Of a stretch of 64,000 bases of DNA, positions 1 through 64,000 are shown piece by piece (position 1 is the stretch's first letter; the number at the start of each line of letters is the position of its first letter). The DNA is taken from assembly GCF_014644415.1 (NCBI RefSeq), contig NZ_BMKQ01000001.1, positions 3,237,217 to 3,301,216 on the forward strand, given 5' to 3'. Position numbers and translations under genes: made by a program. Source of the stretch: Marmoricola endophyticus (GTDB taxonomy: Bacteria; Actinomycetota; Actinomycetes; Propionibacteriales; Nocardioidaceae). A model generated the notes under the pieces. The model had not been told where the DNA came from, did not search any database, and was given only the letters and a program-made list of their open reading frames with translations.

Positions 1-265
1 CCCCGGCCTCGGCAGCTGCGGCGATGAAGGTGCGGTGCTCGTCGCGCCGGGTCGGGGACTCGGCCCCCGAGACCATCAGCAGCACGTCGGTGCCGCGCAG
101 CGCGGCGACCGCAGTCTCGCGGTCGCCGTACGTCGTGACACGCGACTCGGGGCCCGCGGGCGCTCGTGAGGCGTCACGAACGACCAGCCGGTCGACCTGT
201 CCGGGCAGCCGGTCGAGGACGAGGCGGCCGAGGTGGCCCGTGCTGCCGGTGAGGGTGAGCGTCAT
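1..265 (-). CDS. NAD(P)-binding NmrA/SDR-like protein (3' part cut by window edge)
   Basis: The minus strand reads from an ATG at 265 into a Rossmann start, M-T-L-T-L-T-G-S-T-G-H-L-G-R, the GxxGxxG dinucleotide-binding loop of atypical short-chain dehydrogenases of the NmrA/QorB type. About 88 residues are present and the frame runs off the left edge. A segment A-A-L-R-G-T-D-V-L-L-M-V-S-G follows the pattern of this family around the fourth beta strand. The family includes NAD(P)H:quinone reductases and redox-sensing regulators; which one this is cannot be decided without the missing C-terminal half. Confidence 0.8.
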   Translation of the reverse strand, partial: MTLTLTGSTGHLGRLVLDRLPGQVDRLVVRDASRAPAGPESRVTTYGDRETAVAALRGTDVLLMVSGAESPTRRDEHRTFIAAAAEAG

Positions 266-299
266 GCTCGGCCAACCCCGGTGCCGGTGGCGGTGTTCC

Positions 300-455
300 T
301 CAGTTCAGCCGGAGCGTGTTCCGGTAGGACTCGCCGGGAAGGTGCTCGCTGCCTGCGTCGCCCTCGTGCAGCTCCGCATCGGGGTCCTCGAGGGGGGCCT
401 TGTCGACCTCCGGCTGCTCGGGCTGGTCCGGCTCGCGTGTCTGGTCGTCGCTCAT
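300..455 (-). CDS. small acidic hypothetical protein (51 aa)
   Basis: This short frame begins MSDDQTREPDQPEQ and ends YRNTLRLN. It is rich in Asp, Glu and Pro with no hydrophobic segment, so it is probably cytosolic and disordered. It lies 34 bases downstream of the cut NmrA-like gene's start on the same strand, and downstream of another acidic Pro-rich small protein (533-934). I recognise no family. Coding status rests on codon bias and on the shared composition of the two neighbours. Confidence 0.5.
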   Translation of the reverse strand: MSDDQTREPDQPEQPEVDKAPLEDPDAELHEGDAGSEHLPGESYRNTLRLN

Positions 456-532
456 GGATCCATCAACGCACACGCCACCGACACTTCGTCCAGCGAATAT
501 CTACCGGTGTCGGCAGTGCACGAATCTGCAGC

Positions 533-934
533 TCAACCCTCGTACGCCGCGGGACCACGGAAGGCCGGGTCCTCGGCGGGGTGCTCCTTGAGCACCGGCT
601 GGTCCGGCTGCACCTCCGGTCCGGCCGCGGGGTCCGACGACTGCTCGGGCACGGCGTCGGCCGGCGGCACCGGGTGGTGGGTCTCGTGGATCCCGTACGA
701 CACCGGCTCGCTCTCGCCGCGGGCGGGCCCGACGCGCTCGCTGCTGACGCCCATCCCACCCGCGAGCCCCTCGGCGGAGTCGGCGTTGGGGTCGGACTCG
801 CCGATCTCGGTGTCGCGCGAGTGGTCGGTGCCGGCACCGGCGGAGTCGTCGTCCTCCTGCTGTGGCGTCGGCCGCTCGCCCTCGGAGGCAGGGTCGGTCT
901 GCGGGTCGGAGGTGGTGTCCGGGTCCTGGCTCAT
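533..934 (-). CDS. acidic, proline-rich hypothetical protein (133 aa)
   Basis: Starts MSQDPDTTSDPQTDPASEGE and is dominated by Asp, Glu, Pro, Ser and Gly throughout, with no membrane segment or recognisable domain. A TAACGT hexamer (minus strand, 946 to 941) lies 6 bases before the ATG, which fits the leaderless promoters seen elsewhere in this window. The gene is divergent from hflX across 75 bases. It is probably an intrinsically disordered cytosolic protein; I do not recognise the family. Confidence 0.65.
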   Translation of the reverse strand: MSQDPDTTSDPQTDPASEGERPTPQQEDDDSAGAGTDHSRDTEIGESDPNADSAEGLAGGMGVSSERVGPARGESEPVSYGIHETHHPVPPADAVPEQSSDPAAGPEVQPDQPVLKEHPAEDPAFRGPAAYEG

Positions 935-994
935 GCTCCGACGTTACCCAGTCTCCGCCGGGACAACCCGGGTGCGCCCCCTGGCCCGCCGCCA

Positions 995-1000
995 TAGGCT
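995..1000 (+). promoter_or_regulatory. putative -10 hexamer of leaderless hflX promoter
   Basis: TAGGCT ends 9 bases before the hflX ATG at 1010. No Shine-Dalgarno match lies between, so the transcript probably begins at or near the start codon. Confidence 0.45.
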
Positions 1001-1009
1001 GGGAGCCAC

Positions 1010-2500
1010 ATGACGAACGCACCTGAGCCCTTCTCCCTCGATTCCGCGCTGGACCAGACCTCCAGCTGGGACCTCGATCCGGACGGCGGCATGGAGTCCG
1101 GGTACGCCGACGGCGGCGCCGACCTCACCACCGGCGAGCTCGACCTGGCCGAGCGCCACGAGCTGCGCCGCGCGGCGGGGCTGCGTACCGAGCTCGAGGA
1201 CATCACCGAGGTCGAGTACCGCCAGCTCCGCCTCGAGCGCGTCGTCCTCGTCGGGGTGTGGACCGAGGGCACGGCGGAGGACGCCGAGAACTCGATGGCC
1301 GAGCTGGCCCTGCTCGCCGAGACGGCCGGCTCGGAGGTGCTCGACGCGCTGTACCAGCGGCGCGACAAGCCCGACCCCGCGACGTACGTCGGCCGCGGCA
1401 AGGTCGAGGGCCTGCGCGAGATCGTCACCGCCACCGGCGCGGACACCGTCATCTGCGACGGGGAGCTCGCACCGGGGCAGCTGCGCAACCTCGAGGACAA
1501 GATCAAGGTGAAGGTGGTCGACCGGACCGCGCTGATCCTCGACATCTTCGCGCAGCACGCGAAGACCAAGGAGGGCAAGGCGCAGGTCGAGCTGGCCCAG
1601 CTGAACTACATGAAGCAGCGGCTGCGCGGCTGGGGTGGCAACCTGTCGCGCCAGGCCGGTGGTCGGGTGGCCGGTGGCGCCGGGATCGGCTCGCGTGGTC
1701 CGGGTGAGACCAAGATCGAGAACGACCGCCGCCGGATCAACACCAAGATCGCCAAGCTGCGTCGCGACCTCAAGCACCTCGAGTCGACGCGGTCGACCCA
1801 GCGCTCCGAGCGTCGCCGGCACGCCGTCCCCAGCGTCGCCATCGCCGGCTACACCAACGCCGGCAAGTCCTCGCTGCTCAACCGGATGACCGATGCCGGG
1901 GTGCTGGTCGAGGACGCGCTGTTCGCCACGCTCGACCCGACGACGCGTCGTACGACGTCCGCCGACGGCCGGGTCTACACGATGACCGACACCGTCGGGT
2001 TCGTCCGCCACCTGCCGCACCAGCTGGTGGAGGCGTTCCGCTCCACGCTGGAGGAGGTCGCCGACTCCGACCTGGTCGTGCACGTCGTCGACGGCTCGCA
2101 CCCCGACCCCGAGGGACAGCTGGCGTCGGTGCGCGAGGTCTTCGCCGAGATCGGCGCGCAGGACGTCCCCGAGCTGGTCGTGGTCAACAAGACCGACGTC
2201 GCCGACCCGCTGGTGGTCGCGCGGGTCCTCGCCGCCGAGCCGCACGCGCTCGCCGTCTCGGCCCACACCGGTGCCGGGATCGCCGAGGCGCTCGCGGCGG
2301 TCGAGGCCGACCTGCCGCACCCGGCGGTCGAGGTGCACGCACTGCTGCCGTACTCGCGGGGCGACCTGCTGAACCAGATCCACGAGCGCGGCGAGGTGCT
2401 CTCGGTGGAGCACACGGCCGAGGGGAGCCTCGTCGAGGCACGCGTGAACGAGGACCTCGCCGGGGCTCTCGCCGAGTACGCCGTCCCTGCGCCTGCCTGA
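1010..2500 (+). CDS. hflX: ribosome-splitting GTPase HflX
   Basis: The 496-residue protein has the full HflX layout: an N-terminal nucleotide-binding-like domain with the glycine-rich stretch G-G-R-V-A-G-G-A-G-I-G-S-R-G-P-G-E-T, a helical linker, and a TRAFAC-class G domain with G1 GYTNAGKSS near residue 281, G3 DTVGF near 327 and G4 NKTD near 393. HflX binds the 50S subunit and splits stalled or hibernating 70S ribosomes using GTP, notably after heat or antibiotic stress. The ATG start is supported by the adjacent -10 hexamer. The next gene begins 4 bases after the stop, so the two may be co-transcribed. Confidence 0.96.
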   Translation: MTNAPEPFSLDSALDQTSSWDLDPDGGMESGYADGGADLTTGELDLAERHELRRAAGLRTELEDITEVEYRQLRLERVVLVGVWTEGTAEDAENSMAELALLAETAGSEVLDALYQRRDKPDPATYVGRGKVEGLREIVTATGADTVICDGELAPGQLRNLEDKIKVKVVDRTALILDIFAQHAKTKEGKAQVELAQLNYMKQRLRGWGGNLSRQAGGRVAGGAGIGSRGPGETKIENDRRRINTKIAKLRRDLKHLESTRSTQRSERRRHAVPSVAIAGYTNAGKSSLLNRMTDAGVLVEDALFATLDPTTRRTTSADGRVYTMTDTVGFVRHLPHQLVEAFRSTLEEVADSDLVVHVVDGSHPDPEGQLASVREVFAEIGAQDVPELVVVNKTDVADPLVVARVLAAEPHALAVSAHTGAGIAEALAAVEADLPHPAVEVHALLPYSRGDLLNQIHERGEVLSVEHTAEGSLVEARVNEDLAGALAEYAVPAPA

Positions 2501-2503
2501 CCC

Positions 2504-3025
2504 GTGGGCACCGGGAGGGCGAAGGTCTTCGTCGAGGCGACCGCGGGAGCGTCGTCCCGCAACGACGTCCTCGTCGGCTACCTGGACTACTTCCGGGCGA
2601 GCATCGCTGACCGGCTGGTCTCGCTCGGCGAGGACGTTGTGCGCAGGTCGGGAGTGCCGTCGGGGTGGACGCCGGTCGAGCTCGCGGTGCACCTGACGAA
2701 CGTCGAGCGGCGCTGGCTGGTCTGGGGCTTCCTGGGCGAGGACGTCGCGGATCCGTGGGCCGACCACCGCGACGAGCGGTGGTACGTCCCGGCCGAGCGG
2801 ACGCTCGTCGACGTGCTCGAGGAGCTGGAGCGCCAGGGCGCCCGGACGCGGGAGATCGTCCGCGGGCAGGCGCTGGACACCGTCGGCCGGCCCGGCCCGC
2901 GCTGGGACGGAGCCGACCCGCCGACGCTGGAGCGGGTCGTCCTGCACCTGGTCCAGGAGTACGCCCGCCACCTGGGTCACCTCGACGTCGTCACCGAGCT
3001 GGCGGGCGGATCCACAGGCGAGTGA
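2504..3025 (+). CDS. DinB/DUF664-type putative thiol-dependent enzyme
   Basis: A 173-residue all-helical protein with GTG start. The segments V-E-L-A-V-H-L-T-N-V-E-R and Y-A-R-H-L-G-H-L-D place three His residues as in the DinB four-helix bundle, where they bind a divalent metal. In actinobacteria this superfamily (DUF664, DUF1706 and relatives) contains mycothiol- or bacillithiol-dependent transferases and isomerases. The substrate cannot be read from the sequence. It follows hflX by 3 bases, with no functional link known to me. Confidence 0.75.
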   Translation: MGTGRAKVFVEATAGASSRNDVLVGYLDYFRASIADRLVSLGEDVVRRSGVPSGWTPVELAVHLTNVERRWLVWGFLGEDVADPWADHRDERWYVPAERTLVDVLEELERQGARTREIVRGQALDTVGRPGPRWDGADPPTLERVVLHLVQEYARHLGHLDVVTELAGGSTGE

Positions 3026-3056
3026 GCCAGGTCCGCGCCGGGGTCCGCGGCGCCCG

Positions 3057-3062
3057 TAGGGT
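3057..3062 (+). promoter_or_regulatory. putative -10 hexamer of the DinG-type helicase gene
   Basis: TAGGGT ends 6 bases before the GTG at 3069, consistent with a leaderless transcript. Confidence 0.4.
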
Positions 3063-3068
3063 GCTCGG

Positions 3069-5045
3069 GTGCCTGCGAAGACCGTCTCCGTCACCGAGGT
3101 GCTCGCCGCCGCCGTGGCCGGCCTCGGTGGCCAGGAACGGCCGGGTCAGGTGGCGATGGCCGCGGCGGTCGAGCAGGCGCTGAGCACCCGGGAGCACCTC
3201 CTCGTCCAGGCGGGGACCGGGACCGGGAAGTCGCTGGGCTACCTCGTTCCCGCCCTGCTCAGCAAGGACCGCGTGGTCGTCGCGACCGCGACGCTGGCGT
3301 TGCAGCACCAGCTGGTCGAGCGCGACATCCCCGCGCTGCTCGACGCCACCGAGCAGACCCTGGGGGAGCGGCCGTCGTACGCCGTGCTCAAGGGACGCTC
3401 CAACTACGCCTGCCTGCACCGGGTCCGCGAGGGGGTGCCCGACGACCAGGGTGCGCTGCTCGGGGCCGAGCAGCTGCCGTCGGGCTCGCTCGGCGCCGAG
3501 GTGCTGGCCCTGCGGGAGTGGGTCGAGGAGGAGGCGACCGGGGACGGGACCGGCGAGCGCGACCATGCGCCGCGGCACGGGGACCGGGCGTGGCGCCAGG
3601 TCTCGGTCAGCCACCGGGAGTGCCTGGGGGCCTCGAAGTGCCCGTTCGGCACGGAGTGCTTCGCCGAGGCGGCGAAGGAGCGCGCGTACGCTGCCCAGCT
3701 GGTCGTCACCAACCACTCGCTGCTGGCGATCGACGCCGTCGAGGGCATCCCGATGATCCCGGAGTACGACGCGGTGGTCGTCGACGAGGCCCACGAGCTC
3801 GTCGCCCGGGTCACCCAGGCGGCGACCGACGAGCTCTCGGTGCCGGAGATCGAGCGGGCGTCGCGGCGCGCGGGGCGACACGTCGAGGGGGACGAGGCCG
3901 AGGACCTGGCCGACGCCGGTGAGGTGCTGCGCGAGGCGATCGACGAGACGCCTCCCGGCAGGGTCGACCGGCTGCCCCCGCAGCTCGGCGATGCTCTGGT
4001 CCTGGTCCGCGACGCCGCGCGGGCGCTCGCGTCCGCGATGCCGCGGGACACCGGCGAGGACGCCGGCGCCGCTCAGGCGAAGGGCTGGGCGCAGGAGCTG
4101 TTCGCGACCGCGGAGCGGATGGCGGCCGGTGCCGACGCCGACGTGCTCTGGGTCGCCGAGCGCGACCGCAACCGCGGCGGCAACCACCTCTGCGTCGCGC
4201 CGCTGCAGGTCTGGGGGCCGATGCGCGACAAGCTCCTGTACGACAAGACGGTCGTGATGACCTCGGCGACCCTCAAGCTCGGGGGCGACTTCGACTCGGT
4301 GGCCTCCTCGGTGGGGCTGCGGGTCGACGAGCGGTCCTCCGACGACGCGCCCATCGAGCGGGACGCCAGCCACTTGCCGTGGCGCGGCCTCGACGTGGGA
4401 TCGCCCTTCGACTACGCCAAGCAGGGGATCCTCTACGTCGCCAAGCACCTCCCGCCTCCCGGCCGGGACGGGCTCGGCGCCGCGCAGCTCGACGAGATCG
4501 CGGAGCTGGTCGACGCCGCGGACGGCCGGACCCTGGGCCTGTTCTCCTCCCGCCGGGCTGCGGAGGCCGCCGCGGAAGGGGTACGCGAGCGGCTGCCGCA
4601 TCTCACCACCCTGGCCCAGGGGGAGGCGCAGCTGGCCGAGCTGTCGGCGCTGTTCGTCGAGGACCCGCACACCTGCCTGTTCGGCACGCTCTCGCTGTGG
4701 CAGGGGCTCGACGTCCCCGGGGACACCTGCCAGCTGGTGCTCATCGACCGGATCCCGTTCCCGCGCCCGGACGACCCGCTGATGTCGGCCCGGCAGCGGG
4801 CCGTGGAGCAGGCCGGCGGCAACGGGTTCATGACGGTGGCGGCCAACCACGCCGCGCTCCTCCTCGCCCAGGGTGCCGGACGCCTGATCCGTACGACGTC
4901 CGACCGCGGCGTCGTCGCGGTCCTCGACCCCCGGCTGGTCACCGCGAGGTACGGCGCCTACCTGCGCGCCAGCCTGCCGCCGATGTGGACGACCACCGAT
5001 CCGGCCGTCGTCCGCCAGGCGCTGGGGCGGCTGGCGGCGGGCTGA
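3069..5045 (+). CDS. DinG/XPD-family ATP-dependent DNA helicase
   Basis: A 658-residue superfamily 2 helicase. Walker A AGTGTGKS is near residue 48 and the DEAH box (VVDEAHEL) near 239. Between them four cysteines (about 115, 185, 191, 197, in N-Y-A-C-L and C-L-G-A-S-K-C-P-F-G-T-E-C) have the arrangement that holds the 4Fe-4S cluster of XPD/DinG helicases. The C-terminal motor half contains G-T-L-S-L-W-Q-G-L-D-V-P-G. Such enzymes unwind 5'-to-3' and resolve R-loops and replication obstacles. No SOS box is visible upstream, so unlike E. coli dinG it may not be damage-induced. Confidence 0.92.
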   Translation: MPAKTVSVTEVLAAAVAGLGGQERPGQVAMAAAVEQALSTREHLLVQAGTGTGKSLGYLVPALLSKDRVVVATATLALQHQLVERDIPALLDATEQTLGERPSYAVLKGRSNYACLHRVREGVPDDQGALLGAEQLPSGSLGAEVLALREWVEEEATGDGTGERDHAPRHGDRAWRQVSVSHRECLGASKCPFGTECFAEAAKERAYAAQLVVTNHSLLAIDAVEGIPMIPEYDAVVVDEAHELVARVTQAATDELSVPEIERASRRAGRHVEGDEAEDLADAGEVLREAIDETPPGRVDRLPPQLGDALVLVRDAARALASAMPRDTGEDAGAAQAKGWAQELFATAERMAAGADADVLWVAERDRNRGGNHLCVAPLQVWGPMRDKLLYDKTVVMTSATLKLGGDFDSVASSVGLRVDERSSDDAPIERDASHLPWRGLDVGSPFDYAKQGILYVAKHLPPPGRDGLGAAQLDEIAELVDAADGRTLGLFSSRRAAEAAAEGVRERLPHLTTLAQGEAQLAELSALFVEDPHTCLFGTLSLWQGLDVPGDTCQLVLIDRIPFPRPDDPLMSARQRAVEQAGGNGFMTVAANHAALLLAQGAGRLIRTTSDRGVVAVLDPRLVTARYGAYLRASLPPMWTTTDPAVVRQALGRLAAG

Positions 5046-5049
5046 GTGG

Positions 5050-5559
5050 TCAGTCGCCGTTCTTCTTCACGCACGGCGTGCTGCCTACGAGGTACATGAC
5101 ACCGTCAGGAGAGGTCTGGAACAGGATCCCGTAGTTCTGGTGTCCGAAGCTCCGGTCCCCCGACGGGTAGCCGTCCCGCTCGGTCCACCCGCGCTCGGTC
5201 AGGGCGTTCGCGACGCGTTGCGCGTACTCCTCGGCCTGTGCACGGTCGACGAGGGCGATCCCGCCGACGCGGTAGGAGTAGTTGGCGCTGTACGGGCTGC
5301 CCGGCGGAGCGTCCGAGTAGTCGGCACACACGCGGACCGACGGGTACTCCACCGCGCCGGACTGCGGTTGCAGACGGGCTCCTGGGCCGAAGGTCTCCTC
5401 GGCGACCGTGTGCAGCATCGTGTCCAGGCGTCGTTGCGCTGTCGCCAGGCTGACGTCGCTCTCGGGAGGGACGACCCTCTCCTCCGGGTGCAGAGTGCAG
5501 CTCGAGAGGCCGAGCACGACCACCAGGGCACAGGCCACGCGTCGGCCGATCATCGTCAT
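5050..5559 (-). CDS. putative secreted lipoprotein, unknown function
   Basis: The 169-residue product starts with a basic n-region and hydrophobic core ending in a lipobox, L-S-S-C at residues 18-21, so it should be lipid-anchored outside the membrane. The mature part has no family I recognise; it ends with S-T-P-C-V-K-K-N-G-D. Its start is 4 bases downstream of the stop of the DUF1023 hydrolase on the same strand, which makes the pair a likely operon. Its stop nearly abuts the convergent helicase gene. Confidence 0.8.
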   Translation of the reverse strand: MTMIGRRVACALVVVLGLSSCTLHPEERVVPPESDVSLATAQRRLDTMLHTVAEETFGPGARLQPQSGAVEYPSVRVCADYSDAPPGSPYSANYSYRVGGIALVDRAQAEEYAQRVANALTERGWTERDGYPSGDRSFGHQNYGILFQTSPDGVMYLVGSTPCVKKNGD

Positions 5560-5563
5560 CCGG

Positions 5564-7327
5564 TCACGACCCCGGTGCGAAGGTCACGTCGGCCGGGTCA
5601 CCGAGCCGCTGATCGTCGGTCGGCGGCGGGACGTCCGGGCCCCGCCCGGCGATGACCAGCCCCATCGACCGCAAGGCGGCGGTGTCGTCCTTCCAGTAGC
5701 CGTCGTGAGTGGTGCCTGGGCTCGCCCCGAACACGGTGGCCCCGAAGGTCGCTCGGGTGGGGTCGACGCCGAGGTGGGTGTCGTTCGCCCACCGGATCGG
5801 GTCGGAGCGAGACCGGGTGGCGTAGACGTGGCCACGCGAGGGCCCGCTGAGGTGCAGGTCGTCGACGGTCGTGCCGTCGTCGCCGAGCCAGCCGTGGCCG
5901 ACGCCCGCTCCGGCGGCCGCGACCATGAGGACGTCGTCGACCTCGAGCCGGTGGCCGTGCGAGGCGGCCTGCCCGATCACGGTGGCGGCGTAGCTGTGAC
6001 CGACGACGGTGACGTGCGAGCGACCGCCTGCAGCGTGGGTGGCCCGGAGACCGGAGGCGAATCCGTCCAGGAGTGGCGCCCCCTTCTCCGCCCACCCGAG
6101 ATGCGGTGCGTCGCCCAGGACGGTGGGCGGCGCGTCGTAACCCAGCCAGGTGACGTGCGCGAAGGTGCCCGACCCGGCGCCCGATCGGCTCGCGCTGCCG
6201 CCCATGACATCGGAGCGCTCGATGTCGCCGTCGATCGAGCCCAGACGAGCGGTCGTCCCCGGGACGAAGATGCTGGTGTGGGCAGCGGTGTCGGGATCAC
6301 CCTGCGAGACGATCGCGCGACCGCTTCCCGCGTACGGCTGGAAGCCGATCAGCAGGTAGCCGTGGTGCAGCCGCTGGTCGATCGACGCGGCGCCGGCCAG
6401 TCGTTGGTTCAGGTCGTCCCAGGCCGTCCAGGCGGGGTTCTCCGTCCGCACCTCGCCCGTGCCGTAGCCGAGGTAGGTCGTGCGGTACCGGCCAGGCTCT
6501 CCCTCGGGGAAGCGTTGCTGCAGCTCCGCGCGGAGGTCACGGATCTCCTGAGGCAGCACGATCCGGTTCGCGAGGTCCCGATCCAGGACCGGGATGCCGT
6601 CGAGGTTGCCCCAGTGCCGGGGGTCGGCCCGAACGAGCGCGTCACGCTGGGCCGTGGTGAGCCCCGTCCACCAGCGGTGCACGGCACCGGGACTGGCGGT
6701 GGGGTCGGGGACCGGCGTCAACGCGCCGTCGGGACCGACGAGCAGGGCGGCGGTGAGAGTGCTGAGCGCGCCGGCGAGACCACCGCCACCACCCGTGCCG
6801 GGGTGGATCTTGCGGACGAGCGCACAGCTGGGCAGCCCGGCGAGGCGGGGGACCAGGCGGTCGGTGAGAGCGTTCATCTCTCCGGCGATGCGCCGCTCGA
6901 CCCGCTTCAGCTCACTCGTGGCCTCGTGCGCCTGCCCGCTCAGGACGTCGGCCCGGCGCTGTGCATCGCCTGCGGGACCGGTCAGGTCGATGCCCGGGGT
7001 CATCAGGTGGGCGGGCAGCGCACGGTGCTGGGCACCCAGCGCCGCGAGCTCGTCCTCGGTGCGACGCACCGCGACAGCGAGGTCACCCAGCAAGGACGCG
7101 GCGGTGCCGCACGCCTGCCCGGTGCCGGCGAGGGCTGCGGCGGTGCCCCGAGCGGCGGCGGCGAACACGTCGCTCCGGGGTCCGCTCCAGGACTGTGCGC
7201 AGCGGTCGAGTGCACGCTGCGAGCGCTGGTGCCCGGAGGAGAGACTCGCCTCTGCGCGCCCTACTCCGGCCTGACCGCGAGCGACCGCGGCCGCATCCTC
7301 GTCGAGCTCGATCGCTCCAGCCGCCAT
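5564..7327 (-). CDS. WXG-like helical domain fused to DUF1023 alpha/beta hydrolase
   Basis: This 587-residue protein has two parts. Residues 1-110 or so are helical and contain S-W-S-G-P-R-S-D-V-F (W47-S-G49), the turn typical of WXG100/ESX-like helical hairpins. The C-terminal half is an alpha/beta hydrolase of the DUF1023 type, with nucleophile elbow G-H-S-Y-A near residue 445 and upstream text L-G-Y-D-A-P-P. No signal peptide is visible. DUF1023 hydrolases occur in actinobacteria next to or fused with WXG-type domains, suggesting export by a type VII-like route, but no secretion ATPase is in the window. A lipoprotein gene follows 4 bases later. Confidence 0.8.
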   Translation of the reverse strand: MAAGAIELDEDAAAVARGQAGVGRAEASLSSGHQRSQRALDRCAQSWSGPRSDVFAAAARGTAAALAGTGQACGTAASLLGDLAVAVRRTEDELAALGAQHRALPAHLMTPGIDLTGPAGDAQRRADVLSGQAHEATSELKRVERRIAGEMNALTDRLVPRLAGLPSCALVRKIHPGTGGGGGLAGALSTLTAALLVGPDGALTPVPDPTASPGAVHRWWTGLTTAQRDALVRADPRHWGNLDGIPVLDRDLANRIVLPQEIRDLRAELQQRFPEGEPGRYRTTYLGYGTGEVRTENPAWTAWDDLNQRLAGAASIDQRLHHGYLLIGFQPYAGSGRAIVSQGDPDTAAHTSIFVPGTTARLGSIDGDIERSDVMGGSASRSGAGSGTFAHVTWLGYDAPPTVLGDAPHLGWAEKGAPLLDGFASGLRATHAAGGRSHVTVVGHSYAATVIGQAASHGHRLEVDDVLMVAAAGAGVGHGWLGDDGTTVDDLHLSGPSRGHVYATRSRSDPIRWANDTHLGVDPTRATFGATVFGASPGTTHDGYWKDDTAALRSMGLVIAGRGPDVPPPTDDQRLGDPADVTFAPGS

Positions 7328-7441
7328 CTGTCCCTCCCGAGACCAGCACCGTCGTGGCGGTCGCCGGAGGGCGGATCGGCGACCTGGTGCTCCGCACTGT
7401 GCCGCACCACGGACGGGATGAGAAGCCGTCGGGCCGGCGTC

Positions 7442-7450
7442 TGTGGAGAA
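7442..7450 (-). promoter_or_regulatory. DnaA-box match downstream of lexA
   Basis: The minus strand reads TTCTCCACA, one of the two versions of the actinobacterial DnaA box TT(G/C)TCCACA. It sits between the DUF1023 hydrolase and the end of lexA. A single site proves nothing, but others lie near nrdR (11211, 11894). Confidence 0.3.
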
Positions 7451-7455
7451 CCGGG

Positions 7456-8217
7456 TCAGACCTTGCGCAGCACCGTCGTGACGACACCGAGGATGCTGGC
7501 GTACGTGCCGTCGATCGGGTCGTACGCGGCGTTGTGCGGCATCAGCCAGGTGGCGCCGTTGGTCCGCTGCAGGGTCTTGACCGTGGCCTCACCGTCGAGC
7601 AGCGCGGCCACGATCTGGCCGTTGTCGGCGGTCTGCGTCCTGCGTACGACGACGTAGTCGCCGTTGCAGATGGCGGCGTCGACCATCGAGTCGCCGGAGA
7701 CCTCGAGGAGGAACAGCTCACCCTCGCCGACCAGGCTCTTGGGCAGCGGGAAGATCTCCTGGACCTGCTCCTCGGCGAGGATCGGACCGCCGGCCGCGAT
7801 CCGGCCGAGCAGCGGCACGTTGGTGGCCGCAGGCACCGCGTCACCCACGCCGGTGGTGTCGACGCCGTCGTCGTCGGCTCCGGACAGCGCCCGACGGGCG
7901 GCCATCAGCTCGGGGATGAACACCTCGAGAGCGCGGGGTCGGTTCGGGTCACGGCGGATGAAGCCCTTCGACTCCAGCTCGCGCAGCTGGTAGGCGACCG
8001 AGGACGAGGAGGCGAGCCCGACCTTCTCCCCGATCTCGCGGATGCTCGGTGGGTAGCCGCGCTTCTCGATGCTCTCCTTGAGGAAGCCCAGCACCTTCTG
8101 CTGGCGCGCCGTCAGCCCGCTGCTGTCCGGAGGCGAGTCGGGCAGCTCGCGCACCTTGCCGTTGCCGGGCCGCTTCGCCGCGCCCGTCGTCGACGCACCG
8201 CCCTTGCGTGTCGCCAT
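7456..8217 (-). CDS. lexA: LexA, SOS repressor and autoprotease
   Basis: Residues about 35-100 form the winged helix domain (L-T-A-R-Q-Q-K-V-L, then [11 protein letters not shown]), and the C-terminal half is an S24 peptidase. The self-cleavage Ala-Gly lies in [11 protein letters not shown]; the catalytic Ser is in S-G-D-S-M-V and the Lys in A-T-V-K-T-L. I chose the ATG at 8217 (253 aa, M-A-T-R-K-G-G) over an in-frame start 75 bases upstream, because the extension would run through the promoter. A 14-bp SOS box overlaps that promoter, so lexA is autoregulated. Confidence 0.97.
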
Positions 8218-8275
8218 GACGCTGCTCCTTCTGTGGTGTGCGGGGGCCCGGCGTGGTGTGCGAGCCGTTGGGAGG

Positions 8276-8316
8276 AACCTAGACCGCGCCACGGACAGTC
8301 TCCAAACATTTGTTCG
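8276..8316 (-). promoter_or_regulatory. lexA promoter with SOS box (LexA operator)
   Basis: On the minus strand CGAACAAATGTTTG (8316 to 8303) matches the actinobacterial SOS box CGAAC-N4-GTTYG, one base from a perfect palindrome. It overlaps a plausible -35 (TTGGAG, 8305 to 8300) that stands 18 bases from a -10 (TAGGTT, 8281 to 8276). LexA bound here would occlude RNA polymerase. Confidence 0.8.
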
Positions 8317-8378
8317 AACGGCGTGTCGGCAGCGATTGACCGGTGGCGCTGGGCGCCCGGCACCGGTTGGATCGGGGG

Positions 8379-9197
8379 ATGACGACCCTTACGCCCTCCG
8401 CCAGCAGCCCGCGATCCGCCGTCGTGACGGGCGGTGCGGGCGGCATCGGCCGCGCGATCGCGACCCGGCTGGTCGCGCGCGGGTACGCCGTCGTGGTCAG
8501 CGACATCGACGAGGCGGCGGCGCGGCGCACCGCGCAGGAGCTCGGGGCCGCAGCGGGCGTCGGGCACGACGTACGAGACCCCGAGGACCACCGCCGCGTG
8601 CTCGCGGCCGCGACCGCGCACGCCCCGCTCGGCGTGTGGGTGAACAACGCCGGGCTCGGGCACGACGGCACGCTCGCCTCGATCGACGAGGGTCACGTGC
8701 GCGCACTGGTGGAGGTCAACCTGCTCGGGGTCGCCTGGGGCTCACGGGTCGCCGTCGAGGCGTTCGGGTCCGGCGGTGGCGACCTGATCAACATCGCCTC
8801 GCTGTCGGCGCTCGGGCCGGTGCCGGGTCTCTCGGTGTACGCCGCAACGAAGGCCGCGGTCGTCTCGCTCACGACCTCGCTGGACACCGAGACACCAAGA
8901 TCGCTGCACGTGCACGCCCTGTGCCCGGACGGGGTCGACACGCCGCTGGTCGCAGGCATGGCGGCCGACGGCCAGGGGCGTGCGCTGGTCTCGTCCGGTG
9001 GCCGCCTGCTGACGACCGACGAGGTCGCCGACGCCGCGGTCGCGCTGATCGGCACCCGCAGGGTCGTACGCACGCTGCCGGCCTGGCGCGGCGTCATGAT
9101 GCGTGCAACCGACCTCGCACCGTCGGTCCTGATGCGCCTCGAGCCGCTGATGCGGCGTCAGGGGACACGCGCCGTCCGGCGTCACCAGCGCCCGTAG
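8379..9197 (+). CDS. short-chain dehydrogenase/reductase
   Basis: A classical SDR of about 272 residues. The cofactor loop is T-G-G-A-G-G-I-G close to the N-terminus, N-N-A-G follows, and the active site reads S-L-S...Y-A-A-T-K, with Ser, Tyr and Lys in the expected order. D-I-D after the second beta strand suggests NAD(H) rather than NADP(H). The substrate is unknown. I prefer the ATG at 8379; a GTG at 8343 is in frame but would add 12 residues. The gene lies between lexA and the SOS-boxed LysM gene, where many actinobacteria have nothing, so it looks like an insertion into that pair. Confidence 0.88.
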
Positions 9198-9217
9198 ACC
9201 TCGCTCGGACGGCCGAT

Positions 9218-9231
9218 CGAACACCAGTTCG
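9218..9231. promoter_or_regulatory. SOS box (LexA operator) upstream of the LysM gene
   Basis: CGAACACCAGTTCG matches CGAAC-N4-GTTCG exactly in both half-sites. Downstream lies a plausible promoter, TTGCGC (9242-9247) and TAACGT (9266-9271) 18 bases apart, whose spacer holds a half-degenerate second box, CGAACACGTGCTCT (9253-9266). A further palindrome, GTTCGATCGAAC (9281-9292), lies near the expected transcript start. Confidence 0.75.
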
Positions 9232-9409
9232 TCGGAACCTCTTGCGCATCGTCGAACACGTGCTCTAACGTCGCACCTGTGTTCGATCGAACGTGTGGTC
9301 GAGCGGCTCGCCTCCGAAACTGTCGGAGGGGCGCCGTAGGACTGACCTCATGAACGTCGAGCACGTAGTTCCGGCCCAGCGCACCGCTCCTTCCCCCGGA
9401 GGTCTTCCG

Positions 9410-9742
9410 ATGAGCACGATCACCATGACTCCCGCGTTCTCCGCCAGCACTCCGCTGCGACTCACCCGTCGCGGCAAGGCCCTGCTGCTGGCCACCTTCC
9501 TCGGCCTCGCGCTGGTCGCCATGGTCGTCCTCGGCAGCCTGGCCGTCGCCACGCGCGACGCCGGCCCCGCTGACTCCGTCCGGGTCGTGCAGGTCCAGCC
9601 CGGCGACACGCTGTACGCCATCGCCGGCGAGGTGTCCGAGCCCGGCCACGTCCGCGACATGGTGCAGCGGATCGAGGACCTCAACGCCCTCGACAGCGCG
9701 TCGCTCGAGGTCGGACAGCGCCTGGCGGTCCCGCGTCGCTGA
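9410..9742 (+). CDS. SOS-associated LysM membrane protein (Rv2719c/DivS-like)
   Basis: The 110-residue product has a short cytoplasmic tail, one membrane segment (K-A-L-L-L-A-T-F-L-G-L-A-L-V-A-M) and an outer LysM domain beginning V-Q-P-G-D-T-L-Y-A-I-A. GGAGG at 9398-9402 sits 7 bases before the ATG at 9410; an in-frame ATG at 9350 has no comparable ribosome site. Small LysM proteins next to lexA (Rv2719c in Mycobacterium, DivS in Corynebacterium) are LexA-controlled and delay division after DNA damage. Position, topology and the perfect SOS box support the same role here, though SDR gene 8379-9197 separates it from lexA. Confidence 0.82.
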   Translation: MSTITMTPAFSASTPLRLTRRGKALLLATFLGLALVAMVVLGSLAVATRDAGPADSVRVVQVQPGDTLYAIAGEVSEPGHVRDMVQRIEDLNALDSASLEVGQRLAVPRR

Positions 9743-9757
9743 CGCGGGCACGAGCAT

Positions 9758-9788
9758 CCGGCACCCTTCCTCGACCCAAGGGTGCCGG
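9758..9788. terminator. hairpin terminator after the LysM gene
   Basis: A perfect 11-bp stem (CCGGCACCCTT with AAGGGTGCCGG) and 9-base loop, 15 bases after the stop. There is no U-tract, as is usual in high-GC actinobacteria. Confidence 0.7.
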
Positions 9789-9799
9789 CATGGGGAAGA

Positions 9800-9830
9800 T
9801 CAGGGGCGGGACCGTCGGTCCCGCCCCTGA
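9800..9830. terminator. perfect 14-bp hairpin between convergent genes
   Basis: TCAGGGGCGGGACC pairs perfectly with GGTCCCGCCCCTGA around a 3-base loop. It stands between the LysM gene and the convergent gene ending at 9844, so it probably stops transcription from both sides. Confidence 0.75.
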
Positions 9831-9843
9831 CGCTTTCCCGGTC

Positions 9844-10614
9844 TCAGCGCTGGTCGGCGACTCCGGTCAGGACCGGGACGGCTTCGGCGATGCGGAGGGC
9901 GGTGCTCGGACCGACGGACTGGACGGTCCCCGATACGGGTGCCCAGGCACCGCCGTTGACGCGGAACCGTGCCCCCCAGCTGACGGTGACGTGGTGCCGG
10001 ACGGTGACGTGGGCCTTGCGGTAGCGGTGGATCACCGTCTTGTCCGGGTACGGCCCGCCGGGCGAGGAGGTCGTGAAGCTGCTCCCGTCGCCCGGTGACC
10101 AGGTGTAGCTGACCGGAGAGATGTCGAGGGTGATCGTCTGTCCGAGGAGGACCACGGTGCGCTGGAAGCCCTGGGAGCGGGTGTAGAAGATCGTGTCGAA
10201 GTTGACCAGCGTCTTGTTCGCCGGCTGCACGATGGAGCGCTCCTTGGGGACGGGGATCTTTCGGAACGCGGCGGTGATCATGCCCTGGGTGAGCTGTGGC
10301 CGGGCAGCCGGCTGTGCCGCCGGTGGCGCTGGGCCAGGCGCCGCTTGGCAATCGTCGTCGAAACCCACCTGGCACGCGGCAATGGCTGCCAGGAGTGCCG
10401 GAGGTGGCGGCCGATAGGTCGCATTCCCAGTCACGCCTGCTTCGGCTGTAGTGCTTGATCGAGCGGGTGCAGAACGTGCGGATGGCGGTGTCACACGCGT
10501 CTCCGCCGCATGCACGCAGAATCCGTCGCCGCAGCCTCTGGTGTCGTCTGCCGGAGCTGGCGAGATCATCAGACCTGGCAGTAAGACGGCTGCGGCCATC
10601 GCGTTGTGAATCAC
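9844..10614 (-). CDS. secreted PKD-like domain protein
   Basis: The 256-residue product opens with an N-terminal hydrophobic stretch (A-M-A-A-A-V-L-L-P-G-L-M-I) ending near A-P-A-D, a weak signal peptide. A low-complexity Ala/Pro linker follows, then Y-T-W-S-P-G-D-G-S near the middle of the C-terminal half and H-R-Y-R-K, a pattern of polycystic-kidney-disease (PKD) beta-sandwich domains. Its ATG overlaps the stop of the upstream DUF6318 lipoprotein gene (ATGA), so the two are translationally coupled. This pairing recurs in Nocardioidaceae, with unknown function. The 5' part of the gene is noticeably less GC-rich than its neighbours. Confidence 0.72.
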   Translation of the reverse strand: MIHNAMAAAVLLPGLMISPAPADDTRGCGDGFCVHAAETRVTPPSARSAPARSSTTAEAGVTGNATYRPPPPALLAAIAACQVGFDDDCQAAPGPAPPAAQPAARPQLTQGMITAAFRKIPVPKERSIVQPANKTLVNFDTIFYTRSQGFQRTVVLLGQTITLDISPVSYTWSPGDGSSFTTSSPGGPYPDKTVIHRYRKAHVTVRHHVTVSWGARFRVNGGAWAPVSGTVQSVGPSTALRIAEAVPVLTGVADQR

Positions 10615-11135
10615 AGCGTGTCTTCTTGCTCAAGCTTTGAGACGAGCCATTTCCCGCCCGATCGCGTGACCGTGAACTGCTTCGGAGTGTCTGCTCCACC
10701 GGGGAACTGCTTCGCTGCGGAAGATCGCGACTCCCTTATCTGCTGCGGCTTGACCAAGATGTCCGCACGGACGACGAAATCGTTGGACGCTCTACGCACC
10801 GTGAACTTCGGGTCAAGCCACTCGCCGCCAGTGATCTTTCCGCCCTGGCTCCCAATCTGGGTGATGTAGTCGGCAATCGATCCGCACGCTTCACACGTCC
10901 TGGTCGACAACTTGCGCAGCGAACTAGCGTCGAGGCTCTCGGAAGATGCGTTTAGAGCGTCGATCCAGAGGCGAGCGGTCCGGACCGCTTCTGCTTGACC
11001 AGTGTCACCGCTTGCGTCGTTCGACGGCGACGAATCAGACGCCGGAGCAGGCTTGGGGTTCCCGCCGCCGCAGGCGGTCGTACCGATCGCGAGGGCTGCT
11101 GCCAGCGCGGCAGCACCGAGGACTCGTCCACGCAT
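10611..11135 (-). CDS. DUF6318-like lipoprotein
   Basis: A 174-residue protein with signal peptide and lipobox T-T-A-C at about 19-22, a Ser/Pro/Asp linker, then a domain with the Cys pair S-T-R-T-C-E-A-C-G-S and a C-terminal S-G-G-K-W-L-V. That layout fits the DUF6318 family of actinobacterial lipoproteins. It is the first gene of a two-gene unit with the PKD-like protein (4-base ATGA overlap). Base composition in this stretch is lower in GC than the flanking chromosome, suggesting a different history. Function unknown. Confidence 0.72.
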   Translation of the reverse strand: MRGRVLGAAALAAALAIGTTACGGGNPKPAPASDSSPSNDASGDTGQAEAVRTARLWIDALNASSESLDASSLRKLSTRTCEACGSIADYITQIGSQGGKITGGEWLDPKFTVRRASNDFVVRADILVKPQQIRESRSSAAKQFPGGADTPKQFTVTRSGGKWLVSKLEQEDTL

Positions 11136-11210
11136 CAGGGTTTCCTTCCGGCCCGAGATGGTCAGAAGTTACCCATTCGGAGCGGTCGGGGGCACCCCCG
11201 GCGACGGATC

Positions 11211-11219
11211 TGTGGACAA
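11211..11219 (-). promoter_or_regulatory. DnaA-box match (TTGTCCACA)
   Basis: The minus strand reads TTGTCCACA, the exact actinobacterial DnaA box, 2 bases beyond the stop of the membrane-protein gene and about 680 bases from the DnaA-box-like row before nrdR. Confidence 0.4.
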
Positions 11220-11221
11220 CC

Positions 11222-11692
11222 TCAGCGCTTGGCGCGCTTGCCGCGGTACGCGGCGGCGGGGGAGTCCTCGGTGTCGGCGTGGTCGTCGTCGACGACGGTG
11301 TTGCTGTGGCGGCTCGCGTACGGAGCCGGCTGCGGCAGCGGCAAGCCCTCGTCATCGACCTCGGTCGTCGCGGTGTCGTCGGCGTCGAGCGGCGGGGACG
11401 ATGGCTCGGGGGACGCTGTCTCTGGCTCGACGGCCGTACGTGGTCCGGTCGACTTCACCCGGGCCTGCAGCTTGGCCGCGAAGATGATCGCGAGGAACAG
11501 GCAGGCGACGGCGCCGAGCGTGGCGCCGGCCATCAGCACCCAGCTCTCGCCGGTGCCGGCGCGGGCGTCGCGGCCGAAGTCGATCGCGGCCAGGACGAGG
11601 ATGCCCCAGGCGACGATGGTGACGGTGATGCCGGCGACCAGGGCGAGCAGCACCCCACGCCCCGATGCCCGTCCGTCGACCCGACCGCTCAC
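11222..11692 (-). CDS. two-segment membrane protein, unknown function
   Basis: From a GTG at 11692 the protein has 156 residues: a short basic tail, two membrane segments (V-L-L-A-L-V-A-G-I-T-V-T-I-V-A-W and V-L-M-A-G-A-T-L-G-A-V-A-C-L-F), and an acidic cytosolic or outer tail ending Y-R-G-K-R-A-K-R. The frame stays open upstream to 11806, but that extension lacks membrane or domain character and would enter the nrdR control region, so I use the GTG. No good ribosome site is visible, so the start is uncertain. I recognise no named family. Confidence 0.68.
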   Translation of the reverse strand: MSGRVDGRASGRGVLLALVAGITVTIVAWGILVLAAIDFGRDARAGTGESWVLMAGATLGAVACLFLAIIFAAKLQARVKSTGPRTAVEPETASPEPSSPPLDADDTATTEVDDEGLPLPQPAPYASRHSNTVVDDDHADTEDSPAAAYRGKRAKR

Positions 11693-11863
11693 GGGGCCAT
11701 TGTGACGCAGGAGGAAAGCTGTGTGCGGCAGCAGCGCCGTCCGCCGACACGCCGCACTGCTTCTGACACGCCGCGCTCCTGAGCCGCTGACCTGCGCGTT
11801 CGCCATCGGCCACGAGAAGTTCGCCGGAGTTGTTGCGCGGCGTGGACGGGCGGGCGTACGGTT

Positions 11864-11910
11864 CCACTACATCTAGTACTTACACCGCTGTAGTTCTCCA
11901 CATCTTGGTT
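11864..11910 (+). promoter_or_regulatory. pair of NrdR-box-like sites, 31 bp apart
   Basis: Two 16-bp sites, CCACTACATCTAGTAC (11864-11879) and TCTCCACATCTTGGTT (11895-11910), share the C-A-C-A-T-C-T core and resemble the NrdR box (acaCwAtATaTwGtgt). Their starts are 31 bp apart, three helical turns, the phasing known for NrdR boxes before Streptomyces nrdAB and nrdRJ. The first site fits better than the second. They lie within the 363-base stretch 11693-12055 that otherwise holds no gene. Confidence 0.6.
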
Positions 11911-11978
11911 CACAGGGGAGCGGCGGTTGACCACAGATGGTGCCACCGAAGTCCACAGATCGGCCCTCGTGATCCACA
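11894..11978 (+). promoter_or_regulatory. row of DnaA-box-like sequences before nrdR
   Basis: Four same-strand nonamers end in CCACA: TTCTCCACA (11894-11902, full match to TT(G/C)TCCACA), TTGACCACA (11927-11935, one mismatch), AAGTCCACA (11949-11957, two) and TGATCCACA (11970-11978, two). Starts are 33, 22 and 21 bases apart. The first overlaps the second NrdR-like box. A further one-mismatch copy (TTCCCCACA, minus strand, 12563 to 12555) lies between nrdR and nrdJ. Confidence 0.45.
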
Positions 11979-12055
11979 GGGTCGGTGAGCGGGACGGCAC
12001 TGTCGGTGGTCGGTGTTGTGCTGGATGCATGGACACCGAGAGGAGGACCCGCCCG

Positions 12056-12532
12056 ATGCACTGCCCGTTCTGCCCCAGCACCGACACCCGGGTCCTCGAC
12101 AGCCGCGTGGCCGAGGACGGCGGCGCGATCCGACGGCGCCGCACGTGCCCGTCCTGCGAGCGACGGTTCACCACCGTCGAGCAGATGCAGCTCATGGTCC
12201 TCAAGCGCAGCGGCGCGACCGAGCCGTTCACCCGCGACAAGGCGATCTCGGGAGTCCGCAAGGCGTGCAAGGGTCGCCCGGTCTCCGATGACGACCTGGC
12301 GCGCCTGGGCCAGACCGTGGAGAACGCGCTGCGTGCCGACGGATGGGCAGAAGTGCCGGCCCACGAGATCGGCCTGGCGATCCTCACCCCGCTGCGCGAG
12401 CTGGACGAGGTCGCCTGGCTCCGGTTCGCCAGCGTCTACCGCGCCTTCGAGTCCGCCGACGACTTCGAGTCCGCGATCGCCGAGCTGCGCGAGCCGCACG
12501 CGCCACCACCGCAGACCCTCACCGGGGTCTGA
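12056..12532 (+). CDS. nrdR: transcriptional repressor NrdR
   Basis: The 158-residue protein begins [17 protein letters not shown]. Four Cys (3, 6, 31, 34) form the zinc ribbon, followed by the ATP-cone domain (residues about 46-136) that senses ATP and dATP. NrdR represses ribonucleotide reductase genes when dATP is plentiful. The start is fixed by AGGAGG at 12041-12046 and the invariant N-terminus; the frame is open further upstream, but that part is not NrdR-like. The gene is followed by nrdJ after 93 bases, the usual actinobacterial order, and preceded by NrdR-like boxes that imply autoregulation. Confidence 0.97.
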
Positions 12533-12625
12533 CCACAGACCGCCCGGCGCACGTTGTGGGGAAGCGACGTGCGCCGGGCACCACACGACGAGAAGCAAGC
12601 AGCACACCACCAGGGGAGCAGTGAG

Positions 12626-15529
12626 ATGACCGAGATGATGGACAAGAAGACGGCCGGCGAGGGCGTCCGCATGGAGCGGGTGTTCTCCACCGAGGGCGTC
12701 CACCCCTACGACGAGCTCGACTGGGAGCGCCGCGACGTCGTCCAGACCAACTGGAAGACCGGCGAGGCCGTCTTCGAGCAGCGTGGCGTCGAGTTCCCCT
12801 CGACCTGGTCGCTCAACGCCTCCACCATCGTCACCACGAAGTACTTCCGCGGCGCGGTCGGCACGGAGGCCCGCGAGTGGAGCCTCAAGCAGCTCATCGA
12901 CCGCGTGGTGTCGACCTACGTCGACGCCGGCGAGGAGCACGGCTACTTCTCCGGCCCCGAGCAGGCCGAGATCTTCGAGCACGAGCTGACCTGGCTCCTG
13001 GTGAACCAGTACTTCTCCTTCAACTCCCCGGTCTGGTTCAACGTCGGCACCAAGAGCCCGCAGCAGGTCTCCGCCTGCTTCATCCTCTCGGTCGACGACT
13101 CGATGGACTCGATCCTGAACTGGTACAAGGAGGAAGGCTTCATCTTCAAGGGCGGCTCCGGCGCCGGCCTGAACCTCTCCCGCATCCGTTCCTCGAAGGA
13201 GCTGCTCTCCTCGGGCGGCACCGCGTCGGGCCCGGTGTCCTTCATGCGCGGCGCCGACGCCTCGGCGGGCACCATCAAGTCCGGTGGCGCCACCCGTCGC
13301 GCGGCCAAGATGGTCGTCCTCGACGTCGACCACCCCGACATCGTCGAGTTCGTCGAGACCAAGGCCAAGGAGGAGGACAAGATCCGCGCCCTGCGCGACG
13401 CGGGCTTCGACATGGACCTCGGCGGCGCCGACATCACCTCGGTGCAGTACCAGAACGCCAACAACTCCGTCCGGGTCACCGACGAGTTCATGCGTGCGGT
13501 CGAGGAGGGGACCGACTTCGGGCTGCGCGCCCGCGGCACCCACGAGGTGATCGAGACCGTCGACGCCCGCGAGCTGTTCCGCAAGATCTCCGAGGCGGCG
13601 TGGGCCTGCGCCGACCCGGGCCTGCAGTACGACGACACCATCAACGACTGGCACACCAACCCGGAGACGGGCCGGATCACCGCGTCCAACCCGTGCTCGG
13701 AGTACATGTCGCTGGACAACTCGTCCTGCAACCTCGCCTCGCTGAACCTGCTGAAGTTCCTCAAGGACGACGACACCTTCGACGCCGAGACCTTCGCGAA
13801 GGCCGTCGAGGTGATCATCACGGCGATGGACATCTCCATCTGCTTCGCGGACTTCCCGACCGCCCCGATCGGCGACACCACGCGCGACTACCGCCAGCTC
13901 GGCATCGGCTACGCCAACCTCGGCGCGCTGCTGATGGCGATGGGTCTGGGGTACGACTCCGACGGCGGCCGCTCGATGGCCGCAGCGATCACCTCGCTGA
14001 TGACGGGCACCTCGTACAAGCGCAGCGCCGAGCTCGCCGGTGTCGTCGGCCCGTACGCCGGCTACGCCCGCAACGCCGACGCCCACAAGCGCGTCATGCG
14101 CAAGCACCAGGCCGCCAACGACGAGGTGCGCACGCTGCACGTCGAGGACGCCCGCGTGCTCAAGCTGGCCACGCAGGCCTGGGACGACACGGTCAAGCTG
14201 GGCGAGGTCAACGGCTACCGCAACGCGCAGGCCTCCGTGCTGGCGCCGACCGGGACCATCGGCTTCATGATGGACTGCGACACCACCGGCATCGAGCCCG
14301 ACTTCAGCCTGGTCAAGTTCAAGAAGCTGGTCGGTGGCGGTTCGATGCAGATCGTCAACCAGACCATCCCCCGCGCGCTGACCAAGCTCGGCTACCAGCC
14401 CGAGCAGGTCGAGGCGATCGTCGACTACATCGCCGAGAACGGCCACGTCATCGACGCGCCCGGCCTGAGGACCGAGCACTACGAGGTCTTCGACACCGCG
14501 ATGGGCGCCCGCTCGCTGAAGCCGATGGGCCACGTGCGGATGATGGCGGCGGCGCAGCCGTTCCTGTCCGGCGCCATCTCCAAGACGGTGAACCTGCCGG
14601 AGAGCGCGACGGTCGAGGAGATCGCCGACGTCTACATGGAGTCCTGGAAGCTCGGGCTCAAGGCGACCGCCGTCTACCGCGACAACTGCAAGGTCGGCCA
14701 GCCGCTGTCCGACGGCAAGAAGAAGGCCGCCGACGAGGACAAGACGGAGGCCGCGCCGGTCGAGACCGAGGTCGTCGAGAAGGTCGTCTACAAGCCGACC
14801 CGTGCCCGCCTGCCGAAGTCGCGCAGCGCCCGCACGACGAGCTTCACCGTGGGCGGTGCCGAGGGCTACATGACCTCCGGTGCGTACGACGACGGCCGCC
14901 TCGGCGAGGTCTTCCTCAAGCTCGGCAAGCAGGGCTCGACCCTGGCCGGGGTGATGGACGCCTTCTCGATCGCGGTCTCGGTCGGCCTGCAGTACGGCGT
15001 CCCGCTGGAGACGTACGTCTCGAAGTTCACCAACCTGCGCTTCGAGCCGGCCGGCCTCACCGACGACCCGGACGTCCGGATGGCGCAGTCGCTGATGGAC
15101 TACGTCTTCCGCCGGCTGGCGCTGGACTACATGCCCTTCGACGAGCGCTCGATGCTCGGCATCCACTCCGCCGAGGAGCGCCAGCGCCACCTCGAGACCG
15201 GCTCGTACGAGCCGCCGATGGGTGACACCGGCACCAGCGACCAGCTGATCTCCGCCCCGGTGGTGGAGGCTCGAGAGGTGGTCGAGCCTGTCGAGACCCC
15301 CGCCGAGGTCGAGGCCGAGCTCCTCGCCACCGAGGACCTGGCCGACGAGGTGATCGCGGAGTCCGCCAAGCCCGCCCCGCGCGAGGCCCACACCTCCGCG
15401 GAGCTGATGGAGAAGCTCACCGGCACCGCCGTGGACTCCCCGCTGTGCATGACCTGCGGCACCAAGATGCGCCCCGCCGGCTCGTGCTACGTGTGCGAGG
15501 GCTGCGGCAGCACCTCCGGCTGCAGCTGA
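12626..15529 (+). CDS. nrdJ: class II (adenosylcobalamin-dependent) ribonucleotide reductase
   Basis: This 967-residue enzyme makes deoxynucleotides from ribonucleoside diphosphates using adenosylcobalamin, with or without oxygen. C357 (N-P-C-S-E-Y) and C368 (S-S-C-N-L-A-S-L) have the 11-residue spacing of the thiyl-radical and redox cysteines of NrdJ, and C151 (S-A-C-F-I-L) pairs with the latter. The C-terminus ends in a Cys-rich zinc-ribbon-like tail (M-T-C-G-T-K-M ... C-Y-V-C-E-G-C). AGGGGAG at 12612-12618 supports the ATG at 12626. The linker before the tail (residues about 880-895) is encoded by a copy of the chromosome's dispersed palindromic repeat. Confidence 0.97.
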   Translation: MTEMMDKKTAGEGVRMERVFSTEGVHPYDELDWERRDVVQTNWKTGEAVFEQRGVEFPSTWSLNASTIVTTKYFRGAVGTEAREWSLKQLIDRVVSTYVDAGEEHGYFSGPEQAEIFEHELTWLLVNQYFSFNSPVWFNVGTKSPQQVSACFILSVDDSMDSILNWYKEEGFIFKGGSGAGLNLSRIRSSKELLSSGGTASGPVSFMRGADASAGTIKSGGATRRAAKMVVLDVDHPDIVEFVETKAKEEDKIRALRDAGFDMDLGGADITSVQYQNANNSVRVTDEFMRAVEEGTDFGLRARGTHEVIETVDARELFRKISEAAWACADPGLQYDDTINDWHTNPETGRITASNPCSEYMSLDNSSCNLASLNLLKFLKDDDTFDAETFAKAVEVIITAMDISICFADFPTAPIGDTTRDYRQLGIGYANLGALLMAMGLGYDSDGGRSMAAAITSLMTGTSYKRSAELAGVVGPYAGYARNADAHKRVMRKHQAANDEVRTLHVEDARVLKLATQAWDDTVKLGEVNGYRNAQASVLAPTGTIGFMMDCDTTGIEPDFSLVKFKKLVGGGSMQIVNQTIPRALTKLGYQPEQVEAIVDYIAENGHVIDAPGLRTEHYEVFDTAMGARSLKPMGHVRMMAAAQPFLSGAISKTVNLPESATVEEIADVYMESWKLGLKATAVYRDNCKVGQPLSDGKKKAADEDKTEAAPVETEVVEKVVYKPTRARLPKSRSARTTSFTVGGAEGYMTSGAYDDGRLGEVFLKLGKQGSTLAGVMDAFSIAVSVGLQYGVPLETYVSKFTNLRFEPAGLTDDPDVRMAQSLMDYVFRRLALDYMPFDERSMLGIHSAEERQRHLETGSYEPPMGDTGTSDQLISAPVVEAREVVEPVETPAEVEAELLATEDLADEVIAESAKPAPREAHTSAELMEKLTGTAVDSPLCMTCGTKMRPAGSCYVCEGCGSTSGCS
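15277..15298 (+). repeat. dispersed GGTGGTCGAGC...GTCGAGACC repeat inside nrdJ
   Basis: The 22-base string, GGTGGTCGAGC joined to CTGTCGAGACC, has the same ends as the intergenic repeats at 38.8, 50.6 and 57.5 kb. Here it is in frame and encodes E-V-V-E-P-V-E-T in the variable linker between the catalytic body and the zinc-ribbon tail. Confidence 0.7.
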
Positions 15530-15538
15530 GGATCGACG

Positions 15539-15569
15539 AGGGCCGGTCACCGATGAGGTGGCCGGCCCT
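15539..15569 (+). terminator. hairpin terminator after nrdJ
   Basis: AGGGCCGGTCACC pairs with GGTGGCCGGCCCT around a 5-base loop, 13 pairs with one G-T wobble, 10 bases after the nrdJ stop. Confidence 0.75.
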
Positions 15570-15630
15570 GTGGTCGTTCTGCCGTGGTGATGGGAGCCGC
15601 CGGACACGAGCGTCTCACCCGGGGGTCGGC

Positions 15631-16212
15631 TCAGTAGCCGAACACGTGGACGCTGAGCACGTCGATCTCGCGTCGCGGATCGCCGAAGAAGGCGCCAAGT
15701 CGGCGGGCGACGAGAGGAAACGGCTTCTCTCGCGGCTGCCCGTCGGGCTTCCAGTTGTTGTTCGGCACGATCAGGAAGAGATGTTGGGCGTCGGGCGCGA
15801 CGTGGGCTTTCCACAGGTCCTTCAGATCGTGATTGTTCGTCGTGGTGCCGCCTCGTTCGACCTCGGCGATGATCCCGCGTCCCTCGGCGACCGGGAAGAA
15901 GAAGTCTGGTCGTGCTCGAGTCACCAGCCCCTCCTGCGGAGTCAGCACGATCTCCTCGCCGAAGCCGATGTCGTCTCGCAGGAGGCTGGCGAAGTGGTCC
16001 TGGATGACTCGGCTCGAGGCGTTGTGCACATGGAGCGTGGCGATCACGTCCGACGTACGGTCGATCTCGATCAGCAGCCGCGCTGCGAGACCGTCGACCA
16101 CCTCCAGTTCTGCGTCGTCGTCGGGAGTACGGCGAGACCGGACCCACCGCTCGTACGACGCCACGACGCGTGAGCTTCGCGCAGAATCACCGAAGAAGCT
16201 AGCGGGGAACAT
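15631..16212 (-). CDS. orphan protein with PD-(D/E)XK-nuclease-like core
   Basis: In this 193-residue protein, residues 102-119 read P-D-F-F-F-P-V-A-E-G-R-G-I-I-A-E-V-E: a P-D turn, about 13 residues, then E-x-E at the end of a beta strand, the geometry of PD-(D/E)XK nucleases with Glu replacing Lys. Glu87 could be the preceding acidic ligand. The family includes restriction and repair nucleases, but no methylase or partner is nearby. The gene is richer in A+T than its neighbours and stands alone between nrdJ and a divergent monooxygenase gene, so it may be acquired. Function is inferred from a motif only. Confidence 0.55.
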   Translation of the reverse strand: MFPASFFGDSARSSRVVASYERWVRSRRTPDDDAELEVVDGLAARLLIEIDRTSDVIATLHVHNASSRVIQDHFASLLRDDIGFGEEIVLTPQEGLVTRARPDFFFPVAEGRGIIAEVERGGTTTNNHDLKDLWKAHVAPDAQHLFLIVPNNNWKPDGQPREKPFPLVARRLGAFFGDPRREIDVLSVHVFGY

Positions 16213-16239
16213 CAGCAGGAAGTTGAGAGTTCAACCACC

Positions 16240-17259
16240 ATGAAGAAGATCGGGTTCTTGTCCTTCGGTCACTGGAGCGACACGCCGCACTCGGCGACGC
16301 GGACGGCCAGCGACGTGCTGCACCAGTCCATCGACCTGGCGGTGGCGGCCGAGGAGGTCGGCGTCGACGGGGCGTACTACCGCGTGCACCACTTCGCACG
16401 GCAGCTCGCGTCCCCGTTCCCGCTGCTGGCGGCAGTGGGTGCGAGGACCAACCGCATCGAGATCGGGACCGGCGTGATCGACATGCGCTACGAGAACCCG
16501 CTCTACATGGCGGAGGACGCCGGGTCGGCGGACCTGATCGCCGACGGCCGGCTGCAGCTCGGCATCAGCCGGGGATCACCGGAGCAGGTGATCGACGGCT
16601 ACTCCTACTTCGGCTACCGGCCCGCGGAGGGCGAGGACCACGCCGACATGGCGCGGCGGCACACCGACGTGTTCCTCGACGTCATCGAGGGCAAGGGGTT
16701 CGCGCAGCCGAATCCGCGACCGATGTTCCCGAACCCGCCCGGGCTGCTGCGGCTCGAGCCGTACTCCGAGGGTCTGCGACAGCGGATCTGGTGGGGCGCC
16801 GGGTCGCGCAGCACCGCGGAGTGGACGGCCGAGAAGGGTATGAACCTGATGAGCTCGACCCTGCTCACCGAGGACACGGGGGTCCCGTTTCACCAGCTCC
16901 AGGCCGAGCAGATCGAGCGCTACCGCAAGCGCTGGGCCGACCAGGGCCACGGCTTCGAGCCGCGCGTCTCGGTCAGCCGCAGCATCTTCCCGATCGTCAG
17001 CGCGACCGACCGCGCGTACTTCGGCCAGTCGGGCGGCGACACCGACCAGGTCGGGATGATCGACGGTGGGATGGCGCGCTTCGGCAAGACGTACGCCGGT
17101 GAGCCCGACCAGCTGGTCAAGGACCTCGCCGAGGACGAGGCGATCGCGGCCGCGGACACCCTGCTGCTGACCATCCCCAACCAGCTCGGCGTCGACTACT
17201 GCGCGCACGTGCTGGACAGCCTGGTCCGCTACGTCGCTCCGGAGCTCGGCTGGCGCTGA
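16240..17259 (+). CDS. LLM-class flavin-dependent oxidoreductase
   Basis: A 339-residue TIM-barrel protein of the bacterial luciferase-like family. M-K-K-I-G-F-L-S-F-G-H-W opens the first strand, D-G-A-Y-Y-R-V-H-H-F matches the early active-site region, and R-I-E-I-G-T-G-V-I-D-M-R-Y-E-N-P is the conserved core. These enzymes use FMNH2 (or F420) to oxidise or reduce small organic substrates. The aldehyde dehydrogenase gene begins 98 bases downstream on the same strand, so an aldehyde product passed to it is possible, but nothing in the sequence fixes the substrate. Confidence 0.88.
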   Translation: MKKIGFLSFGHWSDTPHSATRTASDVLHQSIDLAVAAEEVGVDGAYYRVHHFARQLASPFPLLAAVGARTNRIEIGTGVIDMRYENPLYMAEDAGSADLIADGRLQLGISRGSPEQVIDGYSYFGYRPAEGEDHADMARRHTDVFLDVIEGKGFAQPNPRPMFPNPPGLLRLEPYSEGLRQRIWWGAGSRSTAEWTAEKGMNLMSSTLLTEDTGVPFHQLQAEQIERYRKRWADQGHGFEPRVSVSRSIFPIVSATDRAYFGQSGGDTDQVGMIDGGMARFGKTYAGEPDQLVKDLAEDEAIAAADTLLLTIPNQLGVDYCAHVLDSLVRYVAPELGWR

Positions 17260-17357
17260 GGCCCGCTTCTGCTGATCGGAATGCTCAGAGGGGCCGGCGC
17301 CCAGCGCGGGTGCGAGAGTGACGGGAACCACACATCATCGATGAAGGGTGCGCTTTC

Positions 17358-18824
17358 GTGACGTTGCTCGACTCGCCCGACTGGCAGGGACAGATCCTCG
17401 CGAACGGTACGTGGCGCGCCGGCGGTGGGGGCGACGCCGCGGTCGTCGAACCGGCCACGGGCGCCGAGCTGGGCCGGTACGGCGTGGCGGACCGCGGCGA
17501 TGTCGCAGCGGCGTCGGCGGGCGCGGCGCGGGCTCAGCGGGAGTGGGCCGCCGCGTCGTACACCGAGCGCGCGGCGGTGCTCCGAAGGGCCGGCGACCTG
17601 TGGGCCGAGCACGCCGAGGAGATCACCGGCTGGAACGTGCGCGAGGTCGGCGCGGTGCCGGGCATGGCCGGCTTCTCGCTGCACGTGGCGGCCCAGGAGT
17701 GCTACGAGGCCGCCGCGCTGACCGGCCGTCCCGTCGGGGAGGTCCTGCCCAGCGAGCAGCCCCGGCTGTCGATGGCCAGGCGCGTGCCGGCCGGTGTGGT
17801 CAGCGTGATCTCGCCGTTCAACGTCCCGATCATCCTGGGCATCCGCTCGGTCGCGCCCGCGCTGGCCCTGGGCAACGCGGTGCTGCTCAAGCCCGACCCG
17901 CGCACCGCGGTCACCGGTGGCGTGCTGATGGCCCGGATCTTCGAGGAGGCCGGCCTGCCCGCGGGAGTGCTCTCGATGCTGCCGGGAGGTGCCGACGTCG
18001 GCGAGGCCCTGGTCACCGACGAGCACGTGCGGGTCGTCTCCTTCACCGGCTCGACCGCGGTCGGGCGCAGGATCGGTGAGCTGGCCGGCAAGCACCTCAA
18101 GCGCGCCCACCTCGAGCTCGGCGGCAACTCGGCGCTGCTGGTCCTCGACGACGCCGACGTCGAGGCGGCGGTCGGTCTCGCCGCCTGGGGCTCGTTCTTC
18201 CACCAGGGGCAGATCTGCATGACCACCGGCCGCCATCTCGTGGCCGACGGGCTCTACGAGGACTTCGTCTCCGCGCTGGCCGAGAAGGCCGCGGCGATGC
18301 CGGTCGGCGATCCGGCCGGGGGAAGCGAGGTCGCGCTCGGCCCTGTCATCGATGCCGGTCAGCGCGACAAGATCCACGGCTTGGTGACCGACAGCGTCAC
18401 GCAGGGGGCGCGGGTCGCGACCGGCGGGACCTACGACGGCCTCTTCTACCGCCCCACGGTGCTGGCCGATGCTCCGCTGAGTGCCCCCGCCTTCGCCGAG
18501 GAGGTGTTCGGTCCGGTTGCTCCGGTCACGCGCGTGGACTCGGTGGACGACGCGGTGCGGATGGCCGGCGAGAGCGACTACGGCCTCTCGCTCGGCATCG
18601 TGACGCGCGATGCGATGCGTGGTCTGGCCGTTGCCGAGCAGATCCCCACGGGAATCGTGCACGTCAACGACCAGACGGTGAACGACGAGGCCGTCGCGCC
18701 CTTCGGCGGCGTGAAGAGCTCGGGCACCGGATCGCGCTTCGGTGGTGCCGCGGCGAACGTCGAGGCGTTCACCGAGACCCGCTGGATCACGGTGCGGGGT
18801 GAACCGGCGACGTACCCGTTCTGA
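17358..18824 (+). CDS. NAD(P)-dependent aldehyde dehydrogenase (benzaldehyde-dehydrogenase-like)
   Basis: This 488-residue ALDH has the expected motifs in order: S-P-F-N-V-P (cofactor), F-T-G-S-T-A-V-G, catalytic Glu in L-E-L-G-G-N, nucleophile Cys in Q-G-Q-I-C-M-T-T-G, and the C-terminal E-E-V-F-G-P-V. The Q-G-Q-I-C-M context and the sequence H-V-N-D-Q-T-V-N-D-E resemble the benzaldehyde/vanillin dehydrogenase branch. It oxidises an aldehyde, perhaps aromatic, to the acid. GTG start. It is probably in one unit with the LLM oxidoreductase. Confidence 0.92.
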   Translation: MTLLDSPDWQGQILANGTWRAGGGGDAAVVEPATGAELGRYGVADRGDVAAASAGAARAQREWAAASYTERAAVLRRAGDLWAEHAEEITGWNVREVGAVPGMAGFSLHVAAQECYEAAALTGRPVGEVLPSEQPRLSMARRVPAGVVSVISPFNVPIILGIRSVAPALALGNAVLLKPDPRTAVTGGVLMARIFEEAGLPAGVLSMLPGGADVGEALVTDEHVRVVSFTGSTAVGRRIGELAGKHLKRAHLELGGNSALLVLDDADVEAAVGLAAWGSFFHQGQICMTTGRHLVADGLYEDFVSALAEKAAAMPVGDPAGGSEVALGPVIDAGQRDKIHGLVTDSVTQGARVATGGTYDGLFYRPTVLADAPLSAPAFAEEVFGPVAPVTRVDSVDDAVRMAGESDYGLSLGIVTRDAMRGLAVAEQIPTGIVHVNDQTVNDEAVAPFGGVKSSGTGSRFGGAAANVEAFTETRWITVRGEPATYPF

Positions 18825-18833
18825 GTGGTCGGC

Positions 18834-19034
18834 TCAGCGACCGCCAGGCGCTCCCGCGGGCGAGACGAGCACGACCTGGTGGCCCAGGTCCACCGGGGCG
18901 GAGGCGAGGTCCGCGACGCCGATCAGCAGCCCCAGCGCGATCAGGACCGAACCGGTCTTGATGCTTCCCGAGTGCGTTCGGCCCGGTCGAGCGGCCGGCG
19001 CGACGGCGAGCGGTGTGACAGCTGATGACGCCAT
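18834..19034 (-). CDS. small single-span membrane protein (66 aa)
   Basis: From the ATG at 19034, preceded by a GGGGA ribosome site, the product has an Ala/Pro-rich N-terminus, one hydrophobic segment (S-V-L-I-A-L-G-L-L-I-G-V-A) and a short tail ending G-A-P-G-G-R. The frame is open upstream to 19139, but that portion is not convincing. It converges on the aldehyde dehydrogenase with 9 bases between stops. No family recognised; coding status moderate. Confidence 0.45.
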   Translation of the reverse strand: MASSAVTPLAVAPAARPGRTHSGSIKTGSVLIALGLLIGVADLASAPVDLGHQVVLVSPAGAPGGR

Positions 19035-19241
19035 GAGGGGGTCCCCGATTCGCTCCGTGCCGACAAGGTGCTGGCCCCGCGGTGCGGGCGCGTGGCAGCA
19101 CCCTAAGCCAGAATCCCCCAAATCGGGCATCACGGGCATTTCTCAGCTGCCCGACCGGTCGGCAACCGGGCGGAGTCGTTGCCGCGGTCGAGACCGCGCG
19201 TCCTCCCAGGCCCCTGGTGGTCTAGTCGCGTACGTACCCGG

Positions 19242-20606
19242 TCACCCCACGATGTGCTCGGTCCGCACGGCCGTCGCGGCGCGGCGCGAGGACGAGGGTC
19301 GGGTCGTGGGCAGTGGCCGGCCCGCCATCTCCTGGTAGCGCGTGACGGCGACGAGGCACAGCAGGCCTCCGACCGTGATCAGGTAGGCCGGCATCAACGT
19401 CGTGCCCAGGCGGTCGCCCAGGTACGCCGCCAGCAGCGGCGTCCCGCCGCCGAAGATCGCGGCCGAGACGTTGTGCCCGATCGAGAACCCGCCGAACCGG
19501 ACCCTGGTCGCGAAGACCTCGGGGAAGGCGGCGGCGACGCCGCCGAGGTAGGTGCCGTGGAGGGCGCCGAGGACGGCAAGGGCGACGAAGGTCGCCGCGC
19601 CTCCCTGTCGTACGAGCAGGAAGATCGGCAGCGTGAGCACGATGAACCCGGCCGCACCGGCGAGCATCACCGGTTTGCGGCCGACCCGGTCCGAGAGCCG
19701 TCCCGCGAACGGGATCACGGCGGTGTCGAACAGCACGACTGTCGTGGTGGCCAGGAACGCGGTCGAGGCGGAGAAGTCCAGGCTGTTGGTCAGGTAGGTG
19801 GGCATGTACACCAGCGACATGAAGTAGCCGAGGTGGACCAGGATGCCGAGGCCACCGGCGAGCACCACCTCGCGCCACCCGCGGACGAGCGTCTCGGTGA
19901 GCGGGTTCTTCGCCACCTCGCCCTCCTCGCGCAGTGACTCGAAGTCCGGGGTCTCGCGCAGCCGGAGCCGGATGTAGAGCCCGATCACGCCGAGCGGACC
20001 CGCGACGAGGAACGGCAGTCGCCAACCCCAGCTGCTCACCTGGTCGTCGGTGAGGAAGAGGCTGAGGACGGTGGGCGCGGCCAGCCCGAGGAAGAAGCCC
20101 AGCGTGGCCGACATCTGGATCCAGCTGGTCACGAAGCCCCGCCGGGCGACGGGTGCGTACTCCGCGATCATCGTGGTCGCGCCGGTGACCTCGCCGCCGG
20201 CGGTGAAGCCGCCGATGAGCCGCAGGGCGACGAGCAGGACCGGCGCGGCGACGCCGATGGTGGCGTACGTCGGCAGCAGCCCGATGCAGAAGGTCGCCGC
20301 GGACATCGACACGACGATGACGCACAGGACCCCTCGTCGTCCGAGCTTGTCTCCGAGCGGTCCGAAGAACGCCCCGCCCAGCGGCCGGACGAGGAACGAC
20401 GCGGCGAAGGCGGCGAGGGAGAGGAGCAAGGAGGCGGTGGGGTTGTCGGAGGGGAAGAACAGGTCTCCCAGGACGACCGCCATGTAGCCGTAGACCGCGA
20501 AGTCGAACCACTCCAGCGTGTTGCCGATCGAGGTGGCGTAGACGGCCCGGCGGAGCTCCGCGGCCGGGATCTGGTCCGGCGACGTGGGCCGCTCGGTCGT
20601 GCTCAT
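19242..20606 (-). CDS. MFS transporter, metabolite:H+ symporter (MHS) type
   Basis: A 454-residue inner-membrane protein with about 12 hydrophobic segments. The N-terminus (S-I-G-N-T-L-E-W-F-D-F-A-V-Y-G) and the TM2-3 loop (G-P-L-G-D-K-L-G-R-R-G) are hallmarks of the MHS branch that includes ProP, KgtP and ShiA. These carry organic acids, betaines or aromatic acids with protons. Its start codon overlaps the stop of the upstream FadH-type reductase (4 bases), so uptake and reduction of one substrate may be coupled. The substrate is not predictable. Confidence 0.9.
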   Translation of the reverse strand: MSTTERPTSPDQIPAAELRRAVYATSIGNTLEWFDFAVYGYMAVVLGDLFFPSDNPTASLLLSLAAFAASFLVRPLGGAFFGPLGDKLGRRGVLCVIVVSMSAATFCIGLLPTYATIGVAAPVLLVALRLIGGFTAGGEVTGATTMIAEYAPVARRGFVTSWIQMSATLGFFLGLAAPTVLSLFLTDDQVSSWGWRLPFLVAGPLGVIGLYIRLRLRETPDFESLREEGEVAKNPLTETLVRGWREVVLAGGLGILVHLGYFMSLVYMPTYLTNSLDFSASTAFLATTTVVLFDTAVIPFAGRLSDRVGRKPVMLAGAAGFIVLTLPIFLLVRQGGAATFVALAVLGALHGTYLGGVAAAFPEVFATRVRFGGFSIGHNVSAAIFGGGTPLLAAYLGDRLGTTLMPAYLITVGGLLCLVAVTRYQEMAGRPLPTTRPSSSRRAATAVRTEHIVG

Positions 20607-22576
20607 GCCCGCGCCTCGCTCTGCTCGACCCCGACCAGTCCGCGCACGGTGTCGTGCGCCTCGTGGCTGATCGCGACGTAGCCGCGGGGCGAGGAGGCGT
20701 CACCGACCACGCCGCGCACGCGTGGGTCCTCGCGCAGGGCGTCCGGCAGCGGACCGGGACGGTACGGACCGGCCGCGACGATCGAGCCGACCTCGCCGAG
20801 GTCGCGCTCGGCCGCGCTGTAGACGTGGCGGGTACGCAGGCGACCGCCCACCACGGCGACCGGCTCGGTGAGGGTGTGCACCTCGACACCGGCCTCGTCG
20901 AGACGGCGCAGGACGCCGATGCGGCTGACGTACGCCACCCGGCGCGCCGGGGCCTCGCGAGGGGTCAGGAGCAGGACCCGGTGACCGCGCGAGGCGACCT
21001 CGCAGGCGAAGGCGTAGACGGGCTCCTCCTCGACGGCGTCGACGACCACGACGGTGCCCTCCAGCTCCTCGGGCCGTACGGCAGCGGTCTCGATCGGCAG
21101 CACGGCGGCCCCCTCGACGCTCGGCGGCTCGGGGTCGGAGCCGGTGGCCACCACGACCGCGTCGTCGGGCCCCCACTCCCGGACCACGTCACCGTCGACG
21201 GCGGTGCCGAGGTGCACGGTCACACCCGCGGACGTCACGGCTCGATCGAGCCAGTCGGCGGCTCGGGCCATCGGCTCGCGTCCGTGGACGGCGGCGTCGC
21301 TCCGCAGTCGCCCTCCGCTGTGCTGGCCGCGCTCGTAGAGGTGCACCTCGTGGCCGTCTGCCGCCGCCGTCCGTGCGGCTTCCAGCCCGGCCGGTCCCGC
21401 ACCGACGACGCGCAGCGTCCGGCGCCCCTCGGGAGTGACCGGTCGTTCGGCGTCAGTGGCGAGCTCGCGTCCCGTGGTGGGGGAGTAGATGCAGGCGATC
21501 GGCCGGCCCGTGTGGATGAAGTCCCAGCAGACGTTGCAGTAGGTGCACGGGCGGGGCTCCTCGCCGCTCTCGACCTTGCGCACCAGGTCGGGCTCGGCCA
21601 GCCACGCGCGCGCCATGCCGACGAGGTCGGCGGTGCCGTCGTCGATCAGCCGGTCGGCGGTGGCGACGTCCGGAACCTTGGCGACGGCCATGACCGGTGT
21701 GCCGGAGGTGGCCTCGCGCACCCCGCGACTGAGCTCCGCGAACGGCACGTCGGGGAAGCTCAGGTCCGGTACGTGGTACTCCAGGCTCGGGCTGAAGTTC
21801 GCCTGGCTCACCGCCCAGTAGTCGGGAGCGGCGCCGGCCGCCTCGACGGCACGCACGATGCGCTGGGTCTCCTGGAGGTCGATGCCGCCGTCGACGTACT
21901 CGTGCGCGGTGAGCTTGACGCCGACGGCGAAGCTCTCACCGCACCTGTCACGGATGCCGCGTACGAGCTCGACGAGGAAGGTGGACCGGCCGGTCGTGTC
22001 GCCTCCCCACCGGTCGGTGCGGTGGTTGCTCCACGGCGAGAGGAACTGGGTGATCAGGTAGCCGTGTGCTCCGTGCAGCTCGACGCCGTCGAAGCCGGCC
22101 CTGCGGAGGTTGTCGGCCGACGCGACGAACCCGGCGATCACGTCCTCGATGTCGGACTCGTCCATGGTCCGTGCCGTGACTCCGCTGTACGGGTCGCGAC
22201 CGCCCGAGGGGGCCCAAGGACGCATGGTCGGGTTCCACAGTGCCTGACGTCCCACGTGCCAGAGCTGGCCGAGGATCCGCGCCCCATGCCGGTGACAGGC
22301 AGCTGCCAACTCGGTGAATCCCGGGACCAGGTCGGCGTCGTAGGCGAGCGGGACGGTCCCGTTCGGGATGGAGGAGGGGTGTGCGGACAGCCCCTCGGTG
22401 ACGATCAGGCCTGCTCCGCCGCGGGCGCGGGCGGCGTAGAAGGCGATGAGCTCAGGCGTGACCTGGGAGTTGCGACCCAGGTTGTTGACCGTCGCGATGA
22501 AGGCGAGGCGGTTGCGCAGCGTGAGCCGCGAGGACGTGAACGCGGACAGCGAGGAGGACGGCATCGGCGTGGTCAC
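20603..22576 (-). CDS. FadH/old-yellow-enzyme type NADH:flavin oxidoreductase
   Basis: A 657-residue three-domain enzyme. Residues 1-340 are an FMN TIM barrel (D-G-V-E-L-H-G-A-H-G-Y-L-I-T-Q-F, S-P-W-S-N-H-R-T-D-R-W-G-G). Cysteines in C-T-Y-C-N-V-C plus a fourth 12 residues on hold a 4Fe-4S cluster. From about 380 an FAD/NAD(P) domain starts with G-A-G-P-A-G. This is the plan of 2,4-dienoyl-CoA reductase and trimethylamine dehydrogenase relatives. It probably reduces an unsaturated carbonyl or ring compound. The transporter overlaps its 3' end, and an inverted repeat lies just upstream. Confidence 0.9.
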   Translation of the reverse strand: MTTPMPSSSLSAFTSSRLTLRNRLAFIATVNNLGRNSQVTPELIAFYAARARGGAGLIVTEGLSAHPSSIPNGTVPLAYDADLVPGFTELAAACHRHGARILGQLWHVGRQALWNPTMRPWAPSGGRDPYSGVTARTMDESDIEDVIAGFVASADNLRRAGFDGVELHGAHGYLITQFLSPWSNHRTDRWGGDTTGRSTFLVELVRGIRDRCGESFAVGVKLTAHEYVDGGIDLQETQRIVRAVEAAGAAPDYWAVSQANFSPSLEYHVPDLSFPDVPFAELSRGVREATSGTPVMAVAKVPDVATADRLIDDGTADLVGMARAWLAEPDLVRKVESGEEPRPCTYCNVCWDFIHTGRPIACIYSPTTGRELATDAERPVTPEGRRTLRVVGAGPAGLEAARTAAADGHEVHLYERGQHSGGRLRSDAAVHGREPMARAADWLDRAVTSAGVTVHLGTAVDGDVVREWGPDDAVVVATGSDPEPPSVEGAAVLPIETAAVRPEELEGTVVVVDAVEEEPVYAFACEVASRGHRVLLLTPREAPARRVAYVSRIGVLRRLDEAGVEVHTLTEPVAVVGGRLRTRHVYSAAERDLGEVGSIVAAGPYRPGPLPDALREDPRVRGVVGDASSPRGYVAISHEAHDTVRGLVGVEQSEARA

Positions 22577-22578
22577 CT

Positions 22579-22603
22579 ACCTGGCCTGGCGCTCGTGCCA
22601 GGT
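22579..22603. promoter_or_regulatory. inverted repeat upstream of the FadH-type gene (possible operator)
   Basis: ACCTGGC and GCCAGGT, 7-bp arms 11 bases apart, begin 3 bases upstream of the reductase start codon. It could be an operator for a local regulator, but no regulator gene is adjacent. Confidence 0.3.
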
Positions 22604-22768
22604 CCTGGACCCATCACCCGGACTCACGAGGGCGACCGCCGGCGGGGCGAGCACACGGGAGAGGCGTTGGAGCCACCGGAGCCGTCGGCCGACCGGTGGG
22701 TGATGCCCATCACACTGGCTGGAGCTCCGGGTTGTCAAGGGCGGCGCCGGGTCCGGCCGCGCGGCGAC

Positions 22769-23119
22769 TCACCGCTGCCGACTGTCGACGACCTCGAGGT
22801 AGCGCTCGGTCAGGTCGCGGCACGCTCCGATGATCGCCTTGCGCCCGTTGCCGAAGTAGCGCTGCTCCAGCGCGCCGATCAGGTCCGCCTGGTCCGCGGT
22901 GAGGTCGCGGCCGATCAACAGCTGGTGCACGAACTCGTCGGCGATCCGGGTCGCCAGCGTGGTCGAGGCGTCGACCACGCGGTGGGTCGTCGGGTCCACC
23001 CGGACGATGATCGTCAGGTGCCGCCACATCACCCCGGCGCCGGTGCTCTGGGGCAGCTGGGCGTAGCCCGCGACCATCACATCCTCGTCCTGCCGGTGGT
23101 CCGGGCTGCTCTCGCTCAT
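22769..23119 (-). CDS. DUF3870 domain protein
   Basis: The 116-residue protein has the pattern of DUF3870: V-A-G-Y-A-Q-L-P near the N-terminus, an alternating strand ending V-D-P-T-T-H-R-V-V-D-A-S, and R-Y-F-G-N-G-R-K-A-I-I-G-A near the C-terminus. It is a small cytosolic domain of unknown role that often sits beside catabolic or hydantoinase-like genes. It shares strand with the lipase upstream and the FadH-type reductase downstream, separated by 45 and 192 bases. Confidence 0.75.
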   Translation of the reverse strand: MSESSPDHRQDEDVMVAGYAQLPQSTGAGVMWRHLTIIVRVDPTTHRVVDASTTLATRIADEFVHQLLIGRDLTADQADLIGALEQRYFGNGRKAIIGACRDLTERYLEVVDSRQR

Positions 23120-23164
23120 GGGGCTACTGGACCACAGCCCCGCTCATCGGCTCGCCGGAACGTC

Positions 23165-24520
23165 TCAGCGCTGCACGCTGATCGGCGCCAGCGAGTTGCC
23201 AGGCTCGATGCTCGAGCAGTTGCTCGGCGCGGGCGTGCTGCCGAAGCGCGCGAGCAGCCAGGCGTACGCCTCCGGCGCGAACAGCGGGACGCTCGTGGTG
23301 TGGGAGGCGGGGTACTCGCGGTAGCTGATCTTCGTGCCCGCACCGCACCACTGCCGCGCCAGCGAGCGGACGTCGCCCGCGACCATCACGCCGTCGCCCT
23401 CGCCCGAGGTCGCGCTGGTCGGGGTGCCCTCCAGCTCACCGCGGGTGCCCTGGCCGATGAACATCGGGGAGGACGGCGTGGCACCGCCGGAGCCCATGAT
23501 GAGCTTGTTGGCCAGCCGCACGTAGACCGGCACCGACTCCGGTGTCGGGTACTCCGGCTTCGCGATGTCCTTCCACCTCAGCCCCGGGTAGTGGGCCAGC
23601 GCGTCGGCGATGGAGGCCTTGTCCAGCTCGGCGAGGATCTGCTTCCCGCGCTCGGAGGCGTACGGCGTGAGGTCGGCGCCGTACGCCCGGGCGATGCCGA
23701 TCAGGGCCATCGGCAGCACGCCGGACCAGATCGGGGTGCCCTCGACGTAGTGCAGGTTCGTGCTCGGCTTGACCAGCACACCGCCCATCGCGGTGCCGAC
23801 GATGCGCTTCGCGACGTCCGGGGCGTACGACGGCGCCAGCGAGGACGCCCACCCGGAGCCGATGGCGCCGCCGGAGTAGCCGATCAGACCGACCTTGCTG
23901 GTCGCGCCGGTGCCCGACGCAGGCACCTTCGCGATCGCGCGCAGCGAGTCCAGGGTGGTGTAGCCGTACTCCGGGCCGACGGCGAAGTCGGCCGTCTGCC
24001 CCTCGGTGTCGGGGATGTTGACCGTGTAGCCGGCGAGCAGGAACGGCGCGATGAAGAGTGTCTCCGCGTTCGCGATGGCCTTGCCCAGCCCGACGCCACC
24101 GGCGATCGCCGAGGACGGCTCGTCCTCGGGGTTCAGCGAGTCGTAGAAGGACTGGTACGACACGACCTTCGCGCCCGGCGCGGGGACCAGCGGCTTGACC
24201 ACGGTCGTCACGTTGGCGACTGCACGCCCCTGGGCGTCACGTGTCCGGTAGAGGACCTGCAGTGCCGGGAGCGGCGTCGGGATCCCCTGGACCGAGTACG
24301 GCACGGTGCGGGTCTTCAACGGCGTGCCAGGGGCCAGCCGGCTCAGCGGTGTCGTCCCGGTGTAGTCGTAGAACGGGTCGTCCAGCGGTGAGGCGGCCCG
24401 GACCGCCGAGGCCGACGCCGTCGGTGCCGCTGTCGCCGTGGCCGGCAGCCCGGCTCCCAGCAGGGCGACGCTCGCCAGCGCCGCGGTGAGTCCCGCGATC
24501 CTCGTGCCCCACGACCTCAT
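23165..24520 (-). CDS. secreted lipase (LIP/secretory lipase family)
   Basis: The 451-residue product has a signal peptide with a probable cleavage after A-T-A-A near residue 32. The mature enzyme contains V-V-S-Y-Q-S-F-Y-D-S, L-A-G-Y-T-V-N-I-P-D, and the nucleophile elbow G-Y-S-G-G-A, followed late by G-E-G-D-G-V-M-V and S-H-T-T-S-V. This is the arrangement of the secretory lipase family (Candida lipase A-like and mycobacterial LIP proteins), which hydrolyse triacylglycerols or polyester-like esters outside the cell. Two Cys (W-C-G and N-C-S) could form a disulfide. Confidence 0.9.
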   Translation of the reverse strand: MRSWGTRIAGLTAALASVALLGAGLPATATAAPTASASAVRAASPLDDPFYDYTGTTPLSRLAPGTPLKTRTVPYSVQGIPTPLPALQVLYRTRDAQGRAVANVTTVVKPLVPAPGAKVVSYQSFYDSLNPEDEPSSAIAGGVGLGKAIANAETLFIAPFLLAGYTVNIPDTEGQTADFAVGPEYGYTTLDSLRAIAKVPASGTGATSKVGLIGYSGGAIGSGWASSLAPSYAPDVAKRIVGTAMGGVLVKPSTNLHYVEGTPIWSGVLPMALIGIARAYGADLTPYASERGKQILAELDKASIADALAHYPGLRWKDIAKPEYPTPESVPVYVRLANKLIMGSGGATPSSPMFIGQGTRGELEGTPTSATSGEGDGVMVAGDVRSLARQWCGAGTKISYREYPASHTTSVPLFAPEAYAWLLARFGSTPAPSNCSSIEPGNSLAPISVQR

Positions 24521-24610
24521 GGCTGCCCCTTGCTCGAGTGACTGATGTCTCAGGCAAGTTACTCGTCGGTCACATGAAGCGCCAGTGTCCGATCACGAGG
24601 GATCGCCCGA

Positions 24611-24976
24611 TCAGGTCGTCGAGTCCCCGGTCGTCCCTTCGCCGGACTGCGGCTCGTCGCCGCCTCCCTGAGCCCCGGTCGGCGGACCATGCCCCTCGGA
24701 CTGCTGCCCGCCCGTACCCGAGCCGGGTCGGGCACCGGGCCCCGCGCCACCGGGCGCACCGCCCTCCTGGAACGAGGTCGGGGTGAGGTCGTCGCCGCCG
24801 GAGGTCGCGTGTCCGACGGCGAACCCGCCGAGACCGCTGATCACGACCAGCCCCGCGGCGGCCGCGGCCGGTCTCGCCCACCGGCGGCCGGTCCACACCG
24901 GCCCGTGGGTGCGGGCTGCGCTGGTGTCGCTCGCCGCGGTCGTCCACTGGTCCGTCGGGGCGTCGTTCCCGGTCAT
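24611..24976 (-). CDS. membrane-anchored Gly/Pro-rich protein
   Basis: GAGGAG stands 6 bases before the ATG at 24976. The 121-residue product has a cytosolic N-terminus, one membrane span (A-A-A-A-G-L-V-V-I-S-G-L-G-G-F-A-V-G, about 37-56) and a low-complexity outer tail of Gly, Pro, Gln and Asp. It is divergent from the SNF2 gene. A minus-strand frame continues far upstream through the SNF2 gene, but only this part has its own ribosome site and gene-like features. No family recognised. Confidence 0.68.
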   Translation of the reverse strand: MTGNDAPTDQWTTAASDTSAARTHGPVWTGRRWARPAAAAAGLVVISGLGGFAVGHATSGGDDLTPTSFQEGGAPGGAGPGARPGSGTGGQQSEGHGPPTGAQGGGDEPQSGEGTTGDSTT

Positions 24977-25078
24977 CGTGTCTCCTCTGGGTCGGTTGGA
25001 CCGAGGCTGCCGTCGTGACCTGGCAGGGCGCCATACCTTGCCTGTGGACGACCTGGGAGAGCTGTCCGTACCCCGTGC

Positions 25079-28000
25079 TTGGCTTGGTTCGTGTCCGAGG
25101 TGCTGAGGGAGCTGGGGGAGACCCAGCTGCGTGCGTGCTTCGACTCCGGGACGTGGGCGCGGGGGCACGGCGTGCACGGTGAGGGTCTGGTGCGCTCGCT
25201 CGGGACCGAGGACACCAGCGAGGCCTCGATGGTGCTCGAGGGTGAGGTCTGGGGCACCGCACCCGATCCGTACGACGTCTCCGTGCGCCTGGCGCTTCCG
25301 CGGCCCGGGGCGAAGCCGCAGCTGTACGGCACCTGCACCTGCCCGGTCGGCTTCTTGTGCAAGCACGTCGTGGCGGCCCTGCTGGCCGCCCGGGCCACCC
25401 GGCCCGCCCGCGACGCCGGCTGGCGCGGTCGGTTGGAGGGTCTGCTCGACGAGGCGGAGGGCGGTGGTCGCCCCCCGGAGCGCCAGCCGCTGGCGCTGCT
25501 GCTGGAGATCGCCGACAACCGCCGCGGCGGGATGCCACCCGGACCGTCGCTCGGCCTGCGCCCCGCACGACCGAAGAAGTCCGGTGGCTGGACGTCGCAC
25601 CAGGTCTCGTGGGAGGGGCTGGCCCGCGGAGGGTACGAGCCGGGCCACGTCTCGGCGCTGCGGTCCCTGCACCGGCTGGGACGGGCGCACTCGTGGTACG
25701 GCGCCGGTGCGGCACCGGTGTCGGGTGAGGACGTCGGGCCCTCGCTGTGGTCGCAGCTGATGCAGGTCAAGGATGCCGGGGTGGTGCTGGTGGGCCCGGA
25801 CGGCGCGACGGTGGAGCTGCTCCACGACCGGGTGCCGGCGTCGCTGGACCTCACCCGCGACGGCGACGCGATCGCGGTGCGGATGGCCGTCGGTGACGCC
25901 GATCCGGCGGACCCGACGACGCTGCTGCTCGGCGACCCCGCCCACACCCTCGTGACGCGCGACGGCGACCGGCTGAGGGTCGGCCGGCTGGCACGGCCGC
26001 TGGACGGTCGGCTGCGCAGCATGGCACGCCGCGGCGACGTGCTCCGGGTGCCGGGTGAGGACGAGCGCGAGCTGCTGGTCGGGTTCCTGCCCCGGCTGGG
26101 CCGTCACGTGCCGGCGACCTCCTCGGACGGCAGCGTCGAGATCCCGGAGCCACCGGAGCCGCAGCTGCTGCTGCGGGTCGACTGGCCGAGCCCGGCGACG
26201 GCGGAGCTGCGCTGGCGCTGGCGGTACGGCGACCCCGACCACGACGGGACCGAGGTGCTCACGCCGACCGAGGCGTCGCCGATCCGGCGTCGCGACGAGG
26301 AGCTGGCGGTCCTGGAGCGGCTCGTCGGCGCGCTGACGAGCCCGTCGCAGCAGCTGCTGCTCACGCCGTCCAAGGCGATCCCCTCCAGTCGGCGGGTGGG
26401 GCCCGAGCAGCTCCTCTCGCTCCCGCCGACGCTCATCGAGCTGCGCGCCACCGGGCTGGTCGAGGTGGAGATGCTGAGCCCGGAGCCGGAGTTCCGCGAG
26501 GCGGAGGGCGAGCCCGAGGTGCGGTTCGCCGCCGGCGGGACCGTGCCCGAGACCGGGTCGGAGGACGACGACGCCCGCCACGACTGGCTCGACCTGGCCG
26601 TGACCGTGACCGTCGACGGGCACCCGCTGCCGGTGGCGACGCTGATCGAGGCGATGACGTCGGGGCAGGACAAGGTCTTCCTGCCCGGCGGGCTCTACGT
26701 CTCCCTCGCCGGGCCCGAGCTGACCGGTCTGGCCGACCTCGTCGCCGAGGCCGCCGCGATCGAGGCCCGCGAGCCGGGCACGCTGCGGGTGGCAGCCGCC
26801 GACCTCGGCCGCTGGGAGCAGCTGGACGCGATCGGGCTGGTGGACGCCCAGGCGGCCGAGTGGGTGCGCGCGGCCCGGCAGCTGGCCGGGGTCGACGAGC
26901 TGCCGGCCGCCGAGCCGGTGGGACTGGTCTCGCAGCTGCGGCCCTACCAGCTGGCCGGCTTCCGGTGGCTGGCCACGCTGTGGCGCTGCAGCCTGGGCGG
27001 TGTGCTCGCGGACGACATGGGTCTGGGCAAGACGCTGCAGGCGCTCGCCCTGATCGCGCTCGCGCGCTCCGAGGGCGCCGGGCCGTTCCTCGTGGTGGCG
27101 CCGACCAGCGTGGCGACGGCCTGGCTCGAGCAGGCGGCGACGCACACGCCCGGACTCGACGTGCGCACGGTCAACGGGCTGGAGAAGCGTCGGGGGCGCA
27201 CCCTGGCCGAGCTGGCCGAGGGCGCCGACGTCGTCGTCACGTCGTACTCTCTGCTCCGGATGGAGTCGGCGGCGTACGCCGACCTCGCCTGGGGAGGCCT
27301 GGTCGTCGACGAGGCCCAGACCGCGAAGAACCACCGCAGCGCGACGTACGAGGCGCTGCGGCGGGTGCCCGCCGACTTCCGCCTGGCGATGACCGGCACC
27401 CCCTTCGAGAACCGGCTGCTCGAGCTGTGGGCCGTGCTCTCCCTGGCCGCGCCCGGGCTGTGGGCGCGACCCCAGGACTTCGTCGAGCAGGTCGAGCGGC
27501 CGGTCGAGCGCCGCCACGACGAGCTGGCCCTGGCGCGGTTCCGGCGCCGGGTGCGGCCGTTCCTGCTGCGGCGGACCAAGGAGCTGGTGGCCACCGACCT
27601 GCCCGCCAAGCAGGAGCAGGTCCTGCGGGTGCAGCTCGGTGCCGGCCACCGCCGCGTGTACGACACCCACCTCCAGCGCGAGCGGCAGCGCGTGCTGGGC
27701 CTCGTCGAGGAGGGTTTCGAGCAGAACCGGATCGCCATCTTCGGCGCGCTGACCCGGCTGCGGCAGCTCAGCCTGCACGCGGGTCTGGTCGACGACGACA
27801 GCGCCGGTGTCCCGTCGGCCAAGATCGACCTCCTGGTCGAGCACCTCACCGAGGTGCTCGGGGAGGGACACCGGGCGCTGGTGTTCAGCACCTTCACGGG
27901 CTTCCTCGGCCTCGTGCGCGAGCGGTTGGCCGCCGCCGGGATCGAGACGGCCTACCTCGACGGGCGGACCCGCGACCGCGCCGTCGCGATCGAGGAGTTC

Positions 28001-28318
28001 CGCTCGGGCGAGGCGTCGGTGTTCCTGATCAGCCTCAAGGCCGGCGGGGTGGGGCTGACGCTGACCGAGGCCGACTACGTGTACGTGCTCGACCCCTGGT
28101 GGAACCCGGCCGCCGAGGCGCAGGCGATCGACCGGGCGCACCGGATCGGGCAGCAGCGGCCGGTCTTCGTCTACCGCCTGCTCACCGAGGACACCATCGA
28201 GGAGAAGGTGCACGAGCTCCAGCAGCGCAAGGCCGCGCTGTTCGCGCAGGTGATGGACGGCGACGGCGCGGGGTCGGCCGTGCTGGACGCCGACGACGTA
28301 CGAGCCCTCTTCGGCTGA
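25079..28318 (+). CDS. SWIM zinc-finger SNF2-family helicase-like ATPase
   Basis: A 1079-residue protein. Residues about 80-100 carry a SWIM finger (C-T-C-P-V-G-F-L-C-K-H). A long central region precedes the Swi2/Snf2 motor: Walker A in D-D-M-G-L-G-K-T near 645, D-E-A-Q near 743, T-G-T-P-F-E-N-R, and motif VI Q-A-I-D-R-A-H-R-I-G-Q-Q-R-P near 1015. Bacterial members are DNA translocases thought to strip RNA polymerase or protein blocks. The start is uncertain: TTG at 25079 or GTG at 25091, neither with a good ribosome site. Confidence 0.92.
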   Translation: MAWFVSEVLRELGETQLRACFDSGTWARGHGVHGEGLVRSLGTEDTSEASMVLEGEVWGTAPDPYDVSVRLALPRPGAKPQLYGTCTCPVGFLCKHVVAALLAARATRPARDAGWRGRLEGLLDEAEGGGRPPERQPLALLLEIADNRRGGMPPGPSLGLRPARPKKSGGWTSHQVSWEGLARGGYEPGHVSALRSLHRLGRAHSWYGAGAAPVSGEDVGPSLWSQLMQVKDAGVVLVGPDGATVELLHDRVPASLDLTRDGDAIAVRMAVGDADPADPTTLLLGDPAHTLVTRDGDRLRVGRLARPLDGRLRSMARRGDVLRVPGEDERELLVGFLPRLGRHVPATSSDGSVEIPEPPEPQLLLRVDWPSPATAELRWRWRYGDPDHDGTEVLTPTEASPIRRRDEELAVLERLVGALTSPSQQLLLTPSKAIPSSRRVGPEQLLSLPPTLIELRATGLVEVEMLSPEPEFREAEGEPEVRFAAGGTVPETGSEDDDARHDWLDLAVTVTVDGHPLPVATLIEAMTSGQDKVFLPGGLYVSLAGPELTGLADLVAEAAAIEAREPGTLRVAAADLGRWEQLDAIGLVDAQAAEWVRAARQLAGVDELPAAEPVGLVSQLRPYQLAGFRWLATLWRCSLGGVLADDMGLGKTLQALALIALARSEGAGPFLVVAPTSVATAWLEQAATHTPGLDVRTVNGLEKRRGRTLAELAEGADVVVTSYSLLRMESAAYADLAWGGLVVDEAQTAKNHRSATYEALRRVPADFRLAMTGTPFENRLLELWAVLSLAAPGLWARPQDFVEQVERPVERRHDELALARFRRRVRPFLLRRTKELVATDLPAKQEQVLRVQLGAGHRRVYDTHLQRERQRVLGLVEEGFEQNRIAIFGALTRLRQLSLHAGLVDDDSAGVPSAKIDLLVEHLTEVLGEGHRALVFSTFTGFLGLVRERLAAAGIETAYLDGRTRDRAVAIEEFRSGEASVFLISLKAGGVGLTLTEADYVYVLDPWWNPAAEAQAIDRAHRIGQQRPVFVYRLLTEDTIEEKVHELQQRKAALFAQVMDGDGAGSAVLDADDVRALFG

Positions 28319-28379
28319 CGGCCTGCACCCCTCGCCCGGCGGTGCGTCTGCGAGCGGGCCGGTCGGTACCTTTGCCCCG

Positions 28380-29105
28380 GTGGGCGAGGAGGGTGCTGCA
28401 CTGAGCCGGGTCTGGGGTGACGTCACGGGCACCCAGCCGGCACCGTCCACCGCGGCGGTGTGGGTCGTCGGCGTGCTCGCGCTGCTCGTGGTCGCCTACC
28501 GGCCGACCTGGGCCGTCACCCGTCACGTGGTGACCATCGCCCACGAGGGGGCGCACGGCGTCGTGGCGCTGCTCAGCGGACGCCGGCTGGCCGGCATCCG
28601 GCTGCACTCGGACTCGTCCGGGGTGACGGTGTCGAAGGGCAGGCCGCGCGGGATCGGCATGATCCTGACCGCCGCGGCGGGGTACGTCGGCCCCGGCCTG
28701 CTCGGTCTCGCGGCGGCGTACGTCCTCCACCGCGGGCACGCGCTCGGGCTGCTCTGGGGCGTCCTGCTCCTGCTGGCGCTCCTGCTGCTGCAGATCCGCA
28801 ACTTCCGCGGGCTGTGGTCGGTGGCGCTGGCCGGGATCGTCGTGTTCGCCGTCTCCTGGTGGGCGGGCGGGCAGCTGCAGTCGCTGGTGGCGTACGCCGG
28901 GACCTGGTTCCTGCTGCTGGCCGCGCCGAAGACGGTGGTCGAGCTCCAGCGCACGCGGCGTCACGGTCGCGGGGCCACCTCCGACGCCGACCAGCTGGCG
29001 CGGCTGACCCACCTGCCCGGCGTGGTGTGGGTGGTGGTGTTCCTGGTCGTCGACATGGGCGCGCTCGCACTGGGTGCCGGACTGATCCTCCGGCCGGTCG
29101 GATGA
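28380..29105 (+). CDS. M50-family membrane metalloprotease
   Basis: This 241-residue polytopic membrane protein has H-E-G-A-H (HExxH) within T-I-A-H-E-G-A-H-G-V-V near residue 58 and, near the C-terminus, D-A-D-Q-L-A-R-L-T-H-L-P-G-V-V-W, which resembles the peptide found in short M50B site-2-protease relatives. Six or so hydrophobic segments lie between and after. Such proteins cleave membrane-bound substrates in signalling, but the target is unknown. GTG start 61 bases after the SNF2 gene. Confidence 0.85.
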   Translation: MGEEGAALSRVWGDVTGTQPAPSTAAVWVVGVLALLVVAYRPTWAVTRHVVTIAHEGAHGVVALLSGRRLAGIRLHSDSSGVTVSKGRPRGIGMILTAAAGYVGPGLLGLAAAYVLHRGHALGLLWGVLLLLALLLLQIRNFRGLWSVALAGIVVFAVSWWAGGQLQSLVAYAGTWFLLLAAPKTVVELQRTRRHGRGATSDADQLARLTHLPGVVWVVVFLVVDMGALALGAGLILRPVG

Positions 29106-29159
29106 GCACGAGGGCCGAGCCTCTGGCGCGACACGGCGACGGCGTCGAGACTGGCCGGC

Positions 29160-29579
29160 ATGACTGACTTCAACGACCGCGTCCTCGCCGAGTTCCACGA
29201 GCGCAACGGCGTCGTCACCGAGGCCGCACCCTTCGGCGACGCGCTCGTGGTGATGCACACCGTGGGCGCCAAGTCCGGGGCGGAGCGGCTGAACCCGGTG
29301 ATGGGGCTGCCGGACGGCGACGGCTGGCTGGTCGCCGCGTCCAAGGCCGGCGCGCCCGACAACCCGGCGTGGTACCACAACCTCCTCGCCCATCCCGAGA
29401 TCACGATCGAGACCGGCGACGGGACCACCATCCGCACGGTCGACGTGCGCGCCACCGATCTGCAGGGCGAGGACCGCGACGCCGCCTGGGCCCGGTTCAC
29501 CGCCGCCAGCGACGGCTTCAAGGAGTACGAGGCCAAGACCGACCGCACGATCCCGGTGCTGCGCCTGGCTCCTCGCTGA
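29160..29579 (+). CDS. deazaflavin (F420)-dependent nitroreductase family protein
   Basis: A 139-residue split beta-barrel protein of the DDN type. M-H-T-V-G-A-K-S-G follows the N-terminal helix, and the central N-P-A-W-Y-H-N-L-L-A-H-P motif is diagnostic. In Mycobacterium the family uses F420H2 to reduce nitroimidazoles and menaquinone-like quinones. ATG start; no operon partner is evident. Confidence 0.92.
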   Translation: MTDFNDRVLAEFHERNGVVTEAAPFGDALVVMHTVGAKSGAERLNPVMGLPDGDGWLVAASKAGAPDNPAWYHNLLAHPEITIETGDGTTIRTVDVRATDLQGEDRDAAWARFTAASDGFKEYEAKTDRTIPVLRLAPR

Positions 29580-29632
29580 GAGTCGGTGGCACCGCGACCT
29601 CACGAACCGGGTCGCCGGCGCGTCTACCTCAC

Positions 29633-30091
29633 GTGATCCCCTTCGAGTCGGCTGTCGAGCGGCACGGTGCCACCGTGCTGCGGGTGTGTCGTGCGGTGCT
29701 CGGGCCGCTCGAGGCCGAGGACGCCTGGGCCGAGACCTTCCTCGCCGCGCTGTCGTCGTACGACGACCTGCCCGAGGGCACCAACCTCGAGGCGTGGCTG
29801 GTGACGGTCGCCCACCGCAAGGCGATCGACGTACGACGTGCCGAGCAGCGCCGCGCCGTCCCCAGCGCCGAGCTGCCCGAGCACGGTCGGCACGACCCCG
29901 ATCCCACCGCGCACGACCCGGTGTACGACGCCCTGCGCGCGCTGCCGCCCAAGCAGCGGCAGGCGGTCGCCTACCACCATCTCGGTGGCCTGAGCCACCG
30001 CGAGGTCGCCGAGATCCTCGGCGGCACCGAGGCCGCCGCCCGCCGGGCGTGCGCCGACGGCATCACCACCTTGAGGAGGACCCTGCGATGA
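29633..30091 (+). CDS. sigma-70/ECF-like sigma factor coupled to ogt
   Basis: From a GTG at 29633 the 152-residue protein shows a compact sigma region 2 (L-E-A-E-D-A-W-A-E-T-F-L-A-A-L, then W-L-V-T-V-A-H-R-K-A-I-D) and region 4 (L-P-P-K-Q-R-Q-A-V-A-Y, then L-S-H-R-E-V-A-E-I-L-G-G-T-E-A-A-A-R-R). It should bind core RNA polymerase and direct it to alternative promoters. Its stop overlaps the ogt start (ATGA), so the two proteins are made together, which suggests a dedicated alkylation-stress role. No anti-sigma gene is adjacent. Confidence 0.82.
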   Translation: MIPFESAVERHGATVLRVCRAVLGPLEAEDAWAETFLAALSSYDDLPEGTNLEAWLVTVAHRKAIDVRRAEQRRAVPSAELPEHGRHDPDPTAHDPVYDALRALPPKQRQAVAYHHLGGLSHREVAEILGGTEAAARRACADGITTLRRTLR

Positions 30092-30687
30092 GCACGACGG
30101 ACGACCTGCTGAGCACCATCGGTCGCGACGACGACCCCGCCACCATGGCCCGGCTGCACGCGCGGCTCGAGGAGTCGCGCGACGTCGACGTCGCGTACCG
30201 GGTGGTGGACAGCCCGCTCGGTGACCTGCTGGTGGCGACGACCGAGCGCGGCGTGGTGCGGGTCGGCTTCGAGTCCGTCGGCCACGACGCGGTGCTCGAC
30301 GAGCTCGGCCGCGACCTGAGCCCACGCGTGCTCCGCGCGCCGCGGCGCCTGGACGACGCGGCGCGCCAGCTCGCGGAGTACTTCGGCGGTGAGCGGGAGC
30401 GGTTCGACCTCCGGCTCGACACCCGGCTGGCCCACGGCTTCCGGCTCGAGGTGGTCGAGCACCTTCGCGAGATCGGCTACGGCGAGACGGCGTCGTACGC
30501 CCAGGTCGCCGAGCTCGCGGGACGCCCGCGCGCGATCCGCGCCGTCGGCACGGCGTGTGCGCGCAACCCGCTGCCGGTGGTGCTGCCCTGCCACCGCGTC
30601 GTCCGCTCCGACGGCACGCCGGGCCAGTACGCCGGGGGCCCGGCGGCCAAGCGGTACCTGCTCGACCTGGAGAGCGCCGGGGCGTGA
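30088..30687 (+). CDS. ogt: methylated-DNA-[protein]-cysteine S-methyltransferase
   Basis: The 199-residue suicide enzyme removes O6-alkyl groups from guanine by transfer to Cys168 in P-C-H-R-V. The helix-turn-helix-like R-A-I-R-A-V-G-T-A-C-A-R-N-P arginine finger precedes it. GAGGAGGA at 30073-30080 lies 7 bases before the ATG. The N-terminal extension of about 35 residues before the typical domain carries no known motif. Coupling with the sigma-like gene upstream is by a 4-base overlap. Confidence 0.95.
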   Translation: MSTTDDLLSTIGRDDDPATMARLHARLEESRDVDVAYRVVDSPLGDLLVATTERGVVRVGFESVGHDAVLDELGRDLSPRVLRAPRRLDDAARQLAEYFGGERERFDLRLDTRLAHGFRLEVVEHLREIGYGETASYAQVAELAGRPRAIRAVGTACARNPLPVVLPCHRVVRSDGTPGQYAGGPAAKRYLLDLESAGA

Positions 30688-30689
30688 GG

Positions 30690-31496
30690 TCAGGGCTGGT
30701 GCCGGTAGGGCGCCCGCTGCTCCGCGACCGGCCTGGCCGGCGGGGCACCCGGCCGCAGCCGCGGGGTGCGCGTGGAGTTCGTGCCCTCGCGGTTCGAGCC
30801 CTTCTCGATGATCACCAGGTTGTGGTACGCGTGCACCGCCTGCACGTGCAGGTCGGTGTACGTCGGCTCGTACCCCTCGTCGAGGAACGGGAACTCCTCG
30901 TGGTGCAACCCGTCGAGCAGGTCCTTGACCAGCGCCATCGAGGTGGCGGGGTCGTGCAGGTCCGCGCTCCCGCCCCAGGCCGGCCAGTACGAGGTCTGGA
31001 TGTCCTCGATGGCGTAGAGGCCCTCGGGTGCCAGTCGCGGGAAGAGCCGGGCGAAGGTCTCGCGCACGTGGGCGGGGCGGTGGCTCCCGTCGTCGACGAT
31101 GATCGAGATCTCTCCCTGGTCGGCCAGGATCCGCTCGAGCACCGCGGGGTCGGTCTGGGACCCCTGGTAGGTACGGATCCGGTGCTCCTCTACCGACGAC
31201 TTGTCCTCGATGTCGAGCCCGACGATCTGGGCGTCGCCGAAGAACGCCTTCCACATCCGCAGCGAGGCGCCGCCCCGCTTGCGCGCGTACCCCCCGATCC
31301 CGATCTCCAGCATCGTGAACCGGCGGTCCCGCCAGGGGCCGAAGTGGTGCTCGTAGTGCGGCGTGTAACGGTGCAGACCCCACTTGTCGGTCTTGAACTG
31401 CTGGGCCAGCTCGGTCAGGGACGGGCGTGCGGTGGGGCCGATCGGCAGCGAGTCGAGGCGCGGGTGGCGCAGCCACTGCCACCACCGCTCGCCCAC
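30690..31496 (-). CDS. class I SAM-dependent methyltransferase
   Basis: The core reads M-L-E-I-G-I-G-G-Y (SAM loop), V-G-L-D-I-E-D-K-S (acidic end of strand 2) and I-I-V-D-D-G-S-H (strand 4), matching the sugar/macrocin O-methyltransferase-like family found in glycan and natural-product loci. D-D-G-S-H probably positions the metal or substrate. I place the start at the GTG at 31496 (268 aa); the frame stays open to 31907, but the extension lacks family character and overlaps the divergent excalibur gene. Acceptor unknown. It converges on ogt with 2 bases between stops. Confidence 0.82.
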   Translation of the reverse strand: MGERWWQWLRHPRLDSLPIGPTARPSLTELAQQFKTDKWGLHRYTPHYEHHFGPWRDRRFTMLEIGIGGYARKRGGASLRMWKAFFGDAQIVGLDIEDKSSVEEHRIRTYQGSQTDPAVLERILADQGEISIIVDDGSHRPAHVRETFARLFPRLAPEGLYAIEDIQTSYWPAWGGSADLHDPATSMALVKDLLDGLHHEEFPFLDEGYEPTYTDLHVQAVHAYHNLVIIEKGSNREGTNSTRTPRLRPGAPPARPVAEQRAPYRHQP

Positions 31497-31716
31497 CCGC
31501 GGCTTGACGTGCCTGACGAGGAGCGCCTTCGCGCGCTCGGGTCGTGGGGAAGCGATCGCACTCTCCTGGGTCGTGGCGGACCGGCAACCTACCAGGGTCG
31601 AGTGAAGCCCCTTCTGTCCGAAAAGCCGGACACGAACGGCTCGCGCACCCCACACTTCACGTCGGCGCGCGGAGTCCTCCGGTGCGTCGCTCCCACTCGG
31701 ACCACAAGGACATCCC

Positions 31717-31983
31717 ATGCTGAAGAAGATGCTCGTCGTCGGCGCGACCGCCGGCCTGCTGCTGGCGGGCACCGCCCACTCCGCGGACGCCGCCCCGAAG
31801 GCGCGTGAGTTCAAGAACTGCACCCAGCTGAACAAGACGTACCACCACGGGGTCGGCCGACCCGGCGCCCACGACCACACCTCCGGCAAGCCGGTCACGA
31901 CCTTCAAGCGGTCCGCCGCGCTCTACAAGGCGAACAAGAAGAGCGACCGCGACAAGGACGGCATCGCCTGCGAGAAGCGCTGA
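31717..31983 (+). CDS. secreted excalibur calcium-binding domain protein
   Basis: The 88-residue product has a signal peptide (cleavage likely after S-A-D-A-A near residue 26). The mature domain begins F-K-N-C-T-Q-L-N and ends D-R-D-K-D-G-I-A-C-E-K-R, the D-x-D-x-D-G-x-x-C-E signature of the excalibur domain, an EF-hand-like loop closed by a disulfide. Such domains usually sit at the cell surface and bind Ca2+. Confidence 0.92.
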   Translation: MLKKMLVVGATAGLLLAGTAHSADAAPKAREFKNCTQLNKTYHHGVGRPGAHDHTSGKPVTTFKRSAALYKANKKSDRDKDGIACEKR

Positions 31984-31996
31984 GCGTGGACGCGGG

Positions 31997-32260
31997 GTGA
32001 CCTGGACGCTGACGGCGGCCGACGGGTCGACCTACGAGAGCCCGACGCCCGGGACGTACGGCGGCAACCGCAGGCAGGGGGTGTACGGCACCCTGTCCTG
32101 CGGGGTTGCCCGTGACCAGCGGCGCCGGTTCCCCGAGACGATGCGTGCCCACCGGGTGTTCTTCGCCGACGAGGAGACCGCCTCGGCGGCGGGTCTCCGT
32201 CCCTGCGGTTCCTGCCTGCCGGACGCGTACCGCGCGTGGAAGCAGCGTCGGGGCCAGTGA
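31997..32260 (+). CDS. stand-alone Ada-type zinc-binding domain protein
   Basis: An 87-residue protein, GTG start, 13 bases after the excalibur gene. It keeps the Ada N-terminal pattern: Cys35 in T-L-S-C-G-V-A-R, then V-F-F-A-D-E-E-T-A-S-A-A-G and R-P-C-G-S-C (Cys70, Cys73). In E. coli Ada four Cys bind zinc and the first accepts methyl from DNA phosphotriesters; here the second ligand (expected at residue 39) is Arg. It may bind zinc with another ligand or be structural. No methyltransferase domain is attached, though ogt is about 1.3 kb away. Confidence 0.72.
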   Translation: MTWTLTAADGSTYESPTPGTYGGNRRQGVYGTLSCGVARDQRRRFPETMRAHRVFFADEETASAAGLRPCGSCLPDAYRAWKQRRGQ

Positions 32261-32327
32261 CGACGGTCATGTTGCGTTGCGTCACAAACGCTGCGAATCC
32301 TCAAGCAGGCAAGGTGAAACTCGTCCG

Positions 32328-32459
32328 ATGGACGACACCTGCGACTTCTGCGGACACGACTGGCACGGTCTGACCTGCCGGCACAAGGACATCGAGCGAG
32401 GGTTGATGCTGCGCGTGGTCCCGTGCACCTGCGAGTCGAGCCTCGAGGCGGCGTCCTGA
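32328..32459 (+). CDS. small Cys-rich protein (43 aa)
   Basis: The product MDDTCDFCGHDWHGLTCRHK continues to a C-T-C near the end. C-x2-C, a later C, nearby His residues and C-x-C suggest a tiny zinc-binding protein. There is no strong ribosome site and the coding length is short, so confidence is limited. It converges on the Nei-type glycosylase gene. Confidence 0.45.
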   Translation: MDDTCDFCGHDWHGLTCRHKDIERGLMLRVVPCTCESSLEAAS

Positions 32460-32466
32460 GGGGAGC

Positions 32467-33267
32467 TCACGGGTCCGGCTGGCACGTCGGGCACCAGAAC
32501 AGGTTCCGGCCACCCCATGTGGTGCGTCGTACCGGTGTGCCGCAGAGCCGGCACGGTCTGCCCTCACGGCGGTAGACGTAGTACGCATCGGTCTGTCGCA
32601 CGCGGCCCTCGCCGGGTGCGCGGTCCTCTGGACGAGTGGTGACGATGCGACCGCTGCGCACGCCGGCGTGCATCAGGACACGCAGGTCCTCCCAGAGGAC
32701 CCCCCACGACGACTCGTCGACCAGGCGGCCGGGCAACCACGGGCTGAGGCCGTGCCGGAACAGGATCTCCGCGCGGTAGACGTTCCCGATCCCGGCGACG
32801 ACGCACTGGTCCATCAGGAGCGCGCCGATGCCCGTCCGACGCCGGACCAGGTTCGCCAGCACCCTCTCGGCCGAGGAGTCGTCGCGCAGCGGGTCCGGGC
32901 CGAGGCGCGCGGTCACCGCATCGCGCTCGGTCGGAGTCAGGACCTCGCAGGTGATCGGCCCGCGCAGCTCGAGCCAGTGGCTCTCCCCGGTCACCCTCAT
33001 CCGCACGGCCCCGCGCGGCTCGGGAGCGGGAAGCCGGCCGTCACGGAACCGGCCGAAGAGGCCGAGGTGCACGTGCACGAGCCGACCGCCGGCGTACTCG
33101 TGGAACAGGTGCTTGCCCCAGGCGTCGGTACCGACCACCTCGGAGCCCGAGACGAGCGCCGCGCCTTCGGCGAAGCGGCCCTGCGGGCTCTCGACGTACG
33201 CCGGCGCGCCCGTCAGGAGCCGGGCGTGCCGTCGCGCCAGTCGGTGGATCGTGTGGCCCTCAGGCAC
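32467..33267 (-). CDS. Fpg/Nei-family DNA glycosylase (endonuclease VIII-like)
   Basis: The 266-residue enzyme begins M-P-E-G-H-T-I-H-R-L, with the catalytic Pro2-Glu3 pair exposed after Met removal, as in actinobacterial Nei2. The H2TH segment lies around M-D-Q-C-V-V-A-G-I-G-N-V-Y-R, and a C-terminal zinc finger reads C-R-L-C ... C-P-T-C. It excises oxidised pyrimidines and cuts the abasic site. It is 18 bases downstream of an SGNH hydrolase gene on the same strand. Confidence 0.93.
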   Translation of the reverse strand: MPEGHTIHRLARRHARLLTGAPAYVESPQGRFAEGAALVSGSEVVGTDAWGKHLFHEYAGGRLVHVHLGLFGRFRDGRLPAPEPRGAVRMRVTGESHWLELRGPITCEVLTPTERDAVTARLGPDPLRDDSSAERVLANLVRRRTGIGALLMDQCVVAGIGNVYRAEILFRHGLSPWLPGRLVDESSWGVLWEDLRVLMHAGVRSGRIVTTRPEDRAPGEGRVRQTDAYYVYRREGRPCRLCGTPVRRTTWGGRNLFWCPTCQPDP

Positions 33268-33285
33268 CGGCGGACTCCGGGCGGC

Positions 33286-33981
33286 TCAACGGCGGCGCAC
33301 CGCTTCGGCCACCAGATCGGCCATCGCCGCGTAGCCGGTGTCGTTGGGGTGGAAGTGGTCCTCGGCGACGCGGCCGCGCCACGACCTCATCCGCGGGTCG
33401 CGGAAGTCGGCGACCACGACTCGTCCGGCGGCAGCGGCGGCGTCGACCTGGCGGTTGAACTCCAGGGCCGCGGGCGACCCGCCCGGCTGGGTGGCCATGA
33501 CGGTGCCCACCGGCAGCCGCTCGAGGAGCTCGGCCAGCGCGCCGGGGAGCAGAGGGCGGTGGCGACGGCTGAACAGGTCGTTGCTGCCGATGAGGCAGGT
33601 GACCAGGTCGGCGGGGGCGATCGCCTCCAGCGCGGGGAGCTGGCGCTCGAGCAGGTCCGCGACCCTGCCGCCGTACACCGAGAGGTTGACGTGGCGGTAG
33701 GCCGGGTCGAGGCGGCGTGCGAGCTGTCCCGCCCACCCCATGAACGGCGACGACGCACCGACGCCCTGGGCCATCGAGTCGCCCAGCGTGACCCACAGCG
33801 GTCCGTCCGAGGCGACCGCCTCGGCGTTGTGCCGCTCCCACGCGGCGGCGTACGGGCCGACCTGCGCCTGCACCCGGCGCACGCCGGGCAGGACCAGGCC
33901 GAGGGCCGTGACGACGGGCCCGCGACGTCGACCGCTCAGGTTGGAGTAGGCGAAGTCGGCGTCGGGCACGTCTCGATCCAA
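33286..33981 (-). CDS. SGNH/GDSL hydrolase
   Basis: This 231-residue esterase-like protein has block I L-G-D-S-M-A-Q-G-V-G, block III I-G-S-N-D-L and block V H-P-N-D-T-G-Y, supplying Ser, Asn and the Asp/His pair. No signal peptide is evident, so it is probably cytosolic. The start could be the TTG at 33981 or the GTG at 33969. Substrate unknown. It may share a transcript with the Nei-type gene. Confidence 0.85.
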   Translation of the reverse strand: MDRDVPDADFAYSNLSGRRRGPVVTALGLVLPGVRRVQAQVGPYAAAWERHNAEAVASDGPLWVTLGDSMAQGVGASSPFMGWAGQLARRLDPAYRHVNLSVYGGRVADLLERQLPALEAIAPADLVTCLIGSNDLFSRRHRPLLPGALAELLERLPVGTVMATQPGGSPAALEFNRQVDAAAAAGRVVVADFRDPRMRSWRGRVAEDHFHPNDTGYAAMADLVAEAVRRR

Positions 33982-34028
33982 CCAGCCGGTCGTGACAAAC
34001 GTCTGTGTTCGGCCGGAGCGGAACTCCC

Positions 34029-34034
34029 TACAGT
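34029..34034 (+). promoter_or_regulatory. putative -10 hexamer for the DUF1707 gene
   Basis: TACAGT ends 6 bases before the ATG at 34041. Confidence 0.4.
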
Positions 34035-34040
34035 GAGCCC

Positions 34041-34655
34041 ATGACGACGCCCGCCCAGCCTCGCCGGATCGCCTGGGAGCAGTTCAGCCTGGACCCGCGG
34101 CGTGAGGAGAACGCGGCGATGCGTGCCTCGGACCGGGACCGCGACGTCGCCCTGACCGCGCTCAACGAGGCGTTCGCCGACGGACGGCTGGACCGGGCCG
34201 AGCTCGACGAGCGCATGGTCGTCGTGCACACCGGGAAGCGGCTGGGGGACCTGGTCTGGCCGATCGCCGACCTCGCGCCGTCCGCGCCGGCACGCACGGT
34301 CGCCGACGTCGCAGGGCCTGCCGACGCGGACCTGCAGGCCAGGGCGGAGCGCAACGTGCGGGCGGCGCGGGCGTCGTCGTTGTGGGTGTTCCTGGTGCCG
34401 ACGGTCATCTGCTGGGTGATCTGGGCGAGCGCCAGCGTGAGTGGTGGCGGCTTCCACCCGCAGTTCCCGTGGCCGCTGTTCGTGATGCTCGGGACCGGGG
34501 CGCGAGCGTTCAGCGCGCTGCGGGGGGACCGGGCGGCCGAGGTCGTACGCGAGCGGCGCCGACTCGTCGAGCGCGAACGGCGGGAGGCGCGTCGTGAGCT
34601 GCGCGACGTACGCCGCACCGAGCGGGACCGTCGCCGGCTAGGCGACGGCTACTGA
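34041..34655 (+). CDS. DUF1707 and 2TM-domain membrane protein
   Basis: The 204-residue protein has an N-terminal DUF1707 domain (M-R-A-S-D-R-D-R-D-V-A-L-T-A-L-N-E-A-F, then D-G-R-L-D-R-A-E-L-D-E-R), then a pair of hydrophobic segments (V-F-L-V-P-T-V-I-C-W-V-I-W-A and P-W-P-L-F-V-M-L-G) and a highly charged Arg/Glu helical tail. DUF1707 is common in actinobacteria in membrane-associated regulators; its molecular role is unknown. Confidence 0.85.
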   Translation: MTTPAQPRRIAWEQFSLDPRREENAAMRASDRDRDVALTALNEAFADGRLDRAELDERMVVVHTGKRLGDLVWPIADLAPSAPARTVADVAGPADADLQARAERNVRAARASSLWVFLVPTVICWVIWASASVSGGGFHPQFPWPLFVMLGTGARAFSALRGDRAAEVVRERRRLVERERREARRELRDVRRTERDRRRLGDGY

Positions 34656-34659
34656 GGTC

Positions 34660-34758
34660 TCAGCCGCGGTAGCCGCGGTGCGCGAGCGGAGCCTGGGCGT
34701 TGAAGGCCCACAGGGTGTAGCGGTCGACGGCGGTCAGGATGCGACGGACGCGGGTCAT
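34660..34758 (-). CDS. very small conserved-looking protein (32 aa)
   Basis: The frame MTRVRRILTAVDRYTLWAFN continues to a TGA at 34660. AAGGAG lies 5 bases before the ATG, an unusually good ribosome site for this region. The basic N-terminus and the amphipathic D-R-Y-T-L-W-A-F-N helix suggest a membrane- or complex-associated microprotein. It stands alone between a convergent gene and the mug gene. Confidence 0.5.
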   Translation of the reverse strand: MTRVRRILTAVDRYTLWAFNAQAPLAHRGYRG

Positions 34759-34865
34759 CGGATCTCCTTGGCTGGTGGTGATTGGAACGATCCAATCGTA
34801 GCGTCCGACAGCCCGCGCGGTCACGTCCCGGCGCTGAGATCCGAGTCACCGGGCCGACAGCCCGC

Positions 34866-35441
34866 TCACCGCTGCGGGAGCACTCCGGCGGCACGGGCGG
34901 GCGCGGCGTACGCCTCGGCCAGGCTCGCGGCGCTCTCGTGGGCGTTGAGGCCCGACGGGTTGGGCACCACCCAGACCTGGGTGCCGCCCCAGTCCTCGCG
35001 CTGACGTCCGGCGCGGGCGTGACGGTCGCCGACCGCCGTCCGGTACGCCGTGATGCCGGCGACCGCCACCACCGCCGGGCTCCGGTCCGCGACCAGCGCG
35101 CGCAGTCGCACCGCGCCGTCGCGCAGCTCCGCGGCGTCGAGCTCGTCGGCGCGGGCACTGGCCCGGGCGACGAGGTTGGTGATCCCCAGCCCGCGACCGG
35201 TGAACCGCGCGCGGTCGGCGTCGGTCATCCCCTCGCCGGGGTCGACCGGCTCGGTGATGATCCCGGCGGCGAGCAGCGCCGGGTAGAACCGGTTCCCCGG
35301 GCGGGCGAAGTGCGTCTGCACGGCGGCGGTCCACAGCCCCGGGTTGATGCCGACAAACAGCAGCCGCAGGTCCGGCCCGAGCAGGTCGGGCACCGTGACC
35401 CCGCGGTAGTCCTGCAGCTCCGCTTGGGTGAACCGCGCCAT
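34866..35441 (-). CDS. mug: G/U mismatch-specific DNA glycosylase (Mug/TDG family)
   Basis: In the 191-residue enzyme F-V-G-I-N-P-G (Asn33 catalytic) opens the uracil-DNA-glycosylase fold, followed by R-P-G-N-R-F-Y-P and G-I-T-N-L-V, and the C-terminal N-P-S-G-L-N that contacts the extrahelical base. It removes uracil or ethenocytosine mispaired with G. TAGGGT (minus strand, 35455 to 35450) lies 8 bases before the ATG, a leaderless arrangement. Confidence 0.93.
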   Translation of the reverse strand: MARFTQAELQDYRGVTVPDLLGPDLRLLFVGINPGLWTAAVQTHFARPGNRFYPALLAAGIITEPVDPGEGMTDADRARFTGRGLGITNLVARASARADELDAAELRDGAVRLRALVADRSPAVVAVAGITAYRTAVGDRHARAGRQREDWGGTQVWVVPNPSGLNAHESAASLAEAYAAPARAAGVLPQR

Positions 35442-35460
35442 GGACGACGACCCTAGTGGG

Positions 35461-36174
35461 CTAGGCGCAGGGCACCCGGCCGAGGAGCGCGAGTCCGGTG
35501 AGGTCCCCGTGGCCGAAACGGGTGACGCCGTGGGCGCGGGGGTACATCAGCTCGTCGCGGTCGTCGACGTGCGCCAGCCCGACCACGTGCCCCATCTCGT
35601 GGTCGAGCACGGCCTGGCGGGAGGTGTCGCCCAGGTCGGCGAAGTCCTGGCGGTCGAGCACCAGCTGGCCCGTCACGTAGTGCACCGTGGCGTCCGCGTC
35701 ACCGCGCGGCTGTGCGGGCGCGGCGCTGCCGCCGATACCGACCACGTCGCCCTTCAGCTCCGGCACCGCGGTCGGCGTCGACCAGGCCACGAGCACCGGT
35801 CGGCCGCCCAGCACGCGGCCCGGTCGACGATCGGTGGTGCCGTCGAGGCGCAGGTCCAGACCGGACGCGCGGTGGATCCGGGACAGCGTCGTGCGCACCA
35901 TCGCCAGGGCGCCCTCCGGCGCACCGTCGAGGTTCACCTGGACGTCCACCGGACGGCAGGGGTCGTACCCGACGGGGCCGCGACCGCTCGGCTGGGTGCG
36001 CGCGAAGCGGTACGACCCGTCGTCGTACACCCGTGGCGAGGAGGGCGCCTCCGGCCCGCGGAACGGCTCGGTGAGCGCCGTCGGGAGGGACTGCGGGGCG
36101 AAGGCGTAGAGCCACCCCGAGACGGCGACGACCACCACCACGACGACGACCGCGACCCGGCCCGGGCGACCCAC
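35461..36174 (-). CDS. membrane-anchored or secreted matrixin-like metalloprotease
   Basis: From a GTG at 36174 the 237-residue protein starts with a membrane segment of repeated Val (about residues 6-18). The C-terminal domain has V-L-D-H-E-M-G-H-V-V-G-L-A-H, the HExxHxxGxxH zinc site of metzincins, followed by E-L-M-Y-P as the Met-turn. The start is set by CAAGAT (minus strand, 36187 to 36182) 7 bases upstream; a longer frame to 36318 would overlap pcrA. Substrate unknown. Confidence 0.85.
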   Translation of the reverse strand: MGRPGRVAVVVVVVVVAVSGWLYAFAPQSLPTALTEPFRGPEAPSSPRVYDDGSYRFARTQPSGRGPVGYDPCRPVDVQVNLDGAPEGALAMVRTTLSRIHRASGLDLRLDGTTDRRPGRVLGGRPVLVAWSTPTAVPELKGDVVGIGGSAAPAQPRGDADATVHYVTGQLVLDRQDFADLGDTSRQAVLDHEMGHVVGLAHVDDRDELMYPRAHGVTRFGHGDLTGLALLGRVPCA

Positions 36175-36216
36175 GGGACCGATCTTGTCACCGCGGTCCT
36201 CGGGGGCGGCCGGTCG

Positions 36217-36222
36217 TAGGCT
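36217..36222 (+). promoter_or_regulatory. putative -10 hexamer of leaderless pcrA promoter
   Basis: TAGGCT ends 8 bases before the pcrA ATG at 36231. Confidence 0.45.
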
Positions 36223-36230
36223 GGTCGCAT

Positions 36231-38735
36231 ATGAGTACGTCGTTCCCGCTCCCCGGCATGCCCGCTCCCGCCGCCGGTGAGGACCACCGGCCCGACGGTC
36301 GTTCGCCGTCGGCCGCACGTCGCCGCCGGCCCAGCGCGGAGGAGCTCCTCGAGGGCCTCAACGACCCCCAGCGACGAGCCGTGGTCCACGCGGGGACGCC
36401 GCTGCTCGTCGTCGCCGGTGCCGGCTCCGGCAAGACCCGGGTGCTCACGCGCCGGATCGCCTGGCTGATCAACGAGCGCGACGCCCACCCGGGCTCGATC
36501 CTCGCCATCACGTTCACCAACAAGGCCGCGGCCGAGATGCGCGAGCGGGTGAGCGAGCTGGTCGGCAACCGCGCGAAGATCATGTGGGTCTCGACCTTCC
36601 ACTCCTCCTGCGTACGCATCCTGCGCAAGGAGGCGGACAAGCTCGGCTTCAAGAGCAGCTTCACGATCTACGACGCGGCCGACTCCAAGCGGCTGATGAC
36701 GCTGGTGTGCAAGGAGCAGGACCTCGACACCAAGCGGTTCGCGCCGCGGGCGGTGCTCAACTGGGTCTCCAACGCCAAGAACGAGCTGCTCGACCCCGAG
36801 GACGCCGCCGCGGCCGCGCAGAACGTCCAGGAGCAGACGTACGCCGCCGCCTACGCCGACTACCAGCGTCGGCTCCGGGCCGCCAACGCGATGGACTTCG
36901 ACGACCTGATCATGTCCGTCGTGCACCTGTTCCGGGCCCACCCCGAGGTCCGCGAGAGCTGGCGGCGGCGCTTCCGGCACGTGCTCGTCGACGAGTACCA
37001 GGACACCAACCACGCGCAGTACGCCCTCGTCCACGAGCTGTGCGGGACCAACCCGGAGGAGGCCGGCCCGGACGCGATCGCCCCGGCCGAGCTGATGGTG
37101 GTCGGCGACGCCGACCAGTCGATCTACGCCTTCCGCGGCGCCAGCATCCGCAACATCATGGACTTCGAGCTCGACTTCCCCGACGCCGAGACGATCCTGC
37201 TCGAGCAGAACTACCGCTCGACGCAGACCATCCTCACCGCCGCCAACTCGGTGATCAGCCGCAACGACTCGCGCAAGCCGAAGAACCTGTGGAGCGACGC
37301 CGGTCAGGGCGAGCAGATCGTCGGGTACGTCGGCGACGACGAGCACGACGAGGCCCGCTTCGTGGCCGAGGAGGTCGACCGGCTGACCGATGCCGGGGAC
37401 GCGCGCGCGGCGGACGTCGCCGTCTTCTACCGCACCAACGCGCAGAGCCGGGTCTTCGAGGAGGTCTTCATCCGGGTCGGGCTGCCCTACCGCGTGGTCG
37501 GCGGGGTGCGGTTCTACGAGCGTCGCGAGGTCAAGGACGCCCTTGCCTACCTGCGGGCGCTGGTCAACCCGGCCGACGAGGTATCGCTGCGCCGGGTGCT
37601 CAACGTCCCGAAGCGCGGCATCGGCGACCGGGCCGAGGCGTGCGTCGCCGCGCTGGCCGAGCAGGAGCGGATCACCTTCTGGCAGGCGTTGCAGCGGGCG
37701 CAGGAGGCTCCCGGCATCGCCACCCGGTCGCTGAGGAACATCCAGGGCTTCGTCGCGGTCCTCGAGGAGCTGCAGCAGATGGTCGAGGCCGGTGAGCGCG
37801 TCGACGTCGTGCTGGAGGCGACACTCGCCCGCAGCGGCTACCTCGCCGAGCTCGAGGCCTCGGACGACCCGCAGGACGAGACGCGCGTGGAGAACCTCGG
37901 CGAGCTCGTCGCGGTGGCGCGGGAGTTCGCCGACGACCCGGTGCTCGGCCCCTCCGCCGACCCGGTGGACGGGGAGGCCGACGAGGCGGCGGCCCCGCAG
38001 CCGGGGCTCACCGACTTCCTCGAGCGCGTGGCCCTCGTCGCCGACGCCGACCAGATCCCCGACGCGCCCGACGCCGAGCCGGGGGAGCAGCCGGCTCCCG
38101 GCGTGGTCACGCTGATGACGCTGCACACGGCCAAGGGGCTGGAGTTCCCCGTCGTCTTCCTCACCGGTCTGGAGGACGGGATCTTCCCCCACCAGCGGGC
38201 GCTGGGCGACAAGCCCGAGCTGGAGGAGGAGCGCCGGCTGGCGTACGTCGGCCTCACCCGCGCCCAGCAGCGGCTCTACGTCTCCCGCGCCGTGGTCCGC
38301 TCGGCCTGGGGGGCGCCGTCGCACAACCCCGCGTCCCGCTTCGTCGACGAGCTCCCGGTGGACCTCGTGCAGTGGCGTCGTACCGCCGCCGAGCAGACCG
38401 TGTGGTCACGCCCGGCCGCGACCTGGGGGAGCGACGGCGGCCGGCGCAGCGGAGGCGGCGGCGCACCCGACGGGTCCTTCGGGCGCGGCTTGTCCACCAG
38501 CACCCAGAAGCGGTTCGGTGCCGCCGCCGCTCGGGCCGACGCCGCGGCCAGGGCGACCAAGGGCCGCGACGTCCCCAGCCTCGAGGCCGGCGACCGGGTC
38601 CAGCACGACAGCTTCGGCCTCGGCACGGTCGTCAGCACCGAGGGCGCCGGCGACAAGGCCGTCGCCTCCATCGACTTCGGCAGCGACGGGGTCAAGCGGC
38701 TGCTGCTGAGGTACGCGCCGGTGGAGAAGCTCTAG
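36231..38735 (+). CDS. pcrA: ATP-dependent DNA helicase PcrA/UvrD1
   Basis: The 834-residue SF1A helicase shows Walker A (G-A-G-S-G-K-T) near residue 64, T-F-T-N-K-A-A-A-E-M, motif II D-E-Y-Q-D-T-N near 254, G-D-A-D-Q-S-I-Y-A-F-R-G, and late V-T-L-M-T-L-H-T-A-K-G-L-E-F. The C-terminal 60 residues form the PcrA RNA-polymerase-binding tail (V-Q-H-D-S-F-G-L-G-T-V-V). It unwinds 3'-to-5' in excision repair and clears RecA and transcription complexes. Confidence 0.97.
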   Translation: MSTSFPLPGMPAPAAGEDHRPDGRSPSAARRRRPSAEELLEGLNDPQRRAVVHAGTPLLVVAGAGSGKTRVLTRRIAWLINERDAHPGSILAITFTNKAAAEMRERVSELVGNRAKIMWVSTFHSSCVRILRKEADKLGFKSSFTIYDAADSKRLMTLVCKEQDLDTKRFAPRAVLNWVSNAKNELLDPEDAAAAAQNVQEQTYAAAYADYQRRLRAANAMDFDDLIMSVVHLFRAHPEVRESWRRRFRHVLVDEYQDTNHAQYALVHELCGTNPEEAGPDAIAPAELMVVGDADQSIYAFRGASIRNIMDFELDFPDAETILLEQNYRSTQTILTAANSVISRNDSRKPKNLWSDAGQGEQIVGYVGDDEHDEARFVAEEVDRLTDAGDARAADVAVFYRTNAQSRVFEEVFIRVGLPYRVVGGVRFYERREVKDALAYLRALVNPADEVSLRRVLNVPKRGIGDRAEACVAALAEQERITFWQALQRAQEAPGIATRSLRNIQGFVAVLEELQQMVEAGERVDVVLEATLARSGYLAELEASDDPQDETRVENLGELVAVAREFADDPVLGPSADPVDGEADEAAAPQPGLTDFLERVALVADADQIPDAPDAEPGEQPAPGVVTLMTLHTAKGLEFPVVFLTGLEDGIFPHQRALGDKPELEEERRLAYVGLTRAQQRLYVSRAVVRSAWGAPSHNPASRFVDELPVDLVQWRRTAAEQTVWSRPAATWGSDGGRRSGGGGAPDGSFGRGLSTSTQKRFGAAAARADAAARATKGRDVPSLEAGDRVQHDSFGLGTVVSTEGAGDKAVASIDFGSDGVKRLLLRYAPVEKL

Positions 38736-38830
38736 CGCGGGCTGGTGCGCAGCCGGCGTGGTGGTCTCGACGTCCTCCCTCGCTGCGCTCGGTTCGGGCT
38801 CGACCACCCCTAGGCGCCGGCGCTCGTAAG

Positions 38831-38935
38831 TGGTCGAGCAGCGAGCGTCAGCGGCGTTGGTGGGTGGTCGAGCAGCGAGCGTCAGCGGCGTTGGTGGGTG
38901 GTCGAGCAGCGAGCGTCAGCGAGCGCGTCGAGACC
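38831..38935 (+). repeat. 34-bp direct repeat, three copies
   Basis: Units start at 38831, 38865 and 38899 with no intervening unique spacers; the third diverges after 22 bases into the terminal GTCGAGACC block. This is head-to-tail expansion of the dispersed GGTGGTCGAGC repeat, not a CRISPR array. Confidence 0.8.
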
Positions 38936-38980
38936 CGCTGGGGATGCGCGGTTCCTCGGTCCACCGTGGGTGCGCACCTC

Positions 38981-39044
38981 GCCGAGTCGTCAGTTCTGCG
39001 AGAGCCTCGCTGCGCTCGGCAGAGCGCAGAACGGACGACTCGGC
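38981..39044. repeat. 20-bp near-perfect inverted repeat with 24-base loop
   Basis: GCCGAGTCGTCAGTTCTGCG pairs with CGCAGAACGGACGACTCGGC at 19 of 20 positions. The loop has GC-rich sub-structure. It is more extensive than the window's other terminators and lies about 250 bases beyond pcrA. Confidence 0.7.
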
Positions 39045-39062
39045 TCTCGCGATGATCGACCA

Positions 39063-39105
39063 GGCCTACAGCCTCCGAGCGCTACGCGCTCTACGGCTGA
39101 AGGCC
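39063..39105 (-). terminator. hairpin overlapping the M23 gene stop
   Basis: A 19-base imperfect stem (39063-39081 with 39087-39105) and 5-base loop; its M23-proximal arm spans the TAG stop at 39093-39091. Confidence 0.6.
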
Positions 39106-39942
39106 GTGGTAGATCATCGCGGTGTAGGGATCCACCGGGTCGCCGCCGCCGGGGCGGACCTCGACGTGCACGTGGGGGCCGGTGACGTTGCCGGTCGAGC
39201 CGACGTGACCGATCTGCTGCCCGCCGATGACCCGGTCGCCGGGCTTGACGTCGATCTCGGACTGGTGCGCGTACCAGATCTCGGTGCCGTCCTCGAGACG
39301 CTCGACGGTCTTGTTGCCGTAGGAGCCGTCGTAGCCGGTCTCGGTGATCACGCCGTTCGCGACCGCGGTGATCGGGGTGCCGGTGGCGGTGGCGAAGTCC
39401 AGGCCCGTGTGGTTGTGCGACCACAGCCCGCCGGAGTTCCCGAAGCGGGCCGTCAGGTGGTAGCCGGTGGTCGGCAGGTGCCAGGCGTTCTTCTTGATCT
39501 TGGCCGCCTGCGTCTCCGCGGAGCGCGCGAGGTTGGTCAGGGCGGCGTTGCGCTGGCGGGCCTGGCTCTCGACCGCCGACTGCAGCCGGGTGTCGGCGGC
39601 GTCCTGGAGGGCGTCGCGCTCGGAGTCGCGGGAGATCGCCTGCTGGCGCTGGTCGAGGTCGGCGCCCATGCCCAGCGTGTCGAACTCGCTGAAGGCCGGT
39701 GCCTGCATCGAGGCGGGGTCGCTCTGGACCTGCTGGACGGCGTCGGCCTTGCCGGCACCGGCGGTCGCGGCGCCGCCGGCGGCCACGGCGACCGCCACGG
39801 CTCCGGCGACCGTGGGCACCATCGGCAGCCCGGTGAGGGGGTGCTTCGGAGCCGGGGTCGCCCTGCGGCGTCCGCCCGGAGCGCGGGGGGTGACGATGCC
39901 CGCGGGTCGCGGCGCACGTCGTTGCGCCCGGTGGTTACCCAT
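39091..39942 (-). CDS. M23-family metallopeptidase (cell-wall endopeptidase, LytM-like)
   Basis: This 283-residue protein has a basic N-terminus, one hydrophobic span (about residues 41-63) that anchors or exports it, a coiled-coil-forming region (Q-R-Q-Q-A-I-S-R-D-S-E-R ... A-E-T-Q-A-A-K), and a LytM domain with H-N-H-T-G-L-D-F and G-P-H-V-H-V-E, the zinc and catalytic His sites. It cleaves peptidoglycan cross-bridges or acts as a regulator of other hydrolases. I looked upstream for a c-di-AMP riboswitch, common before such genes, and did not find one. Confidence 0.93.
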   Translation of the reverse strand: MGNHRAQRRAPRPAGIVTPRAPGGRRRATPAPKHPLTGLPMVPTVAGAVAVAVAAGGAATAGAGKADAVQQVQSDPASMQAPAFSEFDTLGMGADLDQRQQAISRDSERDALQDAADTRLQSAVESQARQRNAALTNLARSAETQAAKIKKNAWHLPTTGYHLTARFGNSGGLWSHNHTGLDFATATGTPITAVANGVITETGYDGSYGNKTVERLEDGTEIWYAHQSEIDVKPGDRVIGGQQIGHVGSTGNVTGPHVHVEVRPGGGDPVDPYTAMIYHGLQP

Positions 39943-40194
39943 ACCTCATCCTTGCGTCGGCTCCCGTTGCCGCAGGCGACAGTAACCGAAGGGTTGCCGG
40001 AACAGAAACTCTCCTCCACAGGCAGGACCGGGCCCGCCCGTGGGCCGTCGTCCAGTCTGTCCGAGCTCGCCCGGTTGGTCAGACGAATCGCCATTCCGGC
40101 GGGTGCGTCCGCTCCGCCGAACGGCTCCGGAGACCGTCGTACGGCGTGGCCTGCCGGGCCTCCGGCTGGGCTACCGCGGCTGCGCGCAGCGGCA

Positions 40195-40200
40195 TAGCCT
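40195..40200 (+). promoter_or_regulatory. putative -10 hexamer before the cobalamin-domain-like gene
   Basis: TAGCCT ends 6 bases before the GTG at 40207. Confidence 0.4.
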
Positions 40201-40206
40201 GCACGG

Positions 40207-40533
40207 GTGCTCCGGATCCTGATGGTTCGCGTCGACGGCTTCGTCGAGACCGCCGACACCTGGGGCCGGATGCTGCGTGACGAGGGGCACGAGGTGATCC
40301 TCCACGGTTCGGCCGACGCGGAGCCCGAGATCGATCGTGTGGTGGCCGTCGCCGGGCAGGAGGACGCGGACGTCGTCGTCGTGCCCGGAGCCGAGCACGA
40401 CTGGCGGCACGCGCTGAAGGAGCGGCTGCACGAGGACGACGTCGGCATCGCGCCTCCCGAGTGCGACGGCGCCGACCTCCTGGAGTGGGTGGCCAAGCGG
40501 GATGAGGGCGGTCACACCGAGGGCGGCGCCTGA
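40207..40533 (+). CDS. stand-alone degenerate cobalamin-binding-like domain
   Basis: The 108-residue product starts [13 protein letters not shown] and continues [13 protein letters not shown] and D-A-D-V-V-V-V, closely following the C-terminal B12-binding domain of methylmalonyl-CoA mutase (R-I-L-V-A ... L-R-D-x-G-x-E-V-I). The cobalt-ligand motif D-x-H-x-x-G is lost: D10-G-F12-V-E-T15 has Phe for His and Thr for Gly. It is therefore unlikely to bind cobalamin by the usual base-off mode. It precedes sucC by 133 bases on the same strand. Role unknown. Confidence 0.65.
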
Positions 40534-40666
40534 GCGTCCCGCCGGAGCAGGGTCTAGGGTCGGCCGGGGTCGCAGGCTGGTGCCTGACAGGCACGAGCGC
40601 GTGGCCGCCCAGGCTGAACGACAGGCTGACACACACCCGCTAGAGCCAGAACAGGACGGTTGGACC

Positions 40667-41836
40667 GTGGACCTGATGGAGTACCAGGCGAAGGAGCTCT
40701 TCGCCAAGCACGGCGCGAAGACGACGCTCGGCGTCGTCGTGGAGAGTGCCGACGACGCCAAGCTGGCTGCCGAGGAGCTCGGCGGCGTCACCGTGATCAA
40801 GGCGCAGGTGAAGGCCGGGGGCCGCGGCAAGGCCGGCGGCGTGAAGATCGCCAAGACCGCGGACGAGGCGTACGAGTACGCCTCGGCGATCCTGGGCATG
40901 GACATCAAGGGTCACACGGTGCACCGCGTGCTGGTCGTCCCGGCGACCCCGCCGGTGGAGGAGTACTACTTCTCCTTCCTGCTGGACCGCTCCAACCGGT
41001 CGTACCTCTGCATCGCCTCCGTCGAGGGCGGGGTCGAGATCGAGGAGGTCGCGAAGACGAACCCGGAGGCCGTCAAGCAGATCGCGGTCGACCCGGGCAC
41101 CGGTGTCGACGACGCCAAGGCCGCGGAGATCGTGGACGAGGCCGGGTTCCCCGCCGAGCTGCGCGACCAGGCGATCGCGATGGCGAAGTCGCTGTGGACC
41201 GCCTTCGTCGAGGAGGACGCCACGCTGGTCGAGGTGAACCCGCTGGCGCGGCTCGAGGGCGACGTCCTCGAGGCGCTCGACGGCAAGATGAGCCTCGACG
41301 ACAACGCTGACTTCCGCCACGAGGACCACTCCGGCTACGAGGACTCGGCAGCGGCCGACCCGCTGGAGGCGAAGGCCAAGTCCAAGGGCCTCAACTACGT
41401 CAAGCTCGACGGCGAGGTCGGGATCATCGGCAACGGCGCCGGGCTGGTCATGTCGACCCTCGACGTCGTGGCGTACGCCGGGGAGGCGCACGGCAGCGTC
41501 AAGCCGGCGAACTTCCTCGACATCGGCGGCGGCGCGAACGCCCAGGTGATGGCCGACGGCCTCGACGTGATCCTCAACGACGAGCAGGTCAAGAGCGTGT
41601 TCGTGAACGTCTTCGGCGGCATCACGTCCTGCGACGCTGTGGCCGACGGCATCGTGGGTGCGCTCGACATCCTCGGCGACGACGCGACCAAGCCGCTCGT
41701 CGTCCGCCTCGACGGCAACAACGTCGAGGAGGGCCGGCGGATCCTCAACGAGGCGAACCACCCGCTGGTCAGCCTCGAGGAGACCATGGACGGCGCGGCC
41801 GACAAGGCCGCCGAGCTCGCGAACGCCGCGAAGTAA
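40667..41836 (+). CDS. sucC: succinyl-CoA synthetase beta subunit
   Basis: The 389-residue ATP-grasp subunit starts [12 protein letters not shown] and has [12 protein letters not shown] (nucleotide grasp), E-V-N-P-L-A (metal-binding Glu and Asn) and the C-terminal CoA-ligase flavodoxin-like half with G-N-G-A-G-L-V-M and N-V-F-G-G-I. GTG start at 40667; ATG at 40676 is an alternative. With SucD it makes succinate and ATP or GTP from succinyl-CoA in the TCA cycle. SucD follows after 11 bases. Confidence 0.97.
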
Positions 41837-41847
41837 GGGGCGAGGAC

Positions 41848-42744
41848 ATGTCGATCTTCCTCAACAAGGACTCCAAGGTCATCGTCCAGGGCATCACCGG
41901 CGGCGAGGGCACCAAGCACACCGCGCTGATGGTGAAGTCGGGCACCAACGTCGTCGGCGGCGTCAACGCCCGCAAGGCCGGCACGACCGTCACCCACAAG
42001 ACCGCGGACGGCGCCGACGTCGAGCTGCCGGTCTTCGGCAGCGTCGAGGAGGCGATGAAGGAGACCGGCGCCGACGTGTCGGTCGCGTTCGTGCCCCCGG
42101 CGTTCACGAAGGCCGCCGTCGTCGAGGCCATCGACGCGGGCATCGGCCTGCTGGTGATCATCACCGAGGGTGTGCCGGTCCAGGACTCCGCGGAGTTCTG
42201 GGCGTACGCGCAGGGCAAGGGCACGCGGATCATCGGTCCGAACTGCCCCGGCATCATCACCCCCGGCGAGGCGCTGGCCGGCATCACGCCCGCCACCATC
42301 GCGGGCAAGGGGCCGGTCGGCCTGGTCTCCAAGTCCGGCACGCTGACCTACCAGATGATGTTCGAGCTGAAGGACTTCGGGTTCTCCACCGCCATCGGCA
42401 TCGGCGGCGACCCGATCATCGGCACGACGCACATCGACGCGCTCGAGGCCTTCGAGGCGGACCCCGAGACGAAGGCGATCGTGATGATCGGCGAGATCGG
42501 CGGCGACGCGGAGGAGCGTGCGGCGGCGTACATCAAGGAGCACGTGACCAAGCCGGTCGTCGGCTACGTCGCCGGCTTCACGGCCCCCGAGGGCAAGACG
42601 ATGGGCCACGCCGGCGCCATCGTCTCCGGGTCCTCGGGCACCGCCCAGGCCAAGAAGGAGGCCCTCGAGGCCGCCGGGGTCAAGGTCGGCAAGACGCCGT
42701 CGGAGACCGCCGCTCTGATGCGGGAGATCTTGAACAACGCCTGA
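41848..42744 (+). CDS. sucD: succinyl-CoA synthetase alpha subunit
   Basis: The 298-residue subunit carries the CoA-binding Rossmann start [27 protein letters not shown], and the phosphorylated catalytic His in M-G-H-A-G-A-I-V near residue 255. GGGGCGAGG stands upstream of the ATG. It forms the catalytic pair with SucC in the TCA cycle. Confidence 0.97.
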
Positions 42745-42762
42745 TCCGGTCCACTCCGCGAG

Positions 42763-42792
42763 GCGGCGCTTGCTCACCCGAGCAGGCGCCGC
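42763..42792. terminator. hairpin terminator between sucD and kynU
   Basis: GCGGCGC-T-TGCTC pairs with GAGCA-G-GCGCCGC around ACCC, 12 pairs plus one internal G-T wobble. It lies between convergent genes. Confidence 0.72.
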
Positions 42793-42802
42793 TTCGTCGT
42801 TG

Positions 42803-44053
42803 TCAGGTGACCGTGTTGCGGACCTCGTACGCCGGGTCGAGGTGCTCACCGTTCTCGAGGACGGCGACGAGGTGGTCGACCGCTGCGAGGACGTCGGTGT
42901 GGCGGACGAAGAGCGGGGCGAAGCCGAAGCGGGCCAGGTCCGGCGCCCGGAAGTCGCCGACGACGCCGCGGGCGATCAGCGCCTGCACGATGCCGTACGC
43001 CGACTCGTGGCGCAGGGAGACCTGGCTGCCGCGACGAGAGTGCTCGCGCGGGGTGACCACCTCCAGGCCGGAGGACGCCGGTGGCAGCCGCTCGTCGGCC
43101 AGCCGGACGAACAGGTCGGACAGCGACAGGGAGGCCGCGCGCAGGTCGGTCGGCGAGACGTCGGCGAAGACGCCGAGCGCCGCCTCGAGGGCGGTGAGCC
43201 CGAGCACCGGCGGCGTCCCGCTGGCCAGCCGCCCGACGTCGGTGCGCGAGACGTGCTCGCGCTCCAGCGCGAACGGCCGGGCGTGGCCCATCCAGCCGGG
43301 CACCGGCTGGTCGAGGTCGGGGACGAGGTCGGGCCGCACCCACGTGAACGCGGGGGCGCCCGGGCCGCCGTTGAGGTACTTGTAGCCGCAGCCGACGGCC
43401 AGGTCCGCCTCGGCCCCGGTCAGGTCCACCGGCACCGCGCCCGTGGAGTGGCACAGGTCCCACTGCACCAGTGCCCCGCGCTCGTGGGCCGCGGCGGTGA
43501 GCGCGGGGAGGTCGTACATCGCGCCGGTGCGGAAGTCGACGTGGGTGAGGCTGAGGAGCGCGACGTCCTCGTCGACCGCGGCGAGCGGGTCCGACGGGTC
43601 GCACCACCGCACCTCGGCACCGGTCAGCCGTGCGACGCCGGCGGCGACGTACCCGTCGGTGGGGAAGGTGGTCGGCTCGACCACCAGCACGCGCCGGTCC
43701 GGGCGCATCCGCAGCGCGGCGACCATGGTCTTGAACAGGCTGACCGAGGTCGAGTCCCCGACGTGCACCTCACCCGCGCCCGCTCCGATCAGTGGCGCGA
43801 TCAGGTCGCCGACGCGGCGAGGGAGGTCCATCCAGCCGGGATGGGACCCCGAGGCGTTCCAGCTGCCGATCAGCCCGGTGCCCCACTGGTCCTCCAGCAG
43901 CCGGGTCATCGCGGCGGGGACGGCGCGGGGGAGGGGGCCGAGCGAGTTGCCGTCGAGGTAGACCAGCCCCTCGGGTACGACGAACCGCTCACGGTGCGTG
44001 CGCAGCGGCGAGGCGGCGTCGAGTGCGGCAGCCTCGTCCGCGCGACCGCTCAC
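42803..44053 (-). CDS. kynU: kynureninase
   Basis: A 416-residue fold-type I PLP enzyme. Y-L-D-G-N-S-L-G-P-L-P is the family N-terminal signature, H-V-G-D-S-T-S-V contacts the phosphate, W-D-L-C-H-S-T-G-A holds the Asp under the pyridine, and C-G-Y-K-Y-L-N-G-G-P-G has the PLP lysine. It cleaves kynurenine to anthranilate and alanine. The GTG at 44053 overlaps the stop of the upstream sigma-like gene (GTGA). No kynA or kynB gene is in the window. Confidence 0.95.
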   Translation of the reverse strand: MSGRADEAAALDAASPLRTHRERFVVPEGLVYLDGNSLGPLPRAVPAAMTRLLEDQWGTGLIGSWNASGSHPGWMDLPRRVGDLIAPLIGAGAGEVHVGDSTSVSLFKTMVAALRMRPDRRVLVVEPTTFPTDGYVAAGVARLTGAEVRWCDPSDPLAAVDEDVALLSLTHVDFRTGAMYDLPALTAAAHERGALVQWDLCHSTGAVPVDLTGAEADLAVGCGYKYLNGGPGAPAFTWVRPDLVPDLDQPVPGWMGHARPFALEREHVSRTDVGRLASGTPPVLGLTALEAALGVFADVSPTDLRAASLSLSDLFVRLADERLPPASSGLEVVTPREHSRRGSQVSLRHESAYGIVQALIARGVVGDFRAPDLARFGFAPLFVRHTDVLAAVDHLVAVLENGEHLDPAYEVRNTVT

Positions 44054-45978
44054 CGGCCGGAGCCGCCCGTCGGAGAGGTGGTCGCCGACGGCGAGGGTGT
44101 CGCCTGCGGAGCGGTGGCGAGCTGTGCGAGACGGTCGCGGCCGCGCTGGACGAGCTCGGAGAACACCTGCTCGGAGACGTCCTGCCCCTTGCCCCCCGGC
44201 ACGAAGCCGATCTGGGCGAGGTAGGGCCCGACCCGGGTCACGCCCATCCAGAAGGTGACCGTGTCGTCGTCGGAGATCTCCGTCTGCAGGCGCCACAGGC
44301 GCCAGGGGTACTCAGCGCCCTTCGGGCTCTGCGCCGTCGCGGTGATCTTGCTGCCCAGCTGGGTCTTCGGGCACTTCGTCATCGCGGTGCCCACCTTGTC
44401 CAGCACCGCCTGCGCCTGGCCCGTCGAGCGGTAGCGCCCGTACGTCTCGCTCAGCCCGAAGCGCTGGGGGGTGGACCCGCCCGGGATGAGGAAGGTCCGG
44501 GTCCGGGCCGCTCTCGCCCCGCTCTTCGTGAAGTCGGTGCGGTCGCAGCTCGTGGCGGCCGGGTTGGTCGTCGCCGCCGTGGCGTCGGTGCCGACCCAGG
44601 GGCGCTCGATGTCGCCGATCGGCGGCAGGTCGACGACGGCGAGCATCCCGGGCTGCTCCCCGGTGGTCGGCGGTGCTGCCCGCGTCAGCCGGGGTGTCGA
44701 CCGGCACCCGCCCGCCGACGTGCTGCTGCACACGCCGTCGAGCGCCGTCGTGAGCACCTTCGAGACGGCCCTGGGTGCCACGGCCTGGTCGCCGGGGTTG
44801 GTGATCGCGGTCCAGGTGGTGATGTTGCCGGTGCGGACCAGGCCGATGGCCAGGCTGGTCCGCGACGTCGACTGCGTGCGCAGCGTGAGCAGCTTCGCCT
44901 CGTCACCGAGGCCGGCGACGTCGTACGACGACACCAGCTGGGTCTGTGCCTGGTCGCAGCCGGCGAACCAGGCGATCGCCTGCTCGTACCCGGCGTGCGC
45001 CTGGCGCTCGGTCCGCGAGAGCTCGATGGTCTGGGTCGCGGTGCGCCCGCCCACCTCGCCACCGCCGGTGGTGTCGAAGCGCCGGACGAACGCCCGCAGC
45101 CCCTGAGGGTCGGCGAACCGGTCGCGCTGGCAGGTGACGTTGAGCCCGCTGCCCGAGGTGTTGCGCGTCGTGCTCAGCTCCTGCCACCGGCGCGCCGGGC
45201 CGACGGGGGCGAGGTCGGCGGTGGTGAGGAGCAGGCTGCGCCCGACGGTCGGCCCGAGCTGGGGCGGGAGGCTCTCGGTGGACGGGGCGTCGTCGCTGCG
45301 GACCCAGAGTCCGGCGAGCACGGTGAGCGCGACCGCGGCCGCAGTGCCCACCGCCAGCGCGACCCGGCGCCGGCGCTGCCCCGAGGAGCGCAGCTCTCGG
45401 CCCGTCGGGGAGTGCTCGAGGTCCAGCAGCGGGGAGAGGTCGCGCAGTCTCGTCGGCAGTGCGTCCACCGGGCGCGCCAGCTTCGTGGCGACGCGGTCGA
45501 GGCCGCGGTCGAGCATCGCGTCGGTCGCCGCGGGAGAGGCGCCCACCACCTCGGCCACCGCGGAGACCGGCAGGTCGGACAGGCAGGCCAGGACGACGCA
45601 GACCCGCTCCTGGTACGCCAGGTCGTGCAGCGCCACGAGCGTGTTGCGCTGCTCGGGGTTGGCCGGCCCGCCGCGGTTGAAGCTCCGTGGTCGAGCCCGT
45701 CGGCTCGCGCGGGTGAACGCGGTACGACGTACCCGTGCCTCCAGCGTGCCGGGTGCGTCGGGGTGCTCCCAGCCGTCGGCCATGGCCTCGCGCAGGGCGT
45801 TGTGAGCGGCGCGAAGGTCGCCGCAGACCGCAAACGTCTGCAGCAGCAGCGCGTCCCAGTGGTTGGCGCGAAAGGTCTCGAGCTCGCCGGTCGCGCCCGG
45901 ACCGTCCGGGCCGTCGCCGCGGGTCGCGTCGTCGACGCCGGGTCCGGCGTGGGAGCGGGGGGCGGAGTGCGTGGCCAT
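44050..45978 (-). CDS. sigma-like cytosolic domain fused to membrane anchor and extracellular domain
   Basis: The 642-residue protein has three parts. Residues about 33-167 follow an ECF-sigma plan: a region-2-like helix set (F-R-A-N-H-W-D-A-L-L-L-Q-T-F) and a region-4-like L-A-Y-Q-E-R-V-C-V-V-L-A-C-L-S-D-L then V-S-A-V-A-E-V-V-G-A-S-P-A-A-T-D. Residues 205-226 are a membrane span (R-R-V-A-L-A-V-G-T-A-A-A-V-A-L-T). The rest, about 415 residues, should be outside and includes several Cys. I recognise no family there. It may be a membrane-tethered sigma or a degenerate relative acting as a sensor. Start ATG at 45978; 4-base overlap with kynU. Confidence 0.72.
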   Translation of the reverse strand: MATHSAPRSHAGPGVDDATRGDGPDGPGATGELETFRANHWDALLLQTFAVCGDLRAAHNALREAMADGWEHPDAPGTLEARVRRTAFTRASRRARPRSFNRGGPANPEQRNTLVALHDLAYQERVCVVLACLSDLPVSAVAEVVGASPAATDAMLDRGLDRVATKLARPVDALPTRLRDLSPLLDLEHSPTGRELRSSGQRRRRVALAVGTAAAVALTVLAGLWVRSDDAPSTESLPPQLGPTVGRSLLLTTADLAPVGPARRWQELSTTRNTSGSGLNVTCQRDRFADPQGLRAFVRRFDTTGGGEVGGRTATQTIELSRTERQAHAGYEQAIAWFAGCDQAQTQLVSSYDVAGLGDEAKLLTLRTQSTSRTSLAIGLVRTGNITTWTAITNPGDQAVAPRAVSKVLTTALDGVCSSTSAGGCRSTPRLTRAAPPTTGEQPGMLAVVDLPPIGDIERPWVGTDATAATTNPAATSCDRTDFTKSGARAARTRTFLIPGGSTPQRFGLSETYGRYRSTGQAQAVLDKVGTAMTKCPKTQLGSKITATAQSPKGAEYPWRLWRLQTEISDDDTVTFWMGVTRVGPYLAQIGFVPGGKGQDVSEQVFSELVQRGRDRLAQLATAPQATPSPSATTSPTGGSGR

Positions 45979-46065
45979 GACCGCACCGAGGGTACGGGGT
46001 CGGTGCCACCCGTCCGGCGGGCGTGGGAGCGCCGCTGAGCGGCTCCGGTCAGCCACGATGACACG

Positions 46066-47574
46066 GTGACCACGAATCACATCAGCACCACAAGACCGCG
46101 TCCGACCCCGGCCACGTCGAGCCCGCCGAGTGCCGGGACCGTCGTGCTGGCCCGGCCGTTCCCGGTCCTGGCGACCGTGGCGGGTGCCGGTGCGGCGCTG
46201 GCGGGCCTGGCGGCCCTGTCCGTGGTCGCGGTGGTCGGCTGGTTCCTGGCCGATGCGGGCGCGCACGGGGACACCCGGGACGCGCTGCGGGTCGCCGCCG
46301 ACGCCTGGCTGGTGGGCCAGGGGTCGCAGCTGACGTACGCAGGCGTGACGTACGCCGTCGTCCCGCTCGGACTGACCGCGCTGCTGGCGCTCGTGCTGTG
46401 GCGCTCGGCCCGCTGGGCGGTCGGTCTCGCGGAGCCGCGCGACGAGCGGGAGACCGCGTACGGCGTGGCGATGTTCTCGCTCGCCTACCTGCTGGTCGCG
46501 GTGGTGGTCGCTGTGCTGGCCACGACGGACGACGCCGCCCCGTCACTGGTACGGGTGGTGATCGGCTCGCTGCTGCTCCCCGTCGTGGTCGGTGGCGCGA
46601 GCGTGCTGCACGCGACGCAGCGGTGGTCGATCGTCACCGACCGCCTCCCCGGAGACGTCGGCACGGTCGAGGCGGTCGTCCGTGTGGCCGGCCTGGCCGG
46701 GCGGGTGCTGCTGGCGGTGTACGCAGCCGGGCTGGTCACCGTGCTGGTGTCGCTCGGCCTGCACGCCGGGTCGCTGAGCGCGATGCTGGCCGCGCAGGAC
46801 CTGTCCGTGGGTGACCTCCTCGCGCTGACGGTGCTCAGCGTCGTCGTGCTGCCCAACGCCGCTCTGCTGGCGGTCGGCTACCTGGCGGGACCCGGCTTCG
46901 CCGTCGGGACGGGTACGACGGTCTCCACCGGTTCCGTGCTCCTCGGCCCGGTGCCCGCCTTCCCGCTGCTCGCGGCCCTGCCCGGGTCGGGGGCTGCGCC
47001 CTGGTGGACCGACCTCCTGCTGGCCGTCCCCCCGGTGGTGACGGCGGCCGTCGTGGTCCGCAGGCACCGCCGTGCCGTCCCCGGCACGCTGGACTGGCGC
47101 CACGGGCTCGCCGCCGGCGCCGTCGCGGGCCTCGTCCTCGGGCTGCTCTCGGGGCTCGGCGGTGGCGCGCTCGGTGACGGCCGGATGGGCCAGCTCGGCA
47201 CCTCGCCGCTGCTGGTCGCGATGTTCCTCCTGCTCTCGACGGGCGCGGGTGGCCTGGTCGGCGGGGTGCTCGCGCCGCTGGCCTCGCGGGTGCTCGATCT
47301 CGTCGGCGTCTCCCGACCGGAGGTGCCCGTGCCGGCTGCGGAGGCCGGGGAGGGCCCGCAGACGCAGACCGCGATCTCGCCGGCGCTGGCCGCCCGGCTC
47401 CGCGAGGCACGTCGCCAGCGGGCCGACGGTGCGACGGAGCAGCGGCCGCCCTTCGCTCCCGCCGACGCGGCGGCCGCCGACGGCGAGGTCACCGTCTCCC
47501 TCGCCGACGCCACCGACGACGCGGAGGAGACGGTGTCGCTGGGAGGGAACGACCGGGACCAGGACATGGCCTAG
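46066..47574 (+). CDS. DUF6350 membrane protein (PerM-like)
   Basis: A 502-residue polytopic protein with about ten hydrophobic segments and an acidic Ala-rich cytosolic tail from about 430. Its place directly upstream of purN and purH, and the overall pattern, match the actinobacterial DUF6350 family, whose Mycobacterium member PerM supports cell division under magnesium or acid stress. CACGAT at 46054-46059 lies 6 bases before the GTG start. PurN begins 10 bases after its stop. Confidence 0.82.
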   Translation: MTTNHISTTRPRPTPATSSPPSAGTVVLARPFPVLATVAGAGAALAGLAALSVVAVVGWFLADAGAHGDTRDALRVAADAWLVGQGSQLTYAGVTYAVVPLGLTALLALVLWRSARWAVGLAEPRDERETAYGVAMFSLAYLLVAVVVAVLATTDDAAPSLVRVVIGSLLLPVVVGGASVLHATQRWSIVTDRLPGDVGTVEAVVRVAGLAGRVLLAVYAAGLVTVLVSLGLHAGSLSAMLAAQDLSVGDLLALTVLSVVVLPNAALLAVGYLAGPGFAVGTGTTVSTGSVLLGPVPAFPLLAALPGSGAAPWWTDLLLAVPPVVTAAVVVRRHRRAVPGTLDWRHGLAAGAVAGLVLGLLSGLGGGALGDGRMGQLGTSPLLVAMFLLLSTGAGGLVGGVLAPLASRVLDLVGVSRPEVPVPAAEAGEGPQTQTAISPALAARLREARRQRADGATEQRPPFAPADAAAADGEVTVSLADATDDAEETVSLGGNDRDQDMA

Positions 47575-47577
47575 CCT
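47572..47577 (+). promoter_or_regulatory. putative -10 hexamer before purN
   Basis: TAGCCT overlaps the stop codon of the PerM-like gene and ends 7 bases before the purN GTG, so purN may have its own leaderless transcript. Confidence 0.35.
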
Positions 47578-47584
47578 TCCGCGG

Positions 47585-48211
47585 GTGTCCTCCCCTGCCT
47601 CGGGCCGCCCCGGTCGGCTCGTCGTCCTCGTCTCCGGCTCGGGGACGAACCTGCAGGCACTGCTCGACGCCTGCGCGGACCCGGGCTACGGCGCGCGGGT
47701 GGTCGCGGTCGGCTCGGACCGCGACGGCACCGAGGGGCTGGCCCGCGCGGAGCGGGCCGGCGTGCCGACCTTCGTCGAGCGGGTCGGGGACCACCACTCG
47801 CGCGATGCCTGGGACGAGGCGCTGGCCGCGACGGTGGCGTCGTACGAGCCGGACCTGGTGGTGCTGGCCGGCTTCATGAAGCTGGTGGGGGAGCCCTTCC
47901 TGGCCGCCCACGGCGGACGGACCGTGAACACCCACCCGGCGCTGTCGCCGTCGTTCCCGGGCATGCACGGTCCGCGCGACGCACTCGCGCACGGCGTGAA
48001 GGTCACCGGCGCGACCCTGTTCGTCGTCGACGCGGGCGTCGACACCGGCGTGATCCTGGCTCAGAGCGCCGTCCCGGTGCGCGACGACGACGACGTCGAG
48101 ACGCTGCACGAGCGGATCAAGGCCGCCGAGCGGGCGATGCTGACGGACACCGTGGGTCGCATGGTGCGCGAGGGGTTCACCGTCGAGGGTCGTCGTGCGC
48201 GCCTGGGGTGA
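47585..48211 (+). CDS. purN: phosphoribosylglycinamide formyltransferase
   Basis: From a GTG at 47585 the 208-residue enzyme shows V-L-V-S-G-S-G-T-N-L-Q-A-L-L (GAR phosphate loop), L-A-G-F-M-K-L, N-T-H-P-A-L-S-P-S-F-P-G with the catalytic His, and D-x-G-x-x-x-D-T-G. It transfers formyl from 10-formyl-THF to GAR, step 3 of purine synthesis. PurH lies 750 bases downstream and folD, which supplies the cofactor, about 3 kb downstream. Confidence 0.96.
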   Translation: MSSPASGRPGRLVVLVSGSGTNLQALLDACADPGYGARVVAVGSDRDGTEGLARAERAGVPTFVERVGDHHSRDAWDEALAATVASYEPDLVVLAGFMKLVGEPFLAAHGGRTVNTHPALSPSFPGMHGPRDALAHGVKVTGATLFVVDAGVDTGVILAQSAVPVRDDDDVETLHERIKAAERAMLTDTVGRMVREGFTVEGRRARLG

Positions 48212-48296
48212 GCGCCTCTGGAGCTGGGGCCCGCCTGGCCGCTGCTCGCGTCTCACGGGCCCGGCACCGAGTCGGGAGTCGAGGGGAGCATCCGAG

Positions 48297-48749
48297 GTGA
48301 GGGCGACGCCGTTGGCGGTTCTGGTGCTGGCCGCGGGTCTTCCACTGCTCGTGACCGGGTGCGGCGAGAACGCCTCGTCACCGCTGCGCTCCCACCTCCA
48401 GCCCGCCCGGGGCGAGAAGCAGCTGCTCAGCCTGAGAGATCAGACCGGCCAGGAGAAGAAGGGCCGCATCGAGGTCCCGGCAGGCACCACCCAGCTGCTG
48501 CTGCGCGCCGACTGCCTCGGCGGTCCGAAGGACTCCACCATGCGCATCAGCGTGTCGTCCGCCGGAGGGAGCGACCTCGCCTACGGCGGCGGCGAGTTCG
48601 GCTGCACCCGCTCGTCGGGGCACGGCGGGCTGGTCATCCTGGGTGACGAGACGGACCAGGCCATGGCCGACGCGACGTACACGATCAGCGCGCCGCGCGG
48701 TGCCACGTGGTCGGCCACGGTCGGCGTGAAGAGATCGATCACCAGGTGA
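48297..48749 (+). CDS. small lipoprotein of unknown function
   Basis: GAGGGGAG at 48281-48288 sets the GTG start at 48297. The 150-residue product has a signal peptide with lipobox L-V-T-G-C near residue 19 and a mature beta-rich domain with two Cys (A-D-C-L-G-G and F-G-C-T-R) likely to form a disulfide. No family recognised. It is inserted between purN and purH on the same strand. Confidence 0.72.
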   Translation: MRATPLAVLVLAAGLPLLVTGCGENASSPLRSHLQPARGEKQLLSLRDQTGQEKKGRIEVPAGTTQLLLRADCLGGPKDSTMRISVSSAGGSDLAYGGGEFGCTRSSGHGGLVILGDETDQAMADATYTISAPRGATWSATVGVKRSITR

Positions 48750-48858
48750 GCCGCAGCTCCACCCCGGAGACGCGGGAGACCGGTGCTGGGCGATGACGTC
48801 AGCAGCCCCGACGTCCGCGCCGTGCAGGAGGCTTCGCGACGCCCGGCGGGCCCTCGCC

Positions 48859-48864
48859 TAGAGT
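48859..48864 (+). promoter_or_regulatory. putative -10 hexamer of the purH transcript
   Basis: TAGAGT stands 7 bases before the first conserved bases of the ZTP riboswitch, so transcription would begin close to the riboswitch 5' end. Confidence 0.45.
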
Positions 48865-48871
48865 CGGGGGC

Positions 48872-48934
48872 ACACGACTGGCGCAGGTGGGCGACCACCG
48901 GGGAGTGCAAGCAGGACCGTCGTACGCCTGGGTG
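48872..48934 (+). ncRNA. ZTP (pfl motif) riboswitch controlling purH
   Basis: The leader contains the ZTP riboswitch blocks in order: GACTGGCGCAGGTGGG (48876-48891), CCACCGGGGAG (48895-48905) and CGCCTGGG (48925-48932), which form the two halves of the ZMP/ZTP pocket. The class binds the purine intermediate ZMP or its triphosphate when 10-formyl-THF is short. The distal helix and loop (48906-48924) vary as expected. GAGGAG at 48952-48957, about 18 bases beyond, would be freed when ligand binds. PurH consumes ZMP, so the control makes sense. Confidence 0.88.
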
Positions 48935-48964
48935 GTCCTCCCGTCACCGATGAGGAGTGTCCCC

Positions 48965-50548
48965 ATGTCCGACGCCCGGCCCGACACCGTCGCGATCCGC
49001 CGCGCCCTGGTCTCCGTCTACGACAAGTCCGGTCTGGAGGAGCTCGTCCGCGGGCTCCACGAGGCCGGTGTCGCCCTGGTCTCCACCGGCGGCTCCGCGG
49101 CTTTGATCGAGAAGGCCGGCGTCCCCGTCACGAAGGTCGAGGACCTGACCGGGTTCCCCGAGTGCCTCGACGGCCGCGTGAAGACGCTGCACCCGATGGT
49201 GCACGCCGGGATCCTCGCCGACCGGAGACTGGAGTCCCACGTCGCCCAGCTGGCCGACCTCGGTGTCGAGCCGTTCGACCTCGTCGTGTCCAACCTCTAC
49301 CCGTTCCGCGAGACGGTCGCGTCCGGCGCCACGCCCGACGAGTGCGTCGAGCAGATCGACATCGGTGGCCCGTCGATGGTGCGCGCGGCGGCCAAGAACC
49401 ACCCGTCGGTCGCGATCGTCACCTCGCCGTCGTCGTACGACGAGACGCTCGCCGCGGTCGCCGCCGGCGGCTTCACCCTCGCCCAGCGGCGGCGGCTGGC
49501 CGCGGAGGCCTTCGCGCACACGGCGGCGTACGACGTGGCGGTGGCCTCCTGGATGGGCAGTGTGCTCAGCCCGGCGGAGGAGGGCTCGCCGGACTTCTTC
49601 GCCGTCGCGTACTCCAAGGCGGCAGACCTGCGCTACGGGGAGAACCCGCACCAGTCGGCCGCGCTCTACACCGACGGCTCGGGCGGGCTGGCCGGTGCGC
49701 AGCAGCTGCACGGCAAGGAGATGTCGTACAACAACTACGTCGACACCGATGCTGCGCGCCGTGCGGCCGACGACTTCACCGAGCCGGCCGTCGCGGTGAT
49801 CAAGCACGCCAACCCCTGCGGCATCGCGGTCGGGACCGAGGGCGAGGACATCGCGGCGGTGCACGCCAAGGCACACGCCTGCGACCCGGTCTCCGCCTTC
49901 GGTGGCGTGATCGCGGTGAACCGTCCGGTGTCGCTGGCCATGGCCGAGCAGGTGGCGGACATCTTCACCGAGGTGATCGTCGCGCCGGCGTACGACGACG
50001 GCGCCGTCGAGGCGCTGCAGCGCAAGAAGAACATCCGGATCCTCGTGTGTCCGGTCGACCGCGACCAGGACCCGGTCGAGTTCCGGCGGATCTCCGGCGG
50101 GCTGCTCACCCAGCAGGTCGACCACGTCGACGCGGTGCTCGACCGGGGCGGGGACGACCCGGCGAGCTGGACCCTGGCCACCGGCGAGGCGCTCGACGAG
50201 GCCGGGCTGGCGGATCTCGCCTTCGCCTGGAAGGCGTGCCGCGCGGTGAAGTCCAACGCGATCCTGCTCGCCAAGGACGGTGCCTCGGTCGGCGTCGGCA
50301 TGGGCCAGGTCAACCGGGTCGACTCCTGCAAGCTCGCCGTGGAGCGGGCGGGGGAGCGGGCGACCGGCTCGTACGCCGCCTCGGACGCGTTCTTCCCCTT
50401 CGCCGACGGACCGCAGATCCTCCTCGACGCCGGCGTGAAGGCGATCGTCCAGCCCGGCGGCTCGGTGCGCGACGACCAGACGATCGAGGCGTGCGAGAAG
50501 GCCGGCGTGACGATGTACCTCACCGGGACCCGGCACTTCTTCCACTGA
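48965..50548 (+). CDS. purH: bifunctional AICAR formyltransferase/IMP cyclohydrolase
   Basis: The 527-residue enzyme has the N-terminal IMP cyclohydrolase ([21 protein letters not shown]) and the C-terminal AICAR transformylase ([15 protein letters not shown] with the catalytic Lys-His, N-A-I-L-L-A-K-D). It converts AICAR (ZMP) through FAICAR to IMP, the last two steps of purine synthesis. The ATG at 48965 follows GAGGAG at 48952-48957; an upstream frame is open but lies within the riboswitch. Confidence 0.97.
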
Positions 50549-50568
50549 GGGCGGCAGTCGAGCGCGGA

Positions 50569-50717
50569 GGTCTCGACGCGCTCGCTGGCGCTCGCTGCTC
50601 GACCGCCCGCCGGGGCTGGCGCTCGCTGCTCGACCGCCTGCCGGGGCTGGTGGTCGAGCCCGACCGAGCTCTGCGAGGCGGTGTCCTGAGCCTGTCGAAG
50701 GGGAGGACGTCGAGACC
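50569..50717. repeat. dispersed-repeat cluster after purH
   Basis: Bounded by GGTCTCGACGCGCTCGC (50569) and GTCGAGACC (to 50717). It includes two 31-base direct repeats (50584-50614 and 50615-50645, one mismatch), GGTGGTCGAGC at 50649, and the widespread GTCCTGAGCCTGTCGAAGGG module (50683-50702). Confidence 0.75.
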
Positions 50718-50736
50718 GGGTGAGGAGCGCGCGGCC

Positions 50737-51297
50737 TCAGCCGAGCCGGTGGACCGTCAGGGCGACCCCGTTGGCGAACCGCTCGACCCGGTCGAGCCGC
50801 AGGTGGTCGAGACGGAGCCCGTCGGGGAAGAGCGTGCGGCCGCGGCCCTGGACGACCGGGTACCAGAACAGCCGTACCTCGTCGACGAGGCCGGCACTCA
50901 GCAGCGGGTGGACGAGACTGATGGAGCCGGTGCAGACGATGTCCCGGCCGGCCTGCTCCTTCAGGGCGCGGACCTCCTCGACGGGGTCCCCGGTCAGCAC
51001 GGTCGTGCCGTCCCAGTCGGGGTCGGTGAGGGTGCTGGACACGACGTACTTCGCCACGCCGTTCAGGTACGCCGACACTCCGGTGGTGTCGTCCGCGAGG
51101 TCGCGCCAGTAGCCGCGCATGTCGGTGAACGTGCTCCGGCCGACCAGGAAGGCGTCGGCAGCGCTGTCCTGCCGCTCGTTCTCGGCCCGGAGGTCCGCGT
51201 TGTCGACCTCGCCCATGCGCTGGGGCGAGAACCAGTCGTCCAGCATCTCGATCCGGCCGTCGAGGGTGATGTTCTGGGTGACCGCGAGTGTTCTCAT
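50737..51297 (-). CDS. DHFR/RibD-C-like dihydrofolate-reductase-family protein
   Basis: In the 186-residue protein, [11 protein letters not shown] starts the fold, F-L-V-G-R-S-T-F gives the NADPH helix, and [19 protein letters not shown] is the conserved late strand of RibD C-terminal/YyaP reductases. The ATG at 51297 is the natural start; the frame is open further upstream but that part opposes folD. Substrate unknown: pteridine, riboflavin precursor or another NADPH-dependent reduction. Confidence 0.88.
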
Positions 51298-51338
51298 GGC
51301 CGGTTCCGACCCGTCCGGGCCGGCGAACTCATCGGTCC

Positions 51339-51344
51339 TAGGAT
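51339..51344 (+). promoter_or_regulatory. putative -10 hexamer of leaderless folD
   Basis: TAGGAT ends 7 bases before the folD GTG at 51352. Confidence 0.45.
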
Positions 51345-51351
51345 CGTCGGC

Positions 51352-52203
51352 GTGAGTGCACAGATCCTGGACGGCAAGGCCACCGCGGCCGCGATCAAGA
51401 CCGAGCTGACCTCGCGGGTGGCGGCGCTGGCGGAGCGCGGCGTACGCCCCGGCCTGGGCACGGTGCTCGTCGGCAACGACCCGGGCAGCACCTGGTACGT
51501 CAACGGCAAGCACAAGGACTGCGCCGAGGTCGGCATCGAGTCGATCCGCGTCGACCTCCCCGAGACCGCCTCGCAGGCAGAGATCGAGGAGGCCGTCTCG
51601 ACGCTCAACGCCGACCCGGCCTGCACCGGCTACATCGTCCAGCTGCCGCTGCCTAAGGGCCGCGACGAGAACCGTGTCCTCGGGCTGATCGACCCGGCCA
51701 AGGACGCCGACGGGCTGCACCCGACCAACCTCGGCTGGTTGGTGCTCGGCAAGGACGCACCGCTGCCCTGCACGCCCGCAGGGATCATCGAGCTGCTGCG
51801 GCGCCACGACGTGGAGGTCGCCGGTGCCGAGGTCGTCGTGGTGGGGCGTGGCGTGACGGTCGGGCGCCCGCTGGGCCTGCTGCTGACCCGACGTACCGAG
51901 AACGCCACGGTGACGCTGTGCCACACCGGCACCCGCGACCTGGCCGCGCACACCCGTACCGCCGACATCGTCGTGGCGGCCGCCGGGGTGCCCGGGATCA
52001 TCACCGGCGAGATGCTCAAGCCGGGCGCCGCCGTCCTCGACGTCGGGGTCTCGCGCGTCGACGGCAAGCTGGCCGGCGACATCGCCGAGTCCGCGTTCGA
52101 CGTGGCCGGCTGGCGCTCACCGAACCCCGGCGGGGTCGGCCCGATGACCCGCGCGATGCTGCTGTCCAACATCGTGCAGATCGCCGAGCAGAACGCCGGA
52201 TGA
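51352..52203 (+). CDS. folD: bifunctional methylenetetrahydrofolate dehydrogenase/cyclohydrolase
   Basis: The 283-residue enzyme shows [11 protein letters not shown] with the neighbouring Lys (N-G-K-H-K), Q-L-P-L-P-K (catalytic region), [29 protein letters not shown], and the terminal P-G-G-V-G-P-M-T. It makes 10-formyl-THF from methylene-THF, the cofactor used by PurN and PurH nearby. GTG start by the adjacent -10 hexamer. It is followed at 4 bases by a DUF3017 gene. Confidence 0.97.
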
Positions 52204-52207
52204 GGCG

Positions 52208-52558
52208 GTGACCGAGTCGCCCGGGTCACCGGGGTCGCCCGAGGAGCCGGCACCGGGGGAGCTGCGCCGGCTGCCTCCGCTGCAGCGGCCCAAGACGCTC
52301 GGCGGGCTGCTCTACTTCGGCGTACTCGCGATCACCCTGGTCGGGCTGGCCATCGTGGCGTTCGCCGACTGGCGTCGCGGGACCGTGGTGATCGGCGCGG
52401 GCCTGCTGCTCTCCGCGGTGGCACGGGTGCTGCTGGGGGAGTTCGACGCCGGGATGCTGCGCGTGCGGCGGCGCTGGTTCGACGTCCTCGCGCTCGTCCT
52501 CGTCGGCGGGGTGCTGATCTTCCTGGCCGTGACCATCCCGGACCAGCCCCGGCTGTGA
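52208..52558 (+). CDS. DUF3017 membrane protein
   Basis: A 116-residue protein with Pro/Glu-rich N-terminus and three hydrophobic segments (L-L-Y-F-G-V-L-A-I-T-L-V-G-L, V-V-I-G-A-G-L-L-L-S-A-V-A and V-L-A-L-V-L-V-G-G-V-L-I-F-L-A-V), with R-V-R-R-R-W-F-D between the last two. That fits DUF3017, which in actinobacteria commonly follows folD. Function unknown. Confidence 0.82.
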   Translation: MTESPGSPGSPEEPAPGELRRLPPLQRPKTLGGLLYFGVLAITLVGLAIVAFADWRRGTVVIGAGLLLSAVARVLLGEFDAGMLRVRRRWFDVLALVLVGGVLIFLAVTIPDQPRL

Positions 52559-52559
52559 C

Positions 52560-53330
52560 TCACCCGGCGCGCGCGACCGTGCGTCGTACGACCTCGGCGA
52601 CCGCGCGTGGGTCACGCAGGCTGGGCAGGTGGTCGGCCTCGGACAGGCGTACGAGCTCGGCGCCGGCGATCGCGGCAGCCAGGTCCGTGTTCGCCGTGAC
52701 CATGGAGGCGACGTCACGCTCGCCGACGACGACCGCGGCCGGGACCGCGATCTCGCCGACCCGCGACCAGTGCTCGGGTCCGTCCTGCTCGTGCGCGTCG
52801 TGGTTGGCGTCCGCCGTGGCCGCGGCCAGCAGCTGGGCCTCGAGCGCGGCGTCGGTCCCTGCGGCGCACCAGATCCGCGCCGAGACCTCCGCGACCTGCT
52901 GCGGGTCCCCAGACGCGGACGCCTCCGCCCAGGCGTTCTCCAGGTCGGGGTCGTCGTCGGGCCACGGGTAGCCGGCGATCGCGGTGCACATCACGGTCAG
53001 CGAGAGCACCCGGGACGGGGCCTCCAGCGCGGCGGAGAGGGCGCTCGCGCCTCCCATGCTGTTGCCCACCAGGTGAGCGGCCTCGAGGCCGCGCGCGTCG
53101 AGCACAGCGAGCAGGTCGTCGACGGCGCGGAACGGCTGGGTCGAGGCGGAGGACCGGCCGAAGTCACGGGCGTCGTACCGGATCGAGCGCAGGTCCTCCA
53201 GCAGTGGCACGACCGTGTCCCACACGGTCGAGTCGTGGATGCCGGGGTGGATCAGCACCACCGGCGGGCCCTCGCCCGTGTCCTCGACCCAGAGCCGGTC
53301 GGTGCCTGCCACGATCATCGTCTCGCCCAC
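52560..53330 (-). CDS. alpha/beta hydrolase
   Basis: A 256-residue alpha/beta-hydrolase with H-P-G-I-H-D (oxyanion region), nucleophile elbow G-N-S-M-G-G, and a late L-S-E-A-D-H-L-P-S-L with the catalytic His. It is a typical cytosolic esterase/lactonase-like protein. Its start is 54 bases from the putative IdeR box of the divergent ferritin operon, so the box might touch both promoters. Substrate unknown. Confidence 0.88.
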   Translation of the reverse strand: MGETMIVAGTDRLWVEDTGEGPPVVLIHPGIHDSTVWDTVVPLLEDLRSIRYDARDFGRSSASTQPFRAVDDLLAVLDARGLEAAHLVGNSMGGASALSAALEAPSRVLSLTVMCTAIAGYPWPDDDPDLENAWAEASASGDPQQVAEVSARIWCAAGTDAALEAQLLAAATADANHDAHEQDGPEHWSRVGEIAVPAAVVVGERDVASMVTANTDLAAAIAGAELVRLSEADHLPSLRDPRAVAEVVRRTVARAG

Positions 53331-53384
53331 GGTCGTCGACGGTAGGGCCTTGACGTGTCGAGCACCACGAGATTCCGTCGAGGT

Positions 53385-53403
53385 TCAGGTGAGGCTTGCC
53401 TTT
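53385..53403. promoter_or_regulatory. putative IdeR/DtxR iron box
   Basis: TCAGGTGAGGCTTGCCTTT agrees at 13 of 19 positions with the DtxR/IdeR consensus TTAGGTTAGGCTAACCTAA, including the central AGGC and CCT blocks. It ends 8 bases before a -10 (TAGCGT, 53412-53417), over the expected -35, where an iron-bound repressor would act. Confidence 0.55.
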
Positions 53404-53411
53404 CCTGCTGC

Positions 53412-53417
53412 TAGCGT
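53412..53417 (+). promoter_or_regulatory. putative -10 hexamer of the ferritin operon
   Basis: TAGCGT ends 6 bases before the GTG at 53424, consistent with a leaderless transcript beginning with the small Cys-rich gene. Confidence 0.45.
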
Positions 53418-53423
53418 GTCGAC

Positions 53424-53675
53424 GTGGGCAAGAAGAAGGGCCTCAAGCCGCCAAAGACCAAGTGCTGCGTCTCCTCGAGCAAGTGTGGCCGCTGCCCCCT
53501 GCGCATGCTGAAGGAAGGCACCCTGCCCGAGGGGTACGCCGTGAAGAAGCGACGCCTGGTCACCGTGCAGGCGGACGGTACGTTCAAGGCCGTGCCCAAG
53601 AAGGCCAAGATCGACATGACCCCGTCCAAGAAGGCCAAGAAGTCGGGCAAGAAGAAGTACGCCGCCGCAGCCTGA
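53424..53675 (+). CDS. small basic Cys-rich protein in the ferritin operon
   Basis: The 83-residue protein is very rich in Lys, with a Cys cluster C14-C15 and C21-x2-C24 (K-C-C-V-S-S-S-K-C-G-R-C) near the N-terminus, a central segment T-V-Q-A-D-G-T-F, and a Lys/Ala tail. The Cys spacing could bind Fe-S or zinc; the tail could bind nucleic acid. It lies 10 bases before the ferritin gene and behind a putative IdeR box. I do not recognise a named family. Confidence 0.75.
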   Translation: MGKKKGLKPPKTKCCVSSSKCGRCPLRMLKEGTLPEGYAVKKRRLVTVQADGTFKAVPKKAKIDMTPSKKAKKSGKKKYAAAA

Positions 53676-53685
53676 GGAGGCCCCG

Positions 53686-54216
53686 ATGACCGCCCCGCGC
53701 TTCGCCGAGCAGCTCAACGAGCAGATCGGCCACGAGCTGACCGCGCACAACCAGTACCTCGCCTGTGCCGTCTACTACGACGACCTGACCATGCCGCAGA
53801 TGGCGGGGTTCTTCTTCCGGCAGGCGCTGGAGGAGCGCGACCACGCCATGATGATGGTGCAGTACCTCCTCGACACCGACTGCCCGGTCCGCATCCCCGG
53901 CACCGAGGAGCCGGTCAACGGCTTCGACTCGCTCGTCGCGCCGGTCGAGCTCGCGCTGGCCCAGGAGAAGCAGGTCACCGAGCAGATCAACGCGCTGCTG
54001 CGCACCGCCCGTGAGGAGTTCGACTTCGCCTCCGAGCAGTTCATGCAGTGGTTCATCAAGGAGCAGGTCGAGGAGGTCGCCACCATGAACGACCTGCTCG
54101 CGGTGGTGCAGCGCAACCACGACGACGTCGACGACATCGAGGAGTGGGTGGCGCGGGAGACCGCTGCCGAGGGTGCTGACGCCACGGCACCGCCGATCGC
54201 CGGCGCGGGGGCGTGA
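53686..54216 (+). CDS. ferritin (bacterial, BfrB-like)
   Basis: A 176-residue four-helix protein. E-Q-I-G-H-E-L-T-A-H-N-Q-Y-L carries the first ferroxidase Glu, A-L-E-E-R-D-H-A the E-x-x-H pair, and W-F-I-K-E-Q-V-E-E the later Glu ligands. It oxidises Fe2+ and stores iron as 24-mers. GAGGAGG lies 6 bases before the ATG. Its stop overlaps the next gene by 4 bases (GTGA), so at least three genes are expressed together. Confidence 0.93.
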   Translation: MTAPRFAEQLNEQIGHELTAHNQYLACAVYYDDLTMPQMAGFFFRQALEERDHAMMMVQYLLDTDCPVRIPGTEEPVNGFDSLVAPVELALAQEKQVTEQINALLRTAREEFDFASEQFMQWFIKEQVEEVATMNDLLAVVQRNHDDVDDIEEWVARETAAEGADATAPPIAGAGA

Positions 54217-54959
54217 GCGCACCGTTCAGCCAGTCCGAGGCGACGGTCCGCCTCGAGTGGGGTCCCCTCGGGCCGGGGGCGCTCGCCGCCGACGCCTGCG
54301 TGGTCGTCGACGTCCTCAGCTTCACGACGAGCGTGGGTGTCGCGGTCGAAGCCGGGGCGCGCGTGTGGCCGTTTCCCTGGCGAGACGAGCGGACCGCGTC
54401 GTACGCCGCGTCGCTGGGCGCCGTCGTCGCCGCCGGTCGGCGGGCGGCCGCGCCGGGCGAGGTAAGCCTCTCGCCGGTGGGTCTGCGGGCCGCTGCGAGT
54501 CTCGAGCGGCTCGTGCTGCCCTCGCCGAACGGCTCGACCATCTGCGCGGCGATCCCCGAGGGGGCGCGGGTGGTCGCCGGCTCGCTGCGCAACCGGACGG
54601 CAGTGGCCGCAGCGCTCGCCGACGTGCTGCGCGGCGGTGGGTCGGTCGCGCTGGTGCCCGCGGGTGAGCGCTGGGCCGACGGCTCGCTGCGCCCTGCGGT
54701 CGAGGACCTCTGGGGCGCCGGTGCGGTGGCGCTCGAGCTCGAGGAGGCGGGCATCGGGGTGCTGAGCCCGGAGGCGCGCGCGGCGACCGCCGCGTTCCGA
54801 GCCGTCGCCGACGACGTTCCCGGCGCGCTGCACGCCTGCGCAAGCGGTCGGGAGCTGGCCGAGGGCGGTTTCGCCGGCGACGTGGACGTCGCGGCGGAGG
54901 TCGACTCCAGCCTGGTCGTGCCCGAGCGAGGTGGGGACGGAGCCTTCGCTGCGCAGTAG
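54213..54959 (+). CDS. ComB-family 2-phosphosulfolactate phosphatase-like protein
   Basis: The 248-residue protein has D-V-L-S-F-T-T-S-V near residue 32, L-P-S-P-N-G-S-T-I in the centre, and P-A-V-E-D-L-W-G-A-G, matching the ComB fold. In methanogens ComB makes sulfolactate for coenzyme M; in actinobacteria, which lack coenzyme M synthesis, the substrate is unknown. It is translationally coupled to ferritin (GTGA). Confidence 0.85.
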   Translation: MSAPFSQSEATVRLEWGPLGPGALAADACVVVDVLSFTTSVGVAVEAGARVWPFPWRDERTASYAASLGAVVAAGRRAAAPGEVSLSPVGLRAAASLERLVLPSPNGSTICAAIPEGARVVAGSLRNRTAVAAALADVLRGGGSVALVPAGERWADGSLRPAVEDLWGAGAVALELEEAGIGVLSPEARAATAAFRAVADDVPGALHACASGRELAEGGFAGDVDVAAEVDSSLVVPERGGDGAFAAQ

Positions 54960-54968
54960 CGTCCGCTC

Positions 54969-55379
54969 ATGGCGCACCCGCAGATGTACGACGACTCCGA
55001 CCCGCTGCTGGCCCGGGTCCGGGCGATCGCGCTCGCCCTGCCCGACGCCGCCGAGAAGGTCGGTCACGGCCGGCCGACGTTCTTCACGACCAAGGTGTTC
55101 TGCTACTTCGGCGGCTCGCAGAAGCCGCCCGCCGGTGGCGAGCACGTCCACCACGACGCCGCCGTCCTCGTGCTCCCCGACGCGGGGGAGCGGCCGGCGC
55201 TTCTGGAGGACGAGCGGTTCTTCCACCCGGCCTACCTGGGCCCGGCCGGGTGGGTGGGCTTCGACCTGCCTGCCCTGGACGCCCCGGCCGACGCCTGGGC
55301 CGAGGTCGCCGAGCTCGTGGACGCGTCGTACCGCAACACCGCCGGGGTGCGACGGGTGAAGCGGCTGGACGCGTCCTAG
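54969..55379 (+). CDS. MmcQ/YjbR-family DNA-binding-like protein
   Basis: A 136-residue protein. A-L-P-D-A-A-E-K-V-G-H-G-R-P-T-F is the family start, followed by K-V-F-C-Y-F-G-G and W-V-G-F-D-L. The fold resembles a double-wing DNA-binding domain, with unclear function. TAGCGT (54957-54962) lies 6 bases before the ATG. Its stop overlaps the convergent beta-propeller gene's stop by 4 bases. Confidence 0.88.
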   Translation: MAHPQMYDDSDPLLARVRAIALALPDAAEKVGHGRPTFFTTKVFCYFGGSQKPPAGGEHVHHDAAVLVLPDAGERPALLEDERFFHPAYLGPAGWVGFDLPALDAPADAWAEVAELVDASYRNTAGVRRVKRLDAS

Positions 55380-56383
55380 CGGTCGATCCGCTGGATGACC
55401 CCGTCGTCGGTGCCGGTGATCCACAGGGTCTTGCTGCCCGGCGAGACGGCGACGGTGTCGGGCTGGCGGACCGTGTCGTACTCGGCGACCTTGCGCGGGG
55501 TGTCGCCGGAGACGTCGTAGCCGACGACCTTGTTCTTGCCCGTCAGCGTCGTCCACACGATGTGGCTCTGGGTGTCGGCGGTGAGGCCGTACGGGCTGCC
55601 GGGCACGTCGATCGAGTCGGTCTGCTTCAGCGGGTCGACCGAGTAGAGGATCAGGTGGTCGCCGCGGGTGTCGGTGACGGCGAGCTTGCCGTTGCCGGTG
55701 AGCACGCCGTGCGTCGGGCCCTCGCCGGCGGGCAGCCGCTTGGTGCGGGTCAGCGTGCGGGTGTCGTACGAGGTGACCGTGAAGTCGCCGACGTCGACGG
55801 CGATCGCGTGGCCGTCGTTGTCGGCGACCACTCCGCCCGGCTGCTTGAGGTCGGAGAGGGTCTTGACCACCTGGTCGCCCTTGATGAACGTGATCGACCC
55901 GGCGAACTCGTCGCCGGAGATGACGTAGCCGTCGCCCGCGGTCGCGTCGTGGGGGTGCTCGGGCACCTTGGTGCTGAGCACCTTGCCGTTGGCGGTCAGC
56001 GGCACCTGGTAGAGCGTGTTCGCCGTCTCCGAGGGGACGAGCACGTCACCGCCGGGGGAGGAGACCTGCAGGTGGCGGACCTTGCCCGGCACCTCGACGG
56101 AGCGCTTGACGGCGTACGTCCGAGGGTCGACGACCAGCAGCCGGTACGGCTTGCGCACGGCCACGGCCAGCTGGTCGGTCGCCGCGTCGTAGACGATGCC
56201 CTGCGGGGCGGCGCCGATCTTCGCGACGGTGCCGTCCGGCTTGCCGCTCAGCTCCGGTGAGGTGGCGGGTTCGGCGGCGCCGAGGTCGTCCTTCGACGTC
56301 CCCCCGCTGCCCCCGCAGCCGGCGAGGACCACCGCGGCGAGCACGGAGGCGGCGGTGACGGTCAGGGTGCGTGCGCGGCTCAT
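55376..56383 (-). CDS. beta-propeller (YncE-like) lipoprotein
   Basis: The 335-residue product has a signal peptide with lipobox L-A-G-C at about 20-23, a short disordered linker, then repeated beta-propeller blades (Q-G-I-V-Y-D-A-A-T-D-Q-L-A-V-A, R-H-L-Q-V-S-S-P-G-G-D, P-Y-G-L-T-A-D-T-Q-S-H-I, P-D-T-V-A-V-S-P-G-S-K-T-L-W-I). Such surface lipoproteins bind ligands or cofactors but the partner is unknown. Its ATG overlaps the stop of the upstream DUF952 gene. Confidence 0.88.
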   Translation of the reverse strand: MSRARTLTVTAASVLAAVVLAGCGGSGGTSKDDLGAAEPATSPELSGKPDGTVAKIGAAPQGIVYDAATDQLAVAVRKPYRLLVVDPRTYAVKRSVEVPGKVRHLQVSSPGGDVLVPSETANTLYQVPLTANGKVLSTKVPEHPHDATAGDGYVISGDEFAGSITFIKGDQVVKTLSDLKQPGGVVADNDGHAIAVDVGDFTVTSYDTRTLTRTKRLPAGEGPTHGVLTGNGKLAVTDTRGDHLILYSVDPLKQTDSIDVPGSPYGLTADTQSHIVWTTLTGKNKVVGYDVSGDTPRKVAEYDTVRQPDTVAVSPGSKTLWITGTDDGVIQRIDR

Positions 56384-56961
56384 TGCGTCGATTGTGCCCG
56401 CTCGGTCCCAGCGGAGGTGCGGGCCGTACGCCGGGCGAACACCCCGCGGGCCACGAACGCGCCCAGGACCAGCAGCACCAGGATGGTCACGAGGCCGGCC
56501 ACGTCACCGAAGGCGGAGAGCACCAGCAGACCCAGACCGACCGCCACGACGATCACCACGAACCCGACGCCGGCGCGGACGCTCATCTCCTCGAGGAACA
56601 GCGACATGAAGCTGCGTCCGGCCGCGGCCGGTTCGCCGTCGGCGCCCAGCGGGACGGCGCGGGTGACGGCGGCGGCGGGGATCGCGCCGTACACGTGCGG
56701 GAAGGTCTCGGTGCCGCCCGGGGGTGCTTCCTCGACCACCGGCGCGTCCAGCTTGCCGGGGTCGATCACCAGCAGCACCAGAGGCTCGGTGGCGTCGGCG
56801 TAGTAGCGCTTCCGCACCCCTTGCCACTGGTCCGCGCGAGCGGCGTGGACGAAGCCCTCCTCGGCCAGCGTCCGGCCGCGGGTCGAGGTGGCGTAGCGCC
56901 CGGTCTGCTTCGCCTCCGCCCAGTCCGCAGCGGTCGCGACGTGGAAGATCGGGCTCGCCAT
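56380..56961 (-). CDS. DUF952 domain protein with C-terminal membrane segments
   Basis: Residues 1-105 form a DUF952 domain (F-H-V-A-T-A-A-D-W, then E-G-F-V-H-A-A and F-P-H-V-Y-G-A-I-P). Unlike typical single-domain members of about 110 residues, this 193-residue protein adds two hydrophobic segments (V-G-F-V-V-I-V-V-A-V-G-L-G-L-L-V-L and L-V-T-I-L-V-L-L-V-L-G-A-F) and a basic tail. DUF952 resembles glutathione-S-transferase-like or ADP-ribosyl folds; role unknown. ATGA overlap with the propeller gene downstream. Confidence 0.82.
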   Translation of the reverse strand: MASPIFHVATAADWAEAKQTGRYATSTRGRTLAEEGFVHAARADQWQGVRKRYYADATEPLVLLVIDPGKLDAPVVEEAPPGGTETFPHVYGAIPAAAVTRAVPLGADGEPAAAGRSFMSLFLEEMSVRAGVGFVVIVVAVGLGLLVLSAFGDVAGLVTILVLLVLGAFVARGVFARRTARTSAGTERAQSTQ

Positions 56962-56971
56962 GGCGCGGACG

Positions 56972-57502
56972 CTACCGCTCGCCCGCGTGCGGGTCCTCGA
57001 CCAGCGCCGCCAGATCCTGCCACCAGGCCAGCCGGGTCGGCCGCCCGTCGTAGTCGTGGCGGCGGTTCGCCCCGCTCGGACCCGGCAGCACGAACACCGG
57101 CGCGCCGCCGAGCGCCAGGCTGCTCACGCCGTACGACGGCCTCGGCTCGCCCAAGTGCCGGGCGAGGGCGGCGGCGACCGTCTTGGAGGTCACGGCCAGC
57201 CACTCCGGCTCCCAGGCGCGCACCTTGGCGGCGAGCTCGTCGACCTCGAAGCGGTCGGGGTCCCGGTGGCGCACCAGGTCGGTGAGCCCGAGCCCGAAGG
57301 CCGGCAGCCGCTCGTCGTCGGTCGGCTCCAGCGGTTGCGGCACCAGCCCGCTGCGGTGGAGCGACTCCCAGAAGCTGTTGCCCGGCCCCTCGTAGTAGTG
57401 CTCACGGCTACGGGTGCTCTGGGCTCCCGCCATCCCGCAGAACACGACCCGCGGTCGCGGCCCCACGACGTCCGGCAGCACCCACACAGCGTCCAGTGTC
57501 AC
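56972..57502 (-). CDS. divergent uracil-DNA-glycosylase-superfamily protein
   Basis: The 176-residue protein follows the Mug layout: F-C-G-M-A-G-A-Q-S (21-29) takes the place of the GINPG loop, P-G-N-S-F-W (40-45) matches Mug P-G-N-x-F, T-D-L-V (74-77) the following strand, and L-P-G-P-S-G-A-N-R (139-147) the N-P-S-G-L-N loop. The catalytic Asn of the first motif is replaced and the second motif is altered. It may use another lesion or be a non-catalytic relative. GTG start at 57502; the frame is open farther upstream through nucS, but that is antisense-like. It sits beside nucS. Confidence 0.78.
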   Translation of the reverse strand: MTLDAVWVLPDVVGPRPRVVFCGMAGAQSTRSREHYYEGPGNSFWESLHRSGLVPQPLEPTDDERLPAFGLGLTDLVRHRDPDRFEVDELAAKVRAWEPEWLAVTSKTVAAALARHLGEPRPSYGVSSLALGGAPVFVLPGPSGANRRHDYDGRPTRLAWWQDLAALVEDPHAGER

Positions 57503-57527
57503 CGGCGGCCGGGGTGCCCGAGCACCG

Positions 57528-57590
57528 GGTGGTCGAGCGGTGAGCGCCAGCGCGACGTCCTGAGCCTGTCGAAGGGCGCGCGTCGAGACC
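57528..57590. repeat. dispersed GGTGGTCGAG...GTCGAGACC repeat before nucS
   Basis: A 63-base copy bounded by GGTGGTCGAG and CGTCGAGACC, containing GTCCTGAGCCTGTCGAAGGG internally, between the uracil-glycosylase-like gene and nucS. Confidence 0.75.
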
Positions 57591-57606
57591 CCCGTGCAAT
57601 CCGCCG

Positions 57607-58293
57607 TCAGAACAGCCGGCTCTCCGCGTCGTCCATGCCGCGCAGGGCGTCGTAGTCGACCAGCGCGCAGGCCATGCCCTTGTCGGTGGCCAGCACGCGC
57701 GCCTGCGGCTTGATCTCCTGGGCGGCGAAGATGCCGCGGACCGGGCCCTTGCTGGTCAGCAGCGGGTCGCGGTTGAGCAGCTCGAGGTAGCGCTCGAGCT
57801 GCAGCACCCCGTCGATCTCTCCTCGACGCTTGATCTCGACGGCCACGGACAGCCCGGCGTCGTCGCGGCACATCAGGTCGACCGGCCCGATCGCGGTCGG
57901 GAACTCCCTGCGTACGAGGCTCAGCCCGTCGGCCAGCGACGACGGGTGCTCGGCCAGCAGCTCCTGGAGGTGCTTCTCGACCCCGTCCTTGACCAGCCCG
58001 GGGTCGACCCCGAGGTCGTGGCTGGAGTCGGCGTGCACCTCCTCGAAGCGGATCCGCAGCGTGTCGTCCGACTTCTGTGCCGTGACCGTCCACTCCACGG
58101 CACCGTCCTCGGCCTGCCCCTCCCTCAAGGTGCACGGCGGACTCATCCAGTTCAGCGGCTTGTACGAGCCCCCGTCGGAGTGCACCAGCACCGATCCGTC
58201 GGCCTTGACCATCAGCACCCGGGTGGCCATCGGCAGGTGCGCCGAGAGCCGGCCCGCGTAGTCGACCTGGCAGCGTGCGACGACGATCCTCAC
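57607..58293 (-). CDS. nucS: mismatch-specific endonuclease NucS
   Basis: The 228-residue enzyme starts M-R-I-V-V-A-R-C and has the RecB-like nuclease domain with D139, E153 and K155 in V-D-L-M-C-R ... V-A-V-E-I-K-R-R-G. The C-terminus D-A-E-S-R-L-F matches the sliding-clamp-binding tail of actinobacterial NucS. NucS cuts both strands at G-T, G-G and T-T mismatches and replaces MutSL in actinobacteria. GTG start at 58293; TAGATT lies 8 bases upstream and overlaps the divergent GNAT promoter. Confidence 0.96.
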
Positions 58294-58301
58294 GGGCGCC
58301 G

Positions 58302-58311
58302 AATCTACAGT
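58302..58311. promoter_or_regulatory. overlapping divergent -10 elements (nucS and GNAT)
   Basis: TAGATT for nucS (minus strand, 58307 to 58302) and TACAGT for the acetyltransferase (58306-58311) overlap by two bases, with start codons 8 and 7 bases away. RNA polymerase could occupy only one. Confidence 0.5.
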
Positions 58312-58318
58312 GGCGCGC

Positions 58319-58804
58319 GTGTACGACGTACGCCCCGCCGGTCCTGCGGACCTGCCCCTGCTGGCGGCGATCGAGTCGGCTGCCGACGCACTGGTCACCG
58401 ACCTCCTCGCGTGCGACCCGGCGCTGTTCGACGCCACGCCCGGTGAGCGGCGCGACGCCGATCCCGGCTTCCTCCTCGTCGTCGACCGTCCGGTGGTCGG
58501 GTTCGCCCAGGTCCTGGAGGAGGAGGGGACGGCGCACCTCCAGCAGCTGTGCGTCCATCCCGAGCACGGTCGCCTGGGACGGGGGACCGCGCTCGTCGAG
58601 GCCTGCTGCGCGCAGGCGGCGGTGCGTGGGTACGACGCCCTCACCCTGACGACCTTCCGCGACGTGTCGTTCAACCGCCCGTTCTACGAGAGGCTCGGCT
58701 TCGTCGTGCTCGACCAGCCCGGCGGCGTCCTCGCCCGTCACCTGCGCGACGAGGCGGCGTACGACGCCGTGTCGCCGCGGGTGGCCATGCGCCGGGCGTG
58801 GTGA
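58319..58804 (+). CDS. GNAT-family N-acetyltransferase
   Basis: A 161-residue GNAT protein with [19 protein letters not shown] as the acetyl-CoA loop, and [10 protein letters not shown] as the C-terminal motif. I use the GTG at 58319 rather than the one at 58310, since TACAGT would overlap the latter. It is divergent from nucS and may acetylate a small molecule; substrate unknown. Confidence 0.88.
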
Positions 58805-58856
58805 CCTTCGCTACCGCCCGGTAGGAAGGTCTGCCAGGGCTGGCATGATGCCCGCC

Positions 58857-60638
58857 ATGGGACGTGACTTCAGCACCATCGGCGTCGTCGGACTGGGCAC
58901 CATGGGGGCCGGTATCGCGGAGGTCTTCGCCCGGCAGGGCTACGCCGTCGTCGGTGTCGAGCAGAACGAGGAGAGCCTCGAGCGGGGCCGGCAGCACCTG
59001 GAGAACTCCACCGGCCGTGCCGTCGAGCGGGGCAAGCTCTCCGCCGAGGACCAGCGTGCGCTGATGGAGCGGGTCACGCTGACCACCGACGTCGCCGGGC
59101 TGGCCGAGGCCGACCTCGTGGTCGAGGCGATCGTGGAGTCGCTCGGCGCCAAGCAGGACGTCATGCGGGCGGTCGACGCCGTGGTCAAGCCCGAGACGGT
59201 GCTCGCCACCAACACCTCCTCGCTCTCGGTCACCGAGATCTCGACGGCCAGCTCGAGTCCCGGCCGCGTGATCGGCGTCCACTTCTTCAACCCCGCACCG
59301 GTCCAGGCGCTGGTCGAGGTCGTCCGCACCGTGGTCACCGCCCCGGACGTGCTCGAGGACGTCACCGAGCTGCTGACCTCGATCGGGAAGGCGCCGGTGG
59401 TCGCGGGCGACAAGGCCGGCTTCATCGCCAACACCCTGCTCTTCGGCTACCTCAACCACGCCGTCACGATGTACGAGGGCCACTACGCCACCCGCGAGGA
59501 CATCGACGCGGCCATGCGCTTCGGCTGCGGCTACCCGATGGGCCCGCTGGCGCTGCTGGACCTGATCGGCCTGGACACGGCGTACGAGATCCTCGACACG
59601 ATGTACCGCCAGGGCCGCGACCGCCTGCACGCGCCGGCCCCGATCCTCAAGCAGATGGTGACCGCGGGCCTGCTCGGCCGCAAGACCGGGCGCGGCTTCT
59701 ACACCTACGACGGCCCGGACTCGCCGACCGTCGTCGCCGACTCGCTCACCCCCAGCGCCGACGACGCGCCGCAGCTGCGCCACGACATCAGCGCCGTCGG
59801 CGTGGTCGGCACCGGGACGATGGCCACCGGCATCGTCGAGGTCTTCGCCAAGGCCGGCTACGACGTCATCGTCGTCGGCCGCAGCGACGCCAAGGTCGCC
59901 GGTGTCAGCGCCGCGCTGGAGAAGTCGCTGGACAAGCAGGTCCAGCGTGGACGGCTGGAGGAGGCCGACAAGCAGCCCGTCCTCGACCGGGTCACCGGCA
60001 CCACCAAGCAGGACGACCTCGCCGACGTGGACCTCGTGGTGGAGGCCATCGCCGAGGACCTGAAGATCAAGACGACCCTGTTCGAGAACCTCGACGAGAT
60101 CTGCAAGCCCGGGGCGATCCTGGCCACGACGACCTCCTCGCTGCCGGTCATCGAGTGCGCCCGGGCGACGTCGCGACCCCAGGACGTGGTCGGGATGCAC
60201 TTCTTCAACCCCGCCCCGGTGATGAAGCTGGTCGAGGTGGTCAGCACCGTCGCCACGTCCGCCGAGGTCGCCGAGACCACCACCGCGCTGTGCGCGAAGC
60301 TGAAGAAGGCACCGGTCGCCTGCAGCGACCGTGCAGGGTTCATCGTCAACGCGCTGCTGTTCCCGTACCTCAACGACGCGATCAAGATGCTCGACGCGCA
60401 CTACGCCACCGCCGACGACATCGACACCGCGATGAAGCAGGGCTGTCGCCTGCCGATGGGGCCGTTCGAGCTGCTCGACGTCGTCGGCAACGACGTCTCG
60501 CTGGCCATCCAGCGCGAGCTCTACCTGGAGTTCCGTGAGCCCGGCTGGGCCCCGGCACCGCTGCTGGAGCACCTGGTGACCGCGGGCTACCTCGGGCGCA
60601 AGACCCGGCGCGGCTTCCGCGACTACAGCCAGCGCTGA
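58857..60638 (+). CDS. tandem-duplicated 3-hydroxyacyl-CoA dehydrogenase
   Basis: The 593-residue protein contains two complete dehydrogenase units. The first has G-V-V-G-L-G-T-M-G-A-G-I at the N-terminus and N-P-A-P-V, N-T-S-S-L, D-K-A-G-F-I-A-N-T; the second starts at about 305 with G-V-V-G-T-G-T-M-A-T-G-I and repeats N-P-A-P-V, T-T-S-S-L, D-R-A-G-F-I-V-N-A. Each end reads G-R/L-K-T-x-R-G-F. It probably oxidises 3-hydroxybutyryl- or 3-hydroxyacyl-CoA with NAD. CATGAT (58844-58849) lies 7 bases before the ATG at 58857. Confidence 0.9.
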   Translation: MGRDFSTIGVVGLGTMGAGIAEVFARQGYAVVGVEQNEESLERGRQHLENSTGRAVERGKLSAEDQRALMERVTLTTDVAGLAEADLVVEAIVESLGAKQDVMRAVDAVVKPETVLATNTSSLSVTEISTASSSPGRVIGVHFFNPAPVQALVEVVRTVVTAPDVLEDVTELLTSIGKAPVVAGDKAGFIANTLLFGYLNHAVTMYEGHYATREDIDAAMRFGCGYPMGPLALLDLIGLDTAYEILDTMYRQGRDRLHAPAPILKQMVTAGLLGRKTGRGFYTYDGPDSPTVVADSLTPSADDAPQLRHDISAVGVVGTGTMATGIVEVFAKAGYDVIVVGRSDAKVAGVSAALEKSLDKQVQRGRLEEADKQPVLDRVTGTTKQDDLADVDLVVEAIAEDLKIKTTLFENLDEICKPGAILATTTSSLPVIECARATSRPQDVVGMHFFNPAPVMKLVEVVSTVATSAEVAETTTALCAKLKKAPVACSDRAGFIVNALLFPYLNDAIKMLDAHYATADDIDTAMKQGCRLPMGPFELLDVVGNDVSLAIQRELYLEFREPGWAPAPLLEHLVTAGYLGRKTRRGFRDYSQR

Positions 60639-60639
60639 G

Positions 60640-61443
60640 GTGCCCGGGTCCGGCACCACCCTGCACACCACGCAGGTCGGAGAGGCAGGCCCGCTGGTCG
60701 CCTTCTGCCACGGACTGTTCGGCCAGGGGAAGAACTGGACCAGCGTCGCCCGGACGCTGGCCGAGGACGGACACCGCTGCCTGCTGGTGGACATGCCCAA
60801 CCACGGGCGGTCGCCGTGGCGGGAGAACGTCGACTACGTCGCGATGGCCGACGAGGTCGCGCAGCTGTTCTCCGCCGACGACCCGGTCGCGCTGGTCGGG
60901 CACTCGATGGGTGGCAAGGCGGCGATGGTGCTCGCACTGCGGCACCCGGAGCTGGTCGAGCGGCTGTGCGTGGTCGACATGTCGCCGGTCGCCTACGACG
61001 GCACGGTCGAGGGTGGGTTCACGCCGTACGTCTCGGCGATGCGGTCCGTCGACCTGTCCGCGCTGACCCGGCGCGGCGAGGCCGACGAGCAGATGCGCGA
61101 GGGCGTGCCCAGCGCCACGATCCGCGGATTCCTCCTGCAGAACCTGCGCCAGGACCGCGAGAGCGGCACCTGGGGCTGGCAGATGAACCTCGACGCGCTC
61201 GGGGACCACCTGGGCGTGCTCGGCGGCTGGCCCGAGGACGCGCTGAGCGACCTCGCGCCGTACGACGGACCGGCGCTGTGGGTGGCGGGCGCGGAGTCCG
61301 ACTACGTCCGGGCGGAGTACGCCCCTGCCATGGAGCGCTGGTTCCCCCACGTCCGCAAGGTGACGATCAAGGGCGCGGGCCACTGGGTGCACTCCGAGCA
61401 GCCCGAGGTGTTCACCGAGGTGCTGCGGCGCTTCCTGCGGTGA
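60640..61443 (+). CDS. alpha/beta hydrolase (YbfF-like)
   Basis: A 267-residue esterase-like protein with F-C-H-G-L-F-G-Q-G-K-N-W near the N-terminus, nucleophile G-H-S-M-G-G-K-A-A-M, and a late G-A-G-H-W-V-H-S-E with catalytic His. H-G-x-F-G and K-N-W are typical of the YbfF branch that acts on short acyl esters. GTG start 1 base after the dehydrogenase stop, so they share a transcript, consistent with acyl metabolism. Confidence 0.92.
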   Translation: MPGSGTTLHTTQVGEAGPLVAFCHGLFGQGKNWTSVARTLAEDGHRCLLVDMPNHGRSPWRENVDYVAMADEVAQLFSADDPVALVGHSMGGKAAMVLALRHPELVERLCVVDMSPVAYDGTVEGGFTPYVSAMRSVDLSALTRRGEADEQMREGVPSATIRGFLLQNLRQDRESGTWGWQMNLDALGDHLGVLGGWPEDALSDLAPYDGPALWVAGAESDYVRAEYAPAMERWFPHVRKVTIKGAGHWVHSEQPEVFTEVLRRFLR

Positions 61444-61455
61444 GGCGGCGGCTGC

Positions 61456-61941
61456 TCAGCCGCGCGGGTAGCCGCGCCGTACGGTCCGGTCGAGGATGCC
61501 GAGCGTGCCCTTGAGAGCGGCCTCGGAGATGACCGGCATGACGCCCTTGTCGCGCCAGTCGGGGTGGATGTCGGACCAGTCGTAGTACGACGTGACGGCG
61601 GTCGACTGCTCGTCGAGGGGAGCCAGGCGGTAGCCGTACACGTGGCCGATCGGTGGCCGTGAGACGCCCAGGATCGACCAGGAGATCTCCCGGTCGCGCT
61701 CGTAGGTCTCGATGGTGACGGTGACGTCGTAGCGCCCGAGGTCGGGGCGGTCGCCCAGGGCCTCCCTGTCCATGTGGACGACGAAGCTGTCGCCGACCGC
61801 GCTGGCGACGTCCCCCTCGGCGTCCTGCAGCATGCCCGAGGCGTCGATCGCGACGTGCCCCTGCGGGTCGCAGAGCACCGCGAAGACGTCGGCCGCGGGC
61901 GCGGCGATCGTGCGGGTGACCTCGAAGCGCTCCTCGTCCAT
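61456..61941 (-). CDS. SRPBCC (START/polyketide-cyclase-like) family protein
   Basis: The 161-residue protein opens E-V-T-R-T-I-A-A-P-A-A-D-V-F-A-V-L-C-D-P, the signature first strand and helix of SRPBCC domains, which form a hydrophobic ligand cavity. Late W-S-D-I-H-P-D-W fits. CATGAT (minus strand, 61954 to 61949) lies 7 bases before the ATG. Ligand unknown; divergent from a serine hydrolase gene. Confidence 0.85.
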   Translation of the reverse strand: MDEERFEVTRTIAAPAADVFAVLCDPQGHVAIDASGMLQDAEGDVASAVGDSFVVHMDREALGDRPDLGRYDVTVTIETYERDREISWSILGVSRPPIGHVYGYRLAPLDEQSTAVTSYYDWSDIHPDWRDKGVMPVISEAALKGTLGILDRTVRRGYPRG

Positions 61942-61961
61942 GGGCCGATCATGGCAGGGCG

Positions 61962-61967
61962 TAGCGT
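61962..61967 (+). promoter_or_regulatory. putative -10 hexamer for the serine hydrolase gene
   Basis: TAGCGT ends 6 bases before the GTG at 61974. Confidence 0.4.
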
Positions 61968-61973
61968 GGAGCG

Positions 61974-63335
61974 GTGACCCAGACCCTGAGGACGGAGACC
62001 GCCCGTGAGCTGCGCCGGCTCGCTCTGGACCGGCAGCGGAGGGGACGGGTGCCCGGCCTGGCGGCCGGTGTCGTACGCCGCGGCGAGCTGGTGTGGCACG
62101 ACGGCATCGGGACCGTCGACGTCGCGCACCCGCGCGTGCCCGGGCCGGACGACCAGTTCCTCATCGCCTCCAACACCAAGACCTTCACCGCCGTGCTGAT
62201 CATGCAGCTGCGCGACGAGGGCAGGCTCGCGCTCGACGACGAGCTGGCCGACCACGTCCCCGGGCTGTCGGGCCAGGGGGCCACCATCCGTCAGGCGCTG
62301 TCCCACGCGACGGGCCTGCAGCGCGAGCCCGCCGGCGACGTCTGGGCCAACCTGGAGATGCCCGACGACGACGCGCTCGTCCGCGGCTTCGGCGAGATCG
62401 AGCGGATCGGGCCGCCGTGCACGCGCTGGCACTACTCCAACGTCCTGTACGCCGTGCTCGGCCAGGTCGTCGCGCACGTCGACGGCCGGCCCTGGGAGGA
62501 TGCCCTGCAGCGGCGCCTCCTCGACCCGCTGGGCATGACGCGTACCACTGTCGGCTTCGACGACGGGCCCCGTGCGACCGGCTACTACGTCCCGGCGTAC
62601 GACGACGTGCCGCGCGTGGAGCCGGTCCTCGCCCAGAGTGCGATGGCGCCGTGCGGCGGGCTGGCCAGCACCGTCACCGACCTCGCCGCGTGGTCCGGCT
62701 TCGTCGCCGCGCCCGACCCGGCCGTGCTCTCACCGGACACGATGGAGGAGATGTGCCACCCGCGGCTGGTCGTCGACACCGACGGCTGGCGCACGGCGAT
62801 GGGGCTCGGCTTCTGGGTGCACCGCGCCGTGTCGGGGCGGACGTACGTCGGCCACACCGGGGGGATGCCCGGCCAGATCAGCGGCGTGTTCACCGATCGC
62901 GAGTCCGGCACCGGCGGGATCGTGCTGATGAACCAGTCGACCTCGCCGGACCCGATGGAGCACGCCGTCGCGCTGGCCGACCACGTCGTGCAGCACGACC
63001 CGGTCGAGCCCGAGCCGTGGACGCCGGGCACGGAGGTCCCGTCCGCGCTGCGCCCGGTCCTCGGCCGGTGGTTCACCGAGGGCAGCGCGTTCACCTTCTC
63101 CGTCCGCCAGGGCCACCTCGAGGCGCGCGCCGAGGGGGCGCCGGCCGACAGGGCGCCCTCCGTGTTCGCCCCGCTCGAGGGCGAGCCGGACACGTACCGC
63201 ACCGTCTCGGGCCGTGAGCGCGGCGAGCGGCTGCGCCTGGTCCGCGACGCCGACGGCCAGGTGTCGCAGATGTACTGGGCGACGTACGTCGTCACGCGCG
63301 AGCCGCTCGCGTTCGGTGAGCACCTGCGTCACTGA
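61974..63335 (+). CDS. beta-lactamase-family (class C-like) serine hydrolase
   Basis: The 453-residue protein has S-x-x-K in I-A-S-N-T-K-T-F (Ser66, Lys69), Y-S-N in H-Y-S-N-V-L near 154, and H-T-G-G-M-P-G late, the three active-site elements of penicillin-binding-protein-like esterases. No signal peptide is visible, so it is probably cytosolic and acts as an esterase or D-aminopeptidase. A C-terminal lipocalin-like region (W-F-T-E-G-S-A-F-T-F-S-V-R) follows. GTG start. Confidence 0.9.
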   Translation: MTQTLRTETARELRRLALDRQRRGRVPGLAAGVVRRGELVWHDGIGTVDVAHPRVPGPDDQFLIASNTKTFTAVLIMQLRDEGRLALDDELADHVPGLSGQGATIRQALSHATGLQREPAGDVWANLEMPDDDALVRGFGEIERIGPPCTRWHYSNVLYAVLGQVVAHVDGRPWEDALQRRLLDPLGMTRTTVGFDDGPRATGYYVPAYDDVPRVEPVLAQSAMAPCGGLASTVTDLAAWSGFVAAPDPAVLSPDTMEEMCHPRLVVDTDGWRTAMGLGFWVHRAVSGRTYVGHTGGMPGQISGVFTDRESGTGGIVLMNQSTSPDPMEHAVALADHVVQHDPVEPEPWTPGTEVPSALRPVLGRWFTEGSAFTFSVRQGHLEARAEGAPADRAPSVFAPLEGEPDTYRTVSGRERGERLRLVRDADGQVSQMYWATYVVTREPLAFGEHLRH

Positions 63336-63347
63336 GCGGGCTGTCCG

Positions 63348-63893
63348 CTAGTCGGCGTCGGCCTCCGCCTGGCGCGCCCGGTAGGCCGCCACCGCGTTGC
63401 GGTTGCCGCAGGTCGTCGAGCAGAACTTGCGCGAGCGGTTGCGCGACAGGTCGACGACGACACCGCCGCAGTCGTCGTCGGCGCAGACCGAGAGGCGGCT
63501 CAGCTCGTCGGCACGGATCACGTCGATCATCGCCAGCGCGGTGTCGACGACGATCCGGTCGGCGAGCGCGAAGGAGTCGTTCGTCGCGTGCAGGTGCCAG
63601 TCCCAGCCGCTGTGCCGGACGAGGTGCGGAACGGCTCCGAGCTCGCTCATGGCGGCGTTGACGAGCTCGGCGGCGCGGTCTCGGTCGGCGGTCAGCAGGG
63701 CGCGCAGCCGCGGTCGGACCGCGCGCACCTGGTCCAGCTCGGCCTGCGTCGCGTCGTGGCTGCCGGAGAACTCGTGGTCGGTGAAGTAGGCCTCGAGGTC
63801 GTCGAGGGTGTTCATCGTCTCCGGCTCCTCGGCGGTGTTCACCAGGGCCGCGGCGGCCTGCAGCGAGACGTTGGTGTCATGGTTGAAAGCCAT
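63348..63893 (-). CDS. CGNR zinc-finger transcriptional regulator
   Basis: A 181-residue protein with an N-terminal ABATE-like domain (L-V-N-T-A-E-E-P) and a C-terminal CGNR finger: C-A-D-D-D-C-G, then F-C-S-T-T-C-G-N-R with R-S-R-K. CGNR proteins are usually autoregulated or control an adjacent transporter. The divergent gene begins 38 bases away, and TGTTG-N8-CAACA overlaps this gene's start codon. Confidence 0.92.
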   Translation of the reverse strand: MAFNHDTNVSLQAAAALVNTAEEPETMNTLDDLEAYFTDHEFSGSHDATQAELDQVRAVRPRLRALLTADRDRAAELVNAAMSELGAVPHLVRHSGWDWHLHATNDSFALADRIVVDTALAMIDVIRADELSRLSVCADDDCGGVVVDLSRNRSRKFCSTTCGNRNAVAAYRARQAEADAD

Positions 63894-63910
63894 GTTGACA
63901 GATTACAACA
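63893..63910. promoter_or_regulatory. inverted repeat between CGNR gene and divergent gene
   Basis: TGTTG and CAACA with 8 bases between. One arm abuts the CGNR start codon; the other lies close to a -10 (TAGCGT, 63918-63923) of the divergent gene, so CGNR binding could control both. Confidence 0.45.
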
Positions 63911-63931
63911 GCCTAGATAGCGTCATGGACC

Positions 63932-64000
63932 ATGACGGCGTTGACTCATGACAGGATCCGGTCGGCGTCGCTGCCCCGAGGTGGTGGCGGCGGCGGTGTG
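63932..64000 (+). CDS. start of a gene divergent from the CGNR regulator (cut at edge)
   Basis: From the ATG at 63932 the frame reads M-T-A-L-T-H-D-R-I-R-S-A-S-L-P-R followed by glycines, 23 codons before the edge. TAGCGT lies 8 bases upstream. Too short to assign; genes beside CGNR regulators are often EamA or MFS transporters, an inference from context. Confidence 0.55.
   Translation, partial: MTALTHDRIRSASLPRGGGGGGV

Follow-up and report, generated by a model that had tools for sequence, protein, structure and literature searches.

The leader of the nrdR-nrdJ operon of Marmoricola endophyticus carries a row of five DnaA-box-like nonamers, all on the coding strand, with start-to-start steps of 12, 21, 22, and 21 bp and a G following four of them, and the first member of the row is merged with an operator box of the repressor NrdR. 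This observation is real and beyond chance. Motif and geometry tie the row to DnaA, whose binding there we infer, and on that basis it is probably a DnaA oligomerization array that regulates nrdRJ. The window, meaning the whole stretch of DNA analyzed, is 64,000 nt of the M. endophyticus assembly GCF_014644415.1 (NZ_BMKQ01000001.1, positions 3,237,217-3,301,216, forward strand). The original prediction of paired NrdR boxes combined with a row of DnaA boxes is borne out by conservation, by strand bias, by phasing, by a match to oriC, and by the lack of any such row at nrdAB.

The operon is read on the plus strand. The first gene, nrdR (12056..12532), encodes the Zn-ribbon plus ATP-cone repressor of ribonucleotide reductase (RNR) genes, scoring 151.7 bits against TIGR00244 with both the Pfam Zn_ribbon_NrdR and ATP-cone domains matched, and the second, nrdJ (12626..15529), encodes the B12-dependent class II RNR (NF005122, 1605.8 bits; TIGR02504, 613.6 bits). 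The inferred promoter has a -35-like hexamer TTGCGC (11833..11838) and, after an 18-bp spacer, a -10-like hexamer TACGGT (11857..11862); the pattern is conserved, TTGnnn-N17/18-TAnnnT being found immediately 5' of NrdR box 1 in 139 of the 155 loci that have a box pair. NrdR box 1, CCACTACATCTAGTAC (11864..11879), directly follows the promoter, and box 2, TCTCCACATCTTGGTT (11895..11910), lies exactly 31 bp past it, as originally predicted. In both, C4 and G13 are present, the two positions identified as essential by structural studies of S. coelicolor NrdR (PMC9110341). A pair with C4/G13 stands at the promoter in 155 of 171 loci examined, spaced by 31 bp in 97 and 32 bp in 57, and with a 16-bp box pair at the promoter and a Zn-ribbon/ATP-cone repressor encoded by it, the operon has the marks of NrdR control. 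In most relatives the -10-like hexamer ends 1-4 bp before box 1 starts, so transcription should begin inside box 1.

The row itself starts at box 2, whose left half is the first DnaA-like nonamer. Unit 1 (11894..11902) is an exact DnaA box, TTCTCCACA, and in most Nocardioides loci its place holds TTATCCACA, TTCTCCACA, or TTTTCCACA. Unit 2, TGGTTCACA (11906..11914), is weak and stands 12 bp after unit 1, where relatives have AGTTCCACAG or TAGTCCACAG at +11/+12. Unit 3, TTGACCACA(G) (11927..11935), comes 21 bp after unit 2, unit 4, AAGTCCACA(G) (11949..11957), 22 bp later, and unit 5, TGATCCACA(G) (11970..11978), another 21 bp on. The prediction had a perfect box overlapping an NrdR box and further nonamers at steps of 33, 22, and 21 bp; its coordinates and steps are exact and all the nonamers it listed are present, although the weak unit at 11906-11914 was overlooked. 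Compared with TTNTNCACA / TTGTCCACA, the window has one exact unit and four weaker ones with 1-2 mismatches, which makes it weaker than most of its relatives; an exact TTATCCACA, TTGTCCACA, or TTCTCCACA is present in the leaders of the majority of Nocardioides relatives. It also has a single step of 11-12 bp, the remaining steps being two turns.

The window contains 3 exact copies of TTSTCCACA versus 0.21 expected, a count reached in 0 of 100 shuffles, in keeping with the earlier estimate of fewer than one perfect box by chance; with one mismatch there are 18 versus 9.2 expected. Three copies of CCACAG with phased gaps are found once in the window and in none of 100 shuffles. Genome-wide counts were obtained by pattern searches of the genome, and the count of TT(G/C)TCCACA that had been proposed as a check gives 25 exact matches in 3.66 Mb, versus 7 for the reversed control. 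The strict CCACAG triple is present at two places in the genome, the nrdR leader and C1:1448696-1448773.

We examined conservation in 80 named Nocardioidaceae loci (Nocardioides, Marmoricola, Aeromicrobium, Kribbella, and relatives) and in the nrdR upstream regions of about 90 other actinomycete genomes, with 33 other sampled families represented. Downstream of box 2, the leaders of 77 Nocardioidaceae contain 357 units on the coding strand versus 13 on the opposite strand (shuffle mean 25), and 26 other families, sampled at one locus apiece, give 87 versus 7 (shuffle mean 7). Unit-to-unit distances peak at 11/12, 21-23, 32/33, 42/43, 53/54, 63/64, and 75 bp, with a best period of 10.5-10.8 bp, or about 10.6 bp. 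The nearest unit in relatives is most often 11 or 12 bp away on the same strand, leaving gaps of 2-3 bp, and pairs with such gaps and an 11-12 bp step are what E. coli DnaA favors by ChIP-seq (PMC11317965). Because shuffled leaders keep too few units, a shuffle control of periodicity power is uninformative and the phasing rests on the spacing histograms together with a flank control.

Under fixed phasing rules, 65 of 81 leaders have chains of at least 3 units and 21 of the 34 sampled families are represented among the carriers, with 0 chains on the minus strand, and the arrays run to five to seven units; the window's own chain passes with a looser core (five units) and fails with the strict core. 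Identical rules applied to both strands of 784 kb of flanking DNA (1.57 Mb of strands) find no chain of at least 3 units. The original prediction was to stand or fall with conservation in relatives, and conservation in that many families links the array to the RNR operon. Between pairs of related leaders, mismatches amount to 13% in the unit cores versus 44% between units, therefore the units are kept by selection. In the genomes sampled from the phylum's other classes there is no phased chain of this kind, and the array is missing in 13 of the 34 sampled families (f17, f18, f19, f26, f36, f4, f11, f3, and a few others). Since f19 and f17 are among these and retain both NrdR boxes, the array is not essential to nrdRJ.

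The likeness to oriC can be judged from columns that were not used in the search, as the search motif fixed only core positions 4-9 and left the others free. The free columns agree between the nrdR arrays and the dnaA-dnaN (oriC) regions of 30 genomes, with G0, T1, T2, G/A3, G10, and G11 in both, where the oriC stretches include some coding sequence from 9 of the 30 dnaA-dnaN loci in which the dnaN start went unrecognized. Column preferences in the two sets correlate at 0.77, and a flank profile trained on the nrdR arrays tells oriC hits apart from those in the background with AUC 0.75 (p = 4 × 10−46). The variant TTGTCCCCA, frequent in nrdR arrays, is also found in oriC. Same-strand spacings in oriC peak at 11/12, 21, 32/33, 43/44, and 54/55 bp.

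Two other exact boxes in the window, TTGTCCACA at 11219-11211 and TTCTCCACA near lexA at 7450-7442, both on the minus strand, had been predicted along with the row. Both are exact and present, but neither has a conserved counterpart or is part of the array: in the nrdR flanks of relatives, exact boxes do not outnumber those of the reversed control (17 versus 30), and none lies near the lexA stop in the 14 loci where lexA was found. We therefore reject them as members of the cluster. In the full-length loci of relatives there is a mild excess of exact TTNTCCACA at a distance of 0.3-2.5 kb ahead of nrdR, with 13 copies, all but one on the minus strand, at positions that are not conserved; the window's box at 11211-11219 falls in this zone, and the other nrdR flanks are almost empty. 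At a distance of about 1 kb from lexA, and transcribed in the direction leading away from that gene, 9293-9742 (+) encodes a small protein with a weak, below-cut-off match to the YneA cell division suppressor family.

Elsewhere in the same genome, the C1:1448696-1448773 site (about 1497-1578 of L236 in genome G000) is a second phased DnaA-box array, positioned just downstream of a PHP-domain gene (PRK07945, HHH plus PHP), and an array is upstream of the same gene in G045 (L245). Three Nocardioidaceae genomes have phased runs of four DnaA-box-like units in the pxpA-pxpB gap (L237, L243, L246), with steps of 10-12, about 21, and about 21, and these are candidate extra-oriC DnaA loci.

A one-mismatch box between nrdR and nrdJ, TTCCCCACA at 12563-12555 (-), was also predicted and is present, but it is the loop of a conserved RNA hairpin. 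The hairpin (12542-12579, +) covaries strongly, and on that ground the nonamer is rejected as a DnaA box. It is found in the nrdR-nrdJ gap of 57 loci, including L027, L028, and L058, with an invariant loop UGGGGAAG, a G-C closing pair, and a stem of 13-15 bp. In an alignment that leaves out three sequences with shifted stems, pairs are kept at 98.6%, 12 of 13 pairs have changes on both sides, and the covariation is 0.746 versus 0.23 shuffled. M. endophyticus and 12 of 12 g3 genomes searched have the hairpin; three g2 genomes and Kribbella do not, and it has no Rfam match. Hairpins with the same GUGGGGAAGC loop, likewise with no match in Rfam, also occur in the leaders of unrelated genes, which from their translations are NlpC/P60-like (L343, L345, L347) or PhoH-like (L349, L326). 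Because the loop recurs in this way, a common factor may recognize the GUGGGGAAGC-loop hairpin as a small regulatory motif in RNA.

If the array is used by DnaA, weak-to-strong boxes one, two, or three turns apart would put the DnaA molecules on one face of the DNA, an arrangement also seen in the same-strand runs of boxes at actinomycete oriC, and DnaA would fill the leader co-operatively, best boxes first. At unit 1, merged with NrdR box 2, NrdR and DnaA would exclude each other. The DnaA oligomer would block the early transcribed region and hold nrdRJ transcription back, until initiation has taken place and DnaA is titrated elsewhere or inactivated; when less DnaA is bound, its main effect might instead be to displace NrdR and so relieve repression. 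Given that the inferred start precedes the array, the oligomer most likely hinders early transcription. DnaA has been described in E. coli as a roadblock to RNA polymerase (PMC11317965), and high DnaA-ATP represses E. coli nrdAB (PMC8203912). Supposing that DnaA does regulate nrdRJ, we lean toward repression rather than antirepression, and the sign is uncertain because the known control of E. coli nrdAB by DnaA includes activation as well.

A bolder version, which we put forward tentatively and with more doubt than belief, is a composite NrdR/DnaA operator in many actinomycete families, where DnaA would extend along the nrdRJ leader as an orisome-like filament and drive NrdR off box 2. In S. 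coelicolor, NrdR requires dATP plus ATP for binding and boxes 1 and 2 are looped together. One switch could then read both the dATP/ATP ratio, through NrdR, and initiation readiness, through DnaA-ATP.

Four other explanations for the array deserve weighing. The one that survives best, though we consider it improbable, is that the array serves to titrate or store DnaA, datA-like, and that its location in the nrdR leader is accidental and of little consequence for nrdRJ. It gains from the similar phased arrays that are away from nrdR, by the PHP-domain gene of the same genome and in pxpA-pxpB of three relatives. What speaks against it is place: titration needs no particular location, yet the array stays with the nrdRJ promoter across 21 families, at a position fixed relative to the promoter and to box 2, with unit 1 merged into that box.

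Much less likely is that the units are an extended NrdR operator, with extra half-boxes for a larger NrdR assembly, even though the unit core CCACAG is the left half of box 2 in many families and helical phasing is a rule for NrdR boxes too (PMC12051234). The right half that an NrdR box needs is not conserved in the units, where G13 is at background (0.31 versus 0.30), and the TT(G/A)T and GG flanks are those of oriC boxes. The same NrdR also serves nrdAB, which does without an array: the genome's own nrdAB (C1:2610182, L265) has an NrdR box pair and a cobalamin riboswitch, that of a relative (L264) has the box pair, and neither has an array. We therefore reject extra NrdR boxes, and conclude that the array marks the B12-using reductase and not every NrdR target.

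It is less probable still that the repeats act in the RNA as regularly spaced C-rich segments, where Rho might load (a rut site) or an RNA-binding protein might attach. In favor of this, the array is part of what should be the 5' untranslated region, and in rut sites YC contacts can recur at intervals of 10-13 nt. Past box 2, however, C hardly exceeds G (C 0.33, G 0.30), so that a C-over-G bubble is lacking, the nrdRJ leader has no match in Rfam, and the units have conserved non-C positions with the same motif and double-helix period as oriC, which acts as DNA; on these grounds we discard an RNA repeat or Rho site. Least likely of all are sites of a direct-repeat response regulator such as MtrA, with its GTCACA-type motif, to which the 11-bp-step direct repeats typical of OmpR-family regulators would lend some fit. 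MtrA has been reported at mycobacterial oriC (PMC4451416), but the arrays run to five to seven units and have the wrong bases at positions 4 (T 65%, G 5%) and 5 (C 72%, T 7%; loosely selected units) for the GT of that motif, and MtrA is dismissed. This leaves DnaA oligomerization as the preferred reading.

Searches of the open literature, with few subscription journals included, turned up no account of DnaA acting at nrdRJ in actinobacteria. Control of RNR by DnaA is itself already known, having been shown for E. coli and proposed for B. subtilis and C. crescentus (PMC8203912), and what is new here is the putative composite NrdR/DnaA site and the oriC-like run in a leader that should be transcribed. 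The array suggests that replication start and dNTP supply are wired together at nrdRJ in many actinobacteria. If true, wiring of DnaA to dNTP supply arose around a different reductase class and a different promoter, with a new architecture in which a DnaA box is merged with the operator of the dATP-sensing repressor NrdR. The coupling of replication start to dNTP supply becomes open to direct test in a phylum whose members matter in soil and in industry, and the array would offer a natural one-turn DnaA array outside oriC for measuring assembly of the DnaA filament.

Among known systems, the operator part resembles one already described. We take family f19 to be the Streptomyces family. The S. 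coelicolor nrdRJ operator likewise comprises a pair of 16-bp boxes separated by about three turns, C4/G13 being conserved, ahead of nrdR-nrdJ (PMC9110341), but the f19 loci have both boxes with no array, and a box 2 without TCCACA.

The array-free family f4 is presumably the mycobacterial family. Experimental DnaA maps of M. tuberculosis and M. smegmatis give five main regions, with no nrd operon among them (PMC7738170). The likeness to the present case is that there are extra-oriC DnaA sites in an actinomycete (PMC7738170), and the difference is that 0 of 5 are at an nrd operon, in what is probably a family without the array.

The DnaA boxes of E. coli nrdAB are upstream of the promoter, whereas at nrdRJ both the conserved -10 and NrdR box 1 come before the array. 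The actinomycete operon encodes a class II reductase, with at most seven units downstream of the inferred start; furthermore, one DnaA-like box is merged with an NrdR box, and the promoters are not homologous. E. coli DnaA occupies sites upstream of nrdA and nrdD (PMC11317965), and the two systems share the presence of DnaA boxes at an NrdR-controlled RNR promoter, among them two on one strand with 3 bp between them (PMC8203912, PMC11317965, PMC12176259).

The closest likeness in form is to the low-affinity arrays of oriC, on the left and right in E. coli and in actinomycete dnaA-dnaN. The nrdRJ array differs from these in that it is no origin but part of a gene leader, about 1 Mb away from dnaA in the M. 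endophyticus genome. It has the same same-strand one-turn steps and the same mixture of box strengths, and with the oriC of its own class it shares both motif and spacing.
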